64,000 nt of DNA, from contig CANDBT010000006.1 of NCBI GenBank assembly GCA_947383005.1, forward strand, positions 1 to 64,000. Direction: 5' to 3'. The notes under the pieces are model-generated. The model had not been told where the DNA came from. It saw nothing but the letters and a program-made list of their open reading frames with translations, and did no database searches. A program made the position numbers and the translations under genes. This DNA comes from an uncultured bacterium. Lineage in GTDB: Bacteria > Bacillota > Clostridia > Lachnospirales > Lachnospiraceae. The stretch's first letter is position 1; every line of letters begins with the position of its first letter. Shown here one piece after another: positions 1 to 64,000 of the stretch.

Positions 1-2
1 GA

Positions 3-800
3 TGGATATTATTCGGGGATTTTTCCAAGTTCTACGACAACATCATACATGAGATAGCCAAAAGAGAGTTGCTTAAGCTGTTTAATGATGATGAATTCAT
101 TGACTGGCTACTGACTCTTATATTTGATGGGTTCAAGATTGATGTTTCTTACATGTCGGACGAAGAATACGCTTCCTGCATGGAGGATACGTTCAACAAG
201 CTTGACTATCGAGAGATTCCCAAGAACCTACTGACAGGCGAAAAGTGGATGTATAAGTCTGTCAATATTGGTGACCAGCTGTCTCAGATTATTGGTATCT
301 ATTACCCATACCGAATTGACAATTATGTGAAATATGTGAGAAGTCAGAAATTTTATGGTCGGTATATGGATGATTGGTACATCATGAGCCCCAGCAAGGA
401 AGAGTTACAGGATTTGCTGGAAAATATCTGTAGGATTGCAAAAGAGCTTGGTATTCATATCAACATGAAGAAGACCCGGATTGTGAAGATTTCGAGTACT
501 TATAAATATTTGCAGATCCGCTACAGTCTCACAAAGGATGGCAAAATCATTAAGCGGATCAATCCGACTCGTGTCACAACCATGAGGAGGAAACTGAAAA
601 AGCTGGCTGTAAAAGTTCAGGAAGGAGAAATCCCATATGAAAATGTGGAGAACATGTTCCGTGGTTGGATGGGCAGCTTTTATAAATTATTGTCAAGACA
701 GCAGCGGCAAAACCTGATCAGCCTGTACGAAGAGCTGTTCAGCAAAAAGATTACGATCATAAAGAAGAAAATGATTATGACGGACAAAGCAGTTGCTTAA
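3..800 (+). CDS. reverse transcriptase, 5' end cut by window edge (DGR-like/phage RT)
   Basis: RNA-directed DNA polymerase. The frame is open from base 3, so the N-terminus lies outside the window. Visible RT motifs are a motif A region reading GDFSKFYDNI, an IGDQLSQ motif (the IGxxxSQ form typical of diversity-generating-retroelement RTs rather than the QGxxxSP of group II introns), the catalytic RYMDD box, and a GIHINMKKTRI motif D, followed by a basic thumb-like region. No maturase or HNH domain follows. It lies directly upstream of holin and tail-type genes, so it belongs to a phage late region. A DGR template repeat and target would be expected upstream, outside the window. It could instead be one of the unclassified phage RT groups. 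RT identity is firm; DGR membership is inference. Confidence 0.85.
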   Translation, partial: WILFGDFSKFYDNIIHEIAKRELLKLFNDDEFIDWLLTLIFDGFKIDVSYMSDEEYASCMEDTFNKLDYREIPKNLLTGEKWMYKSVNIGDQLSQIIGIYYPYRIDNYVKYVRSQKFYGRYMDDWYIMSPSKEELQDLLENICRIAKELGIHINMKKTRIVKISSTYKYLQIRYSLTKDGKIIKRINPTRVTTMRRKLKKLAVKVQEGEIPYENVENMFRGWMGSFYKLLSRQQRQNLISLYEELFSKKITIIKKKMIMTDKAVA

Positions 801-852
801 GCAACACAAACAGGTGGATGAGCTACCATAAAAAACTGAAGGAGGTTATGGA

Positions 853-1188
853 ATGGATGTCTGGATGCAGGTAATCATTACAGTTTTTAGCTCAGTTCTT
901 GCGTCTTCTGGGCTGTGGGCTTATATCGCCAAAAGAGCAGAGAAAAAAGACGTAAAGACTGAGATGCTGATAGGTTTGGGACATGATCGGATCATGTATC
1001 TGGGAATGTCATATATCGACCGAGGGTGGATTACGTCCGATGAATATGAGAACCTATACGAGTATCTCTATAAGCCGTATGAAAAGATGGGCGGGAACGG
1101 CTCCGCGAAACGTATCATGAACGGGGTAAACAAATTACCTATACACAAATCACAATACAAGGAGGAAGCAAATCATGAAGATGAGTAA
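853..1188 (+). CDS. small phage protein with N-terminal membrane segment
   Basis: A 111-residue protein with a hydrophobic segment at about residues 5-25, then a basic stretch (AKRAEKKD) and a tyrosine-rich soluble tail. The start follows GGAGG at 841-845. It overlaps the holin-like gene by 14 bases and follows the RT gene after about 50 bases. Proteins of this type (one N-terminal membrane anchor, about 110 residues) commonly sit beside holins in Clostridia phages. That suggests a lysis-module or phage-associated membrane role, but no catalytic motif is visible and I cannot assign a function. Confidence 0.6.
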   Translation: MDVWMQVIITVFSSVLASSGLWAYIAKRAEKKDVKTEMLIGLGHDRIMYLGMSYIDRGWITSDEYENLYEYLYKPYEKMGGNGSAKRIMNGVNKLPIHKSQYKEEANHEDE

Positions 1189-1384
1189 CAAAACCTATGA
1201 CACTTTGAAATGGATCGCACAGTATCTCCTTCCGGCTGCAGGTACATTATATTTTGCTCTGGCCGGAATTTGGGGGCTGCCCTATGGTGAGCAGGTGGTG
1301 GGTACCATCACGGCAGTGGACACGTTCCTGGGCGTGATTCTGGGGATCAGTGCGGCACAGTACAATAAGACAGAGAGCAAGTGA
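1175..1384 (+). CDS. phage holin-like protein
   Basis: A 69-residue protein with two hydrophobic segments (about residues 14-32 and 40-60), separated by a short turn with glycines and PYGEQ, and a charged C-terminus. Size, topology and the wording LKWIAQYLLPAAGTLYFALA resemble small phage holins of the Dp-1-like class, which make membrane lesions that release endolysin. The gene overlaps its upstream neighbour by 14 bases and the next membrane gene by 4, so the three are translationally coupled. No endolysin gene is visible in this fragment. Confidence 0.7.
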   Translation: MKMSNKTYDTLKWIAQYLLPAAGTLYFALAGIWGLPYGEQVVGTITAVDTFLGVILGISAAQYNKTESK

Positions 1385-1566
1385 TGAGAGGCTGCCTGCC
1401 GGTTTTGCTGCTGTGCCTGGCTTGCATAGTGGTTCTGGCTATAGCGCTGGTCATTCTGTTTAAGTACGGAGGACTGGCGTTTATTGTTTTTGCGCTGATT
1501 ATTGCTTGTTTCGTTGGCGCAGCGGCAAATTATATTTTGGAAAAGAGGGATAGAGATGAGTTATAG
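1381..1566 (+). CDS. small hydrophobic phage protein
   Basis: A 61-residue, almost wholly hydrophobic protein with two membrane segments (about residues 5-27 and 29-48) and a short charged tail (LEKRDRDEL). Its start overlaps the holin stop by 4 bases. Its 3' end overlaps the next gene by 11 bases. It could be a second holin or antiholin, or a small anchor protein. Only size, hydrophobicity and position support this. Confidence 0.5.
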   Translation: MMRGCLPVLLLCLACIVVLAIALVILFKYGGLAFIVFALIIACFVGAAANYILEKRDRDEL

Positions 1567-1888
1567 CGTTCAGGGCACTACCATCACCCTCACAAGAGGC
1601 GATACTTTTATGGCTCTCGTTTCGATAACACAGTCGGATGGGAGCCAATATCTCCCGGTTGAAGGAGATTCCATACGGTTTGCGATGAAGAAGTCATACG
1701 AGGATGGCGAGCCTCTTTTGGTAAAAGACATACCCGTTGATACGATGAAGCTGATACTCGAACCAGGAGATACCAAGGCTCTGGATTTTGGGAAGTATGT
1801 TTATGACATTCAGCTTACCAAAGTTACCGGGGAAGTGGACACATTCATCACTAAGGGGAGCATGAAAATAACGGAAGAGGTGGATTGA
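1556..1888 (+). CDS. phage baseplate/tail-type protein
   Basis: A 110-residue protein. The ATG at 1556 is chosen over an upstream in-frame start because GAGGGA lies 5 bases before it, and because the upstream residues only repeat the overlapping membrane gene. The N-terminus reads SVQGTTITLTRGDTF, then DSIRFAMKK and KYVYDIQLTK. This beta-rich pattern (an intrinsic-polarisation-type fold, value limits and a reported property) recurs in small proteins of Clostridia phage tail regions. Inferred structural role; no enzyme motif seen. Confidence 0.55.
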   Translation: MSYSVQGTTITLTRGDTFMALVSITQSDGSQYLPVEGDSIRFAMKKSYEDGEPLLVKDIPVDTMKLILEPGDTKALDFGKYVYDIQLTKVTGEVDTFITKGSMKITEEVD

Positions 1889-1889
1889 C

Positions 1890-2189
1890 ATGGGGAACAT
1901 CAACGCATTGAAAACTTTATCCGGCTCCATAGCTGCAGATGTTTCTTTGTCTGGGGTATTGTCATGTGTTGGCGGGCTGTCGGGGAAAGTGTCCGTTACC
2001 AAAGAGTATGATATTTACGGTGGGGAGTATAAAATCGTTCCAAAGACATTCAAGGAACAAGTACTTCCCACCAGCAATCGGGTACTGAAAGAAGATGTCG
2101 TTGTGAAAGAAGTTCCGTTTTATGAGACCAGTAATGATTCGGGCGGAATAACTGCATATATCGGAAAGGATGTTGAGAATGGCTTATAA
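1890..2189 (+). CDS. phage tail-associated protein, short
   Basis: A 99-residue protein starting one base after the upstream stop. The N-terminal third is small-residue rich (SGSIAADVSLSGVLS). The C-terminal half has YKIVPKTFKEQVLPTSNRVL and ends in PFYETSNDSGGITAYIG. That ending matches the C-terminus of the next protein (IPYVESSNSAGGTTVTIAG), so the two share a module. The pattern of a repeated xxPTxxxQxIxP segment is common in phage tail appendage proteins. Overlaps the next gene by 11 bases. Confidence 0.55.
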   Translation: MGNINALKTLSGSIAADVSLSGVLSCVGGLSGKVSVTKEYDIYGGEYKIVPKTFKEQVLPTSNRVLKEDVVVKEVPFYETSNDSGGITAYIGKDVENGL

Positions 2190-2757
2190 CAAAGTAGTTT
2201 ACGGTGGAAAGACCCTGATGGATCTCACAGGGGATTCCGTGACACCGGACAAACTTCTCGCCGGTGAGACTGCCCATGACAAATCCGGAGAAGCGATTGC
2301 CGGAACCTGTACATTTGATGTGGACTCTACGGATGCGACAGTTACGGCGGCTGAGATTCTGAAAGGAAAAACGGGATATGCCAGAGGCAGCAAGGTCACT
2401 GGAACCATGTTGAATCACGGCGCTGTTACGGGAAGCATATCGGGGAAAGACGATTCGTATGTGGTTCCTGTTGGGTATCACGATGGTTCAGGTGTGGTTA
2501 AAATCGATGACACGGAGAAAGCAAAACTTGTTCCAAGTAATATCCGGAGCGGGGTTAGTGTCCTTGGAGTCGAGGGAAACATGACCGGAACCGAGGATGT
2601 GAATGCCCAGACTAAAACGGTTTCTCCGTCTACCGTCCAGCAGACAATTCTGCCGGATGAGGGGTATAACTATCTGTCTCAGATTGTGGTGGGCGCGATT
2701 CCCTATGTGGAAAGTTCTAATTCTGCGGGAGGTACTACGGTAACGATTGCGGGGTGA
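2179..2757 (+). CDS. modular phage tail protein
   Basis: A 192-residue protein. The ATG at 2179 is preferred to the one at 2170 because AAAGGA at 2165-2170 is then 8 bases away. It appears to be a chimera. Its N-terminus (YNKVVYGGKTLMDLTGDSVT) matches the start of the next gene product, and its C-terminus (VQQTILPDEGYNYLSQI ... SNSAGGTTVTIAG) matches the preceding one. Internal repeats of the KGKTGYARGSKVTGTM type are typical of phage tail spike or fibre shafts. Structural role inferred. Confidence 0.6.
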   Translation: MAYNKVVYGGKTLMDLTGDSVTPDKLLAGETAHDKSGEAIAGTCTFDVDSTDATVTAAEILKGKTGYARGSKVTGTMLNHGAVTGSISGKDDSYVVPVGYHDGSGVVKIDDTEKAKLVPSNIRSGVSVLGVEGNMTGTEDVNAQTKTVSPSTVQQTILPDEGYNYLSQIVVGAIPYVESSNSAGGTTVTIAG

Positions 2758-2761
2758 TTGA

Positions 2762-3013
2762 ATGTCAGTAAACAAAATTGTTTACGGAGATAGAACGTTG
2801 ATTGACCTGACTGGGGATACCGTTACCGAAGAAACCTTACTTAAGGGTTGCCAGGCACATGGGGCGGATGGTACAATAATTATCGGAACTATGTTATCCG
2901 GATGTCCTGCCGAGTTTATTGTAGAGGAAGAGGTTGCTGACTCGTCCGGACAGGATATACAGGATGAAACCGGGAGCGTAGTTAAGGGCAAAATCAAGTA
3001 TTTAAGGGTGTAG
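2762..3013 (+). CDS. phage tail-type protein, paralog of upstream N-terminus
   Basis: An 83-residue protein. Residues 1-43 (VNKIVYGDRTLIDLTGDTVT ... LLKGCQAHGADG) are clearly homologous to the N-terminus of the preceding protein, followed by a short acidic tail. Last phage-type gene in the run. The sequence then changes to ordinary host genes, so the phage region ends between here and 3137. It may be a truncated copy of a longer tail protein. Confidence 0.55.
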   Translation: MSVNKIVYGDRTLIDLTGDTVTEETLLKGCQAHGADGTIIIGTMLSGCPAEFIVEEEVADSSGQDIQDETGSVVKGKIKYLRV

Positions 3014-3136
3014 AAAAGCTGTTTATTTCGTGAGTATTCCTACATTTCAAAGAAAAACCCTTGAATTTACAGGATTCTGTGTTTCTATGATAAAATCTTT
3101 GTAAAATAGTCATGACAGTTCAGAGAGGAGGAAATT
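3014..3136 (+). other. junction between phage remnant and host DNA, with weak promoter
   Basis: No gene. A possible weak sigma-A promoter for iadA is TTTACA (3066-3071), 17 bases, GATAAA (3089-3094). No tRNA and no obvious attachment-site duplication can be recognised here, because the other end of the phage is outside the window. Confidence 0.35.
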
Positions 3137-4312
3137 TTGCTGTATTTGATTCAAAATGTCCATATTTTGGGACCGGAAGATGAAGGAATAAAAGATGTGC
3201 TGATCGGCGGAGCGAAAATATTGGCGCTTGCCAGCCATCTCCCGGTGGAGGCTGCTTATGGGATTACGGTTTTGGACGGCAGGGGCAAGGTGCTGATGCC
3301 GGGTTTTATTGACGCCCATGTGCATATTCTTGGCGGGGGCGGCGAGGGCGGAGCCAGGACACGGACGCCGGAGATTATGCTTTCTGATATTATTTCAGGG
3401 GGCGTTACTACCGTGGTTGGCTGTCTGGGCACAGATGGCTGTACCCGTACCATGACGAATTTGCTGGCGAAAGCAAAAGGGCTGGAGGAAGAAGGGATTA
3501 CCACTTATGTATATACCGGTTCCTACCAGGTTCCGGTGCGCACATTGACCGGGAGTATTATGGATGATATGATTTTACTGGAGAAAGTGGTAGGCACCGG
3601 GGAAGTGGCTATTTCCGATCATCGCTCGTCCCAGCCGACAAAAGAGGAGTTTGCCCGGATAGTGGCAGATACCCGGGTGGGCGGCATTCTTTCTGCCAAG
3701 GCTGGCCTGGTTAATATCCATATGGGGGATGGGAACGAAAAATTGGATTTTTTGCGGTATGTTTTGGAACATACACAAATTCCGCCGTCTCAGATGCTTC
3801 CGACCCATATTAACAGAAGCCTGACGTTGATGAAGGATGGGATTGATTATGCAAAGGGTTTGGGCGGCTATATTGATTTGACTACCAGTTCCGATCCGGA
3901 TTATCTGGAGCCGGAAGAGGTGAAAGCCAGCACGGGGCTGAAGATGGCGATAGATGCAGGGGTATCGGCAGATCACGTGACTTTTTCTTCTGACGGCCAG
4001 GGAAGCTTGCCGATTTTTAACCCTGATGGAACATTAAAAGGTCTGGGTGTCGGAAAGGTTGCTTCTTTGTACCGGGAGATGAGAGACGCGGTGTTTTCCG
4101 ATGGTGTGCCTTTGGAAACGGCACTTATGGCAATCACTTCCAACCCGGCGGCGCTTTTAAAACTTTCCGGAAAAGGAAAGATTGCCCAAGGAATGGATGC
4201 CGATTTGGTTATGGCGGATGAGGAAACGTTAGATATCGATACGGTAATGGCAAAAGGGGTTTTGATGGTTTCCGGAGGGGAAATCCTGGTAAAAGGGACA
4301 TTCGAATATTAA
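3137..4312 (+). CDS. iadA: isoaspartyl dipeptidase (beta-aspartyl peptidase)
   Basis: Zinc amidohydrolase that cleaves beta-aspartyl (isoaspartyl) dipeptides left after breakdown of damaged proteins. 391 residues, full family length. The amidohydrolase metal motif HVH is at residues 61-63 (GFIDAHVHILGGGGEGG). The bridging lysine is probably in SAKAGLVNIHMGDG, with further ligands in LPTHINR and the aspartate of FSSDGQGS. It starts with TTG at 3137, five bases after GAGGAGG; no better start exists. Followed by a terminator-like hairpin, a MITE and a YfcC-type transporter, a pairing that suggests peptide or amino acid scavenging. Confidence 0.93.
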   Translation: MLYLIQNVHILGPEDEGIKDVLIGGAKILALASHLPVEAAYGITVLDGRGKVLMPGFIDAHVHILGGGGEGGARTRTPEIMLSDIISGGVTTVVGCLGTDGCTRTMTNLLAKAKGLEEEGITTYVYTGSYQVPVRTLTGSIMDDMILLEKVVGTGEVAISDHRSSQPTKEEFARIVADTRVGGILSAKAGLVNIHMGDGNEKLDFLRYVLEHTQIPPSQMLPTHINRSLTLMKDGIDYAKGLGGYIDLTTSSDPDYLEPEEVKASTGLKMAIDAGVSADHVTFSSDGQGSLPIFNPDGTLKGLGVGKVASLYREMRDAVFSDGVPLETALMAITSNPAALLKLSGKGKIAQGMDADLVMADEETLDIDTVMAKGVLMVSGGEILVKGTFEY

Positions 4313-4385
4313 GTCATTTTTGCTGGCCGTCCAAACGGTAGGAATATCGATGCTTTTGCCCGGCGCAGGCGGGTAAGAAGATACC

Positions 4386-4407
4386 CGGCATGAACGGATG
4401 CCGTTTT
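4386..4407 (+). terminator. Rho-independent terminator after iadA
   Basis: Stem CGGCAT (4386-4391) / ATGCCG (4398-4403) followed by TTTT. The stem is short. The MITE begins three bases after it. Confidence 0.5.
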
Positions 4408-4410
4408 GAT

Positions 4411-4573
4411 ATGTATTCTCGGAGTCTCTCTGTGCCTGATTTTGTGAGATGATTTTTTGTCAGATGTGCATAAATTTATGAGGCGTACGTGGAACGTACG
4501 TTGATTAAATTTAGGTGCATATGACGGAAAATCAACCACAAAAGCAGGTGCAGGAGAGATTCCGAGAGTACAT
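4411..4573. mobile_element. MITE-like palindromic element, copy 1
   Basis: A 163-bp non-coding element, reverse-oriented relative to copy 2 at 32657-32819 and differing from it by about 8 bases by eye. Terminal inverted repeats are imperfect (ATGTATTCTCGGA at the left, ATGTACTCTCGGA on the other strand at the right). The interior continues as a long imperfect palindrome centred on CGTACGTGGAACGTACG. It is flanked by TGAT on both sides (4407-4410 and 4574-4577), consistent with a 4-bp target duplication. It lies between iadA and the YfcC transporter and could fold into a long hairpin in RNA. Confidence 0.8.
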
Positions 4574-4623
4574 TGATTAGAAAAGGAGAAACAGCAAAGA
4601 AAAATCAAGCAGGAGGAAATGTT

Positions 4624-6138
4624 ATGGGAGAGACAAAAAGGCAGTTTCAAATGCCGCATACGTATATTATTATTTTCGGAGTGATTTTGCTGGCGGCGCT
4701 TTTGACGATGTTTGTGCCGTTAGGGAAATATGAAACACGGGAAATAACCTATATGATGAATGGGGAAGAAAAAAGCCGTACCGTTTTAGATCCGGAAAGT
4801 TTCCAGTATGTGTTGGATGAGAACGGAAAAAAAGTTACGAAAATTGCTCCCCTTTTTGGTACGGAAGATTTTGGCAGACAGGGGATTTTGAATTATGTAT
4901 TTGAAGGTTTGACAACAGGAGATAAGAATGGTACGGCAGTCGGTATTATTGCTTTTATCCTGGTGGTAGGCGGCGCTTTTGGCATTGTGCTGAAGACGGG
5001 TGCTGTAGAGAGCGGGATAATGCGGGTCATTGCCATTACCAACGGCAGGGAGATTTTGCTGATTCCCGTCTTGATTACCTTGTTTTCGCTTGGCGGCGCG
5101 GTGTTTGGAATGGGGGAAGAGGCAATTCCTTTTGTCATGATTCTGGTGCCCATGTTTGTGGCTATGGGATATGACGCGGTAGTTGGTATCATGTGTTCTT
5201 ATGTGGCAACCCAGATTGGTTTTGGTTCTTCCTGGCAGAATCCTTTTGGTCTTGCCGTCGCTCAGGGTGTAGCAGGGATCCCGGTAATGTCAGGGGCATG
5301 GTTCAGAATTCCTTTGTGGATTTTTTTCACGGCGCTTGCATCGGTTTTTACTATGCGTTATGCAGTGAAAATCAAGAAAAACCCGCAGTTGTCGGTAGCA
5401 TATGAGTCAGACGAGGCTTACCGCACGGAATTTGCCCAAAACGGGAGAGAGATGCCTCCTTTCCTGTTAGGGCATAAGCTGGTGCTTTTGACGGTTGCTG
5501 CGTGTATGGCATGGACAATTTGGGGAGTGGTGGTTAAAGGCTATTATATCCCGGAGATTGCTTCTCAGTTTTTTGTCATGGGATTTGTTTCGGGAATCAT
5601 CGGGGTTGCCTTCCATCTTAATGGAATGAGTCTTAATGATATTCCTAAAGCTTTTGACCGCGGGGCAGCAGATCTTTTGGGAGCGGCTATGTGTGTCGGT
5701 ATGGCTCAGGGAATCATCATTATTCTCGGCGGGACAAGCGCTACGGACGGAACCGTATTGAATACGATCCTTCACAGCATCAGTGAAGGAATGAAAAATT
5801 TCCCGCCGGTAATTTCGGCTTGGCTGATGTATATATTCCAGTCGGTGTTCAATTTCTTCGTGGTGTCCGGTTCCGGGCAGGCTGCCTTGACGATGCCGGT
5901 GATGGCGCCCCTTGCTGATTTGGTTGGGGTAGAACGCCAGGTGGCAGTAGTTGCTTACCAGTTGGGCGATGCTTTTACGAATTTTATTGTCCCCACGTCG
6001 GGATGCCTTTTGGGGGCATTGGCGGCTGCAAAGCTGGATTGGGGGAAATGGGCAAAGTTCCAAATCCGTTTCCAGGCTGTTCTGTTTGTGTGTGCATCAT
6101 TGGCAGTGATTTTGGCTGTCATGATCGGGTTGTCATAG
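4624..6138 (+). CDS. yfcC: YfcC/DcuC-superfamily membrane transporter
   Basis: A 504-residue polytopic membrane protein. ATG at 4624 has AGGAGGAA at 4610-4617; the upstream in-frame TTG falls at the MITE edge and lacks a site. The first membrane segment (IIIFGVILLAALLTMFVPLG) is followed by an extracytoplasmic loop, then about eleven more segments. The glycine-rich stretch GEEAIPFVMILVPMFVAMGYD and the motif FVVSGSGQAALTMPVMAPLAD are typical of YfcC/DcuC family secondary carriers, which move C4-dicarboxylates, basic amino acids or peptides. The substrate is unknown; its iadA neighbour suggests peptides or aspartate-type products. Confidence 0.88.
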   Translation: MGETKRQFQMPHTYIIIFGVILLAALLTMFVPLGKYETREITYMMNGEEKSRTVLDPESFQYVLDENGKKVTKIAPLFGTEDFGRQGILNYVFEGLTTGDKNGTAVGIIAFILVVGGAFGIVLKTGAVESGIMRVIAITNGREILLIPVLITLFSLGGAVFGMGEEAIPFVMILVPMFVAMGYDAVVGIMCSYVATQIGFGSSWQNPFGLAVAQGVAGIPVMSGAWFRIPLWIFFTALASVFTMRYAVKIKKNPQLSVAYESDEAYRTEFAQNGREMPPFLLGHKLVLLTVAACMAWTIWGVVVKGYYIPEIASQFFVMGFVSGIIGVAFHLNGMSLNDIPKAFDRGAADLLGAAMCVGMAQGIIIILGGTSATDGTVLNTILHSISEGMKNFPPVISAWLMYIFQSVFNFFVVSGSGQAALTMPVMAPLADLVGVERQVAVVAYQLGDAFTNFIVPTSGCLLGALAAAKLDWGKWAKFQIRFQAVLFVCASLAVILAVMIGLS

Positions 6139-6165
6139 CTGATAAGGATTGTAAAGAAAAAACAC

Positions 6166-6194
6166 TTGACACCTTGGCGAATATCTTGTATGAT
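6166..6194 (+). promoter_or_regulatory. sigma-A promoter of ylxM-ffh
   Basis: TTGACA (6166-6171), 17-base spacer, TATGAT (6189-6194). The predicted start, about 6201, is only about 9 bases before the ylxM ATG, so the leader would be extremely short. Confidence 0.8.
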
Positions 6195-6209
6195 AATGCA
6201 GGTGATGTT

Positions 6210-6551
6210 ATGGACAGTATTGTGAGGCAAAGCCTTTTATACGATTTTTATGGAGAACTGCTGACAGAGCATCAGAGAGCGGTATATGAAGCGGCCATAT
6301 TTGATGATATGTCTTTGGGGGAGATAGCCCAGGAGCAGGGGATTAGCCGTCAGGGTGTCCATGATCTGATCAAGCGGTGCAGCCGAATTCTCAGCGCTTA
6401 TGAAGATAAGCTTCATTTGGTCAGCAAGTTTCAGAAGACGAAGCAGATGGTGGGAGAGATCCGCAGATTGACCGAAGAATTCAAAAAGAGCAGGGATGAA
6501 TCGCTGATTGAACAGATTGGGCAGATTTCCAGTGATATTTTAGAGCTGTAG
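6210..6551 (+). CDS. ylxM: YlxM/UPF0122 family SRP-associated DNA-binding-like protein
   Basis: A 113-residue helical protein with a sigma-70 region-4-like helix-turn-helix: LTEHQRAVYEAAIFDDMSLG, then EIAQEQGISRQGVHDLIKR. In Firmicutes YlxM (p13) is encoded directly upstream of ffh and modulates the signal recognition particle. Here ffh follows after 28 bases. ATG 6210 is chosen because AGGTGA sits 5 bases upstream and the protein then has the normal family length; the longer open frame only runs into the upstream transporter gene. The promoter lies so close that the ribosome site overlaps the predicted transcript start. Confidence 0.9.
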   Translation: MDSIVRQSLLYDFYGELLTEHQRAVYEAAIFDDMSLGEIAQEQGISRQGVHDLIKRCSRILSAYEDKLHLVSKFQKTKQMVGEIRRLTEEFKKSRDESLIEQIGQISSDILEL

Positions 6552-6579
6552 AGGCTGCCGGAGAGAGCAGGAGGTTTTT

Positions 6580-7941
6580 ATGGCTTTTGAAAGCTTATCC
6601 GATAAATTGCAGAATGTGTTTAAACGTCTGCGGGGCAAAGGACGCCTGACCGAGGCAGATGTAAAAGCGGCCCTTAAAGAAGTCAAGATGGCTCTTTTGG
6701 AGGCGGATGTCAGCTTTAAGGTAGTCAAACAGTTCGTAGCTTCCGTGCAGGAACGTGCCGTTGGGGAAGAAGTGCTGGAAGCCTTACAGCCCGGCCAGAT
6801 GGTGATTAAGATTGTGAATGAAGAGCTGATTCGGCTTATGGGGGCGGATACGACAGAGATAGCTCTCAGGCCGGGCAATGAGCTTACAATTATTATGATG
6901 GTTGGCCTTCAGGGCGCAGGAAAGACGACTACGGCAGCAAAGATTGCCGGGAAGCTGAAAGCAAAAGGGCGCAAGCCGCTGTTGGCCGCCTGCGATGTCT
7001 ATCGCCCCGCCGCTATCCAGCAGTTAGAGATCAATGGAGAGAAGCAGGGTGTGCCGGTATTTTCCATGGGGGACAATCAAAACCCGGTGAATATTGCCAG
7101 GGCTTCCGTGGAGCATGCGCGGAAGAACAGTTGTAATGTAGTGATTCTTGATACGGCAGGCCGGCTCCATGTAGATGAGGATATGATGGAAGAACTGGTC
7201 AATATTAAGGGGGCAGTTTCCATATCCCAGACAATTTTGGTAGTAGATGCCATGACTGGCCAGGATGCAGTCAATGTGGCCGGTAGTTTTCAGGAAAAGA
7301 TAGGTATTGACGGCGTTATCCTTACCAAGTTGGATGGCGATACCCGTGGCGGAGCGGCTCTGTCTATTCGGGCAGTTACAGGAAAGCCGATTCTGTATAT
7401 TGGTATGGGAGAAAAGCTGTCTGATTTGGAGCAATTTTATCCGGATCGTATGGCATCCCGCATTCTTGGCATGGGGGATATGCTGACGCTGATTGAGAAG
7501 GCCGAGCAGGAGTTTGACGAAGAAAAAGCCAGGGAGATGACCCAGAAGCTGCGCAAAGCCGAATTTGATTATAATGATTTTTTGGAGCAGATGCAGCAGA
7601 TTAAGAAGATGGGCGGCCTTGCCAGCATTATGAATATGCTGCCGGGTATGGGGCAGTTGAAGGGCGGTATGCCTGAAGTTGATGAGTCGGCTTTTAGCCG
7701 GGTAGAAGCGATTATCCTTTCCATGACCAAGGAAGAAAGGGCAAATCCGGCTTTGATGAATCTTTCAAGGAAGCAGCGCATTGCCAGAGGCGCCGGTGTG
7801 GAGGTCAGCGAGGTAAACCGTATAGTCAAGCAGTTCGACCAGATGAAGAAGATGATGAAGCAATTGCCAGGTATGATGGGAGGCAAGAAAGGCCGGGGTG
7901 GGCTTGGCGGTATGTTTGGTAAGATGAAGCTGCCTTTTTAG
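6580..7941 (+). CDS. ffh: signal recognition particle GTPase Ffh (SRP54)
   Basis: Protein subunit of SRP. It binds signal sequences of nascent chains and docks with FtsY to deliver them to SecYEG. 453 residues: helical N domain (1-90), G domain with P-loop GLQGAGKTTTAAK, DTAGR and TKLDGDTRGGAAL, then the methionine-rich M domain (LASIMNMLPGMGQLKGGM and repeated QMKKMMKQLPGMMGG) that binds 4.5S RNA and signal peptides. The start has GCAGGAGG upstream. It shares the promoter with ylxM. Followed by about 300 bases of palindromes before rpsP. Confidence 0.98.
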   Translation: MAFESLSDKLQNVFKRLRGKGRLTEADVKAALKEVKMALLEADVSFKVVKQFVASVQERAVGEEVLEALQPGQMVIKIVNEELIRLMGADTTEIALRPGNELTIIMMVGLQGAGKTTTAAKIAGKLKAKGRKPLLAACDVYRPAAIQQLEINGEKQGVPVFSMGDNQNPVNIARASVEHARKNSCNVVILDTAGRLHVDEDMMEELVNIKGAVSISQTILVVDAMTGQDAVNVAGSFQEKIGIDGVILTKLDGDTRGGAALSIRAVTGKPILYIGMGEKLSDLEQFYPDRMASRILGMGDMLTLIEKAEQEFDEEKAREMTQKLRKAEFDYNDFLEQMQQIKKMGGLASIMNMLPGMGQLKGGMPEVDESAFSRVEAIILSMTKEERANPALMNLSRKQRIARGAGVEVSEVNRIVKQFDQMKKMMKQLPGMMGGKKGRGGLGGMFGKMKLPF

Positions 7942-8033
7942 CCCATATGGGTGAATAGTCCCGGCATTAAGACGGTGATAGGCCAGGCTGTAGCGCCGTT
8001 GGCGCTTTGGCCGGGAATTATCATAGATTTCCA

Positions 8034-8207
8034 GTAACTGTTCAGACTCCCCCATCGGACGGATATCCGATGCTTCTTGTATCATAGGAAAGTGCGTCCT
8101 ATGATACAAAAGCGCTCCGCTTAGGATCGCACTGCGGCGGAAAGGAATCATGTCGCTGAAGCGACCCGCCGCAGGCGAGCGGGAAGATACTTTGTCTGGA
8201 TTGTTAC
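8034..8207. repeat. family B element, long form, with nested palindromes
   Basis: Bounded by GTAACTGTTCAGAC at the left and GTCTGGATTGTTAC at the right, the signature ends of family B. Inside are a CATCGGA/TCCGATG hairpin (8053-8072) and a perfect 13-bp inverted repeat TTGTATCATAGGA/TCCTATGATACAA (8077-8089, 8097-8109), then GC-rich CGCCGCAGGCG-type sequence. It fills most of the 299-base gap between ffh and rpsP. No ORF or known RNA family recognised. Confidence 0.6.
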
Positions 8208-8240
8208 GATTTTCAATATAGGTTAAGGAGGTGAAACGAC

Positions 8241-8483
8241 ATGGCAGTTAAGATGAGATTGAAAAGAATGGGCGCAAAAAAGAAACCTTTCTATAGAATC
8301 GTAGTTGCAGATTCCCGCTCTCCGAGAGATGGGAGATTCATTGAAGAAATTGGTACTTATGACCCAAATTTGGAGCCGAGCGCAATTAAATTCAATGAAG
8401 AAGCTACGAAAAAGTGGCTGTCAACCGGCGCTCAGCCGACGGACCGCGTGGTAAAGCTGTTAAAGGCCGCCGGGCTCCAGTAA
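8241..8483 (+). CDS. rpsP: 30S ribosomal protein S16
   Basis: 80 residues, the usual bacterial length. It opens with the canonical [20 protein letters not shown] and [19 protein letters not shown] motif of S16, a primary binding protein for 16S rRNA. TAAGGAGGTGAAACGAC precedes the ATG. First gene of the rpsP-khpA-rimM-trmD run conserved across Firmicutes. Confidence 0.98.
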
Positions 8484-8499
8484 TGATGAGGTGACGGTT

Positions 8500-8727
8500 A
8501 TGAAAGAATTAGTCGAGGTAATTGCAAGAGCGTTGGTTGAGAACCCGGAAGAAGTAGTAGTGACCGAGACGGAGAAAGAAGGCGAAACCCATATTGAACT
8601 GAAAGTAGCGCCTTCGGATATGGGAAAGGTTATTGGCAAACAGGGGCGTATTGCAAAAGCAATTCGTTCTGTGGTCAAAGCCGCTGCATCAAAAGAAGAG
8701 AAAAAGGTTGTTGTAGATATTCAATAA
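8500..8727 (+). CDS. khpA: KH-domain RNA-binding protein KhpA
   Basis: A 75-residue single KH domain with the GXXG loop in the form VIGKQGRIAKAIR. KhpA (YlqC) binds RNA, usually with KhpB, and affects cell-envelope and division gene expression in Gram-positive bacteria. ATG 8500 is preferred to the GTG at 8491 because it yields the standard MKELVEVIA start and GAGGTG lies 6 bases upstream. It follows rpsP after 16 bases. Confidence 0.93.
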   Translation: MKELVEVIARALVENPEEVVVTETEKEGETHIELKVAPSDMGKVIGKQGRIAKAIRSVVKAAASKEEKKVVVDIQ

Positions 8728-8750
8728 AGGATAATCAATAACTATTATTG

Positions 8751-8787
8751 GCTGCCGCCGGATGAAGATAAGCGGCAGCTTTCCTTT
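8751..8787 (+). terminator. hairpin between khpA and rimM
   Basis: Stem GCTGCCGC (8751-8758) / GCGGCAGC (8772-8779), followed by TTTCCTTT. It could be a partial terminator or processing hairpin that lowers downstream rimM-trmD expression; the broken T-run makes full termination uncertain. Confidence 0.55.
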
Positions 8788-8808
8788 ATCATTTTGAGGT
8801 GTATTTTT

Positions 8809-9321
8809 ATGGAAGATATGCTGCGTGTGGGCGTGATTGCTTCAACTCACGGGATACGAGGGGAAGTGAAGGTTTTTCCTACCACTGATGAAGCAAAGCG
8901 TTTTAAAAAACTGAAAACGGTATTTCTGGATAACCGGCCTGAACCAATGATTTTGACCATTGAAAATGTTAAATTTTTTAAAAATATGGTTATCCTGAAA
9001 TTTCGGGAATTTAATAATATCAATGAAGTTGAAAAATATAAAGGCAGAGATTTGCTGATTTCGCGTGAGCAGGCGGTTAAATTGGGACCGGATGAAAATT
9101 TTATCGTGGATTTGATTGGCCTTAGGGTAGTTACGGATGAAGGAGAAGATTTTGGCATTTTGAAAGATGTAATGAAAACTGGTGCAAATGATGTTTATGT
9201 GATTAACGGAAATGACGGAAAGGAATATTTGTTTCCGGCGATTAAATCTTGTATATTGAATGTGGATTTGGATAAGCAGTTAATGACAGTCCATATTTTG
9301 GACGGGCTTTTGGAACTTTAG
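8809..9321 (+). CDS. rimM: 16S rRNA processing/30S maturation factor RimM
   Basis: 170 residues. N-terminal beta-barrel with RVGVIASTHGIRGEVKVFP, the diagnostic RimM start, and a C-terminal PRC-barrel domain (VIDLIGLRVVTDEGEDFGI ... NDVYVI). RimM binds S19 and assists maturation of the 30S head. ATG 8809 has TGAGGT 8 bases upstream; the frame continues a few codons further without a ribosome site. It ends inside the ribosome site of trmD, so the two are coupled. Confidence 0.96.
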   Translation: MEDMLRVGVIASTHGIRGEVKVFPTTDEAKRFKKLKTVFLDNRPEPMILTIENVKFFKNMVILKFREFNNINEVEKYKGRDLLISREQAVKLGPDENFIVDLIGLRVVTDEGEDFGILKDVMKTGANDVYVINGNDGKEYLFPAIKSCILNVDLDKQLMTVHILDGLLEL

Positions 9322-9330
9322 GAGAGAACA

Positions 9331-10065
9331 GTGAATTATCATATTTTGACTTTGTTTCCCGATATGGTAGTTGAAGGATTGAATACCAGCATTCTTGGCA
9401 GGGCTGTGAATAAGGGGATTTTATCTATAGAAGCGATTAATATTCGTGATTATACCAACGAAAAACATGGCCATGTAGATGATGCGCCTTACGGCGGCGG
9501 CGCCGGTATGGTGATGCAGGCGGCGCCTATATGCGATGCTTATGAGGCATTGTGCAGTCGTTTGAAAAAAAGGCCAAGAGTCCTTTATATGACGCCGCAG
9601 GGCCAGGTATTTAATCAAAAAAAGGCACAGGAACTGGCACAGGAAGAGAATTTGGTATTTTTATGCGGCCATTATGAAGGGGTTGATGAGCGCGCTCTGG
9701 AAATGATTGTTACGGATTATCTGTCCATTGGGGATTATGTGCTTACCGGTGGCGAGCTGCCGGCCATGGTGATGATTGATTGTATTTCCCGGCTGATTCC
9801 GGGAGTGCTGAATAATGGCGCTTCCGCGGAAATTGAGTCTTTCCATGATAATCTGCTGGAATATCCCCAATATACGAGGCCGGAGATTTATGAAGGCCGG
9901 CGTGTGCCGGAAGTTCTTTTGTCCGGCCATCATAAAAATATCGAAAAATGGCGGCGCGAGAAGTCAATACAGCGAACATGGGAGAGAAGGCCGGACTTGT
10001 TGAAAGAGGCGCTGCTTTCTGATAAAGAAAAGCAATTTTTGCAAGAATATATCGACGGCAAATAG
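9331..10065 (+). CDS. trmD: tRNA (guanine-N1)-methyltransferase TrmD
   Basis: 244 residues. SPOUT-class enzyme that methylates G37 of tRNAs using AdoMet and prevents frameshifting. Conserved motifs: FPDMVVEGLNTSILGRA, the substrate loop DDAPYGGGAGMVMQ, the knot region LCGHYEGVDERAL and SIGDYVLTGGELPAMV, and the C-terminal YTRPEIYEGRRVPEVLLSGHH. GTG start at 9331 with GGAGAG 4 bases before it, overlapping the rimM stop. Confidence 0.97.
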   Translation: MNYHILTLFPDMVVEGLNTSILGRAVNKGILSIEAINIRDYTNEKHGHVDDAPYGGGAGMVMQAAPICDAYEALCSRLKKRPRVLYMTPQGQVFNQKKAQELAQEENLVFLCGHYEGVDERALEMIVTDYLSIGDYVLTGGELPAMVMIDCISRLIPGVLNNGASAEIESFHDNLLEYPQYTRPEIYEGRRVPEVLLSGHHKNIEKWRREKSIQRTWERRPDLLKEALLSDKEKQFLQEYIDGK

Positions 10066-10091
10066 TCAGAAGTGTAAAAACAAGAAAATAC

Positions 10092-10120
10092 TTGCAATCG
10101 GGGCCAAATTATGTTAATAT
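10092..10120 (+). promoter_or_regulatory. promoter of rplS
   Basis: TTGCAA (10092-10097), 17 bases, TAATAT (10115-10120). It gives a leader of about 80 bases before rplS. Confidence 0.75.
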
Positions 10121-10126
10121 CAATTG

Positions 10127-10208
10127 CGTTGTGACTTAGGAAGAGATGTTCCGCTGGCGCCGGAAAGACGTTATTGAACATCAAATAGATAAAGGAGGTT
10201 CACACGAC
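10127..10208 (+). promoter_or_regulatory. putative L19 ribosomal-protein leader
   Basis: The leader contains GATGTTC (10145-10151) pairing with GAACATC (10176-10182), with an inner CCG/CGG pair at 10151-10153 and 10161-10163, immediately upstream of the rplS ribosome site. Firmicutes rplS genes are known to carry a structured L19 leader for autoregulation. The match here rests on position and base pairing, not on a covariance-model hit. Confidence 0.5.
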
Positions 10209-10556
10209 ATGAATGAGATTATTAAGAAGATCGAAGAGGAGCAGCTCAAGGCATCCGTACCGGAGTTTCATGTAGGCGACACGGTCAAGGTGTACAACAA
10301 GATCAAAGAAGGAAATCGCGAGAGAATCCAGGTGTTTGAGGGAACGGTGATTAAAAGACAGAATGGCGGTGTTCGGGAGACCTTTACAGTCAGGAAAAAT
10401 TCCAATGGTATTGGTGTTGAGAAAACCTGGCCAGTGCATTCTCCTTCCATAGACAACATCGAAGTTGTTCGAAGAGGTAAAGTAAGACGGGCAAAGCTGA
10501 ATTACCTGAGAACACGGGTAGGCAAAGCTGCTAAGGTTAAAGAGCGGGTAAAGTAA
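10209..10556 (+). CDS. rplS: 50S ribosomal protein L19
   Basis: 115 residues, standard length. Typical sequence: [11 protein letters not shown], then [41 protein letters not shown] and the C-terminal [15 protein letters not shown]19 sits at the 30S-50S interface. ATG 10209 is supported by AGGAGG at 10193-10198; the longer frame starts inside the leader hairpin. Transcribed alone from its own promoter and ended by a strong terminator. Confidence 0.98.
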
Positions 10557-10569
10557 TGAGACGGATTGA

Positions 10570-10598
10570 GGGACAATGCAAATTGTCCCTTAGTTTTT
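10570..10598 (+). terminator. Rho-independent terminator after rplS
   Basis: Stem GGGACAAT (10570-10577) / ATTGTCCC (10582-10589) with a GCAA loop, followed by TTAGTTTTT. The family A repeat starts at the next base. Confidence 0.85.
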
Positions 10599-10599
10599 C

Positions 10600-10661
10600 A
10601 TGCACAGGCCGCATATGAAAGTTTGCTGCTGACGTAGCATATGGGCCGCGCAAGCAGGGGG
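10600..10661 (+). repeat. family A repeat, copy A1
   Basis: Starts ATGCACAGGCC right after the rplS terminator T-tract and ends in GCAGGGGG, which is the ribosome binding site of lepB. The most divergent copy: the outer stem reads GGCCGCATAT/ATATGGGCC, still able to pair. Confidence 0.75.
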
Positions 10662-10667
10662 AAACCA

Positions 10668-11219
10668 GTGGACTTATATTATCGAGAGGAGACGAAACCG
10701 GTTCGGGTGATTATGAGCTGGATAGTGGATATCACCGTGGTGCTGGCTTTCGCCTGGTTTTGTTTACATTCGTTTGGAGAACAGATTGCGGTAGCCGGGC
10801 AGTCGATGACTCCGTTTTTAAATTCTGGTGATGTGGTTTTGATGAATCAATTAATTTATGATTTCAGTAAGCCGAAACGGCTGGATGTAGTAGTTTTTGA
10901 ACGGGAAGACAAAAAGACTAATGTGAAACGGGTAATTGGCCTGCCGGGAGATGTGGTACAGATTCAGGCGGGATATGTATATATTAACGGTGAGCGGCTG
11001 AATGCAGAAGCAGGGCTGGATAAGGTTTCTCTGGCCGGATTGGCAGAAAGCCCGATAGAATTGGGAGAAGATGAATATTTCCTTTTAGGGGATAATCGGG
11101 ACAGCAGCGAGGACAGCCGCTTTGCCAATGTGGGCAATGTAAAAGAAGAACAGATTTTGGGGAAAGTATGGCTGCGTATTTTTCCGGTAGCGGATTTCGG
11201 GCCGCTTCATTCTCAGTAA
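10668..11219 (+). CDS. lepB: signal peptidase I
   Basis: Membrane serine protease that removes signal peptides from secreted proteins. 183 residues, Gram-positive SipS type with one N-terminal membrane segment (about 17-33). Catalytic Ser46 is in AGQSMTPFL and Lys87 in NVKRVIGLPGD; box E is LGDNRDSSEDSR. GTG 10668 is chosen over ATG 10641 because AGGGGG lies 6 bases before it and the nine extra codons would be encoded by the family A repeat. First gene of lepB-rbgA-rnhB. Confidence 0.93.
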   Translation: MDLYYREETKPVRVIMSWIVDITVVLAFAWFCLHSFGEQIAVAGQSMTPFLNSGDVVLMNQLIYDFSKPKRLDVVVFEREDKKTNVKRVIGLPGDVVQIQAGYVYINGERLNAEAGLDKVSLAGLAESPIELGEDEYFLLGDNRDSSEDSRFANVGNVKEEQILGKVWLRIFPVADFGPLHSQ

Positions 11220-11292
11220 ATCCCCATGCCTGCCGTCAAGGCTCGATAATTTTGCAGCAACGCATAAATGCAATCAACAGGAGGGCAGTTCC

Positions 11293-12135
11293 TTGAATAT
11301 ACAATGGTATCCCGGGCATATGACAAAAGCAAAGCGAGCCATGAGGGAAGAACTTAAGCTTATTGATTTGCTTATTGAGCTGGTAGATGCCCGCGCGCCT
11401 TTGGCCAGCAGGAATCCGGATATTGATCAATTGGGGCAGGGAAAAGCAAGGTTGATTTTATTGAACAAATCTGATCTCGCTGAAGAAAAATGGAATGAGG
11501 CATGGACGGCATGGTTTCAGGAAAAAGGTTTTTTTGTGGTAAAGGTCAATTCCCGGGATAATACCGGACTGAAGCAGGTTAATCGGGCAGTGCAGGATGC
11601 TTGCCGGGAGAAGATTGAAAGAAACCGCAGAAGGGGGATATTGAATCGTCCTGTCCGGGGAATGGTGGTGGGTATTCCTAATGTAGGCAAATCAACTTTT
11701 ATTAATTCCTTTGCGGGAAAAGCCTGCGCCAAAACCGGCAATAAGCCCGGAGTGACAAAAGGCAACCAGTGGATTCGTATGAATAAATCTTTAGAGCTTT
11801 TGGATACACCGGGGATTTTGTGGCCAAAGTTTGAAGATCAGAAAGTTGGTCTTTTGTTGGCAATGCTGGGTTCGATTAATGATGAGATTTTAAATAGGGA
11901 AGACTTAGCCCTGGAAATCGCGGCACTTTTACAGGAACGCTATCCAGGGACATTAAAAGAGCGGTATGGCATAGAAGAAGGAACGGAGCGGGCGGAATGC
12001 CTGCGCCATATCGGCCAGATCCGGGCCTGCCTATTAAAGGGGGGCGAAATTGATTTGTTTAAAGCATCCGGGGTGCTGATTGACGATTTCCGCAGTGGTA
12101 GGCTGGGGAGAATTACTTTGGAAATACCGGTTTAG
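11293..12135 (+). CDS. rbgA: ribosome biogenesis GTPase RbgA (YlqF)
   Basis: 280 residues. Circularly permuted GTPase needed for late 50S assembly: the G4 motif NKSD (residues 58-61) precedes the P-loop GIPNVGKST and the DTPGIL G3 motif. The N-terminus [13 protein letters not shown] is diagnostic. TTG start at 11293, seven bases after AGGAGGG. Followed by rnhB after a short gap, as in many Firmicutes. Confidence 0.95.
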
Positions 12136-12164
12136 CCGGTTTGTGGATGGCAAGGAGGCTGACT

Positions 12165-12812
12165 GTGAGAAAGCTGACCAAAGAGAAATTAGAAGCAGAG
12201 AGAAGCCGTTTAGAGCAAATGCGCGTATTTGAGAAGGAATATGCTTCTTGCGGGATTATTTGCGGTGTCGATGAAGCGGGGAGAGGACCGCTTGCGGGTC
12301 CGGTGGCGGCCGGCGCCGTAATTCTTCCGGCAGATTGTGAAATCCTGTTTTTGAACGATTCGAAAAAACTGTCGGAAAAGCGCAGAGAAGAATTGTTTGC
12401 GGAGATTAAAGAAAAAGCGGTATCCTGGAGCGTGGGAATTGTAGATGCGGATGTGATTGACCGGATTAATATTTTAAAGGCTACTTATGAAGCGATGAGA
12501 AAGGCTGTAGCGGCATTGTCCCCAACTCCGGATTTGCTGCTGAATGACGCAGTATTGATACCCGGAGTGGAGATAGAACAGGTGAAGATCATTAAGGGAG
12601 ATGCAAAAAGCGTATCCATTGCTGCCGCCAGTATTCTTGCCAAAGTTACCAGGGATCATCTGATGGAAGAATATGACCGGCATTATCCCGAGTATGGTTT
12701 TGCCCGCCATAAAGGTTATGGCACAGCGGCACATATCGCTGCCTTGGAAAAGCTTGGGCCATGTCCGATTCACCGGAAAACGTTTATAGGCAAGTTTGTG
12801 AAAAAAGAGTAG
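12165..12812 (+). CDS. rnhB: ribonuclease HII
   Basis: 215 residues. Cleaves RNA in RNA/DNA hybrids and single ribonucleotides in DNA. The active-site motif [14 protein letters not shown] places the metal ligands at Asp36 and Glu37. Further conserved parts are [26 protein letters not shown] and the C-terminal HKGYGT. GTG 12165 is chosen because AGGAGG (12153-12158) is 6 bases upstream; the in-frame TTG and ATG further up lie before that site. Confidence 0.95.
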
Positions 12813-12875
12813 CCGTCCAAAGACTGTCGAAATAGTTGCGGTTGCAAAAAACGGCCGAAGGCGGCAGTATGGCGC

Positions 12876-13496
12876 TTATTTCAGATGTGTGATATCATTC
12901 AGGCTGTCCAGAGTGCATGTGCCTGTGTCCGGGTCCCAGTCAATGGTAGTGATAGAGGCGTTCTCAATGGAATATTTCCCCTGGGGCGCCTTTTCCTGTA
13001 AAAGCCAGGCGAGCAGACAGACGATAGAAGCGCCATGAGATACGATTGCAGCGGATTCTGCTCTTTCAGCAATCAAATGGCTCTTGATTGCTTCTATGGC
13101 TCCGGCGGTCCGCCTCAGCACATCCATCTGCGTTTCCCCTCCGGGAGGAGCTTCGTTGACCGGATCATTCCACCATTGAGCAAACCGTTCAGGAAATTGT
13201 TTCTGGATTTCCTTCATGGGCATTCCTTCCCATTCCCCATAGCTGATTTCTTCCAGCCCTTCGGCTAAGTATAAAGGAACATTTTGACTGTTGGCTAAAA
13301 TTGAGGCAGTTTCTTTAGCTCTGGCCAGTTTGCTGGTGAATACCTGATTGATCGGATGGTCTTTCATTGCTTCGGCTATCAGGCGGGCTTGTTGACGTCC
13401 CGTTTCATTTAAGGGGATATCCTGCATTCCCTGAATTTTATGGGATAGGTTCCAGTCGGTCTGACAGTGGCGTATTAAATAGAGTTTTTTCCCCAT
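12876..13496 (-). CDS. histidine phosphatase family protein (phosphoglycerate mutase-like)
   Basis: 206 residues on the minus strand. Branch-1 histidine phosphatase with the phospho-acceptor motif LYLIRHCQTDWN (RHC instead of the usual RHG), a second arginine in SKLARAKETA, catalytic Glu in YGEWEG, and the second histidine in VSHGASI. Such proteins include CobC-like phosphatases and broad sugar phosphatases; the substrate cannot be read from sequence. The only inverted gene in this housekeeping run, flanked by rnhB and yraN. Confidence 0.9.
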   Translation of the reverse strand: MGKKLYLIRHCQTDWNLSHKIQGMQDIPLNETGRQQARLIAEAMKDHPINQVFTSKLARAKETASILANSQNVPLYLAEGLEEISYGEWEGMPMKEIQKQFPERFAQWWNDPVNEAPPGGETQMDVLRRTAGAIEAIKSHLIAERAESAAIVSHGASIVCLLAWLLQEKAPQGKYSIENASITTIDWDPDTGTCTLDSLNDITHLK

Positions 13497-13558
13497 GTAG
13501 ATTGTCTCCTTTATCAGTTTGGATTGTTACGGATTATTATAGTTGACAAAAGCTGATA

Positions 13559-13966
13559 ATGCAAGAAAGAATAGAGAAAAGTATGAAACAAAATCCGATT
13601 TCCGACAGGAAAGACCATACTACCGAAAATAAACGCCGTACAGGCGCTAAATATGAGCGGCTTGCCGCGGATTATCTCCAAAAACAGGGGATGGTTATTT
13701 TAAAGCACAATTACCGGGGCGGCGGTGGAGAAATCGATATTATTGGACGGGACGGAAGATATCTGGTTTTTGTGGAAGTGAAATATCGTAAAAACGAGAT
13801 GAAAGGCAGCCCGGCGGAAGCGGTTACTGTTTTTAAGCAGCAGCGTATCCGAAGAGCCGCCCGATCCTATCTCTATGTTTATCATGATGAGGAAGATATC
13901 CCTTGTCGCTTTGATGTGGTCAGTATTCTTGATACCAAAATCCAGTGGATTAAAGATGCTTTTTGA
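13559..13966 (+). CDS. yraN: YraN/UPF0102 family nuclease-fold protein
   Basis: Up to 135 residues. UPF0102 proteins have a PD-(D/E)XK-like fold: here GEIDIIGRDGRYLVFVEVKYRK supplies the E-D-ExK pattern. Cellular role unsettled in the literature, often next to rnhB. Start uncertain: ATG 13559 lacks a ribosome site; ATG 13583 has only a weak purine run upstream and would shorten the protein by 8 residues. Followed after 15 bases by pgeF. Confidence 0.88.
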   Translation: MQERIEKSMKQNPISDRKDHTTENKRRTGAKYERLAADYLQKQGMVILKHNYRGGGGEIDIIGRDGRYLVFVEVKYRKNEMKGSPAEAVTVFKQQRIRRAARSYLYVYHDEEDIPCRFDVVSILDTKIQWIKDAF

Positions 13967-13981
13967 AAAGAGGAGACAGCT

Positions 13982-14827
13982 ATGGAGTGGAAGAGAAAAT
14001 CGGACAGGGGGATACCCGTCTGGCGGCAGAAGGAAGGGGTTACATTTTTGGTTTTTCCGTCGTTAGAGGAAACGGGATTGGTTAATCATGGATTCTCTAC
14101 CAGGCTGGGTGGTGTCAGCGAGGGTAAATTTGCAACCATGAATTTTGCTTTTACTCGGGGAGATAATCCCGAACGGGTAAGGGAGAATTACGGCCGCATG
14201 GCGAAAGCTCTGGATGTAGATCCGGAAAAGATGGTATTGTCGTATCAGACTCACACAACCAATGTCCGGGTAGTAAACAGTCAGGATGCGGGAAAAGGTC
14301 TGACAAGAGAACGGGATTATCGGGATGTAGACGGATTGATTACCAACGAACCAGGGATAACCTTAGTGACTTTTTATGCGGATTGTGTGCCCCTGTTTTT
14401 TTTGGACCCGGCCGGCCGGGCTATCGGCTTGTCGCATTCCGGCTGGCGGGGAACCGTAAACCGGATGGGGAAAGCGACCCTTGAAGCCATGGCTCGTGAG
14501 TATGGTACCAGGGCAGAAGAGGTAATTGCCTGCATTGGCCCCAGTATTTGCCAGGATTGTTATGAAGTGGGGCTGGAAGTGGCAGAGAAATTTTCAGCGG
14601 CTTTTTCCCGTTCTTATTGGCGGCAGTTGTATGATCAAAAGGATAACGGTAAATATCAGTTGAATTTGTGGCGTGCCAATGAAATTGTTTTGATTGAAGC
14701 AGGGGTAAGGCCCGAAAATATTTATACCACGGATATTTGCACCCGTTGCAATCCTCAACTGCTTTTTTCCCATCGGGCTATGGGGACAGAACGGGGGAAC
14801 CTGGCTGCATTTCTGAGTTTGCGCTGA
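13982..14827 (+). CDS. pgeF: peptidoglycan-editing factor / laccase-domain protein PgeF (YfiH)
   Basis: 281 residues. DUF152/YfiH family of zinc or copper-binding purine-nucleoside-processing enzymes, linked to correct peptidoglycan composition. Metal-site residues are visible in SYQTHTTNVRVV, the ADCVPLFF motif and LSHSGWRGT, with the C-terminal CTRCNPQLLFSHRA. AGGAGACAGCT precedes the ATG. Probably co-transcribed with yraN. Confidence 0.93.
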   Translation: MEWKRKSDRGIPVWRQKEGVTFLVFPSLEETGLVNHGFSTRLGGVSEGKFATMNFAFTRGDNPERVRENYGRMAKALDVDPEKMVLSYQTHTTNVRVVNSQDAGKGLTRERDYRDVDGLITNEPGITLVTFYADCVPLFFLDPAGRAIGLSHSGWRGTVNRMGKATLEAMAREYGTRAEEVIACIGPSICQDCYEVGLEVAEKFSAAFSRSYWRQLYDQKDNGKYQLNLWRANEIVLIEAGVRPENIYTTDICTRCNPQLLFSHRAMGTERGNLAAFLSLR

Positions 14828-14920
14828 GCCTTTACAAAGCAGGCGATTATTGATATCATGATAAAAAGCGCTCATTATTCGTAAAAACGGGATGAGAGGC
14901 AGCTAAAAAGGTGGTACATG

Positions 14921-16297
14921 ATGAAAAAAGGACATACAATCAAGGCGGTGGAGCCGGGTTCTATTGCTGACCAATTGGAACTGGAGCCGGGAGATAAGCT
15001 TTTGGAAATCAATGGGAACCAGGTGGAGGATATTTTTGATTATGAATATTATGTAAGCAGCGAGAGCATGGTTATGTTAGTGGAAAAGGCGGATGGCGAG
15101 CTGTGGGAGCTGGAAATCGAAAATGATTATGAAGATTTGGGCATTAGCTTTGAAAACGGGCTGATGAGCGATTATAAATCCTGCAGCAATCACTGTATTT
15201 TTTGCTTTATTGATCAGATGCCTCCGGGGATGAGGGAGACCTTGTATTTTAAAGACGATGATTCCCGTCTGTCTTTTCTTCAGGGAAACTATATAACTTT
15301 GACCAATATGAAGGAGCGGGATATTCAGCGAATTATCCAATTCCATTTGGCGCCAATTAATATTTCTGTCCATACAACCAATCCCGTGCTCAGGTGCAGG
15401 ATGCTGAATAACCGCTTTGCCGGAGAAGCATTAAAAAAAATAGATACTCTTTTTGAAGCTCAGATTCCCATGAACGGTCAGATTGTCCTGTGTCCGGGAA
15501 TTAACGACGGGGCGGAACTGGATCGGACAATCGGAGATTTAGCCAGGTATTTGCCTTATATGGAGAGCGTATCGGCGGTTCCTGTGGGCCTGTCCAAGTT
15601 CAGAGAAGGATTGTATCCTTTGACTTCTTTTGATCAGAAGTCGGCAGAAGAGGCTATTAATATTATTGAGACATGGCAGAGAAAAATGTGGAGGGAACAG
15701 GGAACGCATTTTATCCATGCCAGTGATGAGCTGTATTTGCTGGCGGGCCGGGATCTGCCGGAAGATGAACGTTATGACGGCTATCCTCAATTAGAAAACG
15801 GTGTGGGAATGCTGCGCCTGCTGGATAGGGAAGTTTCCCAGGCTCTTGAAGGAAAAGACAATTTGACGGATCTTGAGGAGGCCGGACAGGAGGAGGCTCT
15901 GTCCGTGGCCACCGGACGGCTGGCTTATCCGTATATCAAGAAACAGATAGAAAAGATTACCCGCCGTTATCCGGGAAAAACGGTTCATCTTTATGCTATA
16001 CGCAATGATTTTTTTGGCGAGAGCATAACGGTGGCGGGCCTGCTGACCGGACAGGATATTATCCGTCAGCTTTCCGGTCGCCCGTTAGGGGAACGGCTTT
16101 TGCTTCCCGAATGTATGTTTCGCAGCGGAGAAGAAGTTTTTTTGGACGATGTGACGCGTGAGGAGATGCAAAATGCTTTACAAATCCCTATAAATATTGT
16201 AAAATCAGGCGGTCAAGACTTAGTTCGGGCAGTTTTATGTCCGGCTGCCGAGGCGGAAAGGGAACAGGATTCACACAGGGGATACGAATTGAAGTAA
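14921..16297 (+). CDS. DUF512 PDZ/radical-SAM protein
   Basis: 458 residues. N-terminal PDZ-like domain (VEPGSIADQLELEPGDKLLE), then a radical SAM cluster CxxxCxxC at Cys88, Cys92 and Cys95 (SCSNHCIFCFIDQMP), then the DUF512 C-terminal domain. The family is conserved in Clostridia immediately upstream of der, as here; its substrate is unknown. ATG 14921 gives 6-base spacing from AAGGTGG; the adjacent ATG 14918 is too close. A family B repeat separates it from der. Confidence 0.92.
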   Translation: MKKGHTIKAVEPGSIADQLELEPGDKLLEINGNQVEDIFDYEYYVSSESMVMLVEKADGELWELEIENDYEDLGISFENGLMSDYKSCSNHCIFCFIDQMPPGMRETLYFKDDDSRLSFLQGNYITLTNMKERDIQRIIQFHLAPINISVHTTNPVLRCRMLNNRFAGEALKKIDTLFEAQIPMNGQIVLCPGINDGAELDRTIGDLARYLPYMESVSAVPVGLSKFREGLYPLTSFDQKSAEEAINIIETWQRKMWREQGTHFIHASDELYLLAGRDLPEDERYDGYPQLENGVGMLRLLDREVSQALEGKDNLTDLEEAGQEEALSVATGRLAYPYIKKQIEKITRRYPGKTVHLYAIRNDFFGESITVAGLLTGQDIIRQLSGRPLGERLLLPECMFRSGEEVFLDDVTREEMQNALQIPINIVKSGGQDLVRAVLCPAAEAEREQDSHRGYELK

Positions 16298-16336
16298 CAG
16301 TTCAGACGGCAAGAAGATACTCGCCTGAATTGTTAC
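16294..16336. repeat. family B inverted repeat
   Basis: GTAACAGTTCAGACGG at the left pairs with CCTGAATTGTTAC at the right around an AAGAAGATAC loop. It lies across the DUF512 stop codon and the gap before der. Confidence 0.65.
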
Positions 16337-16364
16337 GAAATTAAAGGAGATATAAATACAAATT

Positions 16365-17693
16365 ATGAGCAAACCGATTGTTGCGATTATAGGGCGGCCC
16401 AATGTAGGGAAATCCACGCTATTTAATGCTCTGGCAGGAAAGTCCATTTCTATTGTAAAGGATACGCCCGGAGTGACCAGGGACAGGATTTATGCGGACT
16501 GTACCTGGCTGAATATGAATTTTACATTGATTGACACAGGAGGGATCGAGCCGGACAGCAAAGATATTATTTTGTCTCAGATGAGAGAACAGGCCCAGAT
16601 GGCCATAGATGTGGCCGATGTGATTATTTTTATCGTGGATGTGCGCCAGGGGCTGGTAGATGCAGATTCCAAGGTGGCGGACATGCTGCGCCGGTCCGTC
16701 AAGCCTGTAGTGCTGGCAGTTAATAAGGTGGACAGCTTCCAAAAATTCGGTAACGATGTCTATGAGTTTTATAATCTGGGGATAGGAGACCCTGTCCCGG
16801 TTTCGGCGGCTTCCCAGTTGGGAATTGGCGATCTGCTGGACCAGGTGGCGGAACATTTTCATACAAAATCATTTGACGAAGAGGAAGATGACCGGCCAAG
16901 GGTGGCGATTATCGGTAAGCCGAACGTGGGAAAATCTTCCCTTATCAATAAGTTAATCGGCGCAAACAGGCTGGTAGTATCGGATATTGCCGGAACCACC
17001 CGAGATGCGGTAGATACGGAAGTGGTATATCATGGTACGGAATATGTCTTTATTGACACGGCAGGGCTGCGGCGGAAAAGCAGGATCAAGGAGGATCTGG
17101 AGAGGTACAGCATAATTCGTACGATAGCCGCGGTAGAGCGGGCAGATGTGGCGGTGCTGGTTATCGATGCCATCGAAGGAGTGACGGAGCAGGATGCAAA
17201 AATCGCCGGCATTGCCCATGACAGAGGTAAGGGAGTCCTGGTGGCGGTGAACAAATGGGATGCGATAGAAAAAAACGATAAAACCATTAATGAGTACACC
17301 AAAAAAATTCAAAATACCCTTTCCTTTATGCCTTATGCGGAGCTGGTGTTTATCTCGGCCGTGACAGGGCAGCGGCTGGCTAAGCTGTTTGAGCGGATTG
17401 ATATCGTGCGGCAGAGCCAGAATTTGCGGGTTGCTACCGGTGTCTTGAATGAGATTATGTCGGAGGCAGTAGCGATGCAGCAGCCGCCTTCGGATAAAGG
17501 CAAGCGGCTGAAGCTTTTTTATATCACTCAGGTAGCGGTCAAACCGCCGACTTTTGTGATTTTTGTCAACGACAAGGAATTGATGCACTTTTCCTATATC
17601 CGGTATTTGGAAAACCGGATCAGGGATACATTTGGCTTTAAAGGAACGTCTCTGCGGTTTATTATCCGGGAGCGTTCAGGAAAGGAGCAGTAA
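16365..17693 (+). CDS. der: ribosome-associated GTPase Der (EngA)
   Basis: 442 residues with two tandem GTPase domains and a C-terminal KH-like domain. P-loops GRPNVGKST (near residue 10) and GKPNVGKSS (near residue 185), G3 motifs DTGG and DTAG, G4 motifs NKVD and NKWD. Essential for 50S assembly. AAAGGAGA precedes the start. The stop overlaps the plsY start by one base. Confidence 0.98.
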
Positions 17694-18340
17694 TGGAACG
17701 AGTAATCTGCCTTTTTATGGGGTATATATTTGGGCTGTTGCAGACGGGATATCTGTATGGAAAGGCACATCATATGGATATCCGCAAATATGGCAGCGGT
17801 AATTCGGGCAGTACGAATGTATTGCGTGTTATGGGAGTGAAAGCGGGCCTTATTGTTTTTATCGGGGATTCTTTCAAAATGATTTTTGCCTGCTTGCTGA
17901 CTCGGTATCTGTTCAGAGGACAGCCGGAAATGGTATATCTCTATCTGCTGTATACCGGTTTCGGGGTGGTTCTCGGACACAATTTTCCTTTTTATATGGG
18001 ATTTAAAGGTGGGAAAGGCATTGCCGCTTCTGCCGGGCTTTTGGCCGCTACGGACTGGCGGGTAATGCTGGTGTGCCTGGTGGTGTTTGTGGCGGTGGTG
18101 GCGGTGACCCGCTATGTATCGCTGGGTTCAATCCTGGTGATGATCATATTTTTTATCGGAATGGTGTTTTTTGGTTCCCGGGGGGACTATGGGATTGCCG
18201 ATCGCAGCCTGGCGGAGTTTTATGTTATGGCCGGAATTATTAGCGCGATGGGAATATGGCGTCATCGCAGCAATATCAAACGCCTGCTTTCCGGTACGGA
18301 AAATAAGGTTACTTTCCACGGGAGCAAAGAAAAAGGATAA
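17693..18340 (+). CDS. plsY: acyl-phosphate:glycerol-3-phosphate acyltransferase PlsY
   Basis: 215 residues. Integral membrane enzyme that makes lysophosphatidate from acyl-phosphate. Conserved loops GSGNSGSTNVLRVMG and GHNFPFYMGFKGGKGIA. About six membrane segments and a basic tail. Translationally coupled to der through a TAATG overlap. In many Clostridia gpsA and spoIVA follow; here gpsA is absent and a 6-kb transport and sugar-kinase block intervenes before spoIVA. Confidence 0.96.
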   Translation: MERVICLFMGYIFGLLQTGYLYGKAHHMDIRKYGSGNSGSTNVLRVMGVKAGLIVFIGDSFKMIFACLLTRYLFRGQPEMVYLYLLYTGFGVVLGHNFPFYMGFKGGKGIAASAGLLAATDWRVMLVCLVVFVAVVAVTRYVSLGSILVMIIFFIGMVFFGSRGDYGIADRSLAEFYVMAGIISAMGIWRHRSNIKRLLSGTENKVTFHGSKEKG

Positions 18341-18346
18341 AAGTTC

Positions 18347-18375
18347 TTGACAATGTTTTTTTATGCTACTATAAT
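18347..18375 (+). promoter_or_regulatory. consensus sigma-A promoter of the liv operon
   Basis: Perfect TTGACA (18347-18352), 17-base spacer, perfect TATAAT (18370-18375). The expected leader is about 65 bases. Confidence 0.9.
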
Positions 18376-18394
18376 GATTTCAGCCTTTAGGCTT

Positions 18395-18424
18395 GGCTTT
18401 TCGTGCAAACGAAAGGCCGTTTTC
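18395..18424 (+). terminator. terminator-like hairpin in the livJ leader
   Basis: A 10-base-pair stem GGCTTTTCGT (18395-18404) / ACGAAAGGCC (18409-18418) with GCAA loop, followed by GTTTT. It sits between the promoter and the ribosome site, where it could attenuate transcription or stabilise the mRNA 5' end. Confidence 0.55.
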
Positions 18425-18445
18425 AAAAAGTGAGGAGGAAAACTT

Positions 18446-19669
18446 ATGAAGAAATTGATTGGTTTGAGCATGGCGGCGGTATTGGCTGCATCTCTGACCG
18501 CATGCGGCGGAAGCAATACCGCAGAAACGACTGCGGCTACAACGGATGCTGCTGTGGCTCAGGAGGAAAATGAAGACGGCACAGGAGAAAGCGCCGAGGA
18601 GGCTCCGTCAGGAGAGACGTTTAAGATTGGTATGATCGGGCCGCTGACCGGCGATGCGGCGACTTACGGCCTGGGTGTAAGGAATGCTGTTGAACTGGCG
18701 ATTAAAGAGGTCAACGAGGCCGGCGGCATGAATGGATATCAGGTTGAGTACAAGCCTGAGGATGACGAACATGACCCGGAGAAGGCGATTAACGCATACA
18801 ATGCCCTGAAGGATTGGAACATGCAAATCCTTATCGGTGCGGTTACATCCAAGCCCTGTATTGCCGTTTCCGCTGAGAGCGCGGCAGACAATTTGTTCCA
18901 GATTACGCCATCCGGTTCTGCCGTAGAGTGTATTGCCGAACCCAATGTATTCCGCGTATGCTTTTCCGACCCGGATCAGGGAAAGGCTTCTGCCCAATAT
19001 ATCGCTGAGAATAAACTGGCTACGAAGATCGGCGTGATTTATGACAGTTCTACCGAGTATTCCACGGGTATCCTTGAGTCCTTCCGTCCGGAGGCCGAAG
19101 CCCAGGGACTGGAGATTGTGGCAGAAGAGGCGTTTACTGCCAACAATGCGACGGATTTTTCAGTTCAGATTGATAATTGCAAGGAAGCAGGCGCAGAGCT
19201 TTTATTCATGCCCTTCTATTACACGGAGGCTTCTACTGTGCTGAAACAGTGCGCGGATAAAGAATTTGCACCGATTTTCTTTGGCGTAGACGGTATGGAC
19301 GGTATTTTGTCTGTGAAGAATTTTGATACGTCTCTGGCTGAGGGCGTTATGCTGCTTACTCCCTTCTCTGCTGATGAGGCTGGCAGCCAGGCGTTTGTAG
19401 AGGCTTATAAAGCCGCTTACAGCGATACTCCCAACCAGTTTGCCGCTGATGCTTACGACGCGGTTTATGCGGTTAAAGCGGCTATTGAGCAAGGCAATAT
19501 TACTCCCGATATGTCTGTGTCCGATATCTGTGAGGCGATGAAGGTTGCCATGACAGAGATTACCATTGACGGTCTGACCGGTTCCCAGATGACCTGGACC
19601 GAGGCGGGCGAGCCCAACAAGGAGCCGAAGGCTGCCAAGATTGAAAACGGCGCTTACGTTATGCAGTAA
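18446..19669 (+). CDS. livJ: branched-chain amino acid ABC transporter, substrate-binding lipoprotein
   Basis: 407 residues. Lipoprotein signal peptide with lipobox LTAC (Cys20), then a low-complexity acidic linker and a type-I periplasmic-binding fold (FKIGMIGPLTGDAATYGLGV ... EVNEAGG). It captures Leu/Ile/Val or related amino acids outside the membrane for LivHMGF. GAGGAGG precedes the ATG. The gap to livH (267 bases) contains a terminator and repeats, so binding-protein mRNA is probably more abundant than permease mRNA. Confidence 0.95.
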   Translation: MKKLIGLSMAAVLAASLTACGGSNTAETTAATTDAAVAQEENEDGTGESAEEAPSGETFKIGMIGPLTGDAATYGLGVRNAVELAIKEVNEAGGMNGYQVEYKPEDDEHDPEKAINAYNALKDWNMQILIGAVTSKPCIAVSAESAADNLFQITPSGSAVECIAEPNVFRVCFSDPDQGKASAQYIAENKLATKIGVIYDSSTEYSTGILESFRPEAEAQGLEIVAEEAFTANNATDFSVQIDNCKEAGAELLFMPFYYTEASTVLKQCADKEFAPIFFGVDGMDGILSVKNFDTSLAEGVMLLTPFSADEAGSQAFVEAYKAAYSDTPNQFAADAYDAVYAVKAAIEQGNITPDMSVSDICEAMKVAMTEITIDGLTGSQMTWTEAGEPNKEPKAAKIENGAYVMQ

Positions 19670-19694
19670 CATATTTGCTTTTATGGCCCAAGGG

Positions 19695-19728
19695 AGGGTT
19701 GTCAGTCCGGCAACCCTCTTATTGCTTT
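19695..19728 (+). terminator. terminator after livJ
   Basis: AGGGTTG (19695-19701) / CAACCCT (19711-19717), then CTTATTGCTTT. Probably partial, reducing readthrough into livH. Confidence 0.7.
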
Positions 19729-19793
19729 ATGCACAGGCCCGCATATGGAAGTTTGCTGCTGACGCAGTACGCGGGCCGCGCGGCGAGTAGGAG
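19729..19793 (+). repeat. family A repeat, copy A2
   Basis: Begins ATGCACAGGCCCGC directly after the livJ terminator T-tract. Outer stem GGCCCGC/GCGGGCC, inner stem GCTGC/GCAG. A second hairpin, GAGTAGG/CCTACTC, continues to about 19815, and a GGGCACC/GGGTGCCC-type hairpin follows to about 19870. It fills the gap before livH. Confidence 0.8.
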
Positions 19794-19936
19794 AAGATGG
19801 CTCTTCCCTACTCGATTATGCACACGGGCACCATAAGGAAAATGCCAGCTAAAGCTGGCGGGTGCCCGGCGCGGCGGATAGGGGAAGAGCTTCCCCTGTT
19901 GTGGTACCAGAGTGAAGATAAGCGAGGTGCGTACTT

Positions 19937-20818
19937 ATGAGTTTTTTATCCTGTTTAATCAGCGGAATTAGTTTGGGCAGCATTTATGCGATCATTGCCC
20001 TGGGATACACCATGGTATACGGTATTGCCAAGATGCTGAATTTTGCCCACGGTGATATAATTATGGTGGGTGCTTTTGCGGCATATACGATTGTCAGCAC
20101 TTTGGGAATGCCGCCGATACTGGGTGTGATTGTCGCTGTAGCAGTATGTACACTGCTTGGTGTCACCGTGGAGAGGATTGCCTATAAGCCTCTTCGGGGC
20201 GCTTCCTCTTTGGCAGTATTGATTACGGCAATCGGAGTCAGTTACCTGCTTCAGAATTTAGCGCTTTTGATTTTCAGTGCCAATCCCCAAAAATTTCAGT
20301 CAGTGGTAAATCTTCCGGCCCTTAAGCTGGCCGGCGGGGAACTGTCTGTCTCTGCCGTTACCATTATTACGGTAGTTACCTGCCTTGTGGTGATGTTTTG
20401 CCTGACTTCTTTTATCAATAAAACCAAGAAAGGGCAGGCGATGCTGGCTGTGTCTGAGGACAGAGGGGCGGCTACTTTGATGGGAATTAATGTCAACGGG
20501 ACAATCGCTCTGACTTTTGCTATCGGTTCTGCCCTGGCTGCGATTGCGGGGGTGCTTTATTGTTCTGCTTATGACACCCTGACTCCTTACATCGGTTCCA
20601 TGCCTGGTATCAAAGCCTTTACGGCGGCAGTTTTCGGAGGGATCGGTTCTATTCCCGGCGCATTTATCGGAGGAATAATTTTGGGAATTATTGAGCAGTT
20701 GGCTAAAAAGTATATTTCTTCCCAGTTGGCGGATGCGATTGTGTTTGCTGTGCTGATTATTGTGCTTTTGGTGCGTCCTTCCGGCATTTTGGGCAAGAAA
20801 ACCAACGAGAAAGTGTAG
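19937..20818 (+). CDS. livH: branched-chain amino acid ABC permease LivH
   Basis: 293 residues. Polytopic membrane subunit with the LivH signature GYTMVYGIAKMLNFAHGDIIMVGAF near the N-terminus, EDRGAATLMGINVN, and the C-terminal GGIGSIPGAFIGGIILGIIE. Forms the pore with LivM. Ribosome site GCGAGGTG precedes the ATG. livM follows after 8 bases. Confidence 0.96.
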   Translation: MSFLSCLISGISLGSIYAIIALGYTMVYGIAKMLNFAHGDIIMVGAFAAYTIVSTLGMPPILGVIVAVAVCTLLGVTVERIAYKPLRGASSLAVLITAIGVSYLLQNLALLIFSANPQKFQSVVNLPALKLAGGELSVSAVTIITVVTCLVVMFCLTSFINKTKKGQAMLAVSEDRGAATLMGINVNGTIALTFAIGSALAAIAGVLYCSAYDTLTPYIGSMPGIKAFTAAVFGGIGSIPGAFIGGIILGIIEQLAKKYISSQLADAIVFAVLIIVLLVRPSGILGKKTNEKV

Positions 20819-20826
20819 GTGCGGGC

Positions 20827-21885
20827 ATGAACAGTGTAAAACGGAAAAAATTGATCGATAACCTGTTTACCTACGGGCTGGTTGTCTTTTGCTGGATAGC
20901 TGTCCAGGCATTAAGCGCCACTGGCCATATGACCAATCAGATTAATGGGCTTCTGGTCCCTATATGTATGTATGTGATTTTGGCCGTATCCTTGAATCTG
21001 ACGGTGGGGATTTCCGGTGAGTTGAGCCTTGGCCATGCAGGATTCATGTGTGTGGGCGCTTTTTCCGGCTCTTTTTTTACCAAGCTGATGGCGGAGGCTA
21101 TCCCCAGCCTTCAGGCCCGGTTTATCATTGCTCTGGTTATCGGCGCGCTGACGGCGGCATTTTTCGGTGTAATTATCGGTATCCCGGTTTTGCGTCTGAG
21201 GGGTGATTATCTGGCTATTGTGACCCTGGCTTTCGGAGAAATCATAAAAAATGTTATGAATGTGATTTATGTGGGCGTGGATAACGGCATGCTCCGTATC
21301 GCCATGGAGAAAAAGGCCAATTTGAATCTCTCGGAAAACGGAAGAGTGATTATTGAAGGCGCCATGGGTATTACCAAGACACCGAAGGCGTCTACTTTTA
21401 CCATAGGGATTGTCCTGGTGCTGATTACCTTGTTTATCGTACAGAACTTGATTAATTCCCGGACAGGTCGGGCAATTATGGCCATCCGCGACAACCGGAT
21501 TGCCGCCGAGTCCGTGGGCCTGAATATCACGAAGTATAAACTTCTGGCTTTTAGCGTATCTGCCTCTTTGGCAGGAATGGCAGGGGTGCTTTATTCTCAT
21601 AACCTGGCCAGCCTGGCGGCGGAGAAATTTGATTATAACATGTCGATTTTGATTTTGGTTTATGTGGTTTTAGGCGGTATCGGCAATATTCGCGGTTCGA
21701 TTATTTCTGCGATTGTCCTGACCCTGCTTCCGGAACTTTTGCGGGGGATGAATAATTATCGTATGCTGATTTATGCCATTGTGCTGATTATTATGATGAT
21801 CGCCAATTCTGCGCCCAGCGCCATCGCTGCCAGAGAGAGGCTGCTGGAAAAATTCCAGCGAAAGAATACAAAGGAGGCGGCCTGA
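20827..21885 (+). CDS. livM: branched-chain amino acid ABC permease LivM
   Basis: 352 residues. About nine membrane segments. Family motifs VSLNLTVGISGELSLGHAGFM, AIRDNRIAAESVGLN (the loop contacting the ATPase) and VYVVLGGIGNIRGSII. Partner of LivH. One base separates it from livG. Confidence 0.96.
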   Translation: MNSVKRKKLIDNLFTYGLVVFCWIAVQALSATGHMTNQINGLLVPICMYVILAVSLNLTVGISGELSLGHAGFMCVGAFSGSFFTKLMAEAIPSLQARFIIALVIGALTAAFFGVIIGIPVLRLRGDYLAIVTLAFGEIIKNVMNVIYVGVDNGMLRIAMEKKANLNLSENGRVIIEGAMGITKTPKASTFTIGIVLVLITLFIVQNLINSRTGRAIMAIRDNRIAAESVGLNITKYKLLAFSVSASLAGMAGVLYSHNLASLAAEKFDYNMSILILVYVVLGGIGNIRGSIISAIVLTLLPELLRGMNNYRMLIYAIVLIIMMIANSAPSAIAARERLLEKFQRKNTKEAA

Positions 21886-21886
21886 T

Positions 21887-22645
21887 ATGAATATTCTGGA
21901 AGTGAACCGTTTGAGCATTGCTTTTGGCGGTTTGAAGGCCGTGGATAATTTTAATATCGAGATTAAAAAGGGGCAGCTATATGGTTTGATTGGCCCGAAT
22001 GGCGCAGGGAAAACTACCGTTTTTAATCTGCTGACAGGTGTTTATAAACCCGATGCGGGCATAATTATGTTGGATGGGGTTAATGTGGCAGGGAAAAGGA
22101 CGATTTCCATTTGTCAGGCCGGTATTGCCAGGACGTTTCAGAATATCCGTCTGTTTACGGAGATGTCTGTGCTGGACAATGTTAAGGTAGGGCTTCATAA
22201 TCATCACCGTTATGGGATAGCGACAGGGCTTTTTCGTCTGCCTGGCTATTTCCGGGCGGAAAAGGAAATGGATGAGCGGGCTATGGAGCTGCTTAAAGTG
22301 TTTGATATGGAACAGTATTTTGATTATAAAGCCGCTAATTTGCCGTACGGCCAGCAGCGAAAGCTGGAGATTGCCCGTGCCTTGGCGACAGAGCCTAAAC
22401 TTCTTCTTTTGGATGAGCCTGCTGCAGGGATGAATCCTAATGAGACGACGGAGCTGATGGAGATGATTCGTTTTGTACGGGATACTTTTGATATGACAAT
22501 TTTGCTGATTGAGCATGATATGAAGCTGGTTAGCGGGATTTGTGAAGCGTTGACCGTACTGAATTTCGGACAGGTGCTTTGCCAGGGAGAGACGGCGGAG
22601 GTTCTTAACGATCCGGAGGTAATCAAGGCGTATTTGGGCGAATAG
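21887..22645 (+). CDS. livG: branched-chain amino acid ABC ATPase LivG
   Basis: 252 residues. Walker A GPNGAGKTT, ABC signature in LPYGQQRKLEIARAL (LSGGQ replaced by PYGQQ, normal for LivG), Walker B LLLLDEPAAGMN, and the H-loop EHD. The ribosome site lies in the livM 3' end (AAGGAGG). Confidence 0.97.
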   Translation: MNILEVNRLSIAFGGLKAVDNFNIEIKKGQLYGLIGPNGAGKTTVFNLLTGVYKPDAGIIMLDGVNVAGKRTISICQAGIARTFQNIRLFTEMSVLDNVKVGLHNHHRYGIATGLFRLPGYFRAEKEMDERAMELLKVFDMEQYFDYKAANLPYGQQRKLEIARALATEPKLLLLDEPAAGMNPNETTELMEMIRFVRDTFDMTILLIEHDMKLVSGICEALTVLNFGQVLCQGETAEVLNDPEVIKAYLGE

Positions 22646-22662
22646 GCAGGGAGGAAAGGGTT

Positions 22663-23373
22663 ATGGCCATACTTGAAGTCAGGAATCTGGAAGTTTTTTA
22701 TGGTGTTATCCAGGCGATTAAGGGAATTTCCTTTGACGTAGAGCAGGGGGAGATTATTGCGCTTATCGGAGCTAACGGTGCGGGAAAGACCACAACTCTT
22801 CATACCATTACAGGCCTGATCCGGGCAAAATCCGGCTCGATTTTTTATGAAGGAAAAGAAGTTACCAGAATTCCCGGGGATAAGCTCGTGCAGATGGGGA
22901 TTGCCCATGTGCCGGAAGGGCGGCGGATATTTTCGTCTATGACCGTTCTGCAGAATTTGAAGATGGGCGCCTATACGCGAAACGATAAAAAAGAAATTGC
23001 GGATACTTTGGAGACGGTCTATCAGCGTTTCCCCCGACTGGAAGAAAGAAAGAACCAGGTGGCAGGTACGCTGTCGGGCGGCGAACAGCAGATGCTGGCC
23101 ATGGGCCGCGCACTGATGTCGCATCCCAAGCTTATTGCTATGGACGAACCGTCCATGGGACTTTCGCCGATTTATGTCAATGAGATTTTTGATATTATTC
23201 AGAAAATCAACAGCGACGGGGTGACGGTGCTTTTGGTGGAACAAAATGCAAAGAAGGCGTTATCTATCGCTCACCGGGCCTATGTGCTGGAGACAGGCAA
23301 GATCGTGCTCAGCGGTGATGCCGGTGAGTTGATGAATGATGATTCCGTAAAAAAGGCTTATTTGAGCGAATAA
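22663..23373 (+). CDS. livF: branched-chain amino acid ABC ATPase LivF
   Basis: 236 residues. Walker A GANGAGKTT, signature LSGGEQQMLAMGRAL, Walker B LIAMDEPSMGLSP, H-loop EQN typical of LivF. Last gene of the operon, followed by a GAGAAAA/TTTTTCTC hairpin at 23372-23394. Confidence 0.97.
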   Translation: MAILEVRNLEVFYGVIQAIKGISFDVEQGEIIALIGANGAGKTTTLHTITGLIRAKSGSIFYEGKEVTRIPGDKLVQMGIAHVPEGRRIFSSMTVLQNLKMGAYTRNDKKEIADTLETVYQRFPRLEERKNQVAGTLSGGEQQMLAMGRALMSHPKLIAMDEPSMGLSPIYVNEIFDIIQKINSDGVTVLLVEQNAKKALSIAHRAYVLETGKIVLSGDAGELMNDDSVKKAYLSE

Positions 23374-23394
23374 GAGAAAAGTCCAGGATTTTTC
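23372..23394 (+). terminator. hairpin after livF
   Basis: GAGAAAA / TTTTTCTC around a GTCCAGGA loop, overlapping the livF stop. The T-run is within the stem, so the terminator is weak or bidirectional. Confidence 0.45.
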
Positions 23395-23457
23395 TCTCGG
23401 GGAGCTGTTTTGCTTCCTAATAAATATATATTATTTAAATGATGAGGAGGTTTGTTT

Positions 23458-24750
23458 ATGAAGGGTAACGTAATTGTAGGACAGTCAGGCGGCCCCACGG
23501 CAGTAATTAATTCCAGCCTGGCCGGTGTATATCGTACGGCTATTGACCGTGGAGCAAAGAAAGTGTATGGGATGAGATATGGTATTCAGGGTCTGTTGGA
23601 TGAGCAGTATGTGGATTTATCCAAGCATATCAAAAACGATTTGGATATTGAAATTTTAAAGCGTACCCCCTCTGCATTTTTAGGAACCTGTCGCTACAAA
23701 CTGCCGGATATTCATGAAAACCAGGAGATATATGTGAGGCTTTTTGAAATTTTAGATAAGCTGAATATTGAATGTTTTATTTATATCGGCGGAAATGATT
23801 CCATGGATACGATCAAAAAACTTTCTGACTATGCGATTCTGACCGGAAAGAAGCAGAGATTTGTCGGCGTACCCAAGACTATTGACAACGATCTGGCTCT
23901 GACCGACCATACGCCTGGTTTTGGAAGCGCAGCAAAATATATTGCCACATCCACAAAAGAAGTCATTCGTGACGGTTTGGGCTTCTCCTATAAGAAAAAG
24001 CAGGTGACAGTGATTGAGATTATGGGACGAAATGCCGGGTGGCTTACCGGAGCTTCTGCCTTGTCCAGAGGAGAGGATTGTGACGGGCCGGATTTGATTT
24101 ATTTGCCGGAACTTCCCTTTGATATCGAAAAATTTGTGACCAGAGTCAGAAAGATATTGGAGAAGAAAGACGTGGTGGTTGTGGCGGTTTCTGAAGGTAT
24201 CCGGACGGCTGACGGCAAGTATATCAGCGAATTGTCGGCCACGATTGATTATGTTGACGCTTTTGGCCACAAACAACTGACCGGGACCGCCAGTTATCTG
24301 GCCAACATTATCAGTCAGGAGATCGGCTGTAAGGCCAGGTCCGTAGAATTCAGCACACTGCAGAGAAGCGCTGCACATCTGGCTTCCCGGGTAGACGTAA
24401 ATGAAGCTTTTATGGTAGGCGGGGCCGCGGTGAAGGCAGCCGATGAAGGCGATACCGGTAAAATGGTAGTTATTGACCGGGTATCGGATGATCCTTATCA
24501 GAGCGCTACCGGTATTTATGATGTCCACAAGATCGCCAATGACGAAAAATTGGTACCCAGAGATTGGATTACCAAAGACGGCACTTATGTGACGGAAGAA
24601 TTTATCGATTATGTATGGCCTCTGATTCAGGGCGATTATCCCTGCGTGATGGTAGGCGGCATCCCCCGTCATCTGTATATGTCGGCCAGTTCTCCGCGAG
24701 GAAGGAAGAATGCCAAAGAGGACAGGGAAAACGGAGAATATCTGCAGTGA
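23458..24750 (+). CDS. 6-phosphofructokinase, probably pyrophosphate-dependent
   Basis: 430 residues. PfkA-fold sugar kinase of the long type. GGPTAVINSSL at the N-terminus; the phosphoryl-donor loop reads GGNDSMDT and the catalytic loop PKTIDND. Lysine in PKTIDND and Asp in the GGxDS loop are the marks of PPi-dependent enzymes, whereas ATP-dependent ones read PGTIDND and GGDGS. ATG 23458 sits 7 bases after AGGAGG; the in-frame TTG at 23452 is too near. A reversible PPi step would save ATP in glycolysis. PPi use is inference. Confidence 0.88.
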   Translation: MKGNVIVGQSGGPTAVINSSLAGVYRTAIDRGAKKVYGMRYGIQGLLDEQYVDLSKHIKNDLDIEILKRTPSAFLGTCRYKLPDIHENQEIYVRLFEILDKLNIECFIYIGGNDSMDTIKKLSDYAILTGKKQRFVGVPKTIDNDLALTDHTPGFGSAAKYIATSTKEVIRDGLGFSYKKKQVTVIEIMGRNAGWLTGASALSRGEDCDGPDLIYLPELPFDIEKFVTRVRKILEKKDVVVVAVSEGIRTADGKYISELSATIDYVDAFGHKQLTGTASYLANIISQEIGCKARSVEFSTLQRSAAHLASRVDVNEAFMVGGAAVKAADEGDTGKMVVIDRVSDDPYQSATGIYDVHKIANDEKLVPRDWITKDGTYVTEEFIDYVWPLIQGDYPCVMVGGIPRHLYMSASSPRGRKNAKEDRENGEYLQ

Positions 24751-24793
24751 CCCCATATGCCGTATTTTTGGCTTTAACATAATAAACACAGGT

Positions 24794-24821
24794 GATAAAA
24801 CGATTCCCCCTGGCATATGCT
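24794..24821 (+). promoter_or_regulatory. candidate sigma-E promoter of spoIVA
   Basis: GATAAA (24794-24799), 14 bases, CATATGCT (24814-24821). It resembles the sigma-E pattern (ATA-type -35, CATAnnnT -10) expected for mother-cell genes. TATAAT also occurs at 24822-24827, but no matching -35 is seen for it. Confidence 0.45.
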
Positions 24822-24849
24822 TATAATAGCATAGAAAGGGGGTATCTTC

Positions 24850-26325
24850 ATGGAAAAATATAATGTTTATAAAGATATCAAGGCCCGAACGGGAGGCGAA
24901 ATCTACCTGGGAGTAGTAGGTCCGGTTCGGACAGGTAAATCTACATTTATCAAACGATTTATGGAGCAGTTGGTTTTGCCCCAGATGGAAGATGAGCATA
25001 AGCGGAACCAAACCAGGGACGAATTGCCGCAAAGCGCCGCCGGAAAGACGATCATGACTACGGAGCCTAAATTCATACCCAAGGAAGCGGCCCTGATTCA
25101 GCCGGCCGAAGGCATCCAGGCAAAGGTCAGGTTGATTGATTGTGTAGGTTTTATGGTAGAAGGCGCTTCCGGCCATGTGGAGAACCAACGGGAACGTCTG
25201 GTGAAGACGCCCTGGTTTGAAGAGGAAATTCCATTTACCCGCGCTGCCGAAATCGGCACGCAAAAGGTGATTAAAGACCATTCCACTATCGGTTTGGTGA
25301 TTACTACAGATGGTTCTTTTGGCGATTTAAAGAGGGAAGCTTACATATCTGCCGAAGAGACGGCTATTCAGGAATTAAAAAATATCGGCAAGCCGTTTTT
25401 GGTGCTGCTCAATTCTGACCGCCCGTATTCGGAGGAAACGGTTCATCTGGCAAGGGAGATGGAAGAGCAGTATCAGGTGTCGGTAATGCCGGTCAACTGC
25501 GAACAATTGAAAAGCGAAGATATTTGCCGGATTTTGGAACGGGTATTAAAAGAATTTCCGGTGACGGAGGTAGACTTTTTTATTCCCAAATGGCTTGAGA
25601 TTCTGCCGGGGAGCCACTGGCTGAAAGAAGAAACGGTAAAGACAGCCAGAGAACTGATGGCAGAAGTACACCATATGAAAGATGTGCCTTCCGATTTTGC
25701 CGGGGAGGAGTCGGAAGTGATACGTTCGATGAAAGTAGACCATATGAATCTTTCTGACGGCAGCGTGTCGGTACAGGTGGTGCTGGAGGATGGTTACTAT
25801 TACCAGACCTTGAGTGATTTTGCCGGAATCCCTATTGAGGACGAATACCAATTGATGCAAAAGCTGCGCGGCCTGGCATCAATGCAGAACGAATATGATA
25901 AGGTATTGAATGCTATGAATCAGGTACGAATGAAAGGGTATGGCGTAGTGACTCCGGATCGCTCGGAAATTGTTCTGGATGAGCCGGAGGTGATTCGCCA
26001 TGGCAATAAATACGGTGTAAAAATGCACGCGGAAGCTCCGTCGATTAACCTGATAAAGGCTCACATTCAGACAGAAATCGCACCGATTGTGGGAAGTGAG
26101 CAGCAAGCGGAGGATTTGATTGCCTATATGAAAGATAATGCCAGAAAGAAGGAGGACGGAATCTGGGAAACCAATATTTTCGGCAAATCGATTGAGCAGA
26201 TTGTGGAGGACGGCATTCAGGCTAAGGTTAGCCAAATGACGGAGGATTGCCAGATCAAGCTGCAGGATGCGTTGCAAAAGATTATAAATGACAGCAACGG
26301 AGGGATGATTTGCATTATTATTTAA
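24850..26325 (+). CDS. spoIVA: stage IV sporulation protein A (coat morphogenetic ATPase)
   Basis: 491 residues, full length. SpoIVA polymerises around the forespore in an ATP-dependent way and forms the base of the spore coat. Walker A GPVRTGKS at residues 24-31 (IYLGVVGPVRTGKSTFIKRF), and the family motifs IMTTEPKFIPKEAA and VRLIDCVGFMVEGA. AAAGGGGGTATCTTC precedes the ATG. Strong evidence that the organism forms endospores. Confidence 0.98.
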   Translation: MEKYNVYKDIKARTGGEIYLGVVGPVRTGKSTFIKRFMEQLVLPQMEDEHKRNQTRDELPQSAAGKTIMTTEPKFIPKEAALIQPAEGIQAKVRLIDCVGFMVEGASGHVENQRERLVKTPWFEEEIPFTRAAEIGTQKVIKDHSTIGLVITTDGSFGDLKREAYISAEETAIQELKNIGKPFLVLLNSDRPYSEETVHLAREMEEQYQVSVMPVNCEQLKSEDICRILERVLKEFPVTEVDFFIPKWLEILPGSHWLKEETVKTARELMAEVHHMKDVPSDFAGEESEVIRSMKVDHMNLSDGSVSVQVVLEDGYYYQTLSDFAGIPIEDEYQLMQKLRGLASMQNEYDKVLNAMNQVRMKGYGVVTPDRSEIVLDEPEVIRHGNKYGVKMHAEAPSINLIKAHIQTEIAPIVGSEQQAEDLIAYMKDNARKKEDGIWETNIFGKSIEQIVEDGIQAKVSQMTEDCQIKLQDALQKIINDSNGGMICIII

Positions 26326-26327
26326 AA

Positions 26328-26368
26328 GTAACGGTTCAGACAGGCAAGAAGATACTTGTGGACGGTTA
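26328..26368. repeat. family B inverted repeat
   Basis: GTAACGGTTCAGACAGG ... GGACGGTTAC around AAGAAGATACTTG, directly after the spoIVA stop. Confidence 0.65.
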
Positions 26369-26415
26369 CCAAAAGGCAGCAGACATAAGGGAAAGACAAG
26401 GAGAATTTTGCTTTT

Positions 26416-26901
26416 ATGACAAAAGTTCAGATATACACTGACGGTTCGGCCAGAGGCAACCCCGATGGTCCGGGAGGATATGGGGTGGTGATTCAGTTTA
26501 TGGACAACAAAGGGCAGCTCCACGAGAAGATACTGTCTGCCGGATATCGGAGGACGACAAATAACCGGATGGAGCTGATGGCGGCTATTGCCGGCTTGGA
26601 GGCTCTTAATCGCCCCTGCGAGGTAGAACTGTATTCCGATTCCAAATATTTAACCGATGCGTTCAACCAGCATTGGATTGACAGTTGGCTGGCCAATAAC
26701 TGGAAACGGGGAAAAAGCGGAGCAGTAAAAAATGTGGATTTATGGGAAAGGCTTTTGAAGGCGAAAAAACCGCATAAGGTTACTTTTATTTGGGTGAAAG
26801 GCCATGCGGGGCATCCGCAGAATGAGCGATGCGATCAACTGGCTACGTCAGCGGCGGACGGAGACAAAGAGGAATTGCTGACAGATGAGGGAGTGGACTG
26901 A
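26416..26901 (+). CDS. rnhA: ribonuclease HI
   Basis: 161 residues. Degrades RNA of RNA/DNA hybrids. The catalytic carboxylates are visible as Asp9 (YTDGSARGNP), Glu53 (NNRMELMA), Asp75 (YSDSKY) and a C-terminal Asp140 (NERCDQLA) after KGHAGHPQNE. With rnhB at 12165 the chromosome encodes both RNase H types. AAGGAGAATTTTGC precedes the ATG. Confidence 0.96.
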   Translation: MTKVQIYTDGSARGNPDGPGGYGVVIQFMDNKGQLHEKILSAGYRRTTNNRMELMAAIAGLEALNRPCEVELYSDSKYLTDAFNQHWIDSWLANNWKRGKSGAVKNVDLWERLLKAKKPHKVTFIWVKGHAGHPQNERCDQLATSAADGDKEELLTDEGVD

Positions 26902-27248
26902 AGGTAACGGTTCAGACGGGAAAAGACAGCCTGTCTGGGCCGTTATCATTTTCATAGTAAACCCCATGCCACATTCTCGGCACCACCATAAATGAAAGTG
27001 GGGTTTACTATGAACCCTCCGGGGGATGCACACGGAATGCAAAAACGGCATTCCGGCGCTGTACGGACAGCGCAGCAAGTGCGCAGTCCTACCGTAAGAA
27101 ATCGATACTTTCATAGTATATTTACAGTTATCTTACAAATATTTACTTCTTTTGGTTGCCTGTTTCTTTTCTTGGTAGATTGTGTTATCGTAGGGATAGA
27201 AGAAATTCGGATGACGGATGGGTTGTATTAATTTTGAGAAAAGACGGG
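26902..27248. other. non-coding region rich in inverted repeats
   Basis: 347 bases without a gene. It starts with a family B element (26903-26947: GTAACGG ... CCGTTATC). Then comes a perfect 16-bp inverted repeat TTCATAGTAAACCCCA (26951-26966) / TGGGGTTTACTATGAA (26999-27014), then smaller hairpins GGAATGC/GCATTCC and GCGCTGT/ACAGCGC up to about 27080. No known RNA family is recognised. Confidence 0.6.
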
Positions 27249-27806
27249 ATGATTCGTATGAGGGCAAAAGGCGTTTGGATTTATCTGTGCCTGGTTTTAT
27301 GCGTCGGTTTTTTTTCTACCAGTTTAGTTAAAAGACGGACAGAGAATGAGAGCGGGATAGAATTGGCGGCATTGAGAGAAGGGCAGGATATTGCCTTTTT
27401 GTCAGAAGAAGATGAAGTGGAGGAGAGCCAGGAGGCAGAGCTTTCCAATTCTGCTTTAACCCGGCTGCGTGAACTGGATGACCGAATTGTCCAGAACCGG
27501 GCGAAAGAAAGTGCAGTAAGTGTCAATTCCCGAAAGGCTGTACTGGAAAATGAGAGGAGATTGTGGGAAGGAGAGGTGCAAAATATTCTGAATACCCTGA
27601 AAGAGCAGCTCAGTGCCGATCAGCAGGACGAGTTGATGCTTAGTCAGAAAGAATGGATGAAAGAAAGGGAAAGCCAGGCAATTGCTGCCTCTCGGAAACA
27701 ATCGGGGACATCTATGGAAGAGTTGGATTACAGCATGGTTTTGGCGGAAATGACCCGTGAACGGGCTTATGATCTGGCCGACGGATACGGGGATTATTTT
27801 AAATAA
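27249..27806 (+). CDS. secreted DUF1311/LprI-like protein
   Basis: 185 residues. N-terminal membrane or signal segment (GVWIYLCLVLCVGFF), an acidic linker, then a helical domain with the LprI-type pattern LWEGEVQNILNTLKEQL and the QKEWMKERE motif. LprI-like domains occur in exported proteins, some of which inhibit lysozyme. No lipobox cysteine is placed for processing. Start uncertain (ATG 27249 or 27258; neither has a strong ribosome site). Function unknown. Confidence 0.7.
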   Translation: MIRMRAKGVWIYLCLVLCVGFFSTSLVKRRTENESGIELAALREGQDIAFLSEEDEVEESQEAELSNSALTRLRELDDRIVQNRAKESAVSVNSRKAVLENERRLWEGEVQNILNTLKEQLSADQQDELMLSQKEWMKERESQAIAASRKQSGTSMEELDYSMVLAEMTRERAYDLADGYGDYFK

Positions 27807-27814
27807 TTGGAAAA

Positions 27815-27891
27815 CCGGACGAGAAGCATCGGGTATTCACCCGATGAGGAAAACCGGATGAAAACAGTCTTATAAGCAAGCTTGACGCCTG
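27815..27891 (+). repeat. 77-bp direct repeat, copy 1
   Basis: Identical to 27935-28011, exactly 120 bases downstream. Contains a perfect CATCGGGT/ACCCGATG hairpin and a stretch reading AACCGGATGAAAACAGTC. Confidence 0.85.
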
Positions 27892-27934
27892 CTATTGTTG
27901 CGGTTTACGGGGCGGATCTTCTTGTCCGGCTATG

Positions 27935-28028
27935 CCGGACGAGAAGCATCGGGTATTCACCCGATGAGGAAAACCGGATGAAAACAGTCTTATAAGCAAG
28001 CTTGACGCCTGTTTTCATCCGGTTTTCC
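27935..28028 (+). repeat. 77-bp direct repeat, copy 2, plus 20-bp inverted repeat
   Basis: 27935-28011 repeats copy 1 without mismatch. In addition, 27968-27987 (GGAAAACCGGATGAAAACAG) pairs perfectly with 28009-28028, making a 20-base-pair stem with a 21-base loop that copy 1 lacks. Confidence 0.85.
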
Positions 28029-28049
28029 CCGCCCCGTGAACGGTAACAC

Positions 28050-28078
28050 TTGATATTCTTAACGAGTAGTGATAGAAT
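28050..28078 (+). promoter_or_regulatory. promoter of yebC
   Basis: TTGATA (28050-28055), 17 bases, TAGAAT (28073-28078). The leader is about 110 bases and includes an eight-codon lysine-rich mini-ORF (28156-28182). Confidence 0.7.
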
Positions 28079-28195
28079 GTATTTGTGAAGAAAGTGAGTA
28101 AGAGTAACTGTTTTACGGACTTTGCAGTAAGTGCAGAATTCTGTAGGGAATAGTTATGGGTAAGAACAAAAAGAAAAAATAAGGGGTTGTTTTTT

Positions 28196-28924
28196 ATGTC
28201 AGGACATTCTAAGTTTGCCAATATCAAGCATAAGAAAGAAAAAAATGATGCTGCCAAAGGGAAGGTTTTTACGGTGATTGGCCGTGAGCTGGCGGTGGCA
28301 GTAAAAGAAGGCGGTCCGGATCCGGCGAACAACAGTAAGCTCCGTGATGTAATTGCCAAGGCGAAGGCCAACAATATGCCTAATGATACGATTGACCGGG
28401 GAATAAAAAAGGCGGCTGGAGATGCCAATTCGGTTAATTATGAGCTGCTTACCTATGAAGGCTACGGACCCAGCGGCGTTGCTATTATTGTGGACGCGCT
28501 GACCGATAACAAAAACCGTACCGCGGCTAATGTGCGTAGCGCTTTTACCAAAGGCAACGGCAATGTGGGCGCCCAGGGAAGCGTATCCTTTATGTTTGAC
28601 AAGAAGGGACAGATTATCATTGCCAAAGAGGATTGCGACACAGACCCGGATGAGCTGATGATGCTGGCTCTGGATGCGGGAGCGGAGGATTTTGCAGAAG
28701 AGGAAGACAGCTACGAGATAATCACCGGTCCGGAAGATTTCAGCCAGGTGCGTGAGGCTCTTGAGCAGGCAGGGATTGCGATGCTGGAAGCAGATGTGAC
28801 CATGATTCCCCAGACCTGGGTGGAGCTGACAGCAGAAGAGGATATTAAGCGGATGAATCGACTGTTGGATTTGCTGGACGCTGATGATGATGTGCAGGCA
28901 GTATACCACAACTGGGATGAATAA
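28196..28924 (+). CDS. yebC: YebC/PmpR family protein (translation/transcription regulator)
   Basis: 242 residues. Opens with [20 protein letters not shown], the family hallmark, then [31 protein letters not shown] and [22 protein letters not shown]. The family includes transcription regulators and factors that relieve ribosome stalling at polyprolines. ATG 28196 with AAGGGG 9 bases upstream; the in-frame TTG at 28187 is too close to that site. Single-gene unit ended by a strong terminator. Confidence 0.95.
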
Positions 28925-28938
28925 TGTTGAAAAAGCAG

Positions 28939-28977
28939 CAGGGGGAATTAAGGTTTGGCCTTAGTTCCCCCTGTTTT
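28939..28977 (+). terminator. strong terminator after yebC
   Basis: Stem CAGGGGGAATTAAGG / CCTTAGTTCCCCCTG (28939-28953, 28959-28973) with a short TTTGG loop, followed by TTTT. Family A copy A3 begins right after the T-tract. Confidence 0.9.
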
Positions 28978-29041
28978 ATGCGCAGGCCCGCATACGGAAG
29001 TAAGCTGCTGGCGCAGCGTGCGGGCCGCGCGGCGATTAGGG
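28978..29041 (+). repeat. family A repeat, copy A3
   Basis: ATGCGCAGGCCCGCATACGG ... TGCGGGCCGCGCGGCGATTAGG. Outer stem GGCCCGCA/TGCGGGCC. Followed by its second hairpin AGGGGAA/TTCCCCT (to about 29060), then copy A4 in tandem. Confidence 0.85.
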
Positions 29042-29068
29042 GAAAAGCTTCCCCTACTCGATGATATA

Positions 29069-29132
29069 CAGGCCCGCAAACGGAAATAAGCTGCTGGCGC
29101 AGCGTGCGGGCCGCGCGGCGATTAGGGGAAAG
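29069..29132 (+). repeat. family A repeat, copy A4 (tandem with A3)
   Basis: CAGGCCCGCAAACGG ... TGCGGGCCGCGCGGCGATTAGGGG. Here the second hairpin is cut short and the AGGGGAAAGGAG tail becomes the ribosome site of the SWIM gene at 29141. Confidence 0.85.
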
Positions 29133-29140
29133 GAGAAGTT

Positions 29141-30604
29141 ATGAGAACATTCAGTGAGCAGCAGATCGTGTTCCTGGCGCCAAATGGCAATGCGGTGAAT
29201 AATGCCAGAAAAATTTCTTCCGGCGGGGGCTTTGTTATGAGGCGCAGGTCGGCGGATGATACTTTTTATATGGGGGAATGTAAAGGGAGCGGAAAATCCA
29301 ACTATGTCGTGTCAGCGGATTTCATTGATGAGGAGCATCCTGTTTTCCGCTGCAGTTGCCCAAGCAGGCAGCTTCCCTGTAAGCACAGCCTTGCGCTGCT
29401 GTTTGAAATCGCGGGGAAAAAAGATTTCCTGGTGGGCGAGATTCCGGAGGATATTTTAGAAAAGCGCAAGAAAAAACAGGCCAGAGAAGAGAAAAAAGCG
29501 GAGGCGGCCGCTTCGGGGGAGAAAAAGGCGCCTTCGGGAAAGAGCAGCCGGGCGGGCAAGGCTGCCCGGACAAAAAAGATAAAGAAACAACGGGAAGGCT
29601 TATCTGTGATGAAACAGATGGTAGATCAGTTGATGAATATGGGGTTGTCGGCAATGGGAAGCGTGTCGCTGAAAAGCTATCGGGATTTGGCTAAACAGTT
29701 GGGCGACTATTATTTGCCGGGTCCGCAAAATTACTTTAACCGTTTGGTTTTGGAGATGGAAGCTTATCAGAAGGATCAGGATCCCGGACATTATCATCAG
29801 GCAGTAGAGGTACTGAAACGTTTGAGAGCTTTGGAACGTAAGGCAGACAGCTACTTGGAGGAAAAGCTGGAAAAAGACAATCCGGAGGCTGACGACGATA
29901 TTTTGTATGAGGAGCTGGGAGGCATCTGGAAATTGGAGCAGCTTAATGATTTGGGGCTGAAAAAGGAAAAAGTACGTCTTATGCAGTTGTCTTTTCAGGT
30001 GATTTTTGATGCAGCCCGCAAAGAATACATAGATTTGGGGTATTGGGCGGATGTGGATACAGGGGAGATTTCCTGCACCCGCAATTATCGGCCATTAAAG
30101 GCACTAAAATATGTAAAACAGGAAGATTCGTGTTTTGAAGTAGCACAGGTGCCTGTGCTCAGCTATTATCCGGGCGGAATGAATAAGAGAATCCGTTGGG
30201 ACGGAGTAACGTTTGCCCCAGTAGAACGGACGGATTTGGAGGCGGTTATTAAATTTGCCTATCAGGACATTGCTTCTGCGGCAAAACCAGTTAAAAACGA
30301 GCTGAAAAATCTTTTGTCAGAGGATTATTGCGGCGTACTGCTGTTTTTTGAACGTATCGGGCGGATTAAAAACGGGCAGGGAGAAATTTACGTGATGGAG
30401 GATAAAACCGGCAGCAGGATAGAATTGCGGGTGAGAGGGGACTGGGAAAATACTCTTGCGGCATTATCGCTTATCCCGGATCAGGAAGTCCTTCATGGCC
30501 AGGTATTGTTTGGGCTTATGTATTATGACCAGGAAGATAAGAAAATTTGTTTATATCCATGCAGTATTGTGACCGCAAAGGGCATTGTGAGGTTATTATA
30601 TTAA
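29141..30604 (+). CDS. SWIM zinc-finger protein (first gene of MoxR/VWA operon)
   Basis: 487 residues. SWIM zinc motif CxCx6CxH: Cys71, Cys73, Cys80 and His82 (CSCPSRQLPCKHSLALLFEI). A lysine/alanine-rich linker follows (about residues 107-150), then a helical and mixed C-terminal region with no recognised enzyme motif. SWIM domains bind DNA or proteins. AAAGGAGAAG from repeat A4 precedes the ATG. The gene leads SWIM, HEAT-like, MoxR, DUF5682, VWA, a set I recognise as recurring together in other bacteria, mainly Actinobacteria. It may act as the target-recognition part of the machine; that is inference. Confidence 0.85.
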   Translation: MRTFSEQQIVFLAPNGNAVNNARKISSGGGFVMRRRSADDTFYMGECKGSGKSNYVVSADFIDEEHPVFRCSCPSRQLPCKHSLALLFEIAGKKDFLVGEIPEDILEKRKKKQAREEKKAEAAASGEKKAPSGKSSRAGKAARTKKIKKQREGLSVMKQMVDQLMNMGLSAMGSVSLKSYRDLAKQLGDYYLPGPQNYFNRLVLEMEAYQKDQDPGHYHQAVEVLKRLRALERKADSYLEEKLEKDNPEADDDILYEELGGIWKLEQLNDLGLKKEKVRLMQLSFQVIFDAARKEYIDLGYWADVDTGEISCTRNYRPLKALKYVKQEDSCFEVAQVPVLSYYPGGMNKRIRWDGVTFAPVERTDLEAVIKFAYQDIASAAKPVKNELKNLLSEDYCGVLLFFERIGRIKNGQGEIYVMEDKTGSRIELRVRGDWENTLAALSLIPDQEVLHGQVLFGLMYYDQEDKKICLYPCSIVTAKGIVRLLY

Positions 30605-30681
30605 AAAAGCCATTTTAACGGTTGCGATTGGTTGCTTTGATAACATGCGGTTTATGATGAATGAAGATAAAGGAGCGGCTT

Positions 30682-32604
30682 ATGAACTTAGGAGCGGTAT
30701 ATGAGTTGCGGGAGCGGCTGGAAACGGCGGCCATTGCCGGAGTGAACCTGATTTCCGAAGATTTCCGGCTGAAACGGGCAGTACAGCAAATGGAGCCATT
30801 GGGAAAGGCGTCGCCCGTGTTTCGGAAGATTGAGCTGATGGCAAAAAAGCTTGTTGAACCAGAGTGCGAAGACCGGGCCGGTGTGCTGTTGGATACTCTG
30901 GGACTGGTGGACGCGGTATTGTGTACGCAGGGGTCAACCCAGACGGAAGGAGAAATTGAAGATTTGGATACGCCGGCTTCCGACGGCAATATCTATTATC
31001 CTGCTTCCTACAGTAAGCTGGCACCGGTATTGGAAGCATTTCGCAGTACTGGCAGCGGGCGATACGCAATAGTGGAGAATGCTTATGAAACCATGCCGGA
31101 GATATTTGAGGATTACCGGATGGTTTACTGGATGGTAAAAGCCCTGGGGGATGTCTATGCGGAACTGGCAGATCTGGTGGCAAATAAACTGGAACAGAGA
31201 GGGGAAAAGGTTATCCCGCTGTTAAAGCAAAACTTTGACCGGGAAGGCAAGCGGGAAATGGCACGCAGGATTTCCGTCATAGAAAAGATTGCCGGCAGCA
31301 AGGAAAATGAATTCTACCGTTTTGCGGCGGAAGCGGGAAGCAAGGAGGTCCGTGAGGCGGCTATCGGGGCATTACGTCATGATATGTCTAATTTGCCTTT
31401 GCTTTTGGACCTATATAAGGCGGAAAAAGGAAAGTTAAAAGAAGCTGTCCTGACTTCCCTGGCTTATATGGACGGAGAGGAAGCAGAAAAATTCTGGCAG
31501 ACGGCGATGAAGAAGAAGCCGTTGGAGGCCAGCGGTTATCTGCAGTATTCGGTCAAAGACTGGGCATCAGATTTGATTGCTGACGAGCTGGACCGGCAGA
31601 TTGAAGATTATGTAAGCGGTATCGGCAAGGATGAGATAAAAGAGGCCCAGACAAAGGAAGAGGAAGAGAAAGCCAGGGCAAAGGCCAGGGAAAAAAAGGC
31701 GGAGGCAAGAAAAATACTGGAATCTTTATGGAGAAGGGCCGAAGGGAAACACTCGGATAAGATTTGCCGGTGTTATGAGAAGATATACCGGATTTTCCCC
31801 AAACAGGTGCCAGAAGTACTTATCCATTCTTTGATTCAGGAAAACCATCCCTCCATCTGCCGCCTGGCAGAAGAAATGTACCAGGCTCACGGAAACGATT
31901 TCCTGGAATCCGTGTTCCTTGTTTCGCTGCTGAATAATCCTGCCGAACAGACTTATGATGAGTTTAGCCGATGGATGGCGCCGGAAAATTATGTGGAGGA
32001 GGAGCCGCTGAAAGAGGGAAAGGGAAAGATGCTGCGGGGTTTTGCCCAGTACTTTGCCCGGATTTTTTATGACGAAAACGATGGCGGCTATTGGGTGAGC
32101 AGGGAAGAATTCCAGGTGAGAGGAAGGGCTAAAGCCAGGAAAATCGAAGCAGGATTTGATTTGCGCTGGTATTCTTTGCTGCTGAAATATCCGGGGCGCC
32201 ATGACAGGGGCCACAGGGATACCTATAGTGCATACAGGAGCTTTTATGACGAGATTGTGGCAGGGCTGTACCGTCCGGATGTAGAGTCCCTGCAGCGTCC
32301 TTACGGGGAATTCTTTTACGAGGCCATGACGCCGCTGCTGCCGACTACAGAAGGGGTAAGGATGTTAAAACGGTGCGGCTGGACGGATTATCGGGGAATA
32401 CTAAAAAACTGTATCCGCAAAAACAGCTATGCTACCTATGTGATCCGCCAGTTGATTCAGGAGCTGCCGTTGACCAACGAGGAGCTGGCGGACGAATTAG
32501 ATGAGGCCATTCAGGAAAACAAACACAGAGCGATTAACGGGATCGGCCTTTGGGAAAAATGGCGGGATGGCCTGCGCAGCGGGATTTCCGCAGATAAATT
32601 GTAA
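30682..32604 (+). CDS. HEAT-repeat-like scaffold protein of the MoxR/VWA operon
   Basis: 640 residues, almost entirely helical. Short repeating helix pairs resemble HEAT repeats (for example RRISVIEKIAGSKENEFYR, then EVREAAIGALRHD). A charged linker rich in Lys/Glu/Ala lies near residues 315-345. ATG 30682 is selected because AAGGAG is 6 bases upstream; the upstream in-frame ATG lies before it. It occupies the position of the DUF5691-type protein in related operons. Likely a scaffold or adaptor; no catalytic motif is seen. A MITE (copy 2) separates it from moxR. Confidence 0.75.
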   Translation: MNLGAVYELRERLETAAIAGVNLISEDFRLKRAVQQMEPLGKASPVFRKIELMAKKLVEPECEDRAGVLLDTLGLVDAVLCTQGSTQTEGEIEDLDTPASDGNIYYPASYSKLAPVLEAFRSTGSGRYAIVENAYETMPEIFEDYRMVYWMVKALGDVYAELADLVANKLEQRGEKVIPLLKQNFDREGKREMARRISVIEKIAGSKENEFYRFAAEAGSKEVREAAIGALRHDMSNLPLLLDLYKAEKGKLKEAVLTSLAYMDGEEAEKFWQTAMKKKPLEASGYLQYSVKDWASDLIADELDRQIEDYVSGIGKDEIKEAQTKEEEEKARAKAREKKAEARKILESLWRRAEGKHSDKICRCYEKIYRIFPKQVPEVLIHSLIQENHPSICRLAEEMYQAHGNDFLESVFLVSLLNNPAEQTYDEFSRWMAPENYVEEEPLKEGKGKMLRGFAQYFARIFYDENDGGYWVSREEFQVRGRAKARKIEAGFDLRWYSLLLKYPGRHDRGHRDTYSAYRSFYDEIVAGLYRPDVESLQRPYGEFFYEAMTPLLPTTEGVRMLKRCGWTDYRGILKNCIRKNSYATYVIRQLIQELPLTNEELADELDEAIQENKHRAINGIGLWEKWRDGLRSGISADKL

Positions 32605-32656
32605 AAGTATTTACAGAGTTTTTTTGTGCCTGAGAGATTTCAGGAGTGAATGTAAG

Positions 32657-32819
32657 ATGTACTCTCAGAATCTTTTCTGCACCTGCCTTTGTAGCTGATT
32701 TTCCGTCATATGCACCTAAATTTAATCAACGTACGTTTCACGTACGCCTCATAAATTTATGCACATCTGACAAAAAATCATCTCACAAAATCAGGCACAG
32801 AGAAACTCCGAGAATACAT
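32657..32819. mobile_element. MITE-like palindromic element, copy 2
   Basis: 163 bp, inverted relative to copy 1 and about 95% identical by eye (8 differences counted). It starts ATGTACTCTCAGA and ends with the complement of ATGTATTCTCGGAG. The flanks are TAAG on both sides (32653-32656, 32820-32823), a 4-bp duplication different from the TGAT at copy 1. The long internal palindrome is centred on CGTACGTTTCACGTACG. It interrupts the accessory operon 25 bases upstream of the MoxR start, just outside its ribosome site. Confidence 0.82.
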
Positions 32820-32843
32820 TAAGGAAATTAGGAGGGATCAGTG

Positions 32844-33932
32844 ATGAACGAACAAAATATGCAGCGGCTGCCGGCAGAGCAGTTGTTTAAAAAGGAGATT
32901 GACGCATTGATTGCCAATGAGACTCATCCGGTGCCTGCCGGCTGGAGGATGTCGCCAAAATCGGTGCTTACCTACATTTGCGGAGGCAGATCGGGAGACG
33001 TGGAAATCACACCAAAATATATTGGCCACAAAAGGCTGGTCGAAATAGCGATTTCTACATTGGTGACGGATCGTGCCCTGCTTTTGATCGGTGAGCCGGG
33101 GACAGCCAAGTCCTGGCTGTCCGAGCATCTGACGGCAGCCATCAACGGAGACTCCACACGGGTAATCCAGGGTACCGCCGGAACCACGGAAGAGCAGATA
33201 CGTTATTCTTGGAATTATGCTATGCTGATTGCCAACGGGCCTTCTAAAGAAGCGATGATCCCCAGTCCGATTTACCGTGCCATGGAGGAAGGAATGGTAG
33301 CCAGGGTGGAGGAAATTTCCCGCTGTGCCTCGGAAGTCCAGGATGCACTGATTTCCATTTTGTCTGAGAAACGGATTTCTGTTCCGGAGTTGGGCATTGA
33401 AATCCCGGCCAGGAAGGGATTCTCGGTGATTGCCACGGCCAATACGAGAGACAAAGGTGTCAATGAAATGTCGGCGGCGCTGAAAAGGCGTTTTAATATT
33501 GTAGTACTTCCCACGCCGGACAATCTGGAGGCGGAGATGGAAATTGTGCAGACGAGGATGGAGCAGTTGGCGGAAAACCTGGATTTGCATGCCCGCCTGC
33601 CGGAACAGGAAGTGGTGGAAAAAGTATGTACGATATTCCGGGAGCTGCGGTCCGGGGCAACTATGGATGGAAAGCAGAAATTGAAGCCTACCACCGGTGT
33701 ATTGTCGACAGCAGAAGCGATTTCTTTGCTGGCCAACAGTATGGCTTTGGCGGGAAGTTTCGGAAATGGTACGATTACAGATTATGATCTAGCGGCCGGC
33801 CTTCAGGGAGCTATTGTAAAAGAGGACAGCAAGGACCAGAAAGCCTGGGAGGAATATCTGGAAAATATTATGAAAAAACGGGGTTCCCGGTGGCTGTCTT
33901 TGTATCAGGAGTGCAGGGAGCTGAATCATTGA
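32844..33932 (+). CDS. MoxR-family AAA+ ATPase
   Basis: 362 residues. Walker A GEPGTAKS at residues 83-90, sensor 1 VIATANTRDKG, arginine finger and sensor region ALKRRFNIVV. The usual MoxR Walker B (hhhhDE) reads ARVEEISR, so the first acidic residue is Glu instead of Asp. MoxR proteins work as chaperone-like unfoldases with VWA partners, here the gene at 36409. AGGAGG lies 8 bases before ATG 32844; GTG 32841 is the other possible start. Third gene of the accessory operon. Confidence 0.93.
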   Translation: MNEQNMQRLPAEQLFKKEIDALIANETHPVPAGWRMSPKSVLTYICGGRSGDVEITPKYIGHKRLVEIAISTLVTDRALLLIGEPGTAKSWLSEHLTAAINGDSTRVIQGTAGTTEEQIRYSWNYAMLIANGPSKEAMIPSPIYRAMEEGMVARVEEISRCASEVQDALISILSEKRISVPELGIEIPARKGFSVIATANTRDKGVNEMSAALKRRFNIVVLPTPDNLEAEMEIVQTRMEQLAENLDLHARLPEQEVVEKVCTIFRELRSGATMDGKQKLKPTTGVLSTAEAISLLANSMALAGSFGNGTITDYDLAAGLQGAIVKEDSKDQKAWEEYLENIMKKRGSRWLSLYQECRELNH

Positions 33933-33991
33933 GTGAAGAATCGTAGATGGGCATATGCGGTTACGAACAGTAACGGAGGGAAGGGAAGGCC

Positions 33992-36376
33992 ATGGAGTTA
34001 AAGCAGAAAACAGAGAAAGCCCTGAAAGCGGGGGGGATTCCTAAAGTATTTGGCATCCGCCATCTGTCTCCGGCGGGAGCTTACTATTTGCGGGAATACT
34101 TAGATCAGGAAAAACCGGAGCTGGTGCTGATTGAGGGGCCGTCGGATTTTACCGGGCTGATTGGGGAATTGGGGGGAGAAGAGGTAAAGCCTCCGGTAGC
34201 GGTTATGTCCTATACTCTTACTTTGCCGATTCGGACGCTTTTGTATCCTTTTGCCATATATTCCCCAGAATATCAGGCGATTTGCTGGGCCAGGGAGCAT
34301 GGCTGCCCATGCCGTTTCTGTGATTTGCCGTCGGAAATTTTTTTGGGATTTGCGGAGCAAAGAGCGATTGAGCGGGCAAAGGCAGTTGAAGAAGGAAAAG
34401 ACGAACAGGAAAGGCGTGAGCCGCCGATTGCTTTGGTATACCAAAAACTGGATGAATTGTCGGAAGACGGGGACAGCGAGACCTTTTGGGAGCGGACTTT
34501 GGAGCAGGCTGCAGATGCAAACGGGTACCGGAAAGGGGCGATACAGTTTGGTACTTCCCTGAGAAGCCTTTCCATGGGACAAGGCGTTGCGGGGCAAAGC
34601 CCTGTGGGACAGGACGAGGAGGATAGGGAAAATCTTGTCCGGGAAGCGTATATGTGCCGGATTGCCGGTATGGCGATAAAAGAGGGGATGAATCCGGAAA
34701 AGATTGTTATGGTCACCGGCAGTTTCCATGTGGAGGGTATATTGCAGGGGATGAAAGCCATCGCGGGAGGAAAAGAAACGATGACGGATAAGCAGTTGGC
34801 CCGTCTTCCCAGGCTTGAAGCAAAAAAAACGTTGATGCCGTATTCCTATTACCGCCTTTCCGAGCGTTCCGGCTACGGAGCCGGCAATCGTGCTCCGGCA
34901 TATTATGAAATGATATGGGATGGTCTGTGCCGGAAAGAAGCAGATTATGCAGGACGCAGATATCTGGCTTCCCTGGCTGCTTTTCAGAGAGAACAGGGGA
35001 ATATGGTGTCTTCGGCGGAAATAATCGAAGCCGGACGCCTGTCTTATGCGTTAGCCAGGCTTCATGGCGGACAGATTCCCGCTTTACAGGATTTGCGGGA
35101 CGGGGCGCTGACCTGTATGGGGCATGGTCGTTTTGGGGAGATTGCCCTGGCAGTTGCGGATACGGAAATCGGGACCAAAATCGGCCGCTTGCCGGAAGGT
35201 GTCAGCCAGACTTCGGTCCAGTCGGATTTTTACTATCAGTTGAAGGAACTGCGGCTGGAAAAATATAAATCGGTATCGGCCCAGCAGTTATCTTTGGATT
35301 TGCGGGAAAATTTGCGGGTAAAATCCCCAAAAGCTGCGTTTATTGATTTAGAGCGTTCGTTTTTTCTGCATCGGCTGAGAGTATTGGGGATTTCATTTGC
35401 TCAGATTCAGGCAATGCAGCAGGAACGGGCTACCTGGGCGGAACAATGGCTTTTGCGCTGGACACCGGAGGCGGAAATGCAGATTGTGGAAGCTGTGCTT
35501 AAAGGAGATACGATAGAGCAGGCCGTGGCTTTTGAATTAAAAGAGAGGATTGCAGCCAGCCAGGGGATTGCCGGCCTGGCCGAGATAATTGAGGAATCTT
35601 GCCGATGTGGTATGCCCGTGGTGCTGGAACAAGCTGTGACCACACTGCAGAAGACTGCTGTGGATGCGGTATCCGTTACAGAAATCGCGGAAACGGCGGG
35701 CAGATTATCTATGGTGCTGCAATACGGAGATATCCGCAGGCTGGACAGAAAGCCGCTGATTCCGATATTATCCCAGCTTTTTTTGCGGGCTTGCCTTATT
35801 TTGGCAGGAGAATGCGTTTGTGACGATCAGGCCGCTAAATTGTTGGCGCAGGCGATGAGTACCCTGCATCAGGTATCCGTCAGTCATGATTTTCTTGACA
35901 GCGGGCGCTGGCTGAGCGTGCTGGGGGAAATAGCTGGGCGGGATGATTTGAATACCCGTTTGTCAGGGCTGGCAGCAGCGATTTTGCTGGAGGCCGGGAA
36001 AATGGACAGCGAAGAGTTGGGAAGGGAAGTGCAGCGCCGCCTTTCGCGGGGAATTCCTGCCGAACTGGGAGCAGGCTGGTTTGAAGGGTTGTCCATGAAA
36101 AATCATTATGCCCTCATAGCCCGGTTAAGCTTGTGGGAAAGGCTTAGCGAATATCTTGATGTTTTGGACGATGAGGAGTTTAAGCGGGCTCTTGTATTTT
36201 TGCGCCGGGCTTTTGCCGATTTTTCGGCAGAAGAGAAAGATCAGATAGCGGAAAATTTAGGCGAAATCTGGCAGGTAAATCCGACACAGGTCAGCGAGGT
36301 GCTCAACGGACCGGTTTCCGAAGAAGAGATGGGCCTGTTGGAAGGGCTGGAGGACTTTGATTTTGGGGACATTTAG
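33992..36376 (+). CDS. DUF5682 family protein, putative TIKI/TraB-like enzyme
   Basis: 794 residues. The N-terminus reads FGIRHLSPAGA with a GIRHxSP motif (His24) and LVLIEGPSD (Glu48); about residue 243 comes GSFHVEG. This GxxH ... E ... GxxH pattern resembles the TIKI/TraB/EreA metal-dependent hydrolase fold, so I suggest an enzymatic N-terminal domain. The rest is long, helical and of unknown role. The gene lies 59 bases after moxR and 32 before the VWA gene. The family name is recognised from gene context and the motif; the enzymatic reading is inference. Confidence 0.72.
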   Translation: MELKQKTEKALKAGGIPKVFGIRHLSPAGAYYLREYLDQEKPELVLIEGPSDFTGLIGELGGEEVKPPVAVMSYTLTLPIRTLLYPFAIYSPEYQAICWAREHGCPCRFCDLPSEIFLGFAEQRAIERAKAVEEGKDEQERREPPIALVYQKLDELSEDGDSETFWERTLEQAADANGYRKGAIQFGTSLRSLSMGQGVAGQSPVGQDEEDRENLVREAYMCRIAGMAIKEGMNPEKIVMVTGSFHVEGILQGMKAIAGGKETMTDKQLARLPRLEAKKTLMPYSYYRLSERSGYGAGNRAPAYYEMIWDGLCRKEADYAGRRYLASLAAFQREQGNMVSSAEIIEAGRLSYALARLHGGQIPALQDLRDGALTCMGHGRFGEIALAVADTEIGTKIGRLPEGVSQTSVQSDFYYQLKELRLEKYKSVSAQQLSLDLRENLRVKSPKAAFIDLERSFFLHRLRVLGISFAQIQAMQQERATWAEQWLLRWTPEAEMQIVEAVLKGDTIEQAVAFELKERIAASQGIAGLAEIIEESCRCGMPVVLEQAVTTLQKTAVDAVSVTEIAETAGRLSMVLQYGDIRRLDRKPLIPILSQLFLRACLILAGECVCDDQAAKLLAQAMSTLHQVSVSHDFLDSGRWLSVLGEIAGRDDLNTRLSGLAAAILLEAGKMDSEELGREVQRRLSRGIPAELGAGWFEGLSMKNHYALIARLSLWERLSEYLDVLDDEEFKRALVFLRRAFADFSAEEKDQIAENLGEIWQVNPTQVSEVLNGPVSEEEMGLLEGLEDFDFGDI

Positions 36377-36408
36377 GAATAGCCGTTTGAGAAAAGGAGC
36401 CGGATGAG

Positions 36409-37602
36409 ATGGAGATAAAAGAGCAGATGAAGCGATGGAGACTGATTCTGGGGGAAGAAAGCCAGGCACAGTTTGATTCGATGGGGGGCGCCGGAGAGAT
36501 GCAGCTTTCCCAGGAGCAATGGCAGATGGATCAGGCTCTGGCAGCCATTTATAATAAAGATTTTGCCGGTGGTTTCGGTCCCGGCGGCAGAGGAGCCGGA
36601 AAAGGCCCTTCCAATCCACAGATTACCCGGTGGCTGGGAGATGTGAGAACGCTTTTTGATAAAGATTTAGTGAAGATTGTCCAGTCAGACGCTATGGAGC
36701 GGTGCGGCTTAAAACAGTTGATTTTTGAGCCGGAGCTTTTGGAAAACCTGGAGCCGGATATGAATTTGGCCACGACGATTTTATTGCTCAAGGATCAGGT
36801 GCCAAAGCGGAGCAAAGAAAGTGTCAGGGAATTTATGGCAAAGATCGTGGAGGAGATTAATAAGCTGCTGGAAAGCGATATCCGCCGGGCCGTGACGGCG
36901 GCGGTAAACCGGCGTCAGCATTCTCCTATCCCCTCGGCGGCGGCTCTGGATTTTCCTACAACGATTCGCCGGGGGATAAAAAATTATAACCGGGAACTAG
37001 GAAAAATCATACCGGAACATTACTATTTTTTTGACCGGACGACGAAAACGGCGGCCAACAAATATACGGTAATCCTCGATGTGGATCAGAGCGGATCCAT
37101 GGGGGAATCGGTGATTTATTCTTCCATTATGAGCTGCATTTTGGCGAGTATGGCGGCTTTGCGCACGAGGATTGTAGCTTTTGATACACAGGTAGTGGAT
37201 TTGACGGAAAAATGCGAAGACCCGGTGGATTTGCTGTTTGGGTTTCAGCTTGGCGGCGGCACGGATATCCATAAATCGATTGTATATTGCCGGCAATTTA
37301 TTGAAAATCCGAAAAAAACCTTGTTTTTCCTGATCAGCGATTTGATGGAAGGCGGCAATCGGGCAGGGATGCTCAGACGGCTTGAGGAGATGAAAGAATC
37401 CGGAGTTACCGTTGTGTGCCTCCTGGCTATTGCTGATGGAGGAAAACCCTATTATGACGCTCAGATGGCGCAGAGAATTGCTGCCGTAGGGATTCCTTGT
37501 TTTGCCTGCAATCCGCAAAATTTGCCTCTTTTGTTGGAAAGGGCGCTGAAAGGGCAGGATTTGGCGGCATTTCAGAAAGAGTTTGAAGAAAAAAAGAAAT
37601 AA
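36409..37602 (+). CDS. VWA-domain protein, partner of MoxR ATPase
   Basis: 397 residues. Helical N-terminal half, then a von Willebrand A domain with an intact MIDAS: Asp226-x-Ser228-x-Ser230 (LDVDQSGSMGES), the threonine of GGGTD, and the Asp in LISDLMEGG. It is a CoxE/YehP-type VWA that would bind a metal-linked partner surface and act with the MoxR ATPase. AAGGAG lies 9 bases upstream. Last gene of the operon; a new consensus promoter starts within a few bases of its stop. Confidence 0.92.
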   Translation: MEIKEQMKRWRLILGEESQAQFDSMGGAGEMQLSQEQWQMDQALAAIYNKDFAGGFGPGGRGAGKGPSNPQITRWLGDVRTLFDKDLVKIVQSDAMERCGLKQLIFEPELLENLEPDMNLATTILLLKDQVPKRSKESVREFMAKIVEEINKLLESDIRRAVTAAVNRRQHSPIPSAAALDFPTTIRRGIKNYNRELGKIIPEHYYFFDRTTKTAANKYTVILDVDQSGSMGESVIYSSIMSCILASMAALRTRIVAFDTQVVDLTEKCEDPVDLLFGFQLGGGTDIHKSIVYCRQFIENPKKTLFFLISDLMEGGNRAGMLRRLEEMKESGVTVVCLLAIADGGKPYYDAQMAQRIAAVGIPCFACNPQNLPLLLERALKGQDLAAFQKEFEEKKK

Positions 37603-37608
37603 AGTCCG

Positions 37609-37637
37609 TTGACTTGTTTTTCCAGATGACTTATAAT
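37609..37637 (+). promoter_or_regulatory. sigma-A promoter of yicC operon
   Basis: TTGACT (37609-37614), 17 bases, TATAAT (37632-37637). A partial family B sequence (GTAGCGGTTCAGACAG) follows in the leader at 37644-37659. Confidence 0.88.
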
Positions 37638-37763
37638 GTTACGTAGCGGTTCAGACAGCGGGGAATCTGACATATTTTATGGCCGGTTTTTCCAGAAGTA
37701 TAAGGCATGTCAAATTCCACAGGATGAACATTCCTCATTAAGGTAAAGGAGCATTGTATTCAG

Positions 37764-38642
37764 ATGGTAAGAAGTATGACCGGATTCGGCCGTTATGAGG
37801 CCGTTACGCCGGAACATAAGATTTTGGTAGAAATTAAGGCTGTCAATCATCGGTATCTGGATTTAAGCATTAAGATGCCTAAAAAGTTCAGCCACTTTGA
37901 GCTGGGAATACGCAATTTGCTGAAGACTTATGCTCAGAGAGGGAAAGTGGATGTTTTTATCAGCTATGAGGACTATACGGAGGATAACCTGTGCCTGAAA
38001 TATAACCGTTCCCTTGCCGCGGAATATATGGAATATTTTGTGCAGATGCAGCGTCAGTTCGGTATTGAGAATGATGTGAAAGTTTCCATGCTGGCAAAGA
38101 TGCCGGAAGTGCTGACGATGGAACAGGAGCCGGAGGATGAGGACAGGATTTGGAAAATCTTATCCCAGGCGGTTGAGGGGGCAGCAGAAAAGTTTGTGGA
38201 ATCCCGTGTCCAGGAGGGCAAAGAACTGAAGAGGGATCTTCTGGACAAGCTGGACTATATGGAGGGGCTGGTGGATTTTATTGAGGATCGTTCGCCGGCG
38301 ATTCTCAGGGAATACCGGACAAAGTTGGAAGACAAGGTGAGAGAGCTTTTGGAGAATACAACCGTAGAAGAAAGCCGTATTGCCATGGAAGTGACATTTT
38401 ATGCCGATAAGATATGTGTGGACGAGGAGACCGTACGGCTGCGCAGCCATATCGAGGCTACAAGAAAAGATCTTAAAACAGGCGGCGGGGTAGGCAGGAA
38501 GCTGGATTTCATCGCCCAGGAAATGAATCGGGAAGCCAATACCATCCTCAGCAAGTCCAGTGATAAGGAGATTTCCGATAAAGCTATTGCGCTAAAAACA
38601 GAAATAGAAAAAATTCGCGAGCAGATTCAAAATATTGAGTAA
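37764..38642 (+). CDS. yicC: YicC/YloC family endoribonuclease
   Basis: 292 residues. Begins MVRSMTGFGRYEA and has KAVNHRYLDLSIKMP, the family signature; the C-terminus reads GGVGRKLDFIAQEMNREANTILSKS. YicC-type proteins are endoribonucleases acting on mRNA or small RNA. Ribosome site AAGGAG is 12 bases upstream, longer than usual. First gene of yicC-gmk-rpoZ-rimO-pgsA. The remA gene often found between yicC and gmk is absent (only 31 bases here). Confidence 0.95.
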   Translation: MVRSMTGFGRYEAVTPEHKILVEIKAVNHRYLDLSIKMPKKFSHFELGIRNLLKTYAQRGKVDVFISYEDYTEDNLCLKYNRSLAAEYMEYFVQMQRQFGIENDVKVSMLAKMPEVLTMEQEPEDEDRIWKILSQAVEGAAEKFVESRVQEGKELKRDLLDKLDYMEGLVDFIEDRSPAILREYRTKLEDKVRELLENTTVEESRIAMEVTFYADKICVDEETVRLRSHIEATRKDLKTGGGVGRKLDFIAQEMNREANTILSKSSDKEISDKAIALKTEIEKIREQIQNIE

Positions 38643-38673
38643 GTATTGGCAGCGTGTATAAAGGAGCGTGGAT

Positions 38674-39309
38674 ATGGAGCAAAAGGGGATATTGGCGGTG
38701 ATATCCGGTTTTTCCGGAGCAGGAAAGGGGACGCTGGTCCGGGCGATGCTGGACGCTTATCCGGAGCAGTATGCTCTGTCGGTTTCCGCCACTACCCGCA
38801 GGCCGAGGCAGGGTGAGGAACATGGCAGGGAATACTTTTTTGTATCAAAGGACGATTTTGAAGAGATGATTGCTAAGGAAGACCTTGTTGAATATGCCTG
38901 TTATGTGGGGAATTATTACGGTACGCCCAAAAGCTACGTGGAAGAACAGATGAAGGCAGGGAAGGACGTAATACTGGAAATTGAAATTCAAGGGGCATTG
39001 AAGGTAAAAGAGCGTTTTCCTGACACTTTGCTGGTTTTCGTGACACCACCAAGCGCCGCCGAGCTGGAGAGAAGGCTGAGAGGCAGAGGGACGGAGACAG
39101 AGGAAGCCATTCAAAACCGGCTGAAGCGGGCGGCGGAGGAAGCGGAATTTATGGGGCATTATGACTATCTTTTGGTAAATGACAAGCTTAAGGTCTGTGT
39201 CCAGGAAATCCATGAGCTGATCCAGGCTCAGCATAAACGGATAAGGGGCAGCCGGGATTTTATCGATAAGATTAAGAGAGAACTGCGGAGAATATCCGAT
39301 AAATATTGA
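38674..39309 (+). CDS. gmk: guanylate kinase
   Basis: 211 residues. Phosphorylates GMP to GDP. P-loop SGFSGAGKGTL, GMP-binding motif VSATTRRPRQGEEHGREYFF, LEIEIQGAL and the lid. ATG 38674 has AAGGAG 7 bases upstream; GTG 38668 would be only 1 base from it. Confidence 0.97.
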   Translation: MEQKGILAVISGFSGAGKGTLVRAMLDAYPEQYALSVSATTRRPRQGEEHGREYFFVSKDDFEEMIAKEDLVEYACYVGNYYGTPKSYVEEQMKAGKDVILEIEIQGALKVKERFPDTLLVFVTPPSAAELERRLRGRGTETEEAIQNRLKRAAEEAEFMGHYDYLLVNDKLKVCVQEIHELIQAQHKRIRGSRDFIDKIKRELRRISDKY

Positions 39310-39360
39310 CGCGGTTGCGTTCACCGTGTGCCTGTGAGCAGCGGCAAGAAAGGAGTTTTT

Positions 39361-39621
39361 ATGTTACATCCATCTTACACCGATTTGATTAATGTGGTAA
39401 ATAAGGAGGTTGAGCCAGGGGAACATCCGGTGGTGCAAAGCCGTTACTCCATTGTCCTGGCCTCCGCCAAACGTGCCCGCCAGTTGATTGAGGAGACAGG
39501 AGGCATTAGTGAGAATGCGGAGAAAAAACCGTTGTCAGAGGCGATTCAGGAGATTTACGACGGTAAGGTAAAGATTCTTGGCGATGATACAGACGATGAT
39601 GAGAATAGGGAAGAAGAATAA
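39361..39621 (+). CDS. rpoZ: RNA polymerase omega subunit
   Basis: 86 residues. Small assembly subunit of RNA polymerase. Typical SYTDLINVVN and SRYSIVLASAKRARQL (the conserved YxIVxxAxKRARQL helix), and an acidic tail. ATG 39361 follows AAGGAG; upstream frame extension is unsupported. Between gmk and rimO, normal for Lachnospiraceae. Confidence 0.95.
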   Translation: MLHPSYTDLINVVNKEVEPGEHPVVQSRYSIVLASAKRARQLIEETGGISENAEKKPLSEAIQEIYDGKVKILGDDTDDDENREEE

Positions 39622-39719
39622 GTGCAGCCGCTACAGGCGATGTTTTGAAGGAGGCCGTCTCGAGGGCAAAAACCAGGAGATGGCTTTTCTTACACAAAAA
39701 AGGAAGTGTTGCTGATTGT

Positions 39720-41063
39720 ATGAAAGTTTTATTTGTTTCCCTGGGCTGTGATAAAAATCTGGTTGACAGCGAAAAAATGCTGGGGATATTGAGCCGGGAA
39801 GGCTACAGCTTTACCGATGACGAGCAGGAGGCCCAGGTAATTATTATCAATACCTGCTGTTTTATCGGTGATGCTAAGGAGGAAAGCGTCAATACGATTT
39901 TGGAGTTGGCCGCTTTGAAGACCAGCGGTTCATGCCAGGCGTTAATTGTTACGGGATGTATGGCGCAGCGGTATCAGCAGGAGATTTTTGAGGAGATACC
40001 GGAGGTAGACGGTATCGTGGGGACTACGGCTTTTGACGAGATTGTCCCGGTACTTCGGCAGGTATTAAATGGTGAACGAGTCTCTTGTTTCCGGGATTTA
40101 GATCATACCGTGACGGAAAAACAGGAGCCTGAGCGAATCGTTACGACCGGCGGCCATTATGCTTTTTTAAAAATTGCCGAGGGATGTGATAAATGCTGCA
40201 CATATTGCATTATTCCCAGCCTGCGGGGCGGTTATCGCAGTATTCCCATGGAGCAACTGATAAAAGAAGCCCGCCGCCTGGTTGAGATGGGGGTGCGGGA
40301 ATTGATCCTCGTGGCCCAGGAAACTACCCTTTACGGAACAGATCTTTACGGGGAAAAATCCCTTCCCCGCCTGCTCCACCAGCTTGCCGCCATTTCCGGA
40401 CTTTACTGGATACGGATTCAGTATTGTTATCCGGAAGAGATAACGGATGAATTGATCAAAACGATCCGGGAGGAAGAAAAGGTATGCCATTATCTGGATA
40501 TTCCTATTCAGCATGCCAGCGACAGGATACTCCGGCGGATGGGAAGACGGACAAATCAGGATTCTATCCGGAAGATTGTGGAAAAGCTTAGGCGGGAAAT
40601 TCCCGATATCGCCCTGCGGACGACAATGATATCCGGTTTTCCCGGAGAAACGCAGGAGGACCATGAGGAGCTGATGGCTTTTGTGGATGAGATGGAATTT
40701 GAACGGCTGGGGGTATTTGCTTATTCGGAGGAGGAAGATACTCCGGCGGCCGCTTTTTCCGGCCAGATTCCTGAAAAAGTGAAGGAAGAAAGGCGGAATG
40801 AAATCATGGAGCTGCAGCAGGAGATTGCTTTTGAAAAGTCCCAGTCGATGGTTGGGAGGGTGCTGGATGTGATGATTGAAGGCAAGGTGGCAGATGAGCC
40901 GGCCTATGTAGCCAGAACCTATATGGATGCGCCAAATGTGGATGGTTATTTGTTTGTAAACAGCAGTGAAACTTTTATGTCCGGGGATTTTGTACGGGTG
41001 AAAGTGACTGGCGCCGCGGAATATGATTTAATCGGGGAGGTATATGATGAATTTGCCCAATAA
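39720..41063 (+). CDS. rimO: ribosomal protein S12 methylthiotransferase RimO
   Basis: 447 residues. Radical SAM methylthiotransferase that modifies Asp of S12. N-terminal [4Fe-4S] cysteines in SLGCDKNLVDSE, NTCCF and VTGCMAQRY; radical SAM CxxxCxxC in GCDKCCTYCIIP; C-terminal TRAM domain. Canonical start MKVLFVSLGC at ATG 39720, although no strong ribosome site is adjacent. An 11-codon ORF (39680-39715) with AGGAG ends four bases before the start, so translation may be coupled to it. Confidence 0.95.
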   Translation: MKVLFVSLGCDKNLVDSEKMLGILSREGYSFTDDEQEAQVIIINTCCFIGDAKEESVNTILELAALKTSGSCQALIVTGCMAQRYQQEIFEEIPEVDGIVGTTAFDEIVPVLRQVLNGERVSCFRDLDHTVTEKQEPERIVTTGGHYAFLKIAEGCDKCCTYCIIPSLRGGYRSIPMEQLIKEARRLVEMGVRELILVAQETTLYGTDLYGEKSLPRLLHQLAAISGLYWIRIQYCYPEEITDELIKTIREEEKVCHYLDIPIQHASDRILRRMGRRTNQDSIRKIVEKLRREIPDIALRTTMISGFPGETQEDHEELMAFVDEMEFERLGVFAYSEEEDTPAAAFSGQIPEKVKEERRNEIMELQQEIAFEKSQSMVGRVLDVMIEGKVADEPAYVARTYMDAPNVDGYLFVNSSETFMSGDFVRVKVTGAAEYDLIGEVYDEFAQ

Positions 41064-41589
41064 ACTGACTGTATTACGAGTAATCCTGATTCCCTTTTTT
41101 GTAGCGTCTTTGTTGATGTATGGAGGAAGCGTCCGCATGTTTCGTTATGTGGCCGCCGGAATTTTTATTGTGGCCAGCCTGACCGATATGCTGGATGGTA
41201 AAATCGCCAGAAAATATAATTTGGTGACAAATTTCGGGAAATTCATGGATCCTTTGGCCGACAAGCTGTTAGTCTGTTCAGCTTTGATCTGTCTGGTAGA
41301 GTTAAGACAGCTTCCGGCCTGGATGGTGATTATTATTGTCAGCCGGGAGTTCATTATCAGCGGCTTTCGTCTGGTAGCCGCAGAAAGAGGCATAGTTATT
41401 GCTGCCAGTTATTGGGGAAAGTTTAAGACTACTTTTCAGATGATTGCCGTTGTTTTGCTGATTTTTGATTTTTCTGCGCTGGAGATAGTTACTTTGGCCT
41501 GTACTTGGATTGCGTTGGCTTTGACGTTGATTTCTTTGGTTGATTATATCGGGAAAAATCATAAGATACTTACAGAAGGGGAAAGGTAA
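41047..41589 (+). CDS. pgsA: phosphatidylglycerophosphate synthase
   Basis: 180 residues. Transfers a phosphatidyl group from CDP-diacylglycerol to glycerol-3-phosphate, in the membrane. CDP-alcohol phosphatidyltransferase motif DGKIARKYNLVTNFGKFMDP has the DGxxAR...G...D pattern with final DPLADK. Four to five membrane segments. ATG 41047 gives 6-base spacing from GGAGG; 41044 is adjacent. Overlaps the rimO 3' end by 17 bases. Confidence 0.96.
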   Translation: MNLPNKLTVLRVILIPFFVASLLMYGGSVRMFRYVAAGIFIVASLTDMLDGKIARKYNLVTNFGKFMDPLADKLLVCSALICLVELRQLPAWMVIIIVSREFIISGFRLVAAERGIVIAASYWGKFKTTFQMIAVVLLIFDFSALEIVTLACTWIALALTLISLVDYIGKNHKILTEGER

Positions 41590-41601
41590 TCATAGATAAA
41601 A

Positions 41602-41675
41602 GTAATCGTTCAGACGGGACGTCTAAGCTTGAGGCCCCAAATCCATCTCAAATTCCCTGCTATCTGAACGGTTGC
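41602..41675. repeat. family B element
   Basis: GTAATCGTTCAGACGGG at the left, TATCTGAACGGTTGC at the right, around GC-rich sequence. Starts 12 bases after pgsA. Confidence 0.55.
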
Positions 41676-41681
41676 ATGAAA

Positions 41682-41861
41682 GTTACTGTTCACAGGTACC
41701 CTGTGAACGTAACCGCATATGCCCATAATAAATTGCCTTCGGGTTCTAAGCGCCAGTGGCGCTTGTTTAGAACCGACCGGAACGGAGTGTAGACGGGGCT
41801 ATATGCTTTGCTCCCATGATGATATCTGCCCATGGCTAATCAGCGGAGTGATTAGCCATGG
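41682..41861. other. palindrome cluster before cinA
   Basis: Non-coding. GTTACTGTTCACAGG/CCTGTGAACGTAAC hairpin (41682-41713), GTTCTAAGCGCC/GGCGCTTGTTTAGAAC hairpin (about 41744-41772), and a perfect 13-bp inverted repeat CCATGGCTAATCA/TGATTAGCCATGG (41830-41842, 41849-41861). A GTGAACAGTAAC end follows at 41863-41874. No promoter or known RNA is clear in the 327-base pgsA-cinA gap. Confidence 0.6.
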
Positions 41862-41928
41862 TGTGAACAGTAACACATGAAATTGCCTTCGGAAAAACAG
41901 AGTACATAACATAGAAATGGAGGAAAAC

Positions 41929-43176
41929 ATGGTAGTAGAATTGGTTTCGGTGGGGACCGAGCTGTTGTTGGGGAATATTTTAAATACCAATATCCAATAT
42001 CTGTCGGAGCAGTGTGCAATGTTGGGACTGTCTGTCTACCATCAGGTAATTGTCGGAGATAACCGAATCCGTTTGGCTGAGGCCCTTCGCATGGCCCTTG
42101 GACGTTCTGATGTGGTGATTTTGGGCGGCGGACTGGGTCCCACTGAGGATGATTTGACGAAAGAGGTCTGTGCGGAGGTGATGGGCTTTGCTTTAAAAGA
42201 GGATGCCCATACCCATAAGCGGATAGAAGAGTATTTTAAGGGGAGCATTTATAAAGAGATTACCAGCAATAACTGGAAGCAGGCTATGGTTCCTGAAGGA
42301 GCTATTGTGCTGGACAACGACAACGGCACAGCTCCAGGGCTGATTTTGGAAAAAGATGATAAGAGGGTTATTTTGTTGCCGGGTCCTCCGGCAGAACTGC
42401 ATCCTATGTTTAAAAAACAAGTTTTTCCGTATTTGAAAAAACTGCAGCCGGAGATAATCCGTTCTCAGATGATAAAGATTTGCGGAGTGGGGGAGAGTCA
42501 GGTGGAGGATAAACTGCTGGATTTGATTGATCAGCAAAAAAACCCGACAATTGCTACCTATGCTAAGACAGGGGAGGTTCATTTACGGATAACTGCGAGG
42601 GCGGAGAGTGAAGAGGAGGCCAAAAAGCTGATAAAGCCGGTTATAAAAGAAATACGAAGCCGTTTTGGGGATTTCATCTATTCTGTCCGCGAAGAAGAAA
42701 CCCTGGAAATGGCAGTAGTAAAATTGCTGCTGAAATATGGCTTGACCGTAACTACCGTAGAGTCCTGCACGGGAGGGCTGCTGGCCGGCCGGATTGTCAA
42801 TGTGCCGGGGGCGTCGGAAGTTTTCAGGGAAGGTTTTATCACCTATTCAAACAAAGCCAAACGGAAATATCTGGATGTAAGTAAAAGCACCCTTAAAAAA
42901 TATGGAGCGGTCAGCGAACAGACGGCGAAGGAAATGGCTACCGGAGGCGTATTTGCCGCAGATTGTGATGCCTGCGTAGCGGTAACAGGCATTGCCGGGC
43001 CAGATGGGGGAACAGAGGAAAAACCGGTGGGCCTTGTCTATATTGCCGCCTATGTCAAGAAAAAGGTTACGGTTAAAGAATACCGTTTCAAAGGAGATCG
43101 GAACAAGGTTCGTGAACAGGCAGTAGTCAAGGCGCTGGACTTGCTGCGCCGGTCAATTCTGGAGAATTACCGATAA
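41929..43176 (+). CDS. cinA: CinA family protein (competence/damage-inducible, NMN deamidase type)
   Basis: 415 residues. N-terminal MoCF-biosynthesis-like domain (VSVGTELLLGNILNTN, GGLGPTEDDLTKE) and C-terminal CinA/NMN amidohydrolase domain (TVESCTGGLLAGRI, AVTGIAGPDGG, KPVGLVYIA). ATG 41929 is chosen because GGAGG lies 5 bases upstream. CinA is often followed by recA; here an unknown gene follows. Confidence 0.95.
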   Translation: MVVELVSVGTELLLGNILNTNIQYLSEQCAMLGLSVYHQVIVGDNRIRLAEALRMALGRSDVVILGGGLGPTEDDLTKEVCAEVMGFALKEDAHTHKRIEEYFKGSIYKEITSNNWKQAMVPEGAIVLDNDNGTAPGLILEKDDKRVILLPGPPAELHPMFKKQVFPYLKKLQPEIIRSQMIKICGVGESQVEDKLLDLIDQQKNPTIATYAKTGEVHLRITARAESEEEAKKLIKPVIKEIRSRFGDFIYSVREEETLEMAVVKLLLKYGLTVTTVESCTGGLLAGRIVNVPGASEVFREGFITYSNKAKRKYLDVSKSTLKKYGAVSEQTAKEMATGGVFAADCDACVAVTGIAGPDGGTEEKPVGLVYIAAYVKKKVTVKEYRFKGDRNKVREQAVVKALDLLRRSILENYR

Positions 43177-43188
43177 GGGGGATGCAAT

Positions 43189-44523
43189 ATGGCAAAGAAT
43201 TGGAAAAAACAGGCATCGTCCGTTCGCGGTTATGCCTGGTCAAGGCTTGCTTTGAATATGTACGCGTTTTTCGAACAATTATCTGATTTTTATGACAGAG
43301 AGGGGTCGAGACAGCAGGAGTTGGCATCCGCCCTGGTTGATTTTTTAAAGCGGATGATTGGCGAGGAGGAAAGAGGGGAGACGCTTGAAGATGAGCTGAT
43401 GCTTTTTCGCGGGAAACTTCGCAAAATCATGGAGATAATCGTTTATTATACGGATGCGTTCCAAAATTATGAATATGCGTTAAACCGGGTGGAGAGGCGG
43501 TTTGTTTCCGGGCTTCCTGTGCTTCAGGTAAGCGAAGAAGAGTTTGTTGACAATTTGATGCGCTACTTATCCTCCCCTAAGGAGGCGGCGATTCAAAATC
43601 AGCGGATTCAACAGGTTGTAGAACAGCTCCCTGTCCGTTTTAGCCGTCAAAAATACTATGGTATGGTGCACGATGCGCTGACCAGCTACATCGGTTCTGA
43701 CCAGGCGGGCCTGGAAGATATGATGTATTTGCTTAGAAGCAGCGGGATGGTATGCCTTACCGGGGAAAACCGTCAGGAATATCCGGTATTGAATGAAGTT
43801 TTGACATGGCTGGAGTCCTTGTCTTTTAAAACTCTGACCAAAGAAAGTTATCAGGAGTCGCAGGAAAAACTTGACAAGGCCAGGAATTTTATATACGAGG
43901 AGCGAGATAAGATCTGCCTGCTGCAGAGCATGGTTAATGACTGTTATATTCTTTTTTTAACTGAAGGTACAGATTTGATGGAAGATAAAGATAATGAACA
44001 TGGACTGCAGATTATCGAAAGCTTGTGCCGGGAATTTGATCAGGAACAGCCGTCGTTTGTGGCAGCCGCCGAAAAGCTGGAGAAGGAGTTGGAGGGGCTG
44101 GAAGGTATGCAGGAGAAATATTTTGAAGAATATAGCCGCCTCAATTTATCCTGGGCCTATAAGGAAGCTGATGATGAAATTGCCCGAAAAGCCCGAAAAA
44201 TAGATGTTTTGATGTCTTCCAGCGATTTTGCCAGTCTGGAACAGTGTGAGAAGAAAAGGAATGTGGAACCGAATGATATTGAAGAGGCTGCCAATATATT
44301 TTTTACTCAGTTGGCGTCGGTTTTTTCTGCCTGTCAAAAACCAATAATGCGGGCGGTTATGGCAAGAAGTCTTTCTTGTCTGCCGGTTTTCTTTCACTCG
44401 TATTCGGAGATCCAGAGTTATATTCAAAATAGTTTGGGATGCTGTTCGGACTCAGCGGAAAAGGAGGCTTGCCTGGAACTGCTTTGTCAAATAATGGAGA
44501 GCGATGGCTATGAATTGGTATAA
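43189..44523 (+). CDS. uncharacterised helical protein
   Basis: 444 residues, mostly helical, soluble, no signal peptide or membrane segment. Tyr/Phe-rich near the N-terminus (AWSRLALNMYAFFEQLSDFYD), many Glu/Lys helices, two cysteine-pairs near the end (LGCCSDSAEKEACLELLCQ). No family recognised. AAGGGGGATGCAAT precedes the ATG. It overlaps the next small gene by 20 bases, and the cluster ends at the spore gene gerW, so a sporulation or envelope role is a reasonable guess only. Confidence 0.6.
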   Translation: MAKNWKKQASSVRGYAWSRLALNMYAFFEQLSDFYDREGSRQQELASALVDFLKRMIGEEERGETLEDELMLFRGKLRKIMEIIVYYTDAFQNYEYALNRVERRFVSGLPVLQVSEEEFVDNLMRYLSSPKEAAIQNQRIQQVVEQLPVRFSRQKYYGMVHDALTSYIGSDQAGLEDMMYLLRSSGMVCLTGENRQEYPVLNEVLTWLESLSFKTLTKESYQESQEKLDKARNFIYEERDKICLLQSMVNDCYILFLTEGTDLMEDKDNEHGLQIIESLCREFDQEQPSFVAAAEKLEKELEGLEGMQEKYFEEYSRLNLSWAYKEADDEIARKARKIDVLMSSSDFASLEQCEKKRNVEPNDIEEAANIFFTQLASVFSACQKPIMRAVMARSLSCLPVFFHSYSEIQSYIQNSLGCCSDSAEKEACLELLCQIMESDGYELV

Positions 44524-44830
44524 ACATCTGTATGTGGGAGAAAAGGCAAAAAAACACCAGGATTCCCTTATTCGGAATTTACAGGAAGGAAAGCTGCAGC
44601 CACAGGTTTATGTGCTTGTCCCTCCGCAGAACGAAAGAAACGTGCTTGAGATTATTCCCTCAGCTATATGGCAGCTTTTGCCGTATGGGCAGCAGGAGAT
44701 ATTTGTGGTAGGGATTGCTGTTACATATTGGGAAGCGTTGGAAGTGGCGAGGCAGATTGTAGAGGATTTGTATCAGATGACCGGGGGATTTTGCCTTTCC
44801 GATATGATAGGGAGAAAAGAGGAGCGGTAG
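44504..44830 (+). CDS. uncharacterised small soluble protein
   Basis: 108 residues, no membrane segment. Regions YKHLYVGEKAKKHQDSLIRN and YVLVPPQNERNVLEIIPSA, then QEIFVVGIAVTYWEALEVARQIVEDLY. No family recognised. GGAG lies 4 bases before ATG 44504; ATG 44510 is possible. Translationally linked to its neighbours by overlap and an 8-base gap. Confidence 0.6.
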   Translation: MAMNWYKHLYVGEKAKKHQDSLIRNLQEGKLQPQVYVLVPPQNERNVLEIIPSAIWQLLPYGQQEIFVVGIAVTYWEALEVARQIVEDLYQMTGGFCLSDMIGRKEER

Positions 44831-44838
44831 GTGGGACG

Positions 44839-45825
44839 ATGATGGCAGCCATAATGTTTATACTGGGAATATTAAAAATCATAGGCATTGTGCTGCTGGT
44901 GCTGTTAGGGATTTTATTGACGCTGGTTTTGCTCGTGTTGCTGGCGCCCGTCTGTTATAGCATCGAGGGAAGCTATTACGGCACGGTTAAGGCTGTAGCC
45001 AGAGTCAGTTGGCTTTTTCCAATTTTGTCAGCCAGGGCAGTATATGAAGAGAAGATGAATCTGGCAGTCCGGATATTAGGAATTCGGGTATTTCAGGAAG
45101 AAATGGCATTTGGCAAAGATGGGGAAGAAGAGGAGAAGGAAGCGAACCAGGAAACCGATCAGGCCAGCAAAGAAGATAAAAAGGCTCCACGGATTTCCGG
45201 TGAAAAACCGGAAGAGGAAACCACAAAAGAGACAACAGAAAAAAGGTTAGAGATCCCGAAAGATAAAAAAATCAAAAAGGAACAAATCAAAAAGGAACGG
45301 ATCAAACCAGAAAAAGAACCGCAAGAAAAAGAATCCCTGAAAGACAAAGCAAAAGGGAAAAGGAAGGAAAAGCCCAAAAGGGCACAGAAACACAAAACGG
45401 ACAGTTGGATTGAGCGATGGAAGACGAAAGTTCAGGAAATAAAAAAGTCACTGAATAATATAAAAAAGAAAAAGGATAAAATCTGGCGCTTTCTCTGCAA
45501 TGAGAAAAACCAGCGGACTTTTCGTTTGTTGCTGAGACAATTAAAAGCTTTGGTAAGACATATTCTGCCTAAAAAGGTCAGTGGAGAAGTACGGTTTGGA
45601 TTTGATGATCCTTATACGACCGGACAGATATTGACATACATCAGCCCATTTTACGGTTTGTATGCAGACCGTTTGAAGGTGATTCCTGTGTTTGGGGAAT
45701 CGGTAATGGAAGGAGAGGGCAGAATAAAAGGGAGAATCCGTATAGGAACATTGATTGTGATTGTTGTGCGGATGCTGTTTGATAAGAATTTCCGGACATT
45801 ATTGAAAAAATGTCTGAAATCATAA
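44839..45825 (+). CDS. DUF2953 membrane protein (YtfI-like)
   Basis: 328 residues. One strong N-terminal membrane segment (about residues 11-34), a DUF2953-like domain (VCYSIEGSYYGTVKAVARVSW), a very basic/acidic central linker of Lys-Glu repeats (about residues 95-195), then a C-terminal domain with VSGEVRFGFDDPYTTGQIL. Its partner gerW follows after 10 bases, as ytfI and ytfJ pair in Bacillus. Probable sporulation-linked membrane protein. ATG 44839 follows TAGGTGGG. Confidence 0.75.
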   Translation: MMAAIMFILGILKIIGIVLLVLLGILLTLVLLVLLAPVCYSIEGSYYGTVKAVARVSWLFPILSARAVYEEKMNLAVRILGIRVFQEEMAFGKDGEEEEKEANQETDQASKEDKKAPRISGEKPEEETTKETTEKRLEIPKDKKIKKEQIKKERIKPEKEPQEKESLKDKAKGKRKEKPKRAQKHKTDSWIERWKTKVQEIKKSLNNIKKKKDKIWRFLCNEKNQRTFRLLLRQLKALVRHILPKKVSGEVRFGFDDPYTTGQILTYISPFYGLYADRLKVIPVFGESVMEGEGRIKGRIRIGTLIVIVVRMLFDKNFRTLLKKCLKS

Positions 45826-45835
45826 GGAGGTATTT

Positions 45836-46243
45836 ATGTCAGAAAACCATTTTGCTATGACAGTAGAAGCATTATTTAAGGGTATGGATCATTTTGTAAC
45901 GACAAAAACCGTAGTGGGAGAGGCGGTAAAAATAGACGACGCGATTATTCTTCCTCTGGTGGACGTCAGTTGTGGTATGGGAGCAGGTGTCTTTGCTAAC
46001 AACAGCAGACAAAACGGCGGCGGCGGAATGAGTGCAAAAATGAGTCCAAGCGCGGTGTTGGTGATTCAAAATGGCGTGACCAAACTGGTCAATGTCAAAC
46101 AACAGGATGCGGTAACGAAGGTATTGGATATGGTGCCGGATGTGATTAACAAATTTACAGACGGTAAAAAGAAGAAGATTTCTCCAGATGCGCTGAAAGC
46201 TGCTGAGGAAATGGCGGCTGAAGATTCCGAAAGCATGGATTGA
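45836..46243 (+). CDS. ytfJ: GerW family spore protein (YtfJ)
   Basis: 135 residues. Typical MTVEALFKGMDHFVTTKTVV, then a glycine-rich stretch (CGMGAGVFANNSRQNGGGG) and AVLVIQNGVTKLV. GerW/YtfJ proteins are spore proteins needed for germination steps in Bacillus. AAGGAGG is upstream, and DUF2953 precedes it. Good context support for sporulation. Confidence 0.93.
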   Translation: MSENHFAMTVEALFKGMDHFVTTKTVVGEAVKIDDAIILPLVDVSCGMGAGVFANNSRQNGGGGMSAKMSPSAVLVIQNGVTKLVNVKQQDAVTKVLDMVPDVINKFTDGKKKKISPDALKAAEEMAAEDSESMD

Positions 46244-46336
46244 CGGGCTGGTGCATATACTAAGGTAAATGGAATTGCTTTTGCCCGGCTGTGTTTGAAT
46301 CAGTCATAGCCGGGCCGAGCGGCGCCGGAGGTTATC

Positions 46337-46474
46337 ATGAAGCGAGTCTGCGGTTTGATGCTGTTTTGTTTTGGAATGGGAATGACGCTTCTGCTGTTTA
46401 TTCCAGAAACCTTGTCAACGTTGATTTTTATTATTGGTTGCCTGGCGTTGGGATATTATCTGTTTTGCTGTTAA
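46337..46474 (+). CDS. 45-residue double-span membrane protein
   Basis: Short ORF with GGAGG 6 bases upstream. Sequence has two hydrophobic segments (LMLFCFGMGMTLLLFIP and TLIFIIGCLALGYYLF) around ETLS, opening with MKRVCG and ending FCC. The context after gerW and a proper ribosome site support a real gene. Comparable mini-proteins are common beside spore genes in Clostridia. Function unknown. Confidence 0.65.
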   Translation: MKRVCGLMLFCFGMGMTLLLFIPETLSTLIFIIGCLALGYYLFCC

Positions 46475-46783
46475 GAGATTGCCCGACTGCATGACAGCCA
46501 GGTAGCCAGAACGCAGGAAACTTAATTTTGCATAGTGAAATATTGAGATGATTTTAGAATTGCGGGAGCATGAAATGCGGAGCAATCTGTGGTATCATAA
46601 GGGGCAAAAGGTATTTTGATCCTTTGGCCATGGTATCATAGGAAGAACAACAACCAGGAACTGCGGCAAAACAGAAGCCATATAAGGCATCATTCCGTTT
46701 TATCGCAATCCCTGGTTGTCTGTCTTGAAAACATAAGTATTCGTATAATTGTCACAAAATTATCACAAGCTATACAGTGTCAA
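46475..46783. other. gap between gerW cluster and rpmB with inverted repeat
   Basis: No gene seen. A 24-base imperfect inverted repeat is present: ACAACCAGG at 46650 pairs with CCTGGTTGT at 46711-46719, with CTGCGGCAAAAC pairing to GTTTTATCGCAA inside. It probably works as a bidirectional terminator between the convergent gerW cluster and rpmB. Confidence 0.5.
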
Positions 46784-46969
46784 TTAAGCTCTTTCTACTA
46801 AGCCGGAACGCAGGCAAGAAGTGCATACATACATCTTCTTTGTTCCGCCATTCACTTTTACCCGGACAGACTTGACATTTGCTTTCCAAATCGCGTTGGA
46901 TCTTCTATGGGAATGGCTCACATTATTACCAAAATGAGCAGCCTTCTGACAAATTGAACATTTAGCCAT
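46784..46969 (-). CDS. rpmB: 50S ribosomal protein L28
   Basis: 61 residues on the minus strand. MAKCSICQKAAHFGNNVSHS with a zinc-type CxxC near the start and a second in YVCTSCLRSG, so the zinc-binding (C+) form. AAGGAGGTGTAATC precedes the ATG on the minus strand. In many Firmicutes rpmB lies opposite asp23-fakA-recG; here an amino acid ABC operon has entered the interval. Confidence 0.96.
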   Translation of the reverse strand: MAKCSICQKAAHFGNNVSHSHRRSNAIWKANVKSVRVKVNGGTKKMYVCTSCLRSGLVERA

Positions 46970-47039
46970 GATTACACCTCCTTAACATCATGATTTGTTT
47001 CTCTAAAAAATACAACATATAAGAAAACACAACATAGCT

Positions 47040-47068
47040 ATAATAACAGATAAGTGAGAATTTGGCAA
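47040..47068 (-). promoter_or_regulatory. rpmB promoter (minus strand)
   Basis: Minus strand TTGCCA (47063-47068), 17 bases, TATTAT (47040-47045). Confidence 0.7.
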
Positions 47069-47119
47069 GGGGAAATTGCGATTTACATACAATGTTTTTG
47101 CTGTGACAATAACAATTAC

Positions 47120-47148
47120 TTGACTTTGGTTAATTCTTGTGATAAAAT
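47120..47148 (+). promoter_or_regulatory. promoter of the polar amino acid ABC operon
   Basis: TTGACT (47120-47125), 17 bases, TAAAAT (47143-47148). It is divergent from the rpmB promoter. Confidence 0.82.
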
Positions 47149-47183
47149 CTCATTTGTGCTTTAATCAAGCAGACGGTCAATGG

Positions 47184-47213
47184 AGACATCGCTTTTTTTG
47201 CGTTGTCTTTTTT
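47184..47213 (+). terminator. intrinsic-terminator-like hairpin in ABC leader
   Basis: AGACATCGC (47184-47192) pairs with GCGTTGTCT (47200-47208), one T-T mismatch, loop of seven T, then TTTTTT. It lies between promoter and start codon, so transcription may be attenuated. No T-box or known riboswitch motif is seen. Confidence 0.6.
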
Positions 47214-47281
47214 CTTACATGAGAAAGAATATCCGGAGATCGTGGGTTATCATTTTTATTAAAGACGAGGAGGAACAAATT

Positions 47282-48139
47282 ATGAAAAAGAAAATGACGG
47301 CGTTGACTATGGCAATTATGATGGCGGCTTCCCTGAGCGCATGTGGAGGAAGCAGTACGGCAGATACTACGGCAGCGCCTACAGAAGCGACTACGGCCGC
47401 AAATAATTCGGAAGCGGATTCTACCGAAGCCGATGCGGAAACGAAAGCATCGGATAACGCCGGTTCAGGTAAAGTGTACAAGATTGCTACAGATACTACT
47501 TTTGCACCTTTTGAGTTTGAAAATGACAAGGGAGAGATGGTCGGTATAGATCTGGACTTGCTGAAGGCTATCTCGAAGGATCAGGGATTTACGTATGAGC
47601 TGGTAGTGGCAGGTTTTTCCGCTGCAACAACAGGTCTGGAAGCAGGAGAGTATGACGCTGTGATTGCCGGTATGTCAATTACCGACGAGAGAAAGGAAAA
47701 GTATGATTTTTCTGATCCGTACTATGATTCCGGTGTGGGCATGGCAGTAAACGCAGATTCTGATATTGCTTCTTATGATGACCTTAATGGCAAGACTGTT
47801 GCCGCTAAGATTGGCACTGAGGGATGTGCTTTTGCCGAATCGATTGCTGATCAGTATGGATTTACCATTGTACAGTTTGAGGATTCTTCCAGCATGTATC
47901 AGGATGTGCTGGCTGGTAATTCCGTAGCCTGTTTTGAAGATTATCCGGTGCTGGGTTATGAGATTTCCCGTGGAACCGCATTTAAGATGCCTTTAGAGAT
48001 GGAGCACGGCAATTCTTATGGATTTGCTGTATTGAAAGGACAGAATACGGAACTTTTAGAGATGTTTAACGCTGGACTGAAGAATATGAAAGACAGCGGA
48101 AAATATGATGAGATTTTAGATACTTATATTTCTAAATAA
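47282..48139 (+). CDS. polar amino acid ABC transporter, substrate-binding lipoprotein
   Basis: 285 residues. Lipobox LSAC (Cys21), acidic linker, then family-3 periplasmic-binding domain (YKIATDTTFAPFEFENDKGE, IDLDLLKAISKDQGF, GMSITDERKEKYDFSDPYYDSG). Binds amino acids for the permease and ATPase that follow (29-base gap). GAGGAGGAAC precedes ATG 47282; the longer frame enters the leader. Substrate unresolved (glutamine, cystine or other polar amino acid). Confidence 0.93.
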   Translation: MKKKMTALTMAIMMAASLSACGGSSTADTTAAPTEATTAANNSEADSTEADAETKASDNAGSGKVYKIATDTTFAPFEFENDKGEMVGIDLDLLKAISKDQGFTYELVVAGFSAATTGLEAGEYDAVIAGMSITDERKEKYDFSDPYYDSGVGMAVNADSDIASYDDLNGKTVAAKIGTEGCAFAESIADQYGFTIVQFEDSSSMYQDVLAGNSVACFEDYPVLGYEISRGTAFKMPLEMEHGNSYGFAVLKGQNTELLEMFNAGLKNMKDSGKYDEILDTYISK

Positions 48140-48168
48140 ATCGAAAGAAAAACAAAGGTGATGGTAAA

Positions 48169-48849
48169 ATGGCTTTTTTTGAGGTACTTGTACAATACTT
48201 TCCGTCTTTTTGCGTAGCTCTTTGGGCTACGGTGAAGCTGACTGCTGTTTCGCTGATTTGTGCGACGGTCCTGGGAGTGATTTTCGGACTGTTTAAGGTG
48301 TCAGGGATTAAACCGCTGAAGCTGATTGCCAATATTTATATTGATATCATTCGGGGAACTCCCCTGATGGTTCAGGTGATGATTGTCTTTTATGGACTTA
48401 GCCAAGTACTCCGACCCTATGGTTTTGCCTGGGGGAATATCGGAGGAAATTTCACAGCGGGCGCAGTAACGTTAAGTTTAAATGCAGGCGCTTATATGGC
48501 AGAGATTATTCGCGGCGGAATCGAGGCGGTAGATAAAGGCCAGATGGAAGCAGCGAGAAGTCTTGGCCTTCCCTATGGAAAGGCTATGAGCAAAGTGATT
48601 CTGCCTCAGGCGTTTCGTACCATGTTGCCATCTATCATCAACCAGTTTATTATTTCGATGAAGGATACCTCCTTGATTTCCATAATCGGCATCCGGGAGC
48701 TGACGCAGAACGGCAAGATTATCGCGGCCAACTCAGCTTCCCGGGTGATGGCGATTTGGCTGGTAGTAGCGGCATTTTATCTGGTGGTATGTACTTTGCT
48801 TTCCAAGCTGGCGCTGCTGGTAGAGAGGAGGCTGTCCTATGGAAAATAA
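48169..48849 (+). CDS. polar amino acid ABC transporter permease
   Basis: 226 residues. His/Glu/Gln/Arg-opine-type permease: several membrane segments, [11 protein letters not shown] (the HisM-type motif), [22 protein letters not shown] (EAA-loop contacting the ATPase). Start follows AAAGGTG. Overlaps the ATPase gene by 11 bases. Confidence 0.95.
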
Positions 48850-49573
48850 AAAAATTTCCGTCCTCAACCTGAAAAAGAATTTCGGCCGTCTGGAAGTACT
48901 CAAAAGTATCAGCATTGATGTGAAAGAAGGGGAAGTGGTGTGTCTGATTGGTCCTTCCGGCTCAGGCAAAAGCACCTTTCTCCGGTGTTTAAACCGTTTG
49001 GAGAAAATCACGGCAGGAGAAGTGATTGTAGACGGACATCCGATTTCTGATGCCAATACCAATATCAATAAAGTGCGGGAAAATATCGGAATGGTTTTTC
49101 AGCATTTTAACCTTTTTCCGCATTTGACCGTGCGGGAGAATATTACTTTGGCTCCTGTGGAATTGAAAAAAATGGATAAGGACAGTGCGTCCAGGAGAGC
49201 CTTGGAACTTCTCGAGCGGGTTGGTTTGGCCGACAAGGCAGATGTCTATCCCGGACAGCTTTCCGGCGGTCAAAAGCAGCGGGTGGCAATTGCCCGTGCA
49301 TTGGCTATGAATCCGGATATTATGTTGTTTGATGAGCCAACCAGCGCGCTTGACCCGGAAATGGTTGGAGAAGTGCTGGAAGTAATGAAACAATTGGCCT
49401 CGGAAGGCATGACCATGGTTGTAGTGACTCATGAAATGGGGTTTGCCAGAGAAGTTGCCGATCGGGTGATTTTTATGGACGAAGGTTATATTGTAGAGGA
49501 AGGGACCCCGGAAGAAATTTTTGGCAATCCCAAAGAAGAAAGAACCATCAATTTTCTGAATAAAGTGTTATAA
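48839..49573 (+). CDS. polar amino acid ABC transporter ATPase
   Basis: 244 residues. Walker A GPSGSGKS, signature [15 protein letters not shown], Walker [17 protein letters not shown]-loop THE. GlnQ/HisP type. The ribosome site AGAGGAGG is inside the permease. A terminator follows. Confidence 0.96.
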
Positions 49574-49585
49574 ATCGCAGATAAT

Positions 49586-49617
49586 AAGAGTTTCCCGGAT
49601 AAGGGAGACTCTTTTTT
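49586..49617 (+). terminator. terminator after ABC ATPase
   Basis: AAGAGTTTCCC (49586-49596) / GGGAGACTCTT (49603-49613), one mismatch, then TTTT. Confidence 0.85.
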
Positions 49618-49641
49618 GGCTAAACAGTAACTAAATTCCGG

Positions 49642-49669
49642 TTGTGGTTTTTCGGAAAAATGGTATAAT
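49642..49669 (+). promoter_or_regulatory. promoter of yloU-fakA
   Basis: TTGTGG (49642-49647), 16 bases, TATAAT (49664-49669) with an extended -10 TG (49661-49662). Confidence 0.75.
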
Positions 49670-49743
49670 AAAATATAACAATAATCTTAAAAACATCCAA
49701 AATCATGTGGTTAAAAATTCAGGGACAAAAATGGAGGGGTTTA

Positions 49744-50100
49744 ATGAAAGGACGCATAAATAATAAGTTGGGTGAGATTCAGATTAGTTCGGAGGTAGTC
49801 GCCCTTTATGCCGGAATGACAGCGGTGGAATGTTTTGGTATAGTAGGTATGGCGGCGGTCAGTATGAAGGACGGCCTGGTAAAGCTGCTGAAACGCGAAA
49901 GCCTGACAAAAGGGATATACGTAAAGATGGAGGAGGACCGCATAAGCTTGGGGTTTCACGTAATCGTGGCTTACGGGATCAGTATTTGCGCGGTTGCCGA
50001 TAACTTGATTGCCAATGTAAAATACAAAGTGGAAGAATTCACCGGCATGAAGGTTGATAAGATTAACGTTTATGTTGAAGGCGTACGAGTGATTGATTAA
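49744..50100 (+). CDS. yloU: Asp23/Gls24 family protein (YloU)
   Basis: 118 residues. Asp23-type fold: EIQISSEVVALYAGMTAVEC, then GISICAVADNLIANVKYKVEEFTG. Asp23/YloU proteins are envelope-stress-associated membrane-near proteins and are usually found before fakA and recG, as here. GGAGGGG precedes ATG 49744. Confidence 0.92.
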   Translation: MKGRINNKLGEIQISSEVVALYAGMTAVECFGIVGMAAVSMKDGLVKLLKRESLTKGIYVKMEEDRISLGFHVIVAYGISICAVADNLIANVKYKVEEFTGMKVDKINVYVEGVRVID

Positions 50101-50114
50101 GGAGGGACCTACCG

Positions 50115-51809
50115 GTGAATATACGAGAGATTGACGCCCAGTTGATGAAGCAGGCATTTCTGGCTGGCGCGCGAGGACTGGAAACAAAGAAAGAATGGAT
50201 CAATGAACTGAATGTATTTCCTGTTCCTGATGGGGATACGGGAACCAATATGACGATGACTGTTATGGCGGCGGTTAAAGAGGTAACGGCCATAGAAAAC
50301 CCAACAATAGAAAACCTTTCCCGGGCGATTTCCTCCGGTTCCCTGCGGGGAGCCAGGGGAAATTCCGGTGTTATTTTATCGCAGCTTTTTCGGGGATTTA
50401 CCAAAGCGATTCGGACAAAAGAGACAATAGACGTAACGGCGCTTTCCGAAGCTTTTGTGCGGGCTTCCGAGACGGCTTATAAGGCTGTGATTAAGCCCAA
50501 GGAAGGAACGATATTGACAGTGGCCAGAGGCATGGCGGATAAAGCGGTAGAGATGTCCCAAAAGACAGAGAATATCGTTGAATTTGTTCGGGAAGTGATT
50601 GAATATGGCGATTTGGTATTGGGCCAGACTCCGGACATGCTGCCAGTGCTTAAGCAAGCCGGCGTAGTGGATTCCGGTGGCCAAGGATTGATGCAGGTGA
50701 TGAAGGGAATTCTGGACGGGCTTTTGGGAAAAGAGACGGACTGGCCTTCTGGCGGGGCAGAAGCAGACATGCCTGCTTCTGTGGTTCCGGCAGACGGCAA
50801 AGGACATGACATCTCTAATATTGTAGATGTTTCCGAATTGTCTACATCGGATATCCGATATGGATATTGTACGGAGTTTATTATTAATGTGGAGAAGCAT
50901 TATGATGATGAAACCGAACGGCAGTTCAAGGCTTATTTGGAGTCCATCGGTGATTCTTTAGTGGTGGTTTCCGACGAGGATATAGTCAAGGTTCATGTGC
51001 ATACCAATGATCCGGGCTTGGCAATCCAAAGGGCGCTGACTTATGGTTCCTTATCCAGGATGAAGATTGATAATATGCGGGAGGAACATCAGGAGAGGCT
51101 GTTTCAAAATACCGGCTATCAGGAAAAGCAAAATCTTCCCAAAGTCAAAAAACCTTATGGTTTTATTGCTGTTTCTATCGGCGAAGGTTTGGGGGAGATT
51201 TTTAAAGGCATTGGTGCCGATTATTTAATTGAAGGCGGCCAGACGATGAATCCCAGTACAGAGGATATGTTAAATGCGATTGACCAGGTTAATGCAGATA
51301 CGATCTATATTTTGCCAAATAATAAAAATATTATCCTGGCTGCAGAGCAGGCCAAAGCTTTGGCAAAAGATAAGGAGATTATCGTGGTGCCTTCCAAAAC
51401 GGTTCCCCAAGGAATTACGGCTTTGATTAATTTTGTTCCGGAAATGTCCGTTGAGGAAAATCTGAGGATGATGACAGAGGAGATGGGGCGCATTAAAACC
51501 GGTCAGGTAACGTATGCGGTACGCAGCACCAATATCGATGGTCAGGAGATTCATGAAGGTGACATTATGGGGCTGGGAGATTATGGGCTGTTAGCCGTGG
51601 GAGCGGCGATAGAGCATACGGCTATTCAGACTTTATCGGCTATGATTGATGAGGAATCTGAGCTGGTCAGCATTTATTATGGCCAGGAGGTTAAACCGGA
51701 GGAAGCACAGGCAATGTCGGTCAAGGCCAGGGAGGTGTGTCCGGGTTGTGAGGTGGAACTCCATGACGGGGGGCAGCCGATTTATTATTATCTTATGTCA
51801 GTAGAATAA
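50115..51809 (+). CDS. fakA: DAK1/DegV-type kinase YloV, fatty acid kinase FakA-like
   Basis: 564 residues. N-terminal DhaL-type nucleotide-binding domain: ELNVFPVPDGDTGTNMTMT, GSLRGARGNSGVILSQLFRG (two conserved kinase motifs), then a middle domain and the C-terminal DAK-phosphatase-like part. FakA with FakB phosphorylates exogenous fatty acids. No fakB is seen in this window. GTG 50115 follows GGAGGG with 8-base spacing. Confidence 0.9.
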   Translation: MNIREIDAQLMKQAFLAGARGLETKKEWINELNVFPVPDGDTGTNMTMTVMAAVKEVTAIENPTIENLSRAISSGSLRGARGNSGVILSQLFRGFTKAIRTKETIDVTALSEAFVRASETAYKAVIKPKEGTILTVARGMADKAVEMSQKTENIVEFVREVIEYGDLVLGQTPDMLPVLKQAGVVDSGGQGLMQVMKGILDGLLGKETDWPSGGAEADMPASVVPADGKGHDISNIVDVSELSTSDIRYGYCTEFIINVEKHYDDETERQFKAYLESIGDSLVVVSDEDIVKVHVHTNDPGLAIQRALTYGSLSRMKIDNMREEHQERLFQNTGYQEKQNLPKVKKPYGFIAVSIGEGLGEIFKGIGADYLIEGGQTMNPSTEDMLNAIDQVNADTIYILPNNKNIILAAEQAKALAKDKEIIVVPSKTVPQGITALINFVPEMSVEENLRMMTEEMGRIKTGQVTYAVRSTNIDGQEIHEGDIMGLGDYGLLAVGAAIEHTAIQTLSAMIDEESELVSIYYGQEVKPEEAQAMSVKAREVCPGCEVELHDGGQPIYYYLMSVE

Positions 51810-51813
51810 ATAT

Positions 51814-51863
51814 GATAACAGTTGAGACGGCAGAGATTTGCCATGATCCGTTTGAACTGTTAC
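51814..51863. repeat. family B inverted repeat
   Basis: GATAACAGTTGAGACGG ... CCGTTTGAACTGTTAC. Stem ends pair around CAGAGATTTGCCATGAT. It lies between fakA-like and recG. Confidence 0.6.
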
Positions 51864-51889
51864 TTTGAACTGTCGTAATCGGGGAAAAT

Positions 51890-53947
51890 ATGAATCAGGA
51901 ACTGGTGACAACCTTAAAAGGAGTCGGAGAAAAAACAGGGGCGCTGTTTAAGCGCTTGGGTATTGAAACTGTGGATGATTTGTTGCATGATTATCCGCGG
52001 GCTTATGATGCTTATGAGGCGCCCGTCCCCATAGGCCAGATACAAGAGGGGGGAATTTATACCGTCAGCGGGCAGTTGTTGAAGGCGTCAGCGGTGCGTC
52101 AGGTTAAATCTATGCAGATTGTTGTGACAACGGTAAAAGATTTGACCGGGAGCCTGCAGTTGATCTGGTATAACATGCCTTATCTGCGCTCTGTGTTGCA
52201 GATGGGCCGTGTAATGGTTTTCAGAGGGCGGATAGGAGAGAAATCCGGCCGTAAGACCATGGAACAGCCGGAAATATTTTCGCAGGAGGATTACGAAAAA
52301 GTCATCCATTCCCTGCAGCCGGTATATAGCCAGACAAAAGGATTGGGGAATAAAGCGATAACCAAGGCGGTTGCCCGGGCATTACAGCAGCGGCAATTGG
52401 AAAGGGAGTATCTGCCGGAGAAAATCCGCAGGAAATATGAACTGGCCGAGTATAATTATGCACTTGAACATATTCATTTTCCGTCGGATCAGAAAGAAAT
52501 GCTGGCTGCCCGAAAACGGCTGGTATTTGATGAGTTTTTATTTTTTCTTTTGGCCGTGCGCCAATTAAAAGAGAGACGGCAGGATGCAAAAAGCCTCTAT
52601 CAGATGGAACCGGGGGAAGAGCCAAGGCGTCTGCTTTCACAGCTTCCTTATCGGTTGACAGACGCCCAGCAAAAAGTTTGGGCAGAGATCGAAAAGGATT
52701 TGGATAGTGGCTTGGTGATGAATCGTCTGATCCAGGGAGATGTGGGATCGGGGAAGACGATTATTGCCGTTCTGGCTCTTTTGGAGGCCGCTTGCCATGG
52801 ATATCAAGGTGCGCTGATGGTGCCCACGGAAGTGCTGGCCAGACAACATTTTGAGTCAATACGACAATTATTTGCCGATCAGGGAATAGATAAACGAGTT
52901 GTATTGATTACTGGTTCTATGACGCTTAAAGAAAAACGTCTGGTTTATGAACAGATTCGTTGCCATGATGCGGATATCATTGTAGGAACCCATGCGTTGA
53001 TCCAGGAAAAGGTGGCCTATGATCAGTTGGCATTGGTAATTACCGACGAGCAGCATCGTTTTGGTGTCGGGCAGCGGAAATCATTGGGAGAAAAAGGTTC
53101 TCAGCCTCATGTTTTGGTAATGAGCGCTACGCCTATTCCCCGGACGCTGGCAATTATCCTGTATGGAGATTTGGATATTTCCGTTATTGATCAGATGCCG
53201 TCCAGCCGTTTGCCTGTTAAAAACTGTGTGGTGGATATCAGCTATCGGGATCGGGCCTATCGTTTTATTGAAAAAGAGGTGACGGCAGGCAGGCAGGCGT
53301 ATGTTATCTGTCCTATGGTAGAAGCCAGCGAAATGATTGAAGCGGAGAATGTTTTGGATTACACCAGAATTTTGCAAAAGAAGCTGGCGCCGGAAATTCA
53401 GATTGAGTATCTTCACGGAAAGATGAAAGGGAAAGAAAAAAATCAGATTATGCAGCGTTTTGCCTCTGGGGAAATCCAAGTGCTGGTTTCCACAACTGTA
53501 GTGGAGGTAGGGGTTAATGTGCCGAATGCTACCGTGATGATGATCGAAAATGCCGAACGTTTTGGCCTGGCACAGCTTCATCAGCTTAGAGGCCGGGTAG
53601 GACGGGGAAGTCATCAGTCTTACTGTATTATGGTAAATTGTTCGGGGGAGGAGAGCCGGAAACGTCTGGATATTTTAAACCGTTCCCATGACGGGTTTGA
53701 AATTGCTTCGGAGGATTTAAAACTGCGCGGGCCGGGAGATATTTTTGGGCTGCGGCAAAGCGGGGATTTGGAATTTAAACTGGCCGATATTTTTACCGAC
53801 GCAAAATTGCTGAAGCTGGTATCGGAGGAAGTTGAGATATTGCTGGCTGAAGATCCAAGGTTAGAGAAAGAAGAACATTCACTTTTGCGTCAGAGAATGG
53901 AAATGTATCTGGGAAAAGCGTATGGAACTGTTACCGGTAACATTTAA
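51890..53947 (+). CDS. recG: ATP-dependent DNA helicase RecG
   Basis: 685 residues, full length. N-terminal wedge/OB domain (EKTGALFKRLGIETVDDLLHDYPRAY), helicase motif I GDVGSGKT, motif II DEQHRFGV, motif III SATPIPRTLA, motif VI LHQLRGRVGRG, and the TRG-like C-terminus. Remodels stalled replication forks. No strong ribosome site is visible (weak GGGG 8 bases upstream); start chosen from the family N-terminus. Last gene of the yloU-fakA-recG run. Confidence 0.97.
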   Translation: MNQELVTTLKGVGEKTGALFKRLGIETVDDLLHDYPRAYDAYEAPVPIGQIQEGGIYTVSGQLLKASAVRQVKSMQIVVTTVKDLTGSLQLIWYNMPYLRSVLQMGRVMVFRGRIGEKSGRKTMEQPEIFSQEDYEKVIHSLQPVYSQTKGLGNKAITKAVARALQQRQLEREYLPEKIRRKYELAEYNYALEHIHFPSDQKEMLAARKRLVFDEFLFFLLAVRQLKERRQDAKSLYQMEPGEEPRRLLSQLPYRLTDAQQKVWAEIEKDLDSGLVMNRLIQGDVGSGKTIIAVLALLEAACHGYQGALMVPTEVLARQHFESIRQLFADQGIDKRVVLITGSMTLKEKRLVYEQIRCHDADIIVGTHALIQEKVAYDQLALVITDEQHRFGVGQRKSLGEKGSQPHVLVMSATPIPRTLAIILYGDLDISVIDQMPSSRLPVKNCVVDISYRDRAYRFIEKEVTAGRQAYVICPMVEASEMIEAENVLDYTRILQKKLAPEIQIEYLHGKMKGKEKNQIMQRFASGEIQVLVSTTVVEVGVNVPNATVMMIENAERFGLAQLHQLRGRVGRGSHQSYCIMVNCSGEESRKRLDILNRSHDGFEIASEDLKLRGPGDIFGLRQSGDLEFKLADIFTDAKLLKLVSEEVEILLAEDPRLEKEEHSLLRQRMEMYLGKAYGTVTGNI

Positions 53948-53981
53948 GCATAAATATGACTCATTTCGCTATAAAAAGGTA

Positions 53982-54010
53982 TTGACAAATACGATAAATG
54001 TGATTATTAT
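53982..54010 (+). promoter_or_regulatory. promoter of tryptophan T-box operon
   Basis: TTGACA (53982-53987), 17 bases, TATTAT (54005-54010). Confidence 0.85.
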
Positions 54011-54016
54011 AGGGAT

Positions 54017-54315
54017 GAATAAAAAAGAATAAACCGTTGATAAAGAGGAGTAGGCATTTTTAGGATATTACAGAGAGCCGCAGGTGGTGGGATTGCGGTA
54101 TAGACAGATTTGTTGAATGGACTTTTGAGGGCAGTTTTGAAACTGGCGCGAATGCCGGTAAGTAGGGGCTGACGGAAACCGCAACCGTTATCTGGCGGCG
54201 TATATGCTTGTATACGAAGTAAGTGGGCTTAGGCTTAGCCAATTTGAGTGGTACCGCGGATTTTTAATGGATAAATTCGTCTCAGATGCAGGAAACTGTA
54301 TCTGGGGCTTTTTTT
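54017..54315 (+). promoter_or_regulatory. T-box leader, tryptophan specifier likely
   Basis: A tRNA-sensing leader controlling the next ABC operon. The conserved T-box sequence GAGTGGTACCGCGG is at 54246-54259. Stem I begins near 54070 (GAGAGCCGCAGG) and the specifier region reads GAATGGAC, giving a UGG (Trp) codon at 54118-54120. CCGTTATC sits in the stem III area. The leader ends in a terminator (54281-54315). Uncharged tRNA-Trp would favour the antiterminator and turn on transport. The T-box is firm; UGG is read from motif position. Confidence 0.9.
54281..54315 (+). terminator. T-box regulated terminator
   Basis: CTCAGATGCAG (54281-54291) pairs with CTGTATCTGGG around GAAA, then CTTTTTTT. 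It competes with the antiterminator that uses the T-box sequence. Confidence 0.85.
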
Positions 54316-54379
54316 ATGCACAGGCCCGCGTATGGAAGTTTGCTGCTGAAGCAGCATGCGGACCGCGCGGCGAGTAAGG
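54316..54379 (+). repeat. family A repeat, copy A5
   Basis: ATGCACAGGCCCGCGTATGG ... TGCGGACCGCGCGGCGAGTAAGG directly after the T-box terminator. One stem base is changed (GGACC instead of GGGCC). The second hairpin GAGTAAGGGAAG/CTTTCCTTTACTT continues to about 54403. Confidence 0.82.
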
Positions 54380-54446
54380 GAAGTAACCTTTCCTTTACTT
54401 GATTTTTAACAGTTACAACTAAGTAAATTTTAAGGAGGAAAAAATT

Positions 54447-55502
54447 ATGAAAAAGACTGGAAAAAAAATGATGACGTTGGCAGTATTGGCTGCCGTTGTT
54501 TTGACCGGATGTTCGTCAGGTAACGCAGAAAAGCCGACGACAGGGGAAGAGCAAACCAGCCAGGAAGAGACAAAAGAAGGTGAGGAATCTTATACGATTG
54601 GCATTGGCCAGTTTGCCGAGCATGGTTCTTTGGATAACTGCCGGGAAGGTTTTCTGGCCGGTTTGGCTCAAGAAGGAATTGTGGAGGGAAAAAATCTGAC
54701 TGTTTTTTATGATAATGCTCAGGCGGACGGCGGAACAGCCAGCCAGATTATGGCGAATTTTTTGGCAAAAGATGTTAATTTGATTTGTGCTATTGCTACA
54801 CCTATTGCGCAGAGTGCATACAGTGCGGCAAAGGATACGGATGTCCCTGTAATCTATACTGCGGTAACTGATCCTGTTTTGGCAGAACTGGCCGGTTCGG
54901 ATGGAACGCCGGTGGGGGAGATTACCGGCACCAGCGATAAGCTTCCGGTAAAAAAACAGTTGGAAATGATTCGCGCTTTGCTTCCTGATGCAAAGGCCAT
55001 CGGTATTTTATATAGCACCAGCGAGGTAAATTCTGTGTCGGCTATCGAGGAATATAAGGCGGAGGCAGCATCCTATGGGTTTGAAATCGTGGAGAGCGGA
55101 ATTTCCGGTACGGCAGATATCCCTCTGGCGACAGATAATTTATTGGAAAAAGTAGATTGTATCAACAATTTAACCGATAATACTGTAGTAAGCGTGTTGC
55201 CAATGATTTTGGATAAAGCCGCTAAAAAGAATATCCCGGTATTTGGAAGCGAGATTGAACAGGTGAAAATCGGCTGTCTGGCATCCATGGGTTTGGATTA
55301 TGTATCTTTGGGAGAGCAGACCGGGCGGATGGCTGCACAAGTGCTGAAAGGTGAAAAGAAAGCCAGTGAAATGAAGTTTGAGGTAATTACGGAAGCGGCA
55401 TTTTATGGCAATAACAAGGTGGCAGAGAATTTGGGGATTACTTTCCCGGAGGAAATGATTTCATCAACGTCGCAGATGTTTGATGAGATTGCCGCAGAAT
55501 AA
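54447..55502 (+). CDS. trpX: tryptophan ABC transporter substrate-binding lipoprotein (TrpX-like)
   Basis: 351 residues. Lipobox LTGC (Cys22), then an ABC-substrate-binding domain of the TrpX/DUF534 type (YTIGIGQFAEHGSLDNCREG, VIYTAVTDPVLAELAG, IGILYSTSEVNSVSAI). AAGGAGG is upstream. T-box control by a probable Trp codon identifies the substrate as tryptophan or a related compound. The permease follows after 21 bases. Confidence 0.9.
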   Translation: MKKTGKKMMTLAVLAAVVLTGCSSGNAEKPTTGEEQTSQEETKEGEESYTIGIGQFAEHGSLDNCREGFLAGLAQEGIVEGKNLTVFYDNAQADGGTASQIMANFLAKDVNLICAIATPIAQSAYSAAKDTDVPVIYTAVTDPVLAELAGSDGTPVGEITGTSDKLPVKKQLEMIRALLPDAKAIGILYSTSEVNSVSAIEEYKAEAASYGFEIVESGISGTADIPLATDNLLEKVDCINNLTDNTVVSVLPMILDKAAKKNIPVFGSEIEQVKIGCLASMGLDYVSLGEQTGRMAAQVLKGEKKASEMKFEVITEAAFYGNNKVAENLGITFPEEMISSTSQMFDEIAAE

Positions 55503-55523
55503 AGAGGAAAGGACAAAAAGGGT

Positions 55524-56408
55524 ATGTCAATTATAATAGGGGTATTGGAAGAAGGTCTGATTTATGCGGTTTTGGCTTTAGGCGTTTATATTACCTATAA
55601 AATATTGGATTTTCCGGATTTGTCTGTAGACGGTACTTTTCCCATGGGAGCGGCAGTTACAGCTATGCTGATCACAAAGAATGTTTATCCGGCAGCCACT
55701 TTATTCATCGCGTTTTTTGCCGGGGCTTTTGCCGGGTCGCTGACAGGATTTATCCATGTAAAGCTGAAAGTACGTGATCTTTTATCCGGTATTATTATGA
55801 TGACAGCGTTGTACTCGATTAATTTGCGGATTGCAGGAAAAGCAAATGTGGCAATTTATAACAAAGAAACGATTTTTGATAATGCTTTTTTGGATCGGAT
55901 GATACCGCCGGCAGTAAAGCCATATATGACGGTAATCCTTCTTTTGGTAATTACTATTATTTGCAAAGTGATTTTGGACTTGTATTTAAAAACCCGTTCC
56001 GGTTATTTGCTGCGTGCGGCAGGAGATAACGAGGTTCTGGTTACTTCTTTGGCGAAGAATAAAGGTATGGTAAAAATAGTTGGTCTTGCTATTGCTAATG
56101 GCTTTGTAGCGTTGGCTGGCTGCATTTATTGCCAGCAAAAGGGTTTTTTTGAAATCAGTACGGGTACGGGAGCCATTGTAATCGGTCTGGCTAATGTAAT
56201 TATTGGTACAAAGGTGTTTCGCCGGGGGATTCCCATGAAAGCGACTACGTCTGTAATATTAGGATCTATTGTTTACCGTACTTGTGTGGCAGTAGCCATT
56301 GCCATGGGTATGGCAGCTTCGGATTTAAAGCTGGTCACGGCTGCATTGTTCCTGTTTATTTTGGTAATCAGCAGCTATAAAGGAAGGAAGGTATCTGCTC
56401 ATGCTTGA
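55524..56408 (+). CDS. trpY: tryptophan ABC transporter permease (TrpY-like)
   Basis: 294 residues. Permease with eight to nine membrane segments and the LivH-like DUF family motif YKILDFPDLSVDGTFPMGAA. Family with TrpX in T-box controlled operons. Overlaps the ATPase gene by 8 bases. AGAGGAAAGG precedes the ATG. Confidence 0.9.
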   Translation: MSIIIGVLEEGLIYAVLALGVYITYKILDFPDLSVDGTFPMGAAVTAMLITKNVYPAATLFIAFFAGAFAGSLTGFIHVKLKVRDLLSGIIMMTALYSINLRIAGKANVAIYNKETIFDNAFLDRMIPPAVKPYMTVILLLVITIICKVILDLYLKTRSGYLLRAAGDNEVLVTSLAKNKGMVKIVGLAIANGFVALAGCIYCQQKGFFEISTGTGAIVIGLANVIIGTKVFRRGIPMKATTSVILGSIVYRTCVAVAIAMGMAASDLKLVTAALFLFILVISSYKGRKVSAHA

Positions 56409-57174
56409 ATTAAGCCACATTGAGAAATATTATCATGCAGGTACAGTCAACGAAATGTGTATGTTTCATGATTTTTCCATGAAAATTACCGAGGGGGAAT
56501 TTGTCTCTGTGGTAGGCAGCAACGGGTCAGGAAAAACCTCGCTGCTGAATATTATCTGCGGAAGTATTCCGCTTGATGCGGGAACCATTGCCATTAATGG
56601 CACAGATATTACCCGCATGCCGGAATACCGGCGGCAGAAACGTATTGGGCGGGTATATCAGAACCCGGCTATGGGAACGTGCCCGAATATGACTATTTTG
56701 GAAAATATGTCTCTGGCAGATAATAAAGGAAAGCTCTTTGATTTGCGGTGGGGAACCAATAAGCGCAGGATTGACTTTTATCGGGAACAGCTTTCTTTTT
56801 TGGGATTAGGGCTGGAAGATAAGCTTGATGTAAAAGTGGGCGTGCTTTCCGGCGGACAGCGGCAGGCAATGGCGCTGTTGATGTCCACGATGACTCCTAT
56901 AGAGTTCCTGATTTTGGATGAACATACGGCGGCTTTAGACCCCAAGACGGCGGAAATTATTATGGAGTTGACAGGCCGGGTAGTCCGGGAGAAACATTTG
57001 ACAACGATTATGGTCACGCACAATCTTCGTTATGCTGTGGAATACGGGAGCCGTCTGGTGATGATGCACCAGGGTACAATGATTATCGATAAAGCCGGAG
57101 ACGAGAAAGCGGCTATACAGATTGAAGATATTTTGGATAAATTCAATGAAATTAGTATTGAATGCGGGAATTAG
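56401..57174 (+). CDS. trpZ: tryptophan ABC transporter ATPase (TrpZ-like)
   Basis: 257 residues. Walker A GSNGSGKTS, signature LSGGQRQAMALLM, Walker B LILDEHTAALDP (DEH instead of the common DEP), H-loop THN. ATPase of the T-box transporter operon. AAGGAAGG is upstream within trpY. Confidence 0.93.
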   Translation: MLELSHIEKYYHAGTVNEMCMFHDFSMKITEGEFVSVVGSNGSGKTSLLNIICGSIPLDAGTIAINGTDITRMPEYRRQKRIGRVYQNPAMGTCPNMTILENMSLADNKGKLFDLRWGTNKRRIDFYREQLSFLGLGLEDKLDVKVGVLSGGQRQAMALLMSTMTPIEFLILDEHTAALDPKTAEIIMELTGRVVREKHLTTIMVTHNLRYAVEYGSRLVMMHQGTMIIDKAGDEKAAIQIEDILDKFNEISIECGN

Positions 57175-57216
57175 GGGAAAATTTAGAATAGTTTTATAAA
57201 CAAAACGCATTTCTTG

Positions 57217-57225
57217 TGGTATACT
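57217..57225 (+). promoter_or_regulatory. extended -10 promoter before sensor kinase
   Basis: TGGTATACT with the -10 at 57220-57225 and TG at 57217-57218. No strong -35. Confidence 0.5.
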
Positions 57226-57281
57226 TATCGGTAGAGGCAGTTTGTTTCCGGAAAGTTTTACCAGAAAGGAGTGCGTTTTTT

Positions 57282-58394
57282 ATGAAGCTGCGAACTCAAT
57301 TGATGATAGCATTCCTGACTTTCAGCATTTTTCCTATCGTGTTTGCCGGGATGCTGATATCTGTGGACAAGCTGTTTTTATTGTACCAATTTGACGATTT
57401 TGGACCGGAAATGAGAAGTATGGTGATTCAGATGCTGGTGTCCGGCATGTTTCTGTTGGGTTTTATTTCTGCCGCTTTGACGATGTGGCTATATCGTTCG
57501 GTGGTACGCCCGCTCAATAAGCTGCAGGAGGCTACCAGAAAGATTCGGGACGGCAACCTGGATTTCACACTTGAGGTTGATGATGACGATGAGATCGGGC
57601 AGTTGTGCCAGGACTTTGAAGAAATGAGGATCAGACTGAAAAGGAATGCGGAAGAGAAAGTTCAGTATGATCTTGAGAACAAGGAATTGATCAGTAATAT
57701 TTCTCATGATTTGAAAACGCCGATTACGGCGATTAAGGGTTATGTGGAAGGGATTATGGATGGTGTGGCGTCTTCGCCGGAAAAACTGGATAAATATATT
57801 CGTACGATCTATAATAAGGCAAATGATATGGATCGGCTTATTGATGAGCTGACTTTTTATTCTAAAATCGATACCAATAAGATCCCCTATACTTTTTCTA
57901 AGATTAATGTAGAAAGTTATTTTGGGGATTGTGCGGAGGAAGTGGGATTAGATATGGAGTCTCATAATATTGATTTCGGATATGAGAACCATGTCAGCGA
58001 AGATGTAGTGGTTATTGCTGATTCAGAGCAATTAAAACGGGTAATGAACAATATTATCAGTAACTCGGTAAAGTATTTGGATAAGCCGCGGGGGCTGATT
58101 TATATTCGAATTACGGATGTGGGGGACTTCATCCAGGTGGAGGTGGAGGATAACGGGCGGGGGATTGCAGCGCAGGATCTGCCTTATATTTTCGATCGGT
58201 TCTACCGTACAGATTTTTCACGGAATTCTTCCCAGGGCGGAAGCGGAATTGGCCTTTCTATTGTCCACAAGATTATTGAGGATCACGGCGGCCGAATTTG
58301 GGCCACCAGCAAAGAGGGCGTGGGAACGAAAATGAACTTTGTTTTAAGGAAATATCAGGAGGTGACCCAGTATGAGCAGAATATTGATCATTGA
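57282..58394 (+). CDS. sensor histidine kinase
   Basis: 370 residues. Two membrane segments (about 8-28 and 50-72) around a very short outside loop, HAMP domain, phosphoacceptor His142 in NISHDLKTPITAIKGY, HATPase with N box NNIISNSVKYL and G1/G2 boxes DNGRGI and GGSGIGLSI. ATG 57282 is used because the longer frame has no ribosome site. The tiny extracytoplasmic loop suggests it senses the membrane or an ABC partner. Overlaps the response regulator gene by 23 bases. Confidence 0.95.
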   Translation: MKLRTQLMIAFLTFSIFPIVFAGMLISVDKLFLLYQFDDFGPEMRSMVIQMLVSGMFLLGFISAALTMWLYRSVVRPLNKLQEATRKIRDGNLDFTLEVDDDDEIGQLCQDFEEMRIRLKRNAEEKVQYDLENKELISNISHDLKTPITAIKGYVEGIMDGVASSPEKLDKYIRTIYNKANDMDRLIDELTFYSKIDTNKIPYTFSKINVESYFGDCAEEVGLDMESHNIDFGYENHVSEDVVVIADSEQLKRVMNNIISNSVKYLDKPRGLIYIRITDVGDFIQVEVEDNGRGIAAQDLPYIFDRFYRTDFSRNSSQGGSGIGLSIVHKIIEDHGGRIWATSKEGVGTKMNFVLRKYQEVTQYEQNIDH

Positions 58395-59061
58395 AGACGA
58401 AACCAGTATTGCAGAGCTGGAAAGGGACTATTTGGAGTTGAGCGATTTTGAGGTGGAGCTGGAGGAAGACGGGCTTCAGGGCTTGAAGCGGGCTCTAAAT
58501 GAAGATTTTGATTTAGTGATATTGGATTTGATGCTGCCAGGGATAGACGGCTTTGAAATATGCAAAAGGTTTAGGGAAGCGAAAAACACTCCGATTATCA
58601 TCATATCTGCCAAAAAAGAAGATATTGACAAAATACGGGGGTTAGGTTTGGGCGCCGACGACTATATGACTAAACCTTTCAGCCCCAGTGAGATGGTAGC
58701 CCGGGTTAAAGCTCATTTGGCTCGATACGAACGGCTGATTGGCAGCGGAAATTCGGAAAATGAGGTTATAGAAATCAGAGGCTTGAAGATTGATAAAACT
58801 GCCCGGCGGGTATGGGTCAACGGAGAGGAAAAGAATTTTACGACGAAAGAATTTGATTTGTTATCGTTTTTGGCTCAGAATCCTAATCATGTTTATACAA
58901 AAGAAGAGTTATTTTCTAAAATATGGGATATGGAGTCTATCGGGGATATTGCTACGGTTACGGTGCACATAAAGAAAATTCGGGAAAAGATTGAGTTTAA
59001 TACAGCAAAGCCGCAATATATTGAAACAATTTGGGGAATGGGATACCGGTTCAAGGTATAA
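58372..59061 (+). CDS. OmpR-family response regulator
   Basis: 229 residues. Receiver domain with phosphorylation site Asp52 (VILDLMLPG) and acidic pair EDE, Lys in TKPFSP, then a winged helix DNA-binding domain (LTTKEFDLLSFLAQNP-like, VTVHIKKIREKI, WGMGYRF). Translationally coupled to the kinase, which is encoded first, the less common order. AGGAGG is upstream. Confidence 0.96.
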   Translation: MSRILIIEDETSIAELERDYLELSDFEVELEEDGLQGLKRALNEDFDLVILDLMLPGIDGFEICKRFREAKNTPIIIISAKKEDIDKIRGLGLGADDYMTKPFSPSEMVARVKAHLARYERLIGSGNSENEVIEIRGLKIDKTARRVWVNGEEKNFTTKEFDLLSFLAQNPNHVYTKEELFSKIWDMESIGDIATVTVHIKKIREKIEFNTAKPQYIETIWGMGYRFKV

Positions 59062-59385
59062 GTATAATTTGCCATGGGCTGATACCATTATGAGAGCAGG
59101 GCATATGCTTCATTGCTGCAGGCAATTGTAAACGGGCATATACCGTTACGTTCACGGGGTACCCTGTTAAATAGCAACACATAGCAAGAATAGAAGCAAA
59201 AGCGGATAAAAAGGGGAAAATACCGTCTTTTCCGCTAGTTTTCCAGATAAAAATAACTTTTTCCCTAAAACCAGCTTCAGGTGAAATGGCAGATAGTAAT
59301 AGAAATGATAAAAATTCACGGGTAATCGGCAAAAATTTGTGTAAAATATGCAGAAAAAAATAGTCGGAAAGTATATTACCAAAAT
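59062..59385. other. gap after two-component genes, with one hairpin
   Basis: No gene. CCGTTACGTTCACGGGGTACCCTGTTAAATAGCAAC (59143-59177 region) resembles the GTTAC-GTTCACAGG hairpin of 41682-41713. The rest is AT-rich and leads to the next promoter. Confidence 0.5.
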
Positions 59386-59416
59386 TTGACATTTCCTGAG
59401 AGACGTGGTATATAAT
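59386..59416 (+). promoter_or_regulatory. promoter of HPr-like gene
   Basis: TTGACA (59386-59391); TATAAT at 59411-59416 (19-base spacing) or TATATA at 59409 (17-base spacing). Confidence 0.75.
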
Positions 59417-59458
59417 GATTAACACCAATAGTGGTGCGATAAAAAAGGAGTTGTTTTT

Positions 59459-59701
59459 ATGAGAGAGAAAAAAATCAGATTGTTGAGTATTGCAGATGCC
59501 AAGGCGTTTGTGATGGCTGCTATGAAGTGCGATTTTGACATTGATGTTTATTATAATCGCATAGTGATTGATGCTAAGTCTATTCTGGGCGTGTTAAGCT
59601 TGGATTTGACGAAAGAGCTTAATGTAAGGATGCATGGCAGCGATTCGGAATTTGAGAAGTTTCTGGAGACGGTTGCATCAATGGACGTGAGAATTGCTTA
59701 A
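59459..59701 (+). CDS. HPr-like protein lacking the catalytic histidine
   Basis: 80 residues, PTS HPr fold. Aligned with Bacillus HPr, the HARPA active-site motif is replaced by IADAKAF (Ala12 at the His15 position), while the regulatory serine motif AKSILGVLSL is intact (Ser41 = Ser46). It cannot carry phosphate from enzyme I at His, but could be phosphorylated by HPr kinase like Bacillus Crh. AAAAAGGAG is upstream. Single gene, terminator follows at 59720-59761. Regulatory role inferred. Confidence 0.85.
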   Translation: MREKKIRLLSIADAKAFVMAAMKCDFDIDVYYNRIVIDAKSILGVLSLDLTKELNVRMHGSDSEFEKFLETVASMDVRIA

Positions 59702-59719
59702 AAAGTTTGGTTTAAATGG

Positions 59720-59761
59720 GACAGGCGGCGCTGCTGGACAAGGTGCTGGCCTGTCTTTTTT
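59720..59761 (+). terminator. terminator after HPr-like gene
   Basis: GACAGGC (59720-59726) / GCCTGTC (59749-59755) followed by TTTTTT. Family A copy A6 starts at the next base. Confidence 0.8.
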
Positions 59762-59826
59762 ATGCACAGGCCCGCGTATGGAAGTTTGCTGCTGACGCAG
59801 CACGCGGGCCGCGCGGCGAATGGGGA
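59762..59826 (+). repeat. family A repeat, copy A6
   Basis: ATGCACAGGCCCGCGTATGG ... CGCGGGCCGCGCGGCGAATGGGGAG. Outer stem GGCCCGCG/CGCGGGCC. The GGGGAG end is the ribosome site of the helicase gene at 59833. Confidence 0.87.
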
Positions 59827-59832
59827 GATAAT

Positions 59833-62175
59833 ATGGGGGAAACAATAAAAGAAATTCGTATTTCTGTCCGCAATTTGGTAGAGTTTGTGATGCGGAGCGG
59901 AGATATTGATAATCGGTATACGGGTGGAGCGGATCGGGCTATGCAGGAAGGAAGCCGCATCCATCGGAAAATTCAGAAAGGAATGGGGGCAGAGTATCAG
60001 GCAGAAGTCCCCATGAAATGTGTGGCAGAAAATGACGGATACCGGATTGTGGTAGAAGGACGGGCAGACGGGGTGATTCGGAAACCGGAAGAAACGGTAA
60101 TTGATGAGATAAAGGGGATGTATTTGAATGTAGGGCGTTTGGAAGCGCCTATCCCTCTTCACTTGGCTCAGGCATTTTGCTACGGACATATGTATTGCCG
60201 GGAATATGGCCTTGAGCGGATTAGTATTCAGCTTACTTATTGTAATTTGGAAACGGAGGAGATCCGCCGCTTTCGCCAGGACAAAAGCGCAGAGGAATTA
60301 AACCAGTGGTTTGAGGAATTGATTGGACGATATAGAAAATGGGCAGAATATCTTTATATCCATGAACGGCAGCGTGAGGAATCGCTGAAAGCATTGAAGT
60401 TTCCCTATCCTTATCGGGAAGGACAAAAAGAGCTGGCAGTATCGGTATACCGGGCTATCAGCCAAAAGAAAAATCTGTTTATCCAAGCGCCTACAGGACT
60501 CGGCAAGACGCTTTCAACAGTGTATCCGGCGCTCAAAGCTATGGGAGAAGGATATGGGGAAAAGCTGTTTTATTTGACGGCCAGAACGATTACCCGCAGC
60601 GTAGCGGAGGAATGTTTTGCCCTTCTGCAGGAGCAGCAGCTTGTTTTTACCAGTGTTACCATTACGGCTAAGGAAAAACTTTGTCCTGAGGAAAAAAATG
60701 AATGCAATCCGGATGTCTGTCCATGGGCCAGGGGGCATTTTGACCGCGTGAACGAGGCTGTTTTTGCGATTATCCATGAAAAGTCAGTTATTACGCGAGA
60801 GGACGTGCTGTTTTATGCCCGACAATACAAAGTTTGCCCGTTTGAATTTTGTCTGGATATCAGCAGTTGGGCGGATGGAATTATCTGTGATTATAATTAT
60901 GTGTTTGATCCCAAGGTAAGGTTGAAACGGTTTTTTACCGAGGGAGGACGAGGGGAACATTTGTTCCTTGTTGATGAAGCTCATAATTTGGTTGACCGTG
61001 CCCGGGAAATGTATAGTGCCATGCTGGTGAAAGAAGATTTCCTTGCCGTAAAACGGATATTAAAGGGACACGATCATAAAGTAGAACGAGGGTTGGAGCG
61101 ATGTAATCGGAATCTGTTGGAATTAAAACGGGAATGTGGCAGTTGGAAGCAATGGGAAGAAGTAAATTTATTTGTGGTCAATCTGATTGAATTATTTGGA
61201 AATATGGAAAATCTGATGGAAGAGGAAAAGGAATTTGCGGATCGGGATATAGTCCTGGATTTTTATTTTGCCATGCGTCATTTTCTCAATCAGTATGAAC
61301 ATTTGGATGAACGCTATCGAATATATACGGAATTGGGGCAGGACGGATTTTTTCGTCTGCATTTGTTCTGTGTAGACCCTTCTGTATGTTTGGCCCAATG
61401 CCTGAAAAAGAGCATCAGTACAATATTTTTTTCTGCTACTTTACTTCCGGTTGTTTATTATAAAAAACTTCTTTCCGGCAACGAGGAAGATTATGCCGTT
61501 TATTCTCATTCCCCCTTTCCGCAGGAGAATCGTCTGATTCTCATTGGCTCGGATGTCAGCAGCCGTTATACCCGCCGTAATATTTATGAGTATGGAAAGG
61601 TTGTCGATTATCTCCAGGCGGTTGCGCAAAGCCATAGAGGGAATTATCTGGCGTTTTTTCCGTCTTATCAATATATGGAAGCAATAGGAAGAGAGCTTGA
61701 AAAACGTGGTGATCAATCCTTCATTTGGAAGATGCAGGAAAGCCGTATGGGAGAGGAAGAGCGGGAAGCATTTTTAACGGATTTTGAAGTGGTCAGGGAG
61801 CGCTCGTTTATGGCATTATGTGTTTTGGGTGGAATTTTTTCCGAGGGGATTGACTTGAAAGATGAACGGTTGGAGGGAGTAATTATCACAGGAACAGGTA
61901 TTCCTATGGTTTGCGCCCGTCAGGAAATCCTCAAAACATATTTTGATCAACAGCAGGAAAACGGATATAATTATGCTTACCAATACCCGGGAATGAATAA
62001 GGTCATGCAGGCGGCCGGAAGGGTAATTCGCACAGCTCATGACAGGGGGGTTATCCTGCTGTTGGATGACCGCTTTCTCAGAACGGAGATTCAGGAGCTG
62101 TTTCCCCGGGAATGGTCGGAGTATGGCCATGTCACGCGAAATACGGTTTCCGGCTGGCTGAAGAGGTTTTGGTAG
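59833..62175 (+). CDS. RecB-type nuclease / XPD-like Fe-S helicase fusion
   Basis: 780 residues. N-terminal RecB/Cas4-like nuclease motifs: His44 (EGSRIHRKI), Asp79 (EGRADGVI), Glu92-x-Lys94 (DEIKG) and a QxxxY element in LAQAFCYG. Then DinG/XPD superfamily helicase: Walker A APTGLGKT, Fe-S cysteines in CPEEKNECNPDVCPW and CPFEFC, DEAH box VDEAHNLVDRA, final QAAGRVIRT motif. The start is ATG 59833; upstream in-frame codons are encoded by repeat A6. Likely DNA-repair helicase-nuclease. It converges on the LexA-controlled small gene, overlapping it by 44 bases. Confidence 0.88.
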   Translation: MGETIKEIRISVRNLVEFVMRSGDIDNRYTGGADRAMQEGSRIHRKIQKGMGAEYQAEVPMKCVAENDGYRIVVEGRADGVIRKPEETVIDEIKGMYLNVGRLEAPIPLHLAQAFCYGHMYCREYGLERISIQLTYCNLETEEIRRFRQDKSAEELNQWFEELIGRYRKWAEYLYIHERQREESLKALKFPYPYREGQKELAVSVYRAISQKKNLFIQAPTGLGKTLSTVYPALKAMGEGYGEKLFYLTARTITRSVAEECFALLQEQQLVFTSVTITAKEKLCPEEKNECNPDVCPWARGHFDRVNEAVFAIIHEKSVITREDVLFYARQYKVCPFEFCLDISSWADGIICDYNYVFDPKVRLKRFFTEGGRGEHLFLVDEAHNLVDRAREMYSAMLVKEDFLAVKRILKGHDHKVERGLERCNRNLLELKRECGSWKQWEEVNLFVVNLIELFGNMENLMEEEKEFADRDIVLDFYFAMRHFLNQYEHLDERYRIYTELGQDGFFRLHLFCVDPSVCLAQCLKKSISTIFFSATLLPVVYYKKLLSGNEEDYAVYSHSPFPQENRLILIGSDVSSRYTRRNIYEYGKVVDYLQAVAQSHRGNYLAFFPSYQYMEAIGRELEKRGDQSFIWKMQESRMGEEEREAFLTDFEVVRERSFMALCVLGGIFSEGIDLKDERLEGVIITGTGIPMVCARQEILKTYFDQQQENGYNYAYQYPGMNKVMQAAGRVIRTAHDRGVILLLDDRFLRTEIQELFPREWSEYGHVTRNTVSGWLKRFW

Positions 62176-62395
62176 TTGCGGAATATTCCCAAAAGGAAAT
62201 CGTATAAGGATGGTTTTCTTCATCCGCCTTGAGCGCCTTTTGATAGATACTTATGGCAGTCATGGCAGAAATCACGATATCATGGTAATAATATAAACTG
62301 GCTCCGGTATGGGTCACTACTTCTTCGATCAATAATCTGGCATCTTGATTTTCAAATAAAACTTCATTTAAATTATTTTTTGTTATCAACATCAT
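62132..62395 (-). CDS. unknown 87-residue protein under a double LexA-box promoter
   Basis: Minus-strand gene, 87 residues, no membrane segment, no recognised family. Sequence includes LITKNNLNEVLFENQDARLL, then TGASLYYYHDIVISAMTAIS. ATG 62395 (or 62392) follows GTGAGG; the TTG 18 bases upstream lies before that site. Its promoter is a perfect TTGACA-17-TATAAT with LexA boxes in the spacer and just downstream. Its last codons overlap the end of the helicase gene. A DNA-damage-induced role is inferred from the operator only. Confidence 0.78.
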   Translation of the reverse strand: MMLITKNNLNEVLFENQDARLLIEEVVTHTGASLYYYHDIVISAMTAISIYQKALKADEENHPYTISFWEYSATTKTSSASRKPYFA

Positions 62396-62421
62396 TGCCG
62401 CCTCACTTTCCAAACAAAGCA

Positions 62422-62433
62422 GAACATATGTTC
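62422..62433. promoter_or_regulatory. LexA (DinR) box 1
   Basis: GAACATATGTTC, a perfect palindrome matching the Gram-positive SOS box GAACnnnnGTTC. It lies just downstream of the minus-strand -10, near the transcript start. Confidence 0.85.
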
Positions 62434-62445
62434 ATGTCTATATAG

Positions 62446-62474
62446 ATTATAGAGCATGAACATATGTTTGTCAA
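62446..62474 (-). promoter_or_regulatory. consensus promoter of SOS small gene
   Basis: Minus strand TTGACA (62469-62474), 17 bases, TATAAT (62446-62451). Both elements are consensus, so the promoter should be strong when not repressed. Confidence 0.9.
62458..62469. promoter_or_regulatory. LexA (DinR) box 2
   Basis: GAACATATGTTT between the -35 and -10 of the minus-strand promoter. The centre is 36 bp from box 1, so the two would lie on about the same DNA face and allow cooperative repression. Confidence 0.82.
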
Positions 62475-62776
62475 TAGTGAATTGAAACAAAATGTTCTTA
62501 AATTTGTTTTTTTTCTCTAAATATTGTAACCGTATATGGGGAATAAAAAAATTGTCAATGGAAATTTTGCAAAAATCGGCGATGGTGAGTACAATATAGT
62601 TTGAAAATGATTCATTCCTGTCAATTCAAGGGGAGAATTGCATTTTTGAATATGTTATACTAAAAACACTTAAAAATACCGGTATATATAAAGTAATAAG
62701 ATGAAAATTTGTGCATTCCTCATAAAACAGTATTGTTTTTATGGGAAATGCACAAAGGAAAAGGAGAATGAGAAGT
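62475..62776 (+). other. AT-rich gap before TRAP transporter gene
   Basis: No gene. A TGTTATACT extended -10 (about 62653-62661) precedes dctP; no convincing -35 is seen. No known RNA. Confidence 0.4.
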
Positions 62777-63799
62777 ATGGAAAAATGGAAAAAAACGCTT
62801 GGAATTGCTGCCAGCGTAGCCGCTATTGCGGTAGTGGGAGCCACTTTTTTCTCGGTAGCAGGGACTTCTTCGGGGGATGTACTGGAGCTTCGCCTGGCTC
62901 ATAATCAGGCGGCCGGATCGGAAATTGCCGGGTCAATTGCCAAAATATCGGAGTTTGTGGCAGAAGATCCGAGTCAGAATCTAAAGGTTTCCATTTATGC
63001 CAGCGGAGTGCTGGGGACCGAAAAAGAGGAAATCGAGATGGTACAGGCGGGAGTTCTGGATATGGCTAAGGTCAGTTCCAATACTTTAGGCCAGTTTAAG
63101 GATGAATATTCCATTTTTGCGGTGCCTTATCTGTTTCAGAGCCAGGAACATTATTATGCGGCCTGCGAAAACAGCGAGAAAGTGAAAGAGCTGTTTGAAT
63201 CAACCGCAGAGGATGGCTATATTGCAATCGGATATTATGCCAATGGTTCCCGGAATTTTTATCTCAAGGAAAATGTGGCTTGCACGGACCCATCGGTTTT
63301 GAAGGGGAAGAAAATCCGTTCTATGCCAAGCTCTACTTCCATGGATATGATTGAGCTGATGGGCGGTTCTCCGGTACCTATGGCAGGCGGAGAGACTTAC
63401 AGTGCCCTGCAGCAGGGAATTATAGATGGGGCGGAGAATACGGAGCTTGTGCTGACTGTGGACGGACATCAGGATTTGGTCAAGGCGTATACCTACACGG
63501 AGCATCAGTATTCACCGGATATTTATATCATCAGCACCAGAACCTGGAACCGGATGACGGACGGACAGAAGCAGCTTTTGGTAGACTCGATTCAGAAGGC
63601 AAACGAGAATTTCAAGAGCCTGTATAACGGGATGATGGCGGAAGCTATCGCAGAAGCTGAAAGCCATGGGGTGACTATTTACCGGGATATTGACAAGACG
63701 GCCTTTATTCAGGCGGTACAGCCGGTTCATGAGAATTATTGTGCCAAAGGCGAAAGCTACAAGGCGCTTTATGACGATATTCAGAAATATGCACAGTGA
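62777..63799 (+). CDS. dctP: TRAP transporter substrate-binding protein (DctP family)
   Basis: 340 residues. N-terminal membrane/signal segment (LGIAASVAAIAVVGATFFS) without lipobox cysteine, then the DctP fold: LRLAHNQAAGSEIAGSI, VSIYASGVLGTEKEEIEMVQAG, MPSSTSMDMIELMGGSPVPM, and a C-terminal helix. Binds C4-dicarboxylates, sugar acids or similar for a DctQM permease. ATG 62777 has AAGGAG 10 bases upstream; the ATG at 62768 would be only 1 base from it. The next gene should be dctQ but looks cut short. Confidence 0.92.
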   Translation: MEKWKKTLGIAASVAAIAVVGATFFSVAGTSSGDVLELRLAHNQAAGSEIAGSIAKISEFVAEDPSQNLKVSIYASGVLGTEKEEIEMVQAGVLDMAKVSSNTLGQFKDEYSIFAVPYLFQSQEHYYAACENSEKVKELFESTAEDGYIAIGYYANGSRNFYLKENVACTDPSVLKGKKIRSMPSSTSMDMIELMGGSPVPMAGGETYSALQQGIIDGAENTELVLTVDGHQDLVKAYTYTEHQYSPDIYIISTRTWNRMTDGQKQLLVDSIQKANENFKSLYNGMMAEAIAEAESHGVTIYRDIDKTAFIQAVQPVHENYCAKGESYKALYDDIQKYAQ

Positions 63800-63811
63800 G
63801 GAGGGGTATAA

Positions 63812-63865
63812 ATGAAAATACTGAATAAGATTGTCCCTTTTCATAAAAATGTGTGGGTGGTATAA
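63812..63865 (+). pseudogene. 17-codon ORF, possibly truncated dctQ
   Basis: GAGGAGG at 63798-63804 is followed by ATG and 17 codons (MKILNKIVPFHKNVWVV), then a stop. The N-terminus resembles the start of DctQ small TRAP permeases (MKxLNKI ...), but the hydrophobic part is missing. The next 80 bases are AT-rich with inverted repeats. It may be a deleted dctQ or an insertion-interrupted one. Window ends before dctM could be seen. Confidence 0.45.
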
Positions 63866-63901
63866 ACATGTATAAATATACATTATACCGTATATAAATG
63901 T

Positions 63902-63941
63902 ATGAGTATACGCAAATTTGATTGTGTATACTCATTTTTTA
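63902..63941 (+). terminator. terminator after dctP/dctQ remnant
   Basis: Perfect 10-bp stem ATGAGTATAC (63902-63911) / GTATACTCAT (63926-63935), then TTTTTT. A new ribosome site (AAGGAGGTGG) ends the window, so another gene starts beyond it. Confidence 0.75.
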
Positions 63942-64000
63942 TTGTTATAGACGAGTAAAGAGTCTTTTCATAGTTATAGAAGTGAAAATAAGGAGGTGGT

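Follow-up and report, generated by a model that had tools for sequence, protein, structure and literature searches.

A conserved five-gene cassette that joins a YehL-type MoxR–VWA pair to SWIM, HEAT-repeat and DUF5682 proteins in a clostridial genome

The window (the whole 64,000-nucleotide stretch of DNA that was analysed) encodes a cassette of five genes that form one unit, in the order SWIM–HEAT–MoxR–DUF5682–VWA. Tentatively, and with somewhat less than even confidence, we read this unit as one YehL-type MoxR–VWA machine, which would have the DUF5682 protein as its client, a nucleic-acid-binding SWIM–OB protein as its receptor and the HEAT protein as its scaffold. By this means ATP would probably drive the activation or repair of a hydrolase-like enzyme, for which a DNA- or RNA-binding partner would serve as guide. 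What is new is the parts list for a MoxR–VWA machine; the MoxR–VWA kind of machine and the name of the YehL subfamily were already known. The subfamily is named in MoxR classifications, the relevant sections of which give it no function (PMC3893208; PMC11432383). No mention of DUF5682 or DUF5691, and none of a SWIM zinc finger together with MoxR and an operon, was found in the open-licence literature. A partial survey of that literature by title yielded no work on the function of yehL, yehM, yehP or yehQ (single-gene work may exist) and none on the cassette under molR/yehI. Two papers mention at least two of these four genes; judging by title, one announces a genome and the other describes a strain resource.

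Gene content, linkage and genomic site

All five open reading frames are open and intact on the forward strand. The gene for the SWIM zinc-finger protein (29141..30604; 487 aa; Pfam SWIM, E 3e-4) is followed by those for a HEAT-repeat solenoid protein (30661..32604; HEAT_2, supported at family level), a MoxR AAA+ ATPase of the YehL subfamily (32841..33932; AAA_5, E 4e-39), a YehM-like DUF5682 protein that is the presumed client or effector (33992..36376; DUF5682, E 3e-145), and a YehP-like VWA (CoxE-like) co-chaperone (36409..37602; VWA_CoxE, E 2e-43). The likely true starts of two proteins are slightly downstream, at ATG 30682 after AAAGGAG for HEAT and at ATG 32844 after AGGAGG for MoxR. Two tandem 63-nt repeats lie directly upstream of the cassette (28983-29131). 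Downstream, outside the cassette and 5' of yicC, is a strong sigma-70-like promoter match for yicC-gmk-rpoZ-rimO (37609..37637, forward strand; TTGACT-17-TATAAT, 11/12). The repeats and promoter that had been described as bordering the cassette are thus both found, in a region where the count of promoter matches (10) is not above that of shuffles (mean 9.5). The spore gene spoIVA is located upstream of the cassette. The host is probably a spore-forming clostridium, judging from spoIVA and from the nearest named loci, which belong to Lachnospiraceae and related Clostridia.

Linkage was examined in loci from a MoxR scan of GTDB genomes, using the best 80 of at least 567 confirmed relatives. Among these 80, MoxR is accompanied by DUF5682 in 80/80, HEAT in 74, VWA in 72 and SWIM in 71, and most of the missing members fall on short contigs. 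Where the flanks are adequate (at least 5.5 kb before and at least 4.5 kb after MoxR; 50 clostridial loci), all five genes are present in 49/50, the exception (L079) having MoxR and DUF5682 only; because the 80 loci are the best of at least 567 relatives, this fraction applies to one subfamily and not to all DUF5682 loci. The order is that of the window in 48 of the 49 complete loci, HEAT preceding SWIM in the other (L064), and 11 of the 49 contain an extra ORF of at least 80 aa between cassette genes. Outside the 50 loci, VWA is upstream in one case (L067) and HEAT precedes SWIM in another (L084). The preliminary description, made from the letters of the window, had proposed a coherent operon and had named a lack of co-occurrence elsewhere as refuting it; co-occurrence is clearly present, and the linkage of the five genes is established.

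The surrounding genes mostly differ between loci: no cluster of flank ORFs occurs in more than 12/80, and the commonest encode ABC transporters. Within a set of 41 genomes, the 10 with strong hits to YehL-type MoxR are also the 10 with DUF5682, and two of them have both in duplicate; weak YehL-type MoxR hits occur in 8 further genomes. Protein distances of the five members correlate (r 0.76 to 0.95; 59 sets), at mean pairwise identities of 0.81 for MoxR, 0.73 for VWA, 0.61 for DUF5682, 0.53 for SWIM and 0.34 for HEAT. HEAT is the fastest evolving member, and eight loci (L055, L060, L070, L071, L072, L074, L080, and L093) carry a second HEAT gene.

In 7/7 checkable carriers of the genus, including this genome, the cassette is directly downstream of yebC; the contigs of the other two genus carriers end inside the cassette, hence these are outside the seven. 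Given this position, a recent arrival of the cassette in this genome can be discounted, and within the genus it looks inherited. The right neighbour, yicC-gmk-rpoZ-rimO, is a block conserved in the genus, and none of 23 congeners has a cassette gene beside yicC (in three, fewer than 700 bases before yicC are visible); the left flank is common to relatives, whereas the right junction is peculiar to this genome. The proposal of a separately acquired unit is therefore only partly borne out: it does not fit the picture within the genus, but over longer distances the cassette has moved. All five genes of the clostridial build are present in a Fusobacterium record of 2.1 Mb, labelled as a plasmid, in which MoxR is 82% identical, most simply explained by transfer between phyla. 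A MITE-like dispersed repeat of ~165 bp (about 32656-32820), outside the proposed machine, had also been adduced for acquisition, as an interruption. The element is real, having 44 matches in its own genome (its own copy counts among these, as do some sites matched twice, once per strand) and inverted 30-nt arms at 32604-32633 and 32791-32820, but it is intergenic, in the HEAT–MoxR gap, and breaks no ORF. Since the cassette is not a recent arrival, the MITE has no bearing on its origin.

Predicted properties of the five proteins

By sequence, the window MoxR belongs to the YehL subfamily of MoxR AAA+ ATPases: it matches E. coli YehL at 40% over 362 columns (251 bits, E 2e-85) and RavA at 23.5 bits, and is therefore closer to YehL than to RavA, the other E. 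coli MoxR protein. A search of solved structures by sequence also matched it to midasin, and it may act as a hexamer. Walker A K90, E157/E158, and R216/R217 are present in 81/81 sequences. The VWA protein is 34% identical to YehP (E 8e-75), and matches ViaA at 23.5 bits; no convincing solved relative was found by sequence. Its MIDAS residues (D226, S228, S230, T285, and D311) are intact in 70/70 sequences, the window included, and the MoxR/VWA pair with an intact MIDAS that had been read from the window is thereby confirmed.

The DUF5682 protein is 25% identical to YehM (E 5e-29). Its predicted model (pLDDT 87) comprises an N-terminal TraB/Tiki-fold domain (about residues 1-290) and a C-terminal alpha-solenoid. 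The motif set of TraB/Tiki proteins consists of two GxxH-type motifs with Glu and Arg between them. Compared with TraB alignments, the DUF5682 motifs fit this layout, in that pocket residues H24, E48, R217, G243, and H246 are invariant in 74/74 sequences, the G of the first motif being present only in part of the family. The TraB-type match of the N-terminus emerged only in a second structural comparison; the full model gave no match to the PDB under E 0.001 (Foldseek), and the rows listed are mostly helical-repeat proteins. Pfam TraB has no match in the window protein, and matches one of 12 DUF5682 copies from the 41 genomes at E 5e-4, below cut-off. An hhalign comparison of DUF5682 with TraB was not significant, a search by sequence for a solved relative of DUF5682 gave none that convinces (among such searches for DUF5682, SWIM, and VWA, several yielded only weak rows to unrelated chains), and a profile built from three TraB proteins found no solved chain and so gave no confirmation for the identity of a Tetrahymena chain. 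The TraB/Tiki-like motifs previously noted in this protein are nevertheless upheld, by the invariant residues and the predicted TraB-type fold. For the N-terminus the prediction is thus a fold of TraB/Tiki type, the pocket of which is invariant, and the protein is probably a (putative) metal-dependent hydrolase.

In the SWIM protein, an N-terminal ZSWIM-like zinc domain (CxCx6CxH; ZSWIM8-like) precedes a helical middle and a C-terminus that is predicted to form two consecutive OB folds, resembling the DNA-binding HIN-200 and RPA domains. A search by sequence gave no convincing solved relative. Because of these tandem OB folds, the nucleic-acid recognition that had been suggested for the protein is plausible, and it may bind nucleic acid.

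The window HEAT protein has a weak Pfam match (HEAT_2, E 0.025, below cut-off), and HEAT_2 is matched in 17/18 sequences of its family at E up to 1 (best 1.2e-7), in agreement with the HEAT-like protein first described. DUF5691 is not among the 25 families listed, of 28, for the Pfam matches of 18 HEAT sequences, and is present in 1/299 genomes of the phylum of the window. Homology to YehI/DUF4132 was not detected by BLAST or hhalign, nor homology to DUF5691 by hhalign; as each profile (DUF4132 and DUF5691) held only four sequences, a remote kinship with either may still exist.

Relatives in Escherichia coli and other phyla

The MoxR, DUF5682, and VWA proteins have homologues in E. coli K-12 (YehL, YehM, and YehP), whose gene order agrees with that of the window; this relationship is absent from the preliminary description. 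A SWIM protein (YehQ) adjoins them, as SWIM does in the window, but the yehQ gene is at the 3' end and encodes 614 aa, whereas the window SWIM gene comes first and encodes 487 aa. The two proteins have the SWIM domain in common, with no similarity by BLAST and a match of the C-terminal parts by profile only (70% probability). E. coli has a DUF4132 protein (yehI) where the window has HEAT. The yehL–yehQ region is at least 80% covered in 5162/5426 E. coli genomes.

A second build of the cassette includes a protein with DUF4132 and a SWIM-type protein of greater length, as with yehI and yehQ. It was seen in four relatives (G004, G010, G126, and G165) and on an Allorhizobium plasmid, the proteins being assigned by Pfam in some cases and by BLAST in the rest; the Pfam match of the SWIM protein is below cut-off in G004 and absent in G126. 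Two congeners (G008 and G010) have both builds, according to DUF5682 and MoxR type. In Rhizobium, Deinococcus, Methylosinus, and Nocardia the set is SWIM–DUF5691–AAA–DUF5682–VWA, corresponding to the five slots of the window in the same order, with DUF5691 in the solenoid slot that HEAT holds in the window; Nocardia provides the actinobacterial counterpart that had been anticipated. Hymenobacter has the same five-slot order except that SWIM and DUF5691 are fused in a 1009-aa protein; this protein scores below the Pfam cut-off for SWIM, but it resembles the SWIM protein of Rhizobium (E 1e-39). Five further phyla have related sets, in which the HEAT slot is filled by DUF5691 or DUF4132.

Nearer to the window, 5/299 sampled genomes of the phylum (its own included) exceed the DUF5682 cut-off, and the window build is present in 9/24 genomes of the genus (its own included). 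In eight loci, genes for ClpS, a Clp-type ATPase, and a leucyl/phenylalanyl-transferase, which we take to be an N-degron set, follow VWA (one member of each was checked in Pfam). These loci represent one lineage, with MoxR at least 93% identical, and their neighbours hint at protein quality control.

Proposed mechanism, alternatives, and known systems

In the proposed machine, the MoxR ring and its VWA partner would remodel a client by ATP hydrolysis, as described for known MoxR–VWA pairs, in which the client is held by VWA (PMC7159879), and for NorQD, which remodels its client to insert iron (PMC13036017). The client would most likely be DUF5682, a TraB/Tiki-fold protein with a helical tail, which we regard as both client and effector because it is enzyme-like, with an invariant pocket, and because its gene lies between those of MoxR and VWA (not in rearranged loci such as L067). 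The SWIM protein would act as receptor, for nucleic acid itself or for a target bound to it, and the HEAT protein as a scaffold or target adaptor that gives target specificity, a role that fits its fast change and second copies. Upon engagement of the receptor, MoxR–VWA would load metal into, unfold, or reposition DUF5682, and thereby turn on its activity. We infer here a physical complex, as well as the trigger and the direction of control; the role would probably be a stress or quality-control response rather than dedicated phage defence.

It is also conceivable, if somewhat unlikely, that the cassette serves an unlinked enzyme complex as its maturation chaperone or as an insertase of metal, in the manner of RavA-ViaA, NorQD, and CoxDE, with DUF5682, SWIM, and HEAT as adaptors instead of effectors. 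This would accord with VWA_CoxE as the best match of the VWA protein, with the dedicated complexes on which characterised MoxR–VWA pairs are described as acting (PMC7159879; PMC3893208; PMC13036017), and with a gene for a HydF-like maturase that two relatives have between those for DUF5682 and VWA. However, no enzyme complex recurs beside the cassette among the flank ORF clusters, and the pocket of DUF5682 does not vary, which is what an enzyme would show.

An anti-phage or conflict system, in which SWIM-OB would sense foreign nucleic acid, MoxR–VWA set a threshold, and DUF5682 damage the cell or the invader, is unlikely, and the link to such systems drawn in the preliminary description is not sustained. 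Its rarity in the phylum, its mobility on long scales (Fusobacterium; relatives in 36/72,556 plasmid records), the predicted HIN-200-like OB folds, the HEAT scaffold as the least conserved part with second copies, and the existence of MoxR-vWA ternary conflict systems (PMC7159879) are all compatible with such a role. Nonetheless, PADLOC-DB 2.0 matches are unconvincing for all five proteins (the best being MoxR against a restriction enzyme model, E 0.0015), VMAP, iSTAND, FtsH, and beta-propeller domains are absent from them (Pfam, E up to 0.1), DUF5682 is conserved, unlike a variable effector, and the counterpart in E. coli is near-core. Among 83 pattern matches in viral contigs none was confirmed as a relative; an unannotated fecal 'Bacteriophage sp.' record with MoxR–DUF5682–VWA at its end is more likely bacterial DNA. 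There is no clear excess of defence genes either, when 116 of 130 immediate neighbours (100-899 aa; 14 were dropped by eye from loci near others listed) are compared with 116 control ORFs from eight stretches of the same genome (PADLOC at 1e-10). By family name, the neighbours include 8 kinds, spread over no more than 11 proteins (14, should every model have matched a different protein), and the control 6 kinds (19 model hits), counts that are bounds, as the protein behind each hit is not resolved (Fisher p 0.31 for 11 vs. 6; 0.10 for 14 vs. 6). Several PADLOC hits in the flanks are generic (GlgB, subtilase, and Mad).

A DNA-damage or nucleic-acid-repair module is less probable still: in E. 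coli, yehF (PF05406, the WGR family) and the DUF4132 gene yehI adjoin yehLMPQ, and SWIM has its predicted tandem OB folds, but the window type has HEAT in place of DUF4132, and the 25 commonest of 141 flank families include none for repair. DUF4132/WGR proteins of Deinococcus are described as rising on loss of the damage repressor DdrO (PMC8533742), but their genes have no established tie to the cassette.

If the remodelling machine with DUF5682 as client is extended beyond the window, a broader and more doubtful possibility is a previously unnamed, pan-bacterial, nucleic-acid-gated AAA+ switch, in which a SWIM–tandem-OB receptor on a solenoid would trigger YehL-type MoxR–VWA and so activate a TraB/Tiki-fold hydrolase; it would come in two builds that can replace each other (HEAT/DUF5691 and DUF4132), and nearly every E. 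coli would have one of them, as yehLMPQ-yehI. The present data provide the YehL subfamily with a defined list of parts in two architectures; one part is probably enzymatic and another probably binds nucleic acid. In addition, yehLMPQ of E. coli K-12 is a laboratory model open to direct tests. If the proposed mechanism is right, the reach of MoxR–VWA chemistry would extend beyond cofactor insertion and take in a regulated effector enzyme that occurs in at least six phyla.

Among known systems, the MoxR-vWA ternary conflict systems (Kaur et al., 2020, PMC7159879) are described as combining, as does the window, MoxR and a vWA protein with MIDAS with further partners; none of the four third components described there is in the window, the MoxR of which matches the bpMoxR model marginally (29.2 bits, cut-off 27) vs. 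134 bits for AAA_5. With TraB/PrgY/GumN (Tiki) proteins, the N-terminus of DUF5682 shares the predicted fold and the H...E...R...GxxH layout; it differs in its first motif (xRH rather than a strict GxxH), in having no Pfam TraB match over cut-off, and in an additional helical tail of ~500 residues. The window MoxR and VWA are far from RavA and ViaA in sequence (23.5 bits each); in both RavA-ViaA and NorQ-NorD, a MoxR ATPase and a VWA partner remodel a client, as in the machine proposed for the window.

Repeats and other genes around the cassette

The MITE-like element in the gap between the HEAT and MoxR genes (window 32656-32820) recurs at about 40 other places in the genome, including a further copy on the same contig at 4411-4573. 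The yebC gene upstream of the cassette is flanked by two pairs of tandem direct repeats, at 27815-28011 (77 nt, 100% identity) and 28983-29131 (63 nt, 97% identity). Between rnhA and yebC, an LprI-domain protein is encoded at 27156-27806 (Pfam, E 1e-10). Elsewhere in the genome, the control ORFs used in the PADLOC comparison with the cassette neighbours (stretches L190-L197) gave matches to Wadjet-type JetA, JetB, and JetD.

Variant and apparently broken cassettes

In the cassette type with a DUF4132 protein and a longer SWIM-type protein, DUF5682 and VWA are separated by a gene for the hydrogenase maturase HydF in two congeners (L130, 11062-12324; L131, 3657-5048; Pfam in both). One related clostridial-type locus (L079, 10001-13371) has MoxR and DUF5682 only, with SWIM, HEAT, and VWA absent within reach, which represents either partial loss or a reduced form. 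On Methylosinus plasmid pOB3b3 (L149, 10229-11367), the VWA copy looks broken, because the match runs across more than one frame and the region has no annotated gene. A MAG contig titled Candidatus Gastranaerophilales (L049) also carries the cassette, with a MoxR 80% identical; its phylum was left out of the phylum count, transfer or mis-binning being possible for such a contig.

A ClpS block downstream of VWA

Among the best 80 of at least 567 MoxR relatives, eight loci (L055, L056, L060, L064, L065, L070, L071, and L080) encode ClpS, a Clp-type AAA+ ATPase, and a leucyl/phenylalanyl-tRNA protein transferase after VWA (for example, genes at L065, 14549-14887; L070, 14902-17226; and L060, 17469-18200). 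These loci represent one lineage, and the block therefore counts as one event. It still gives a hint of a link to protein quality control.
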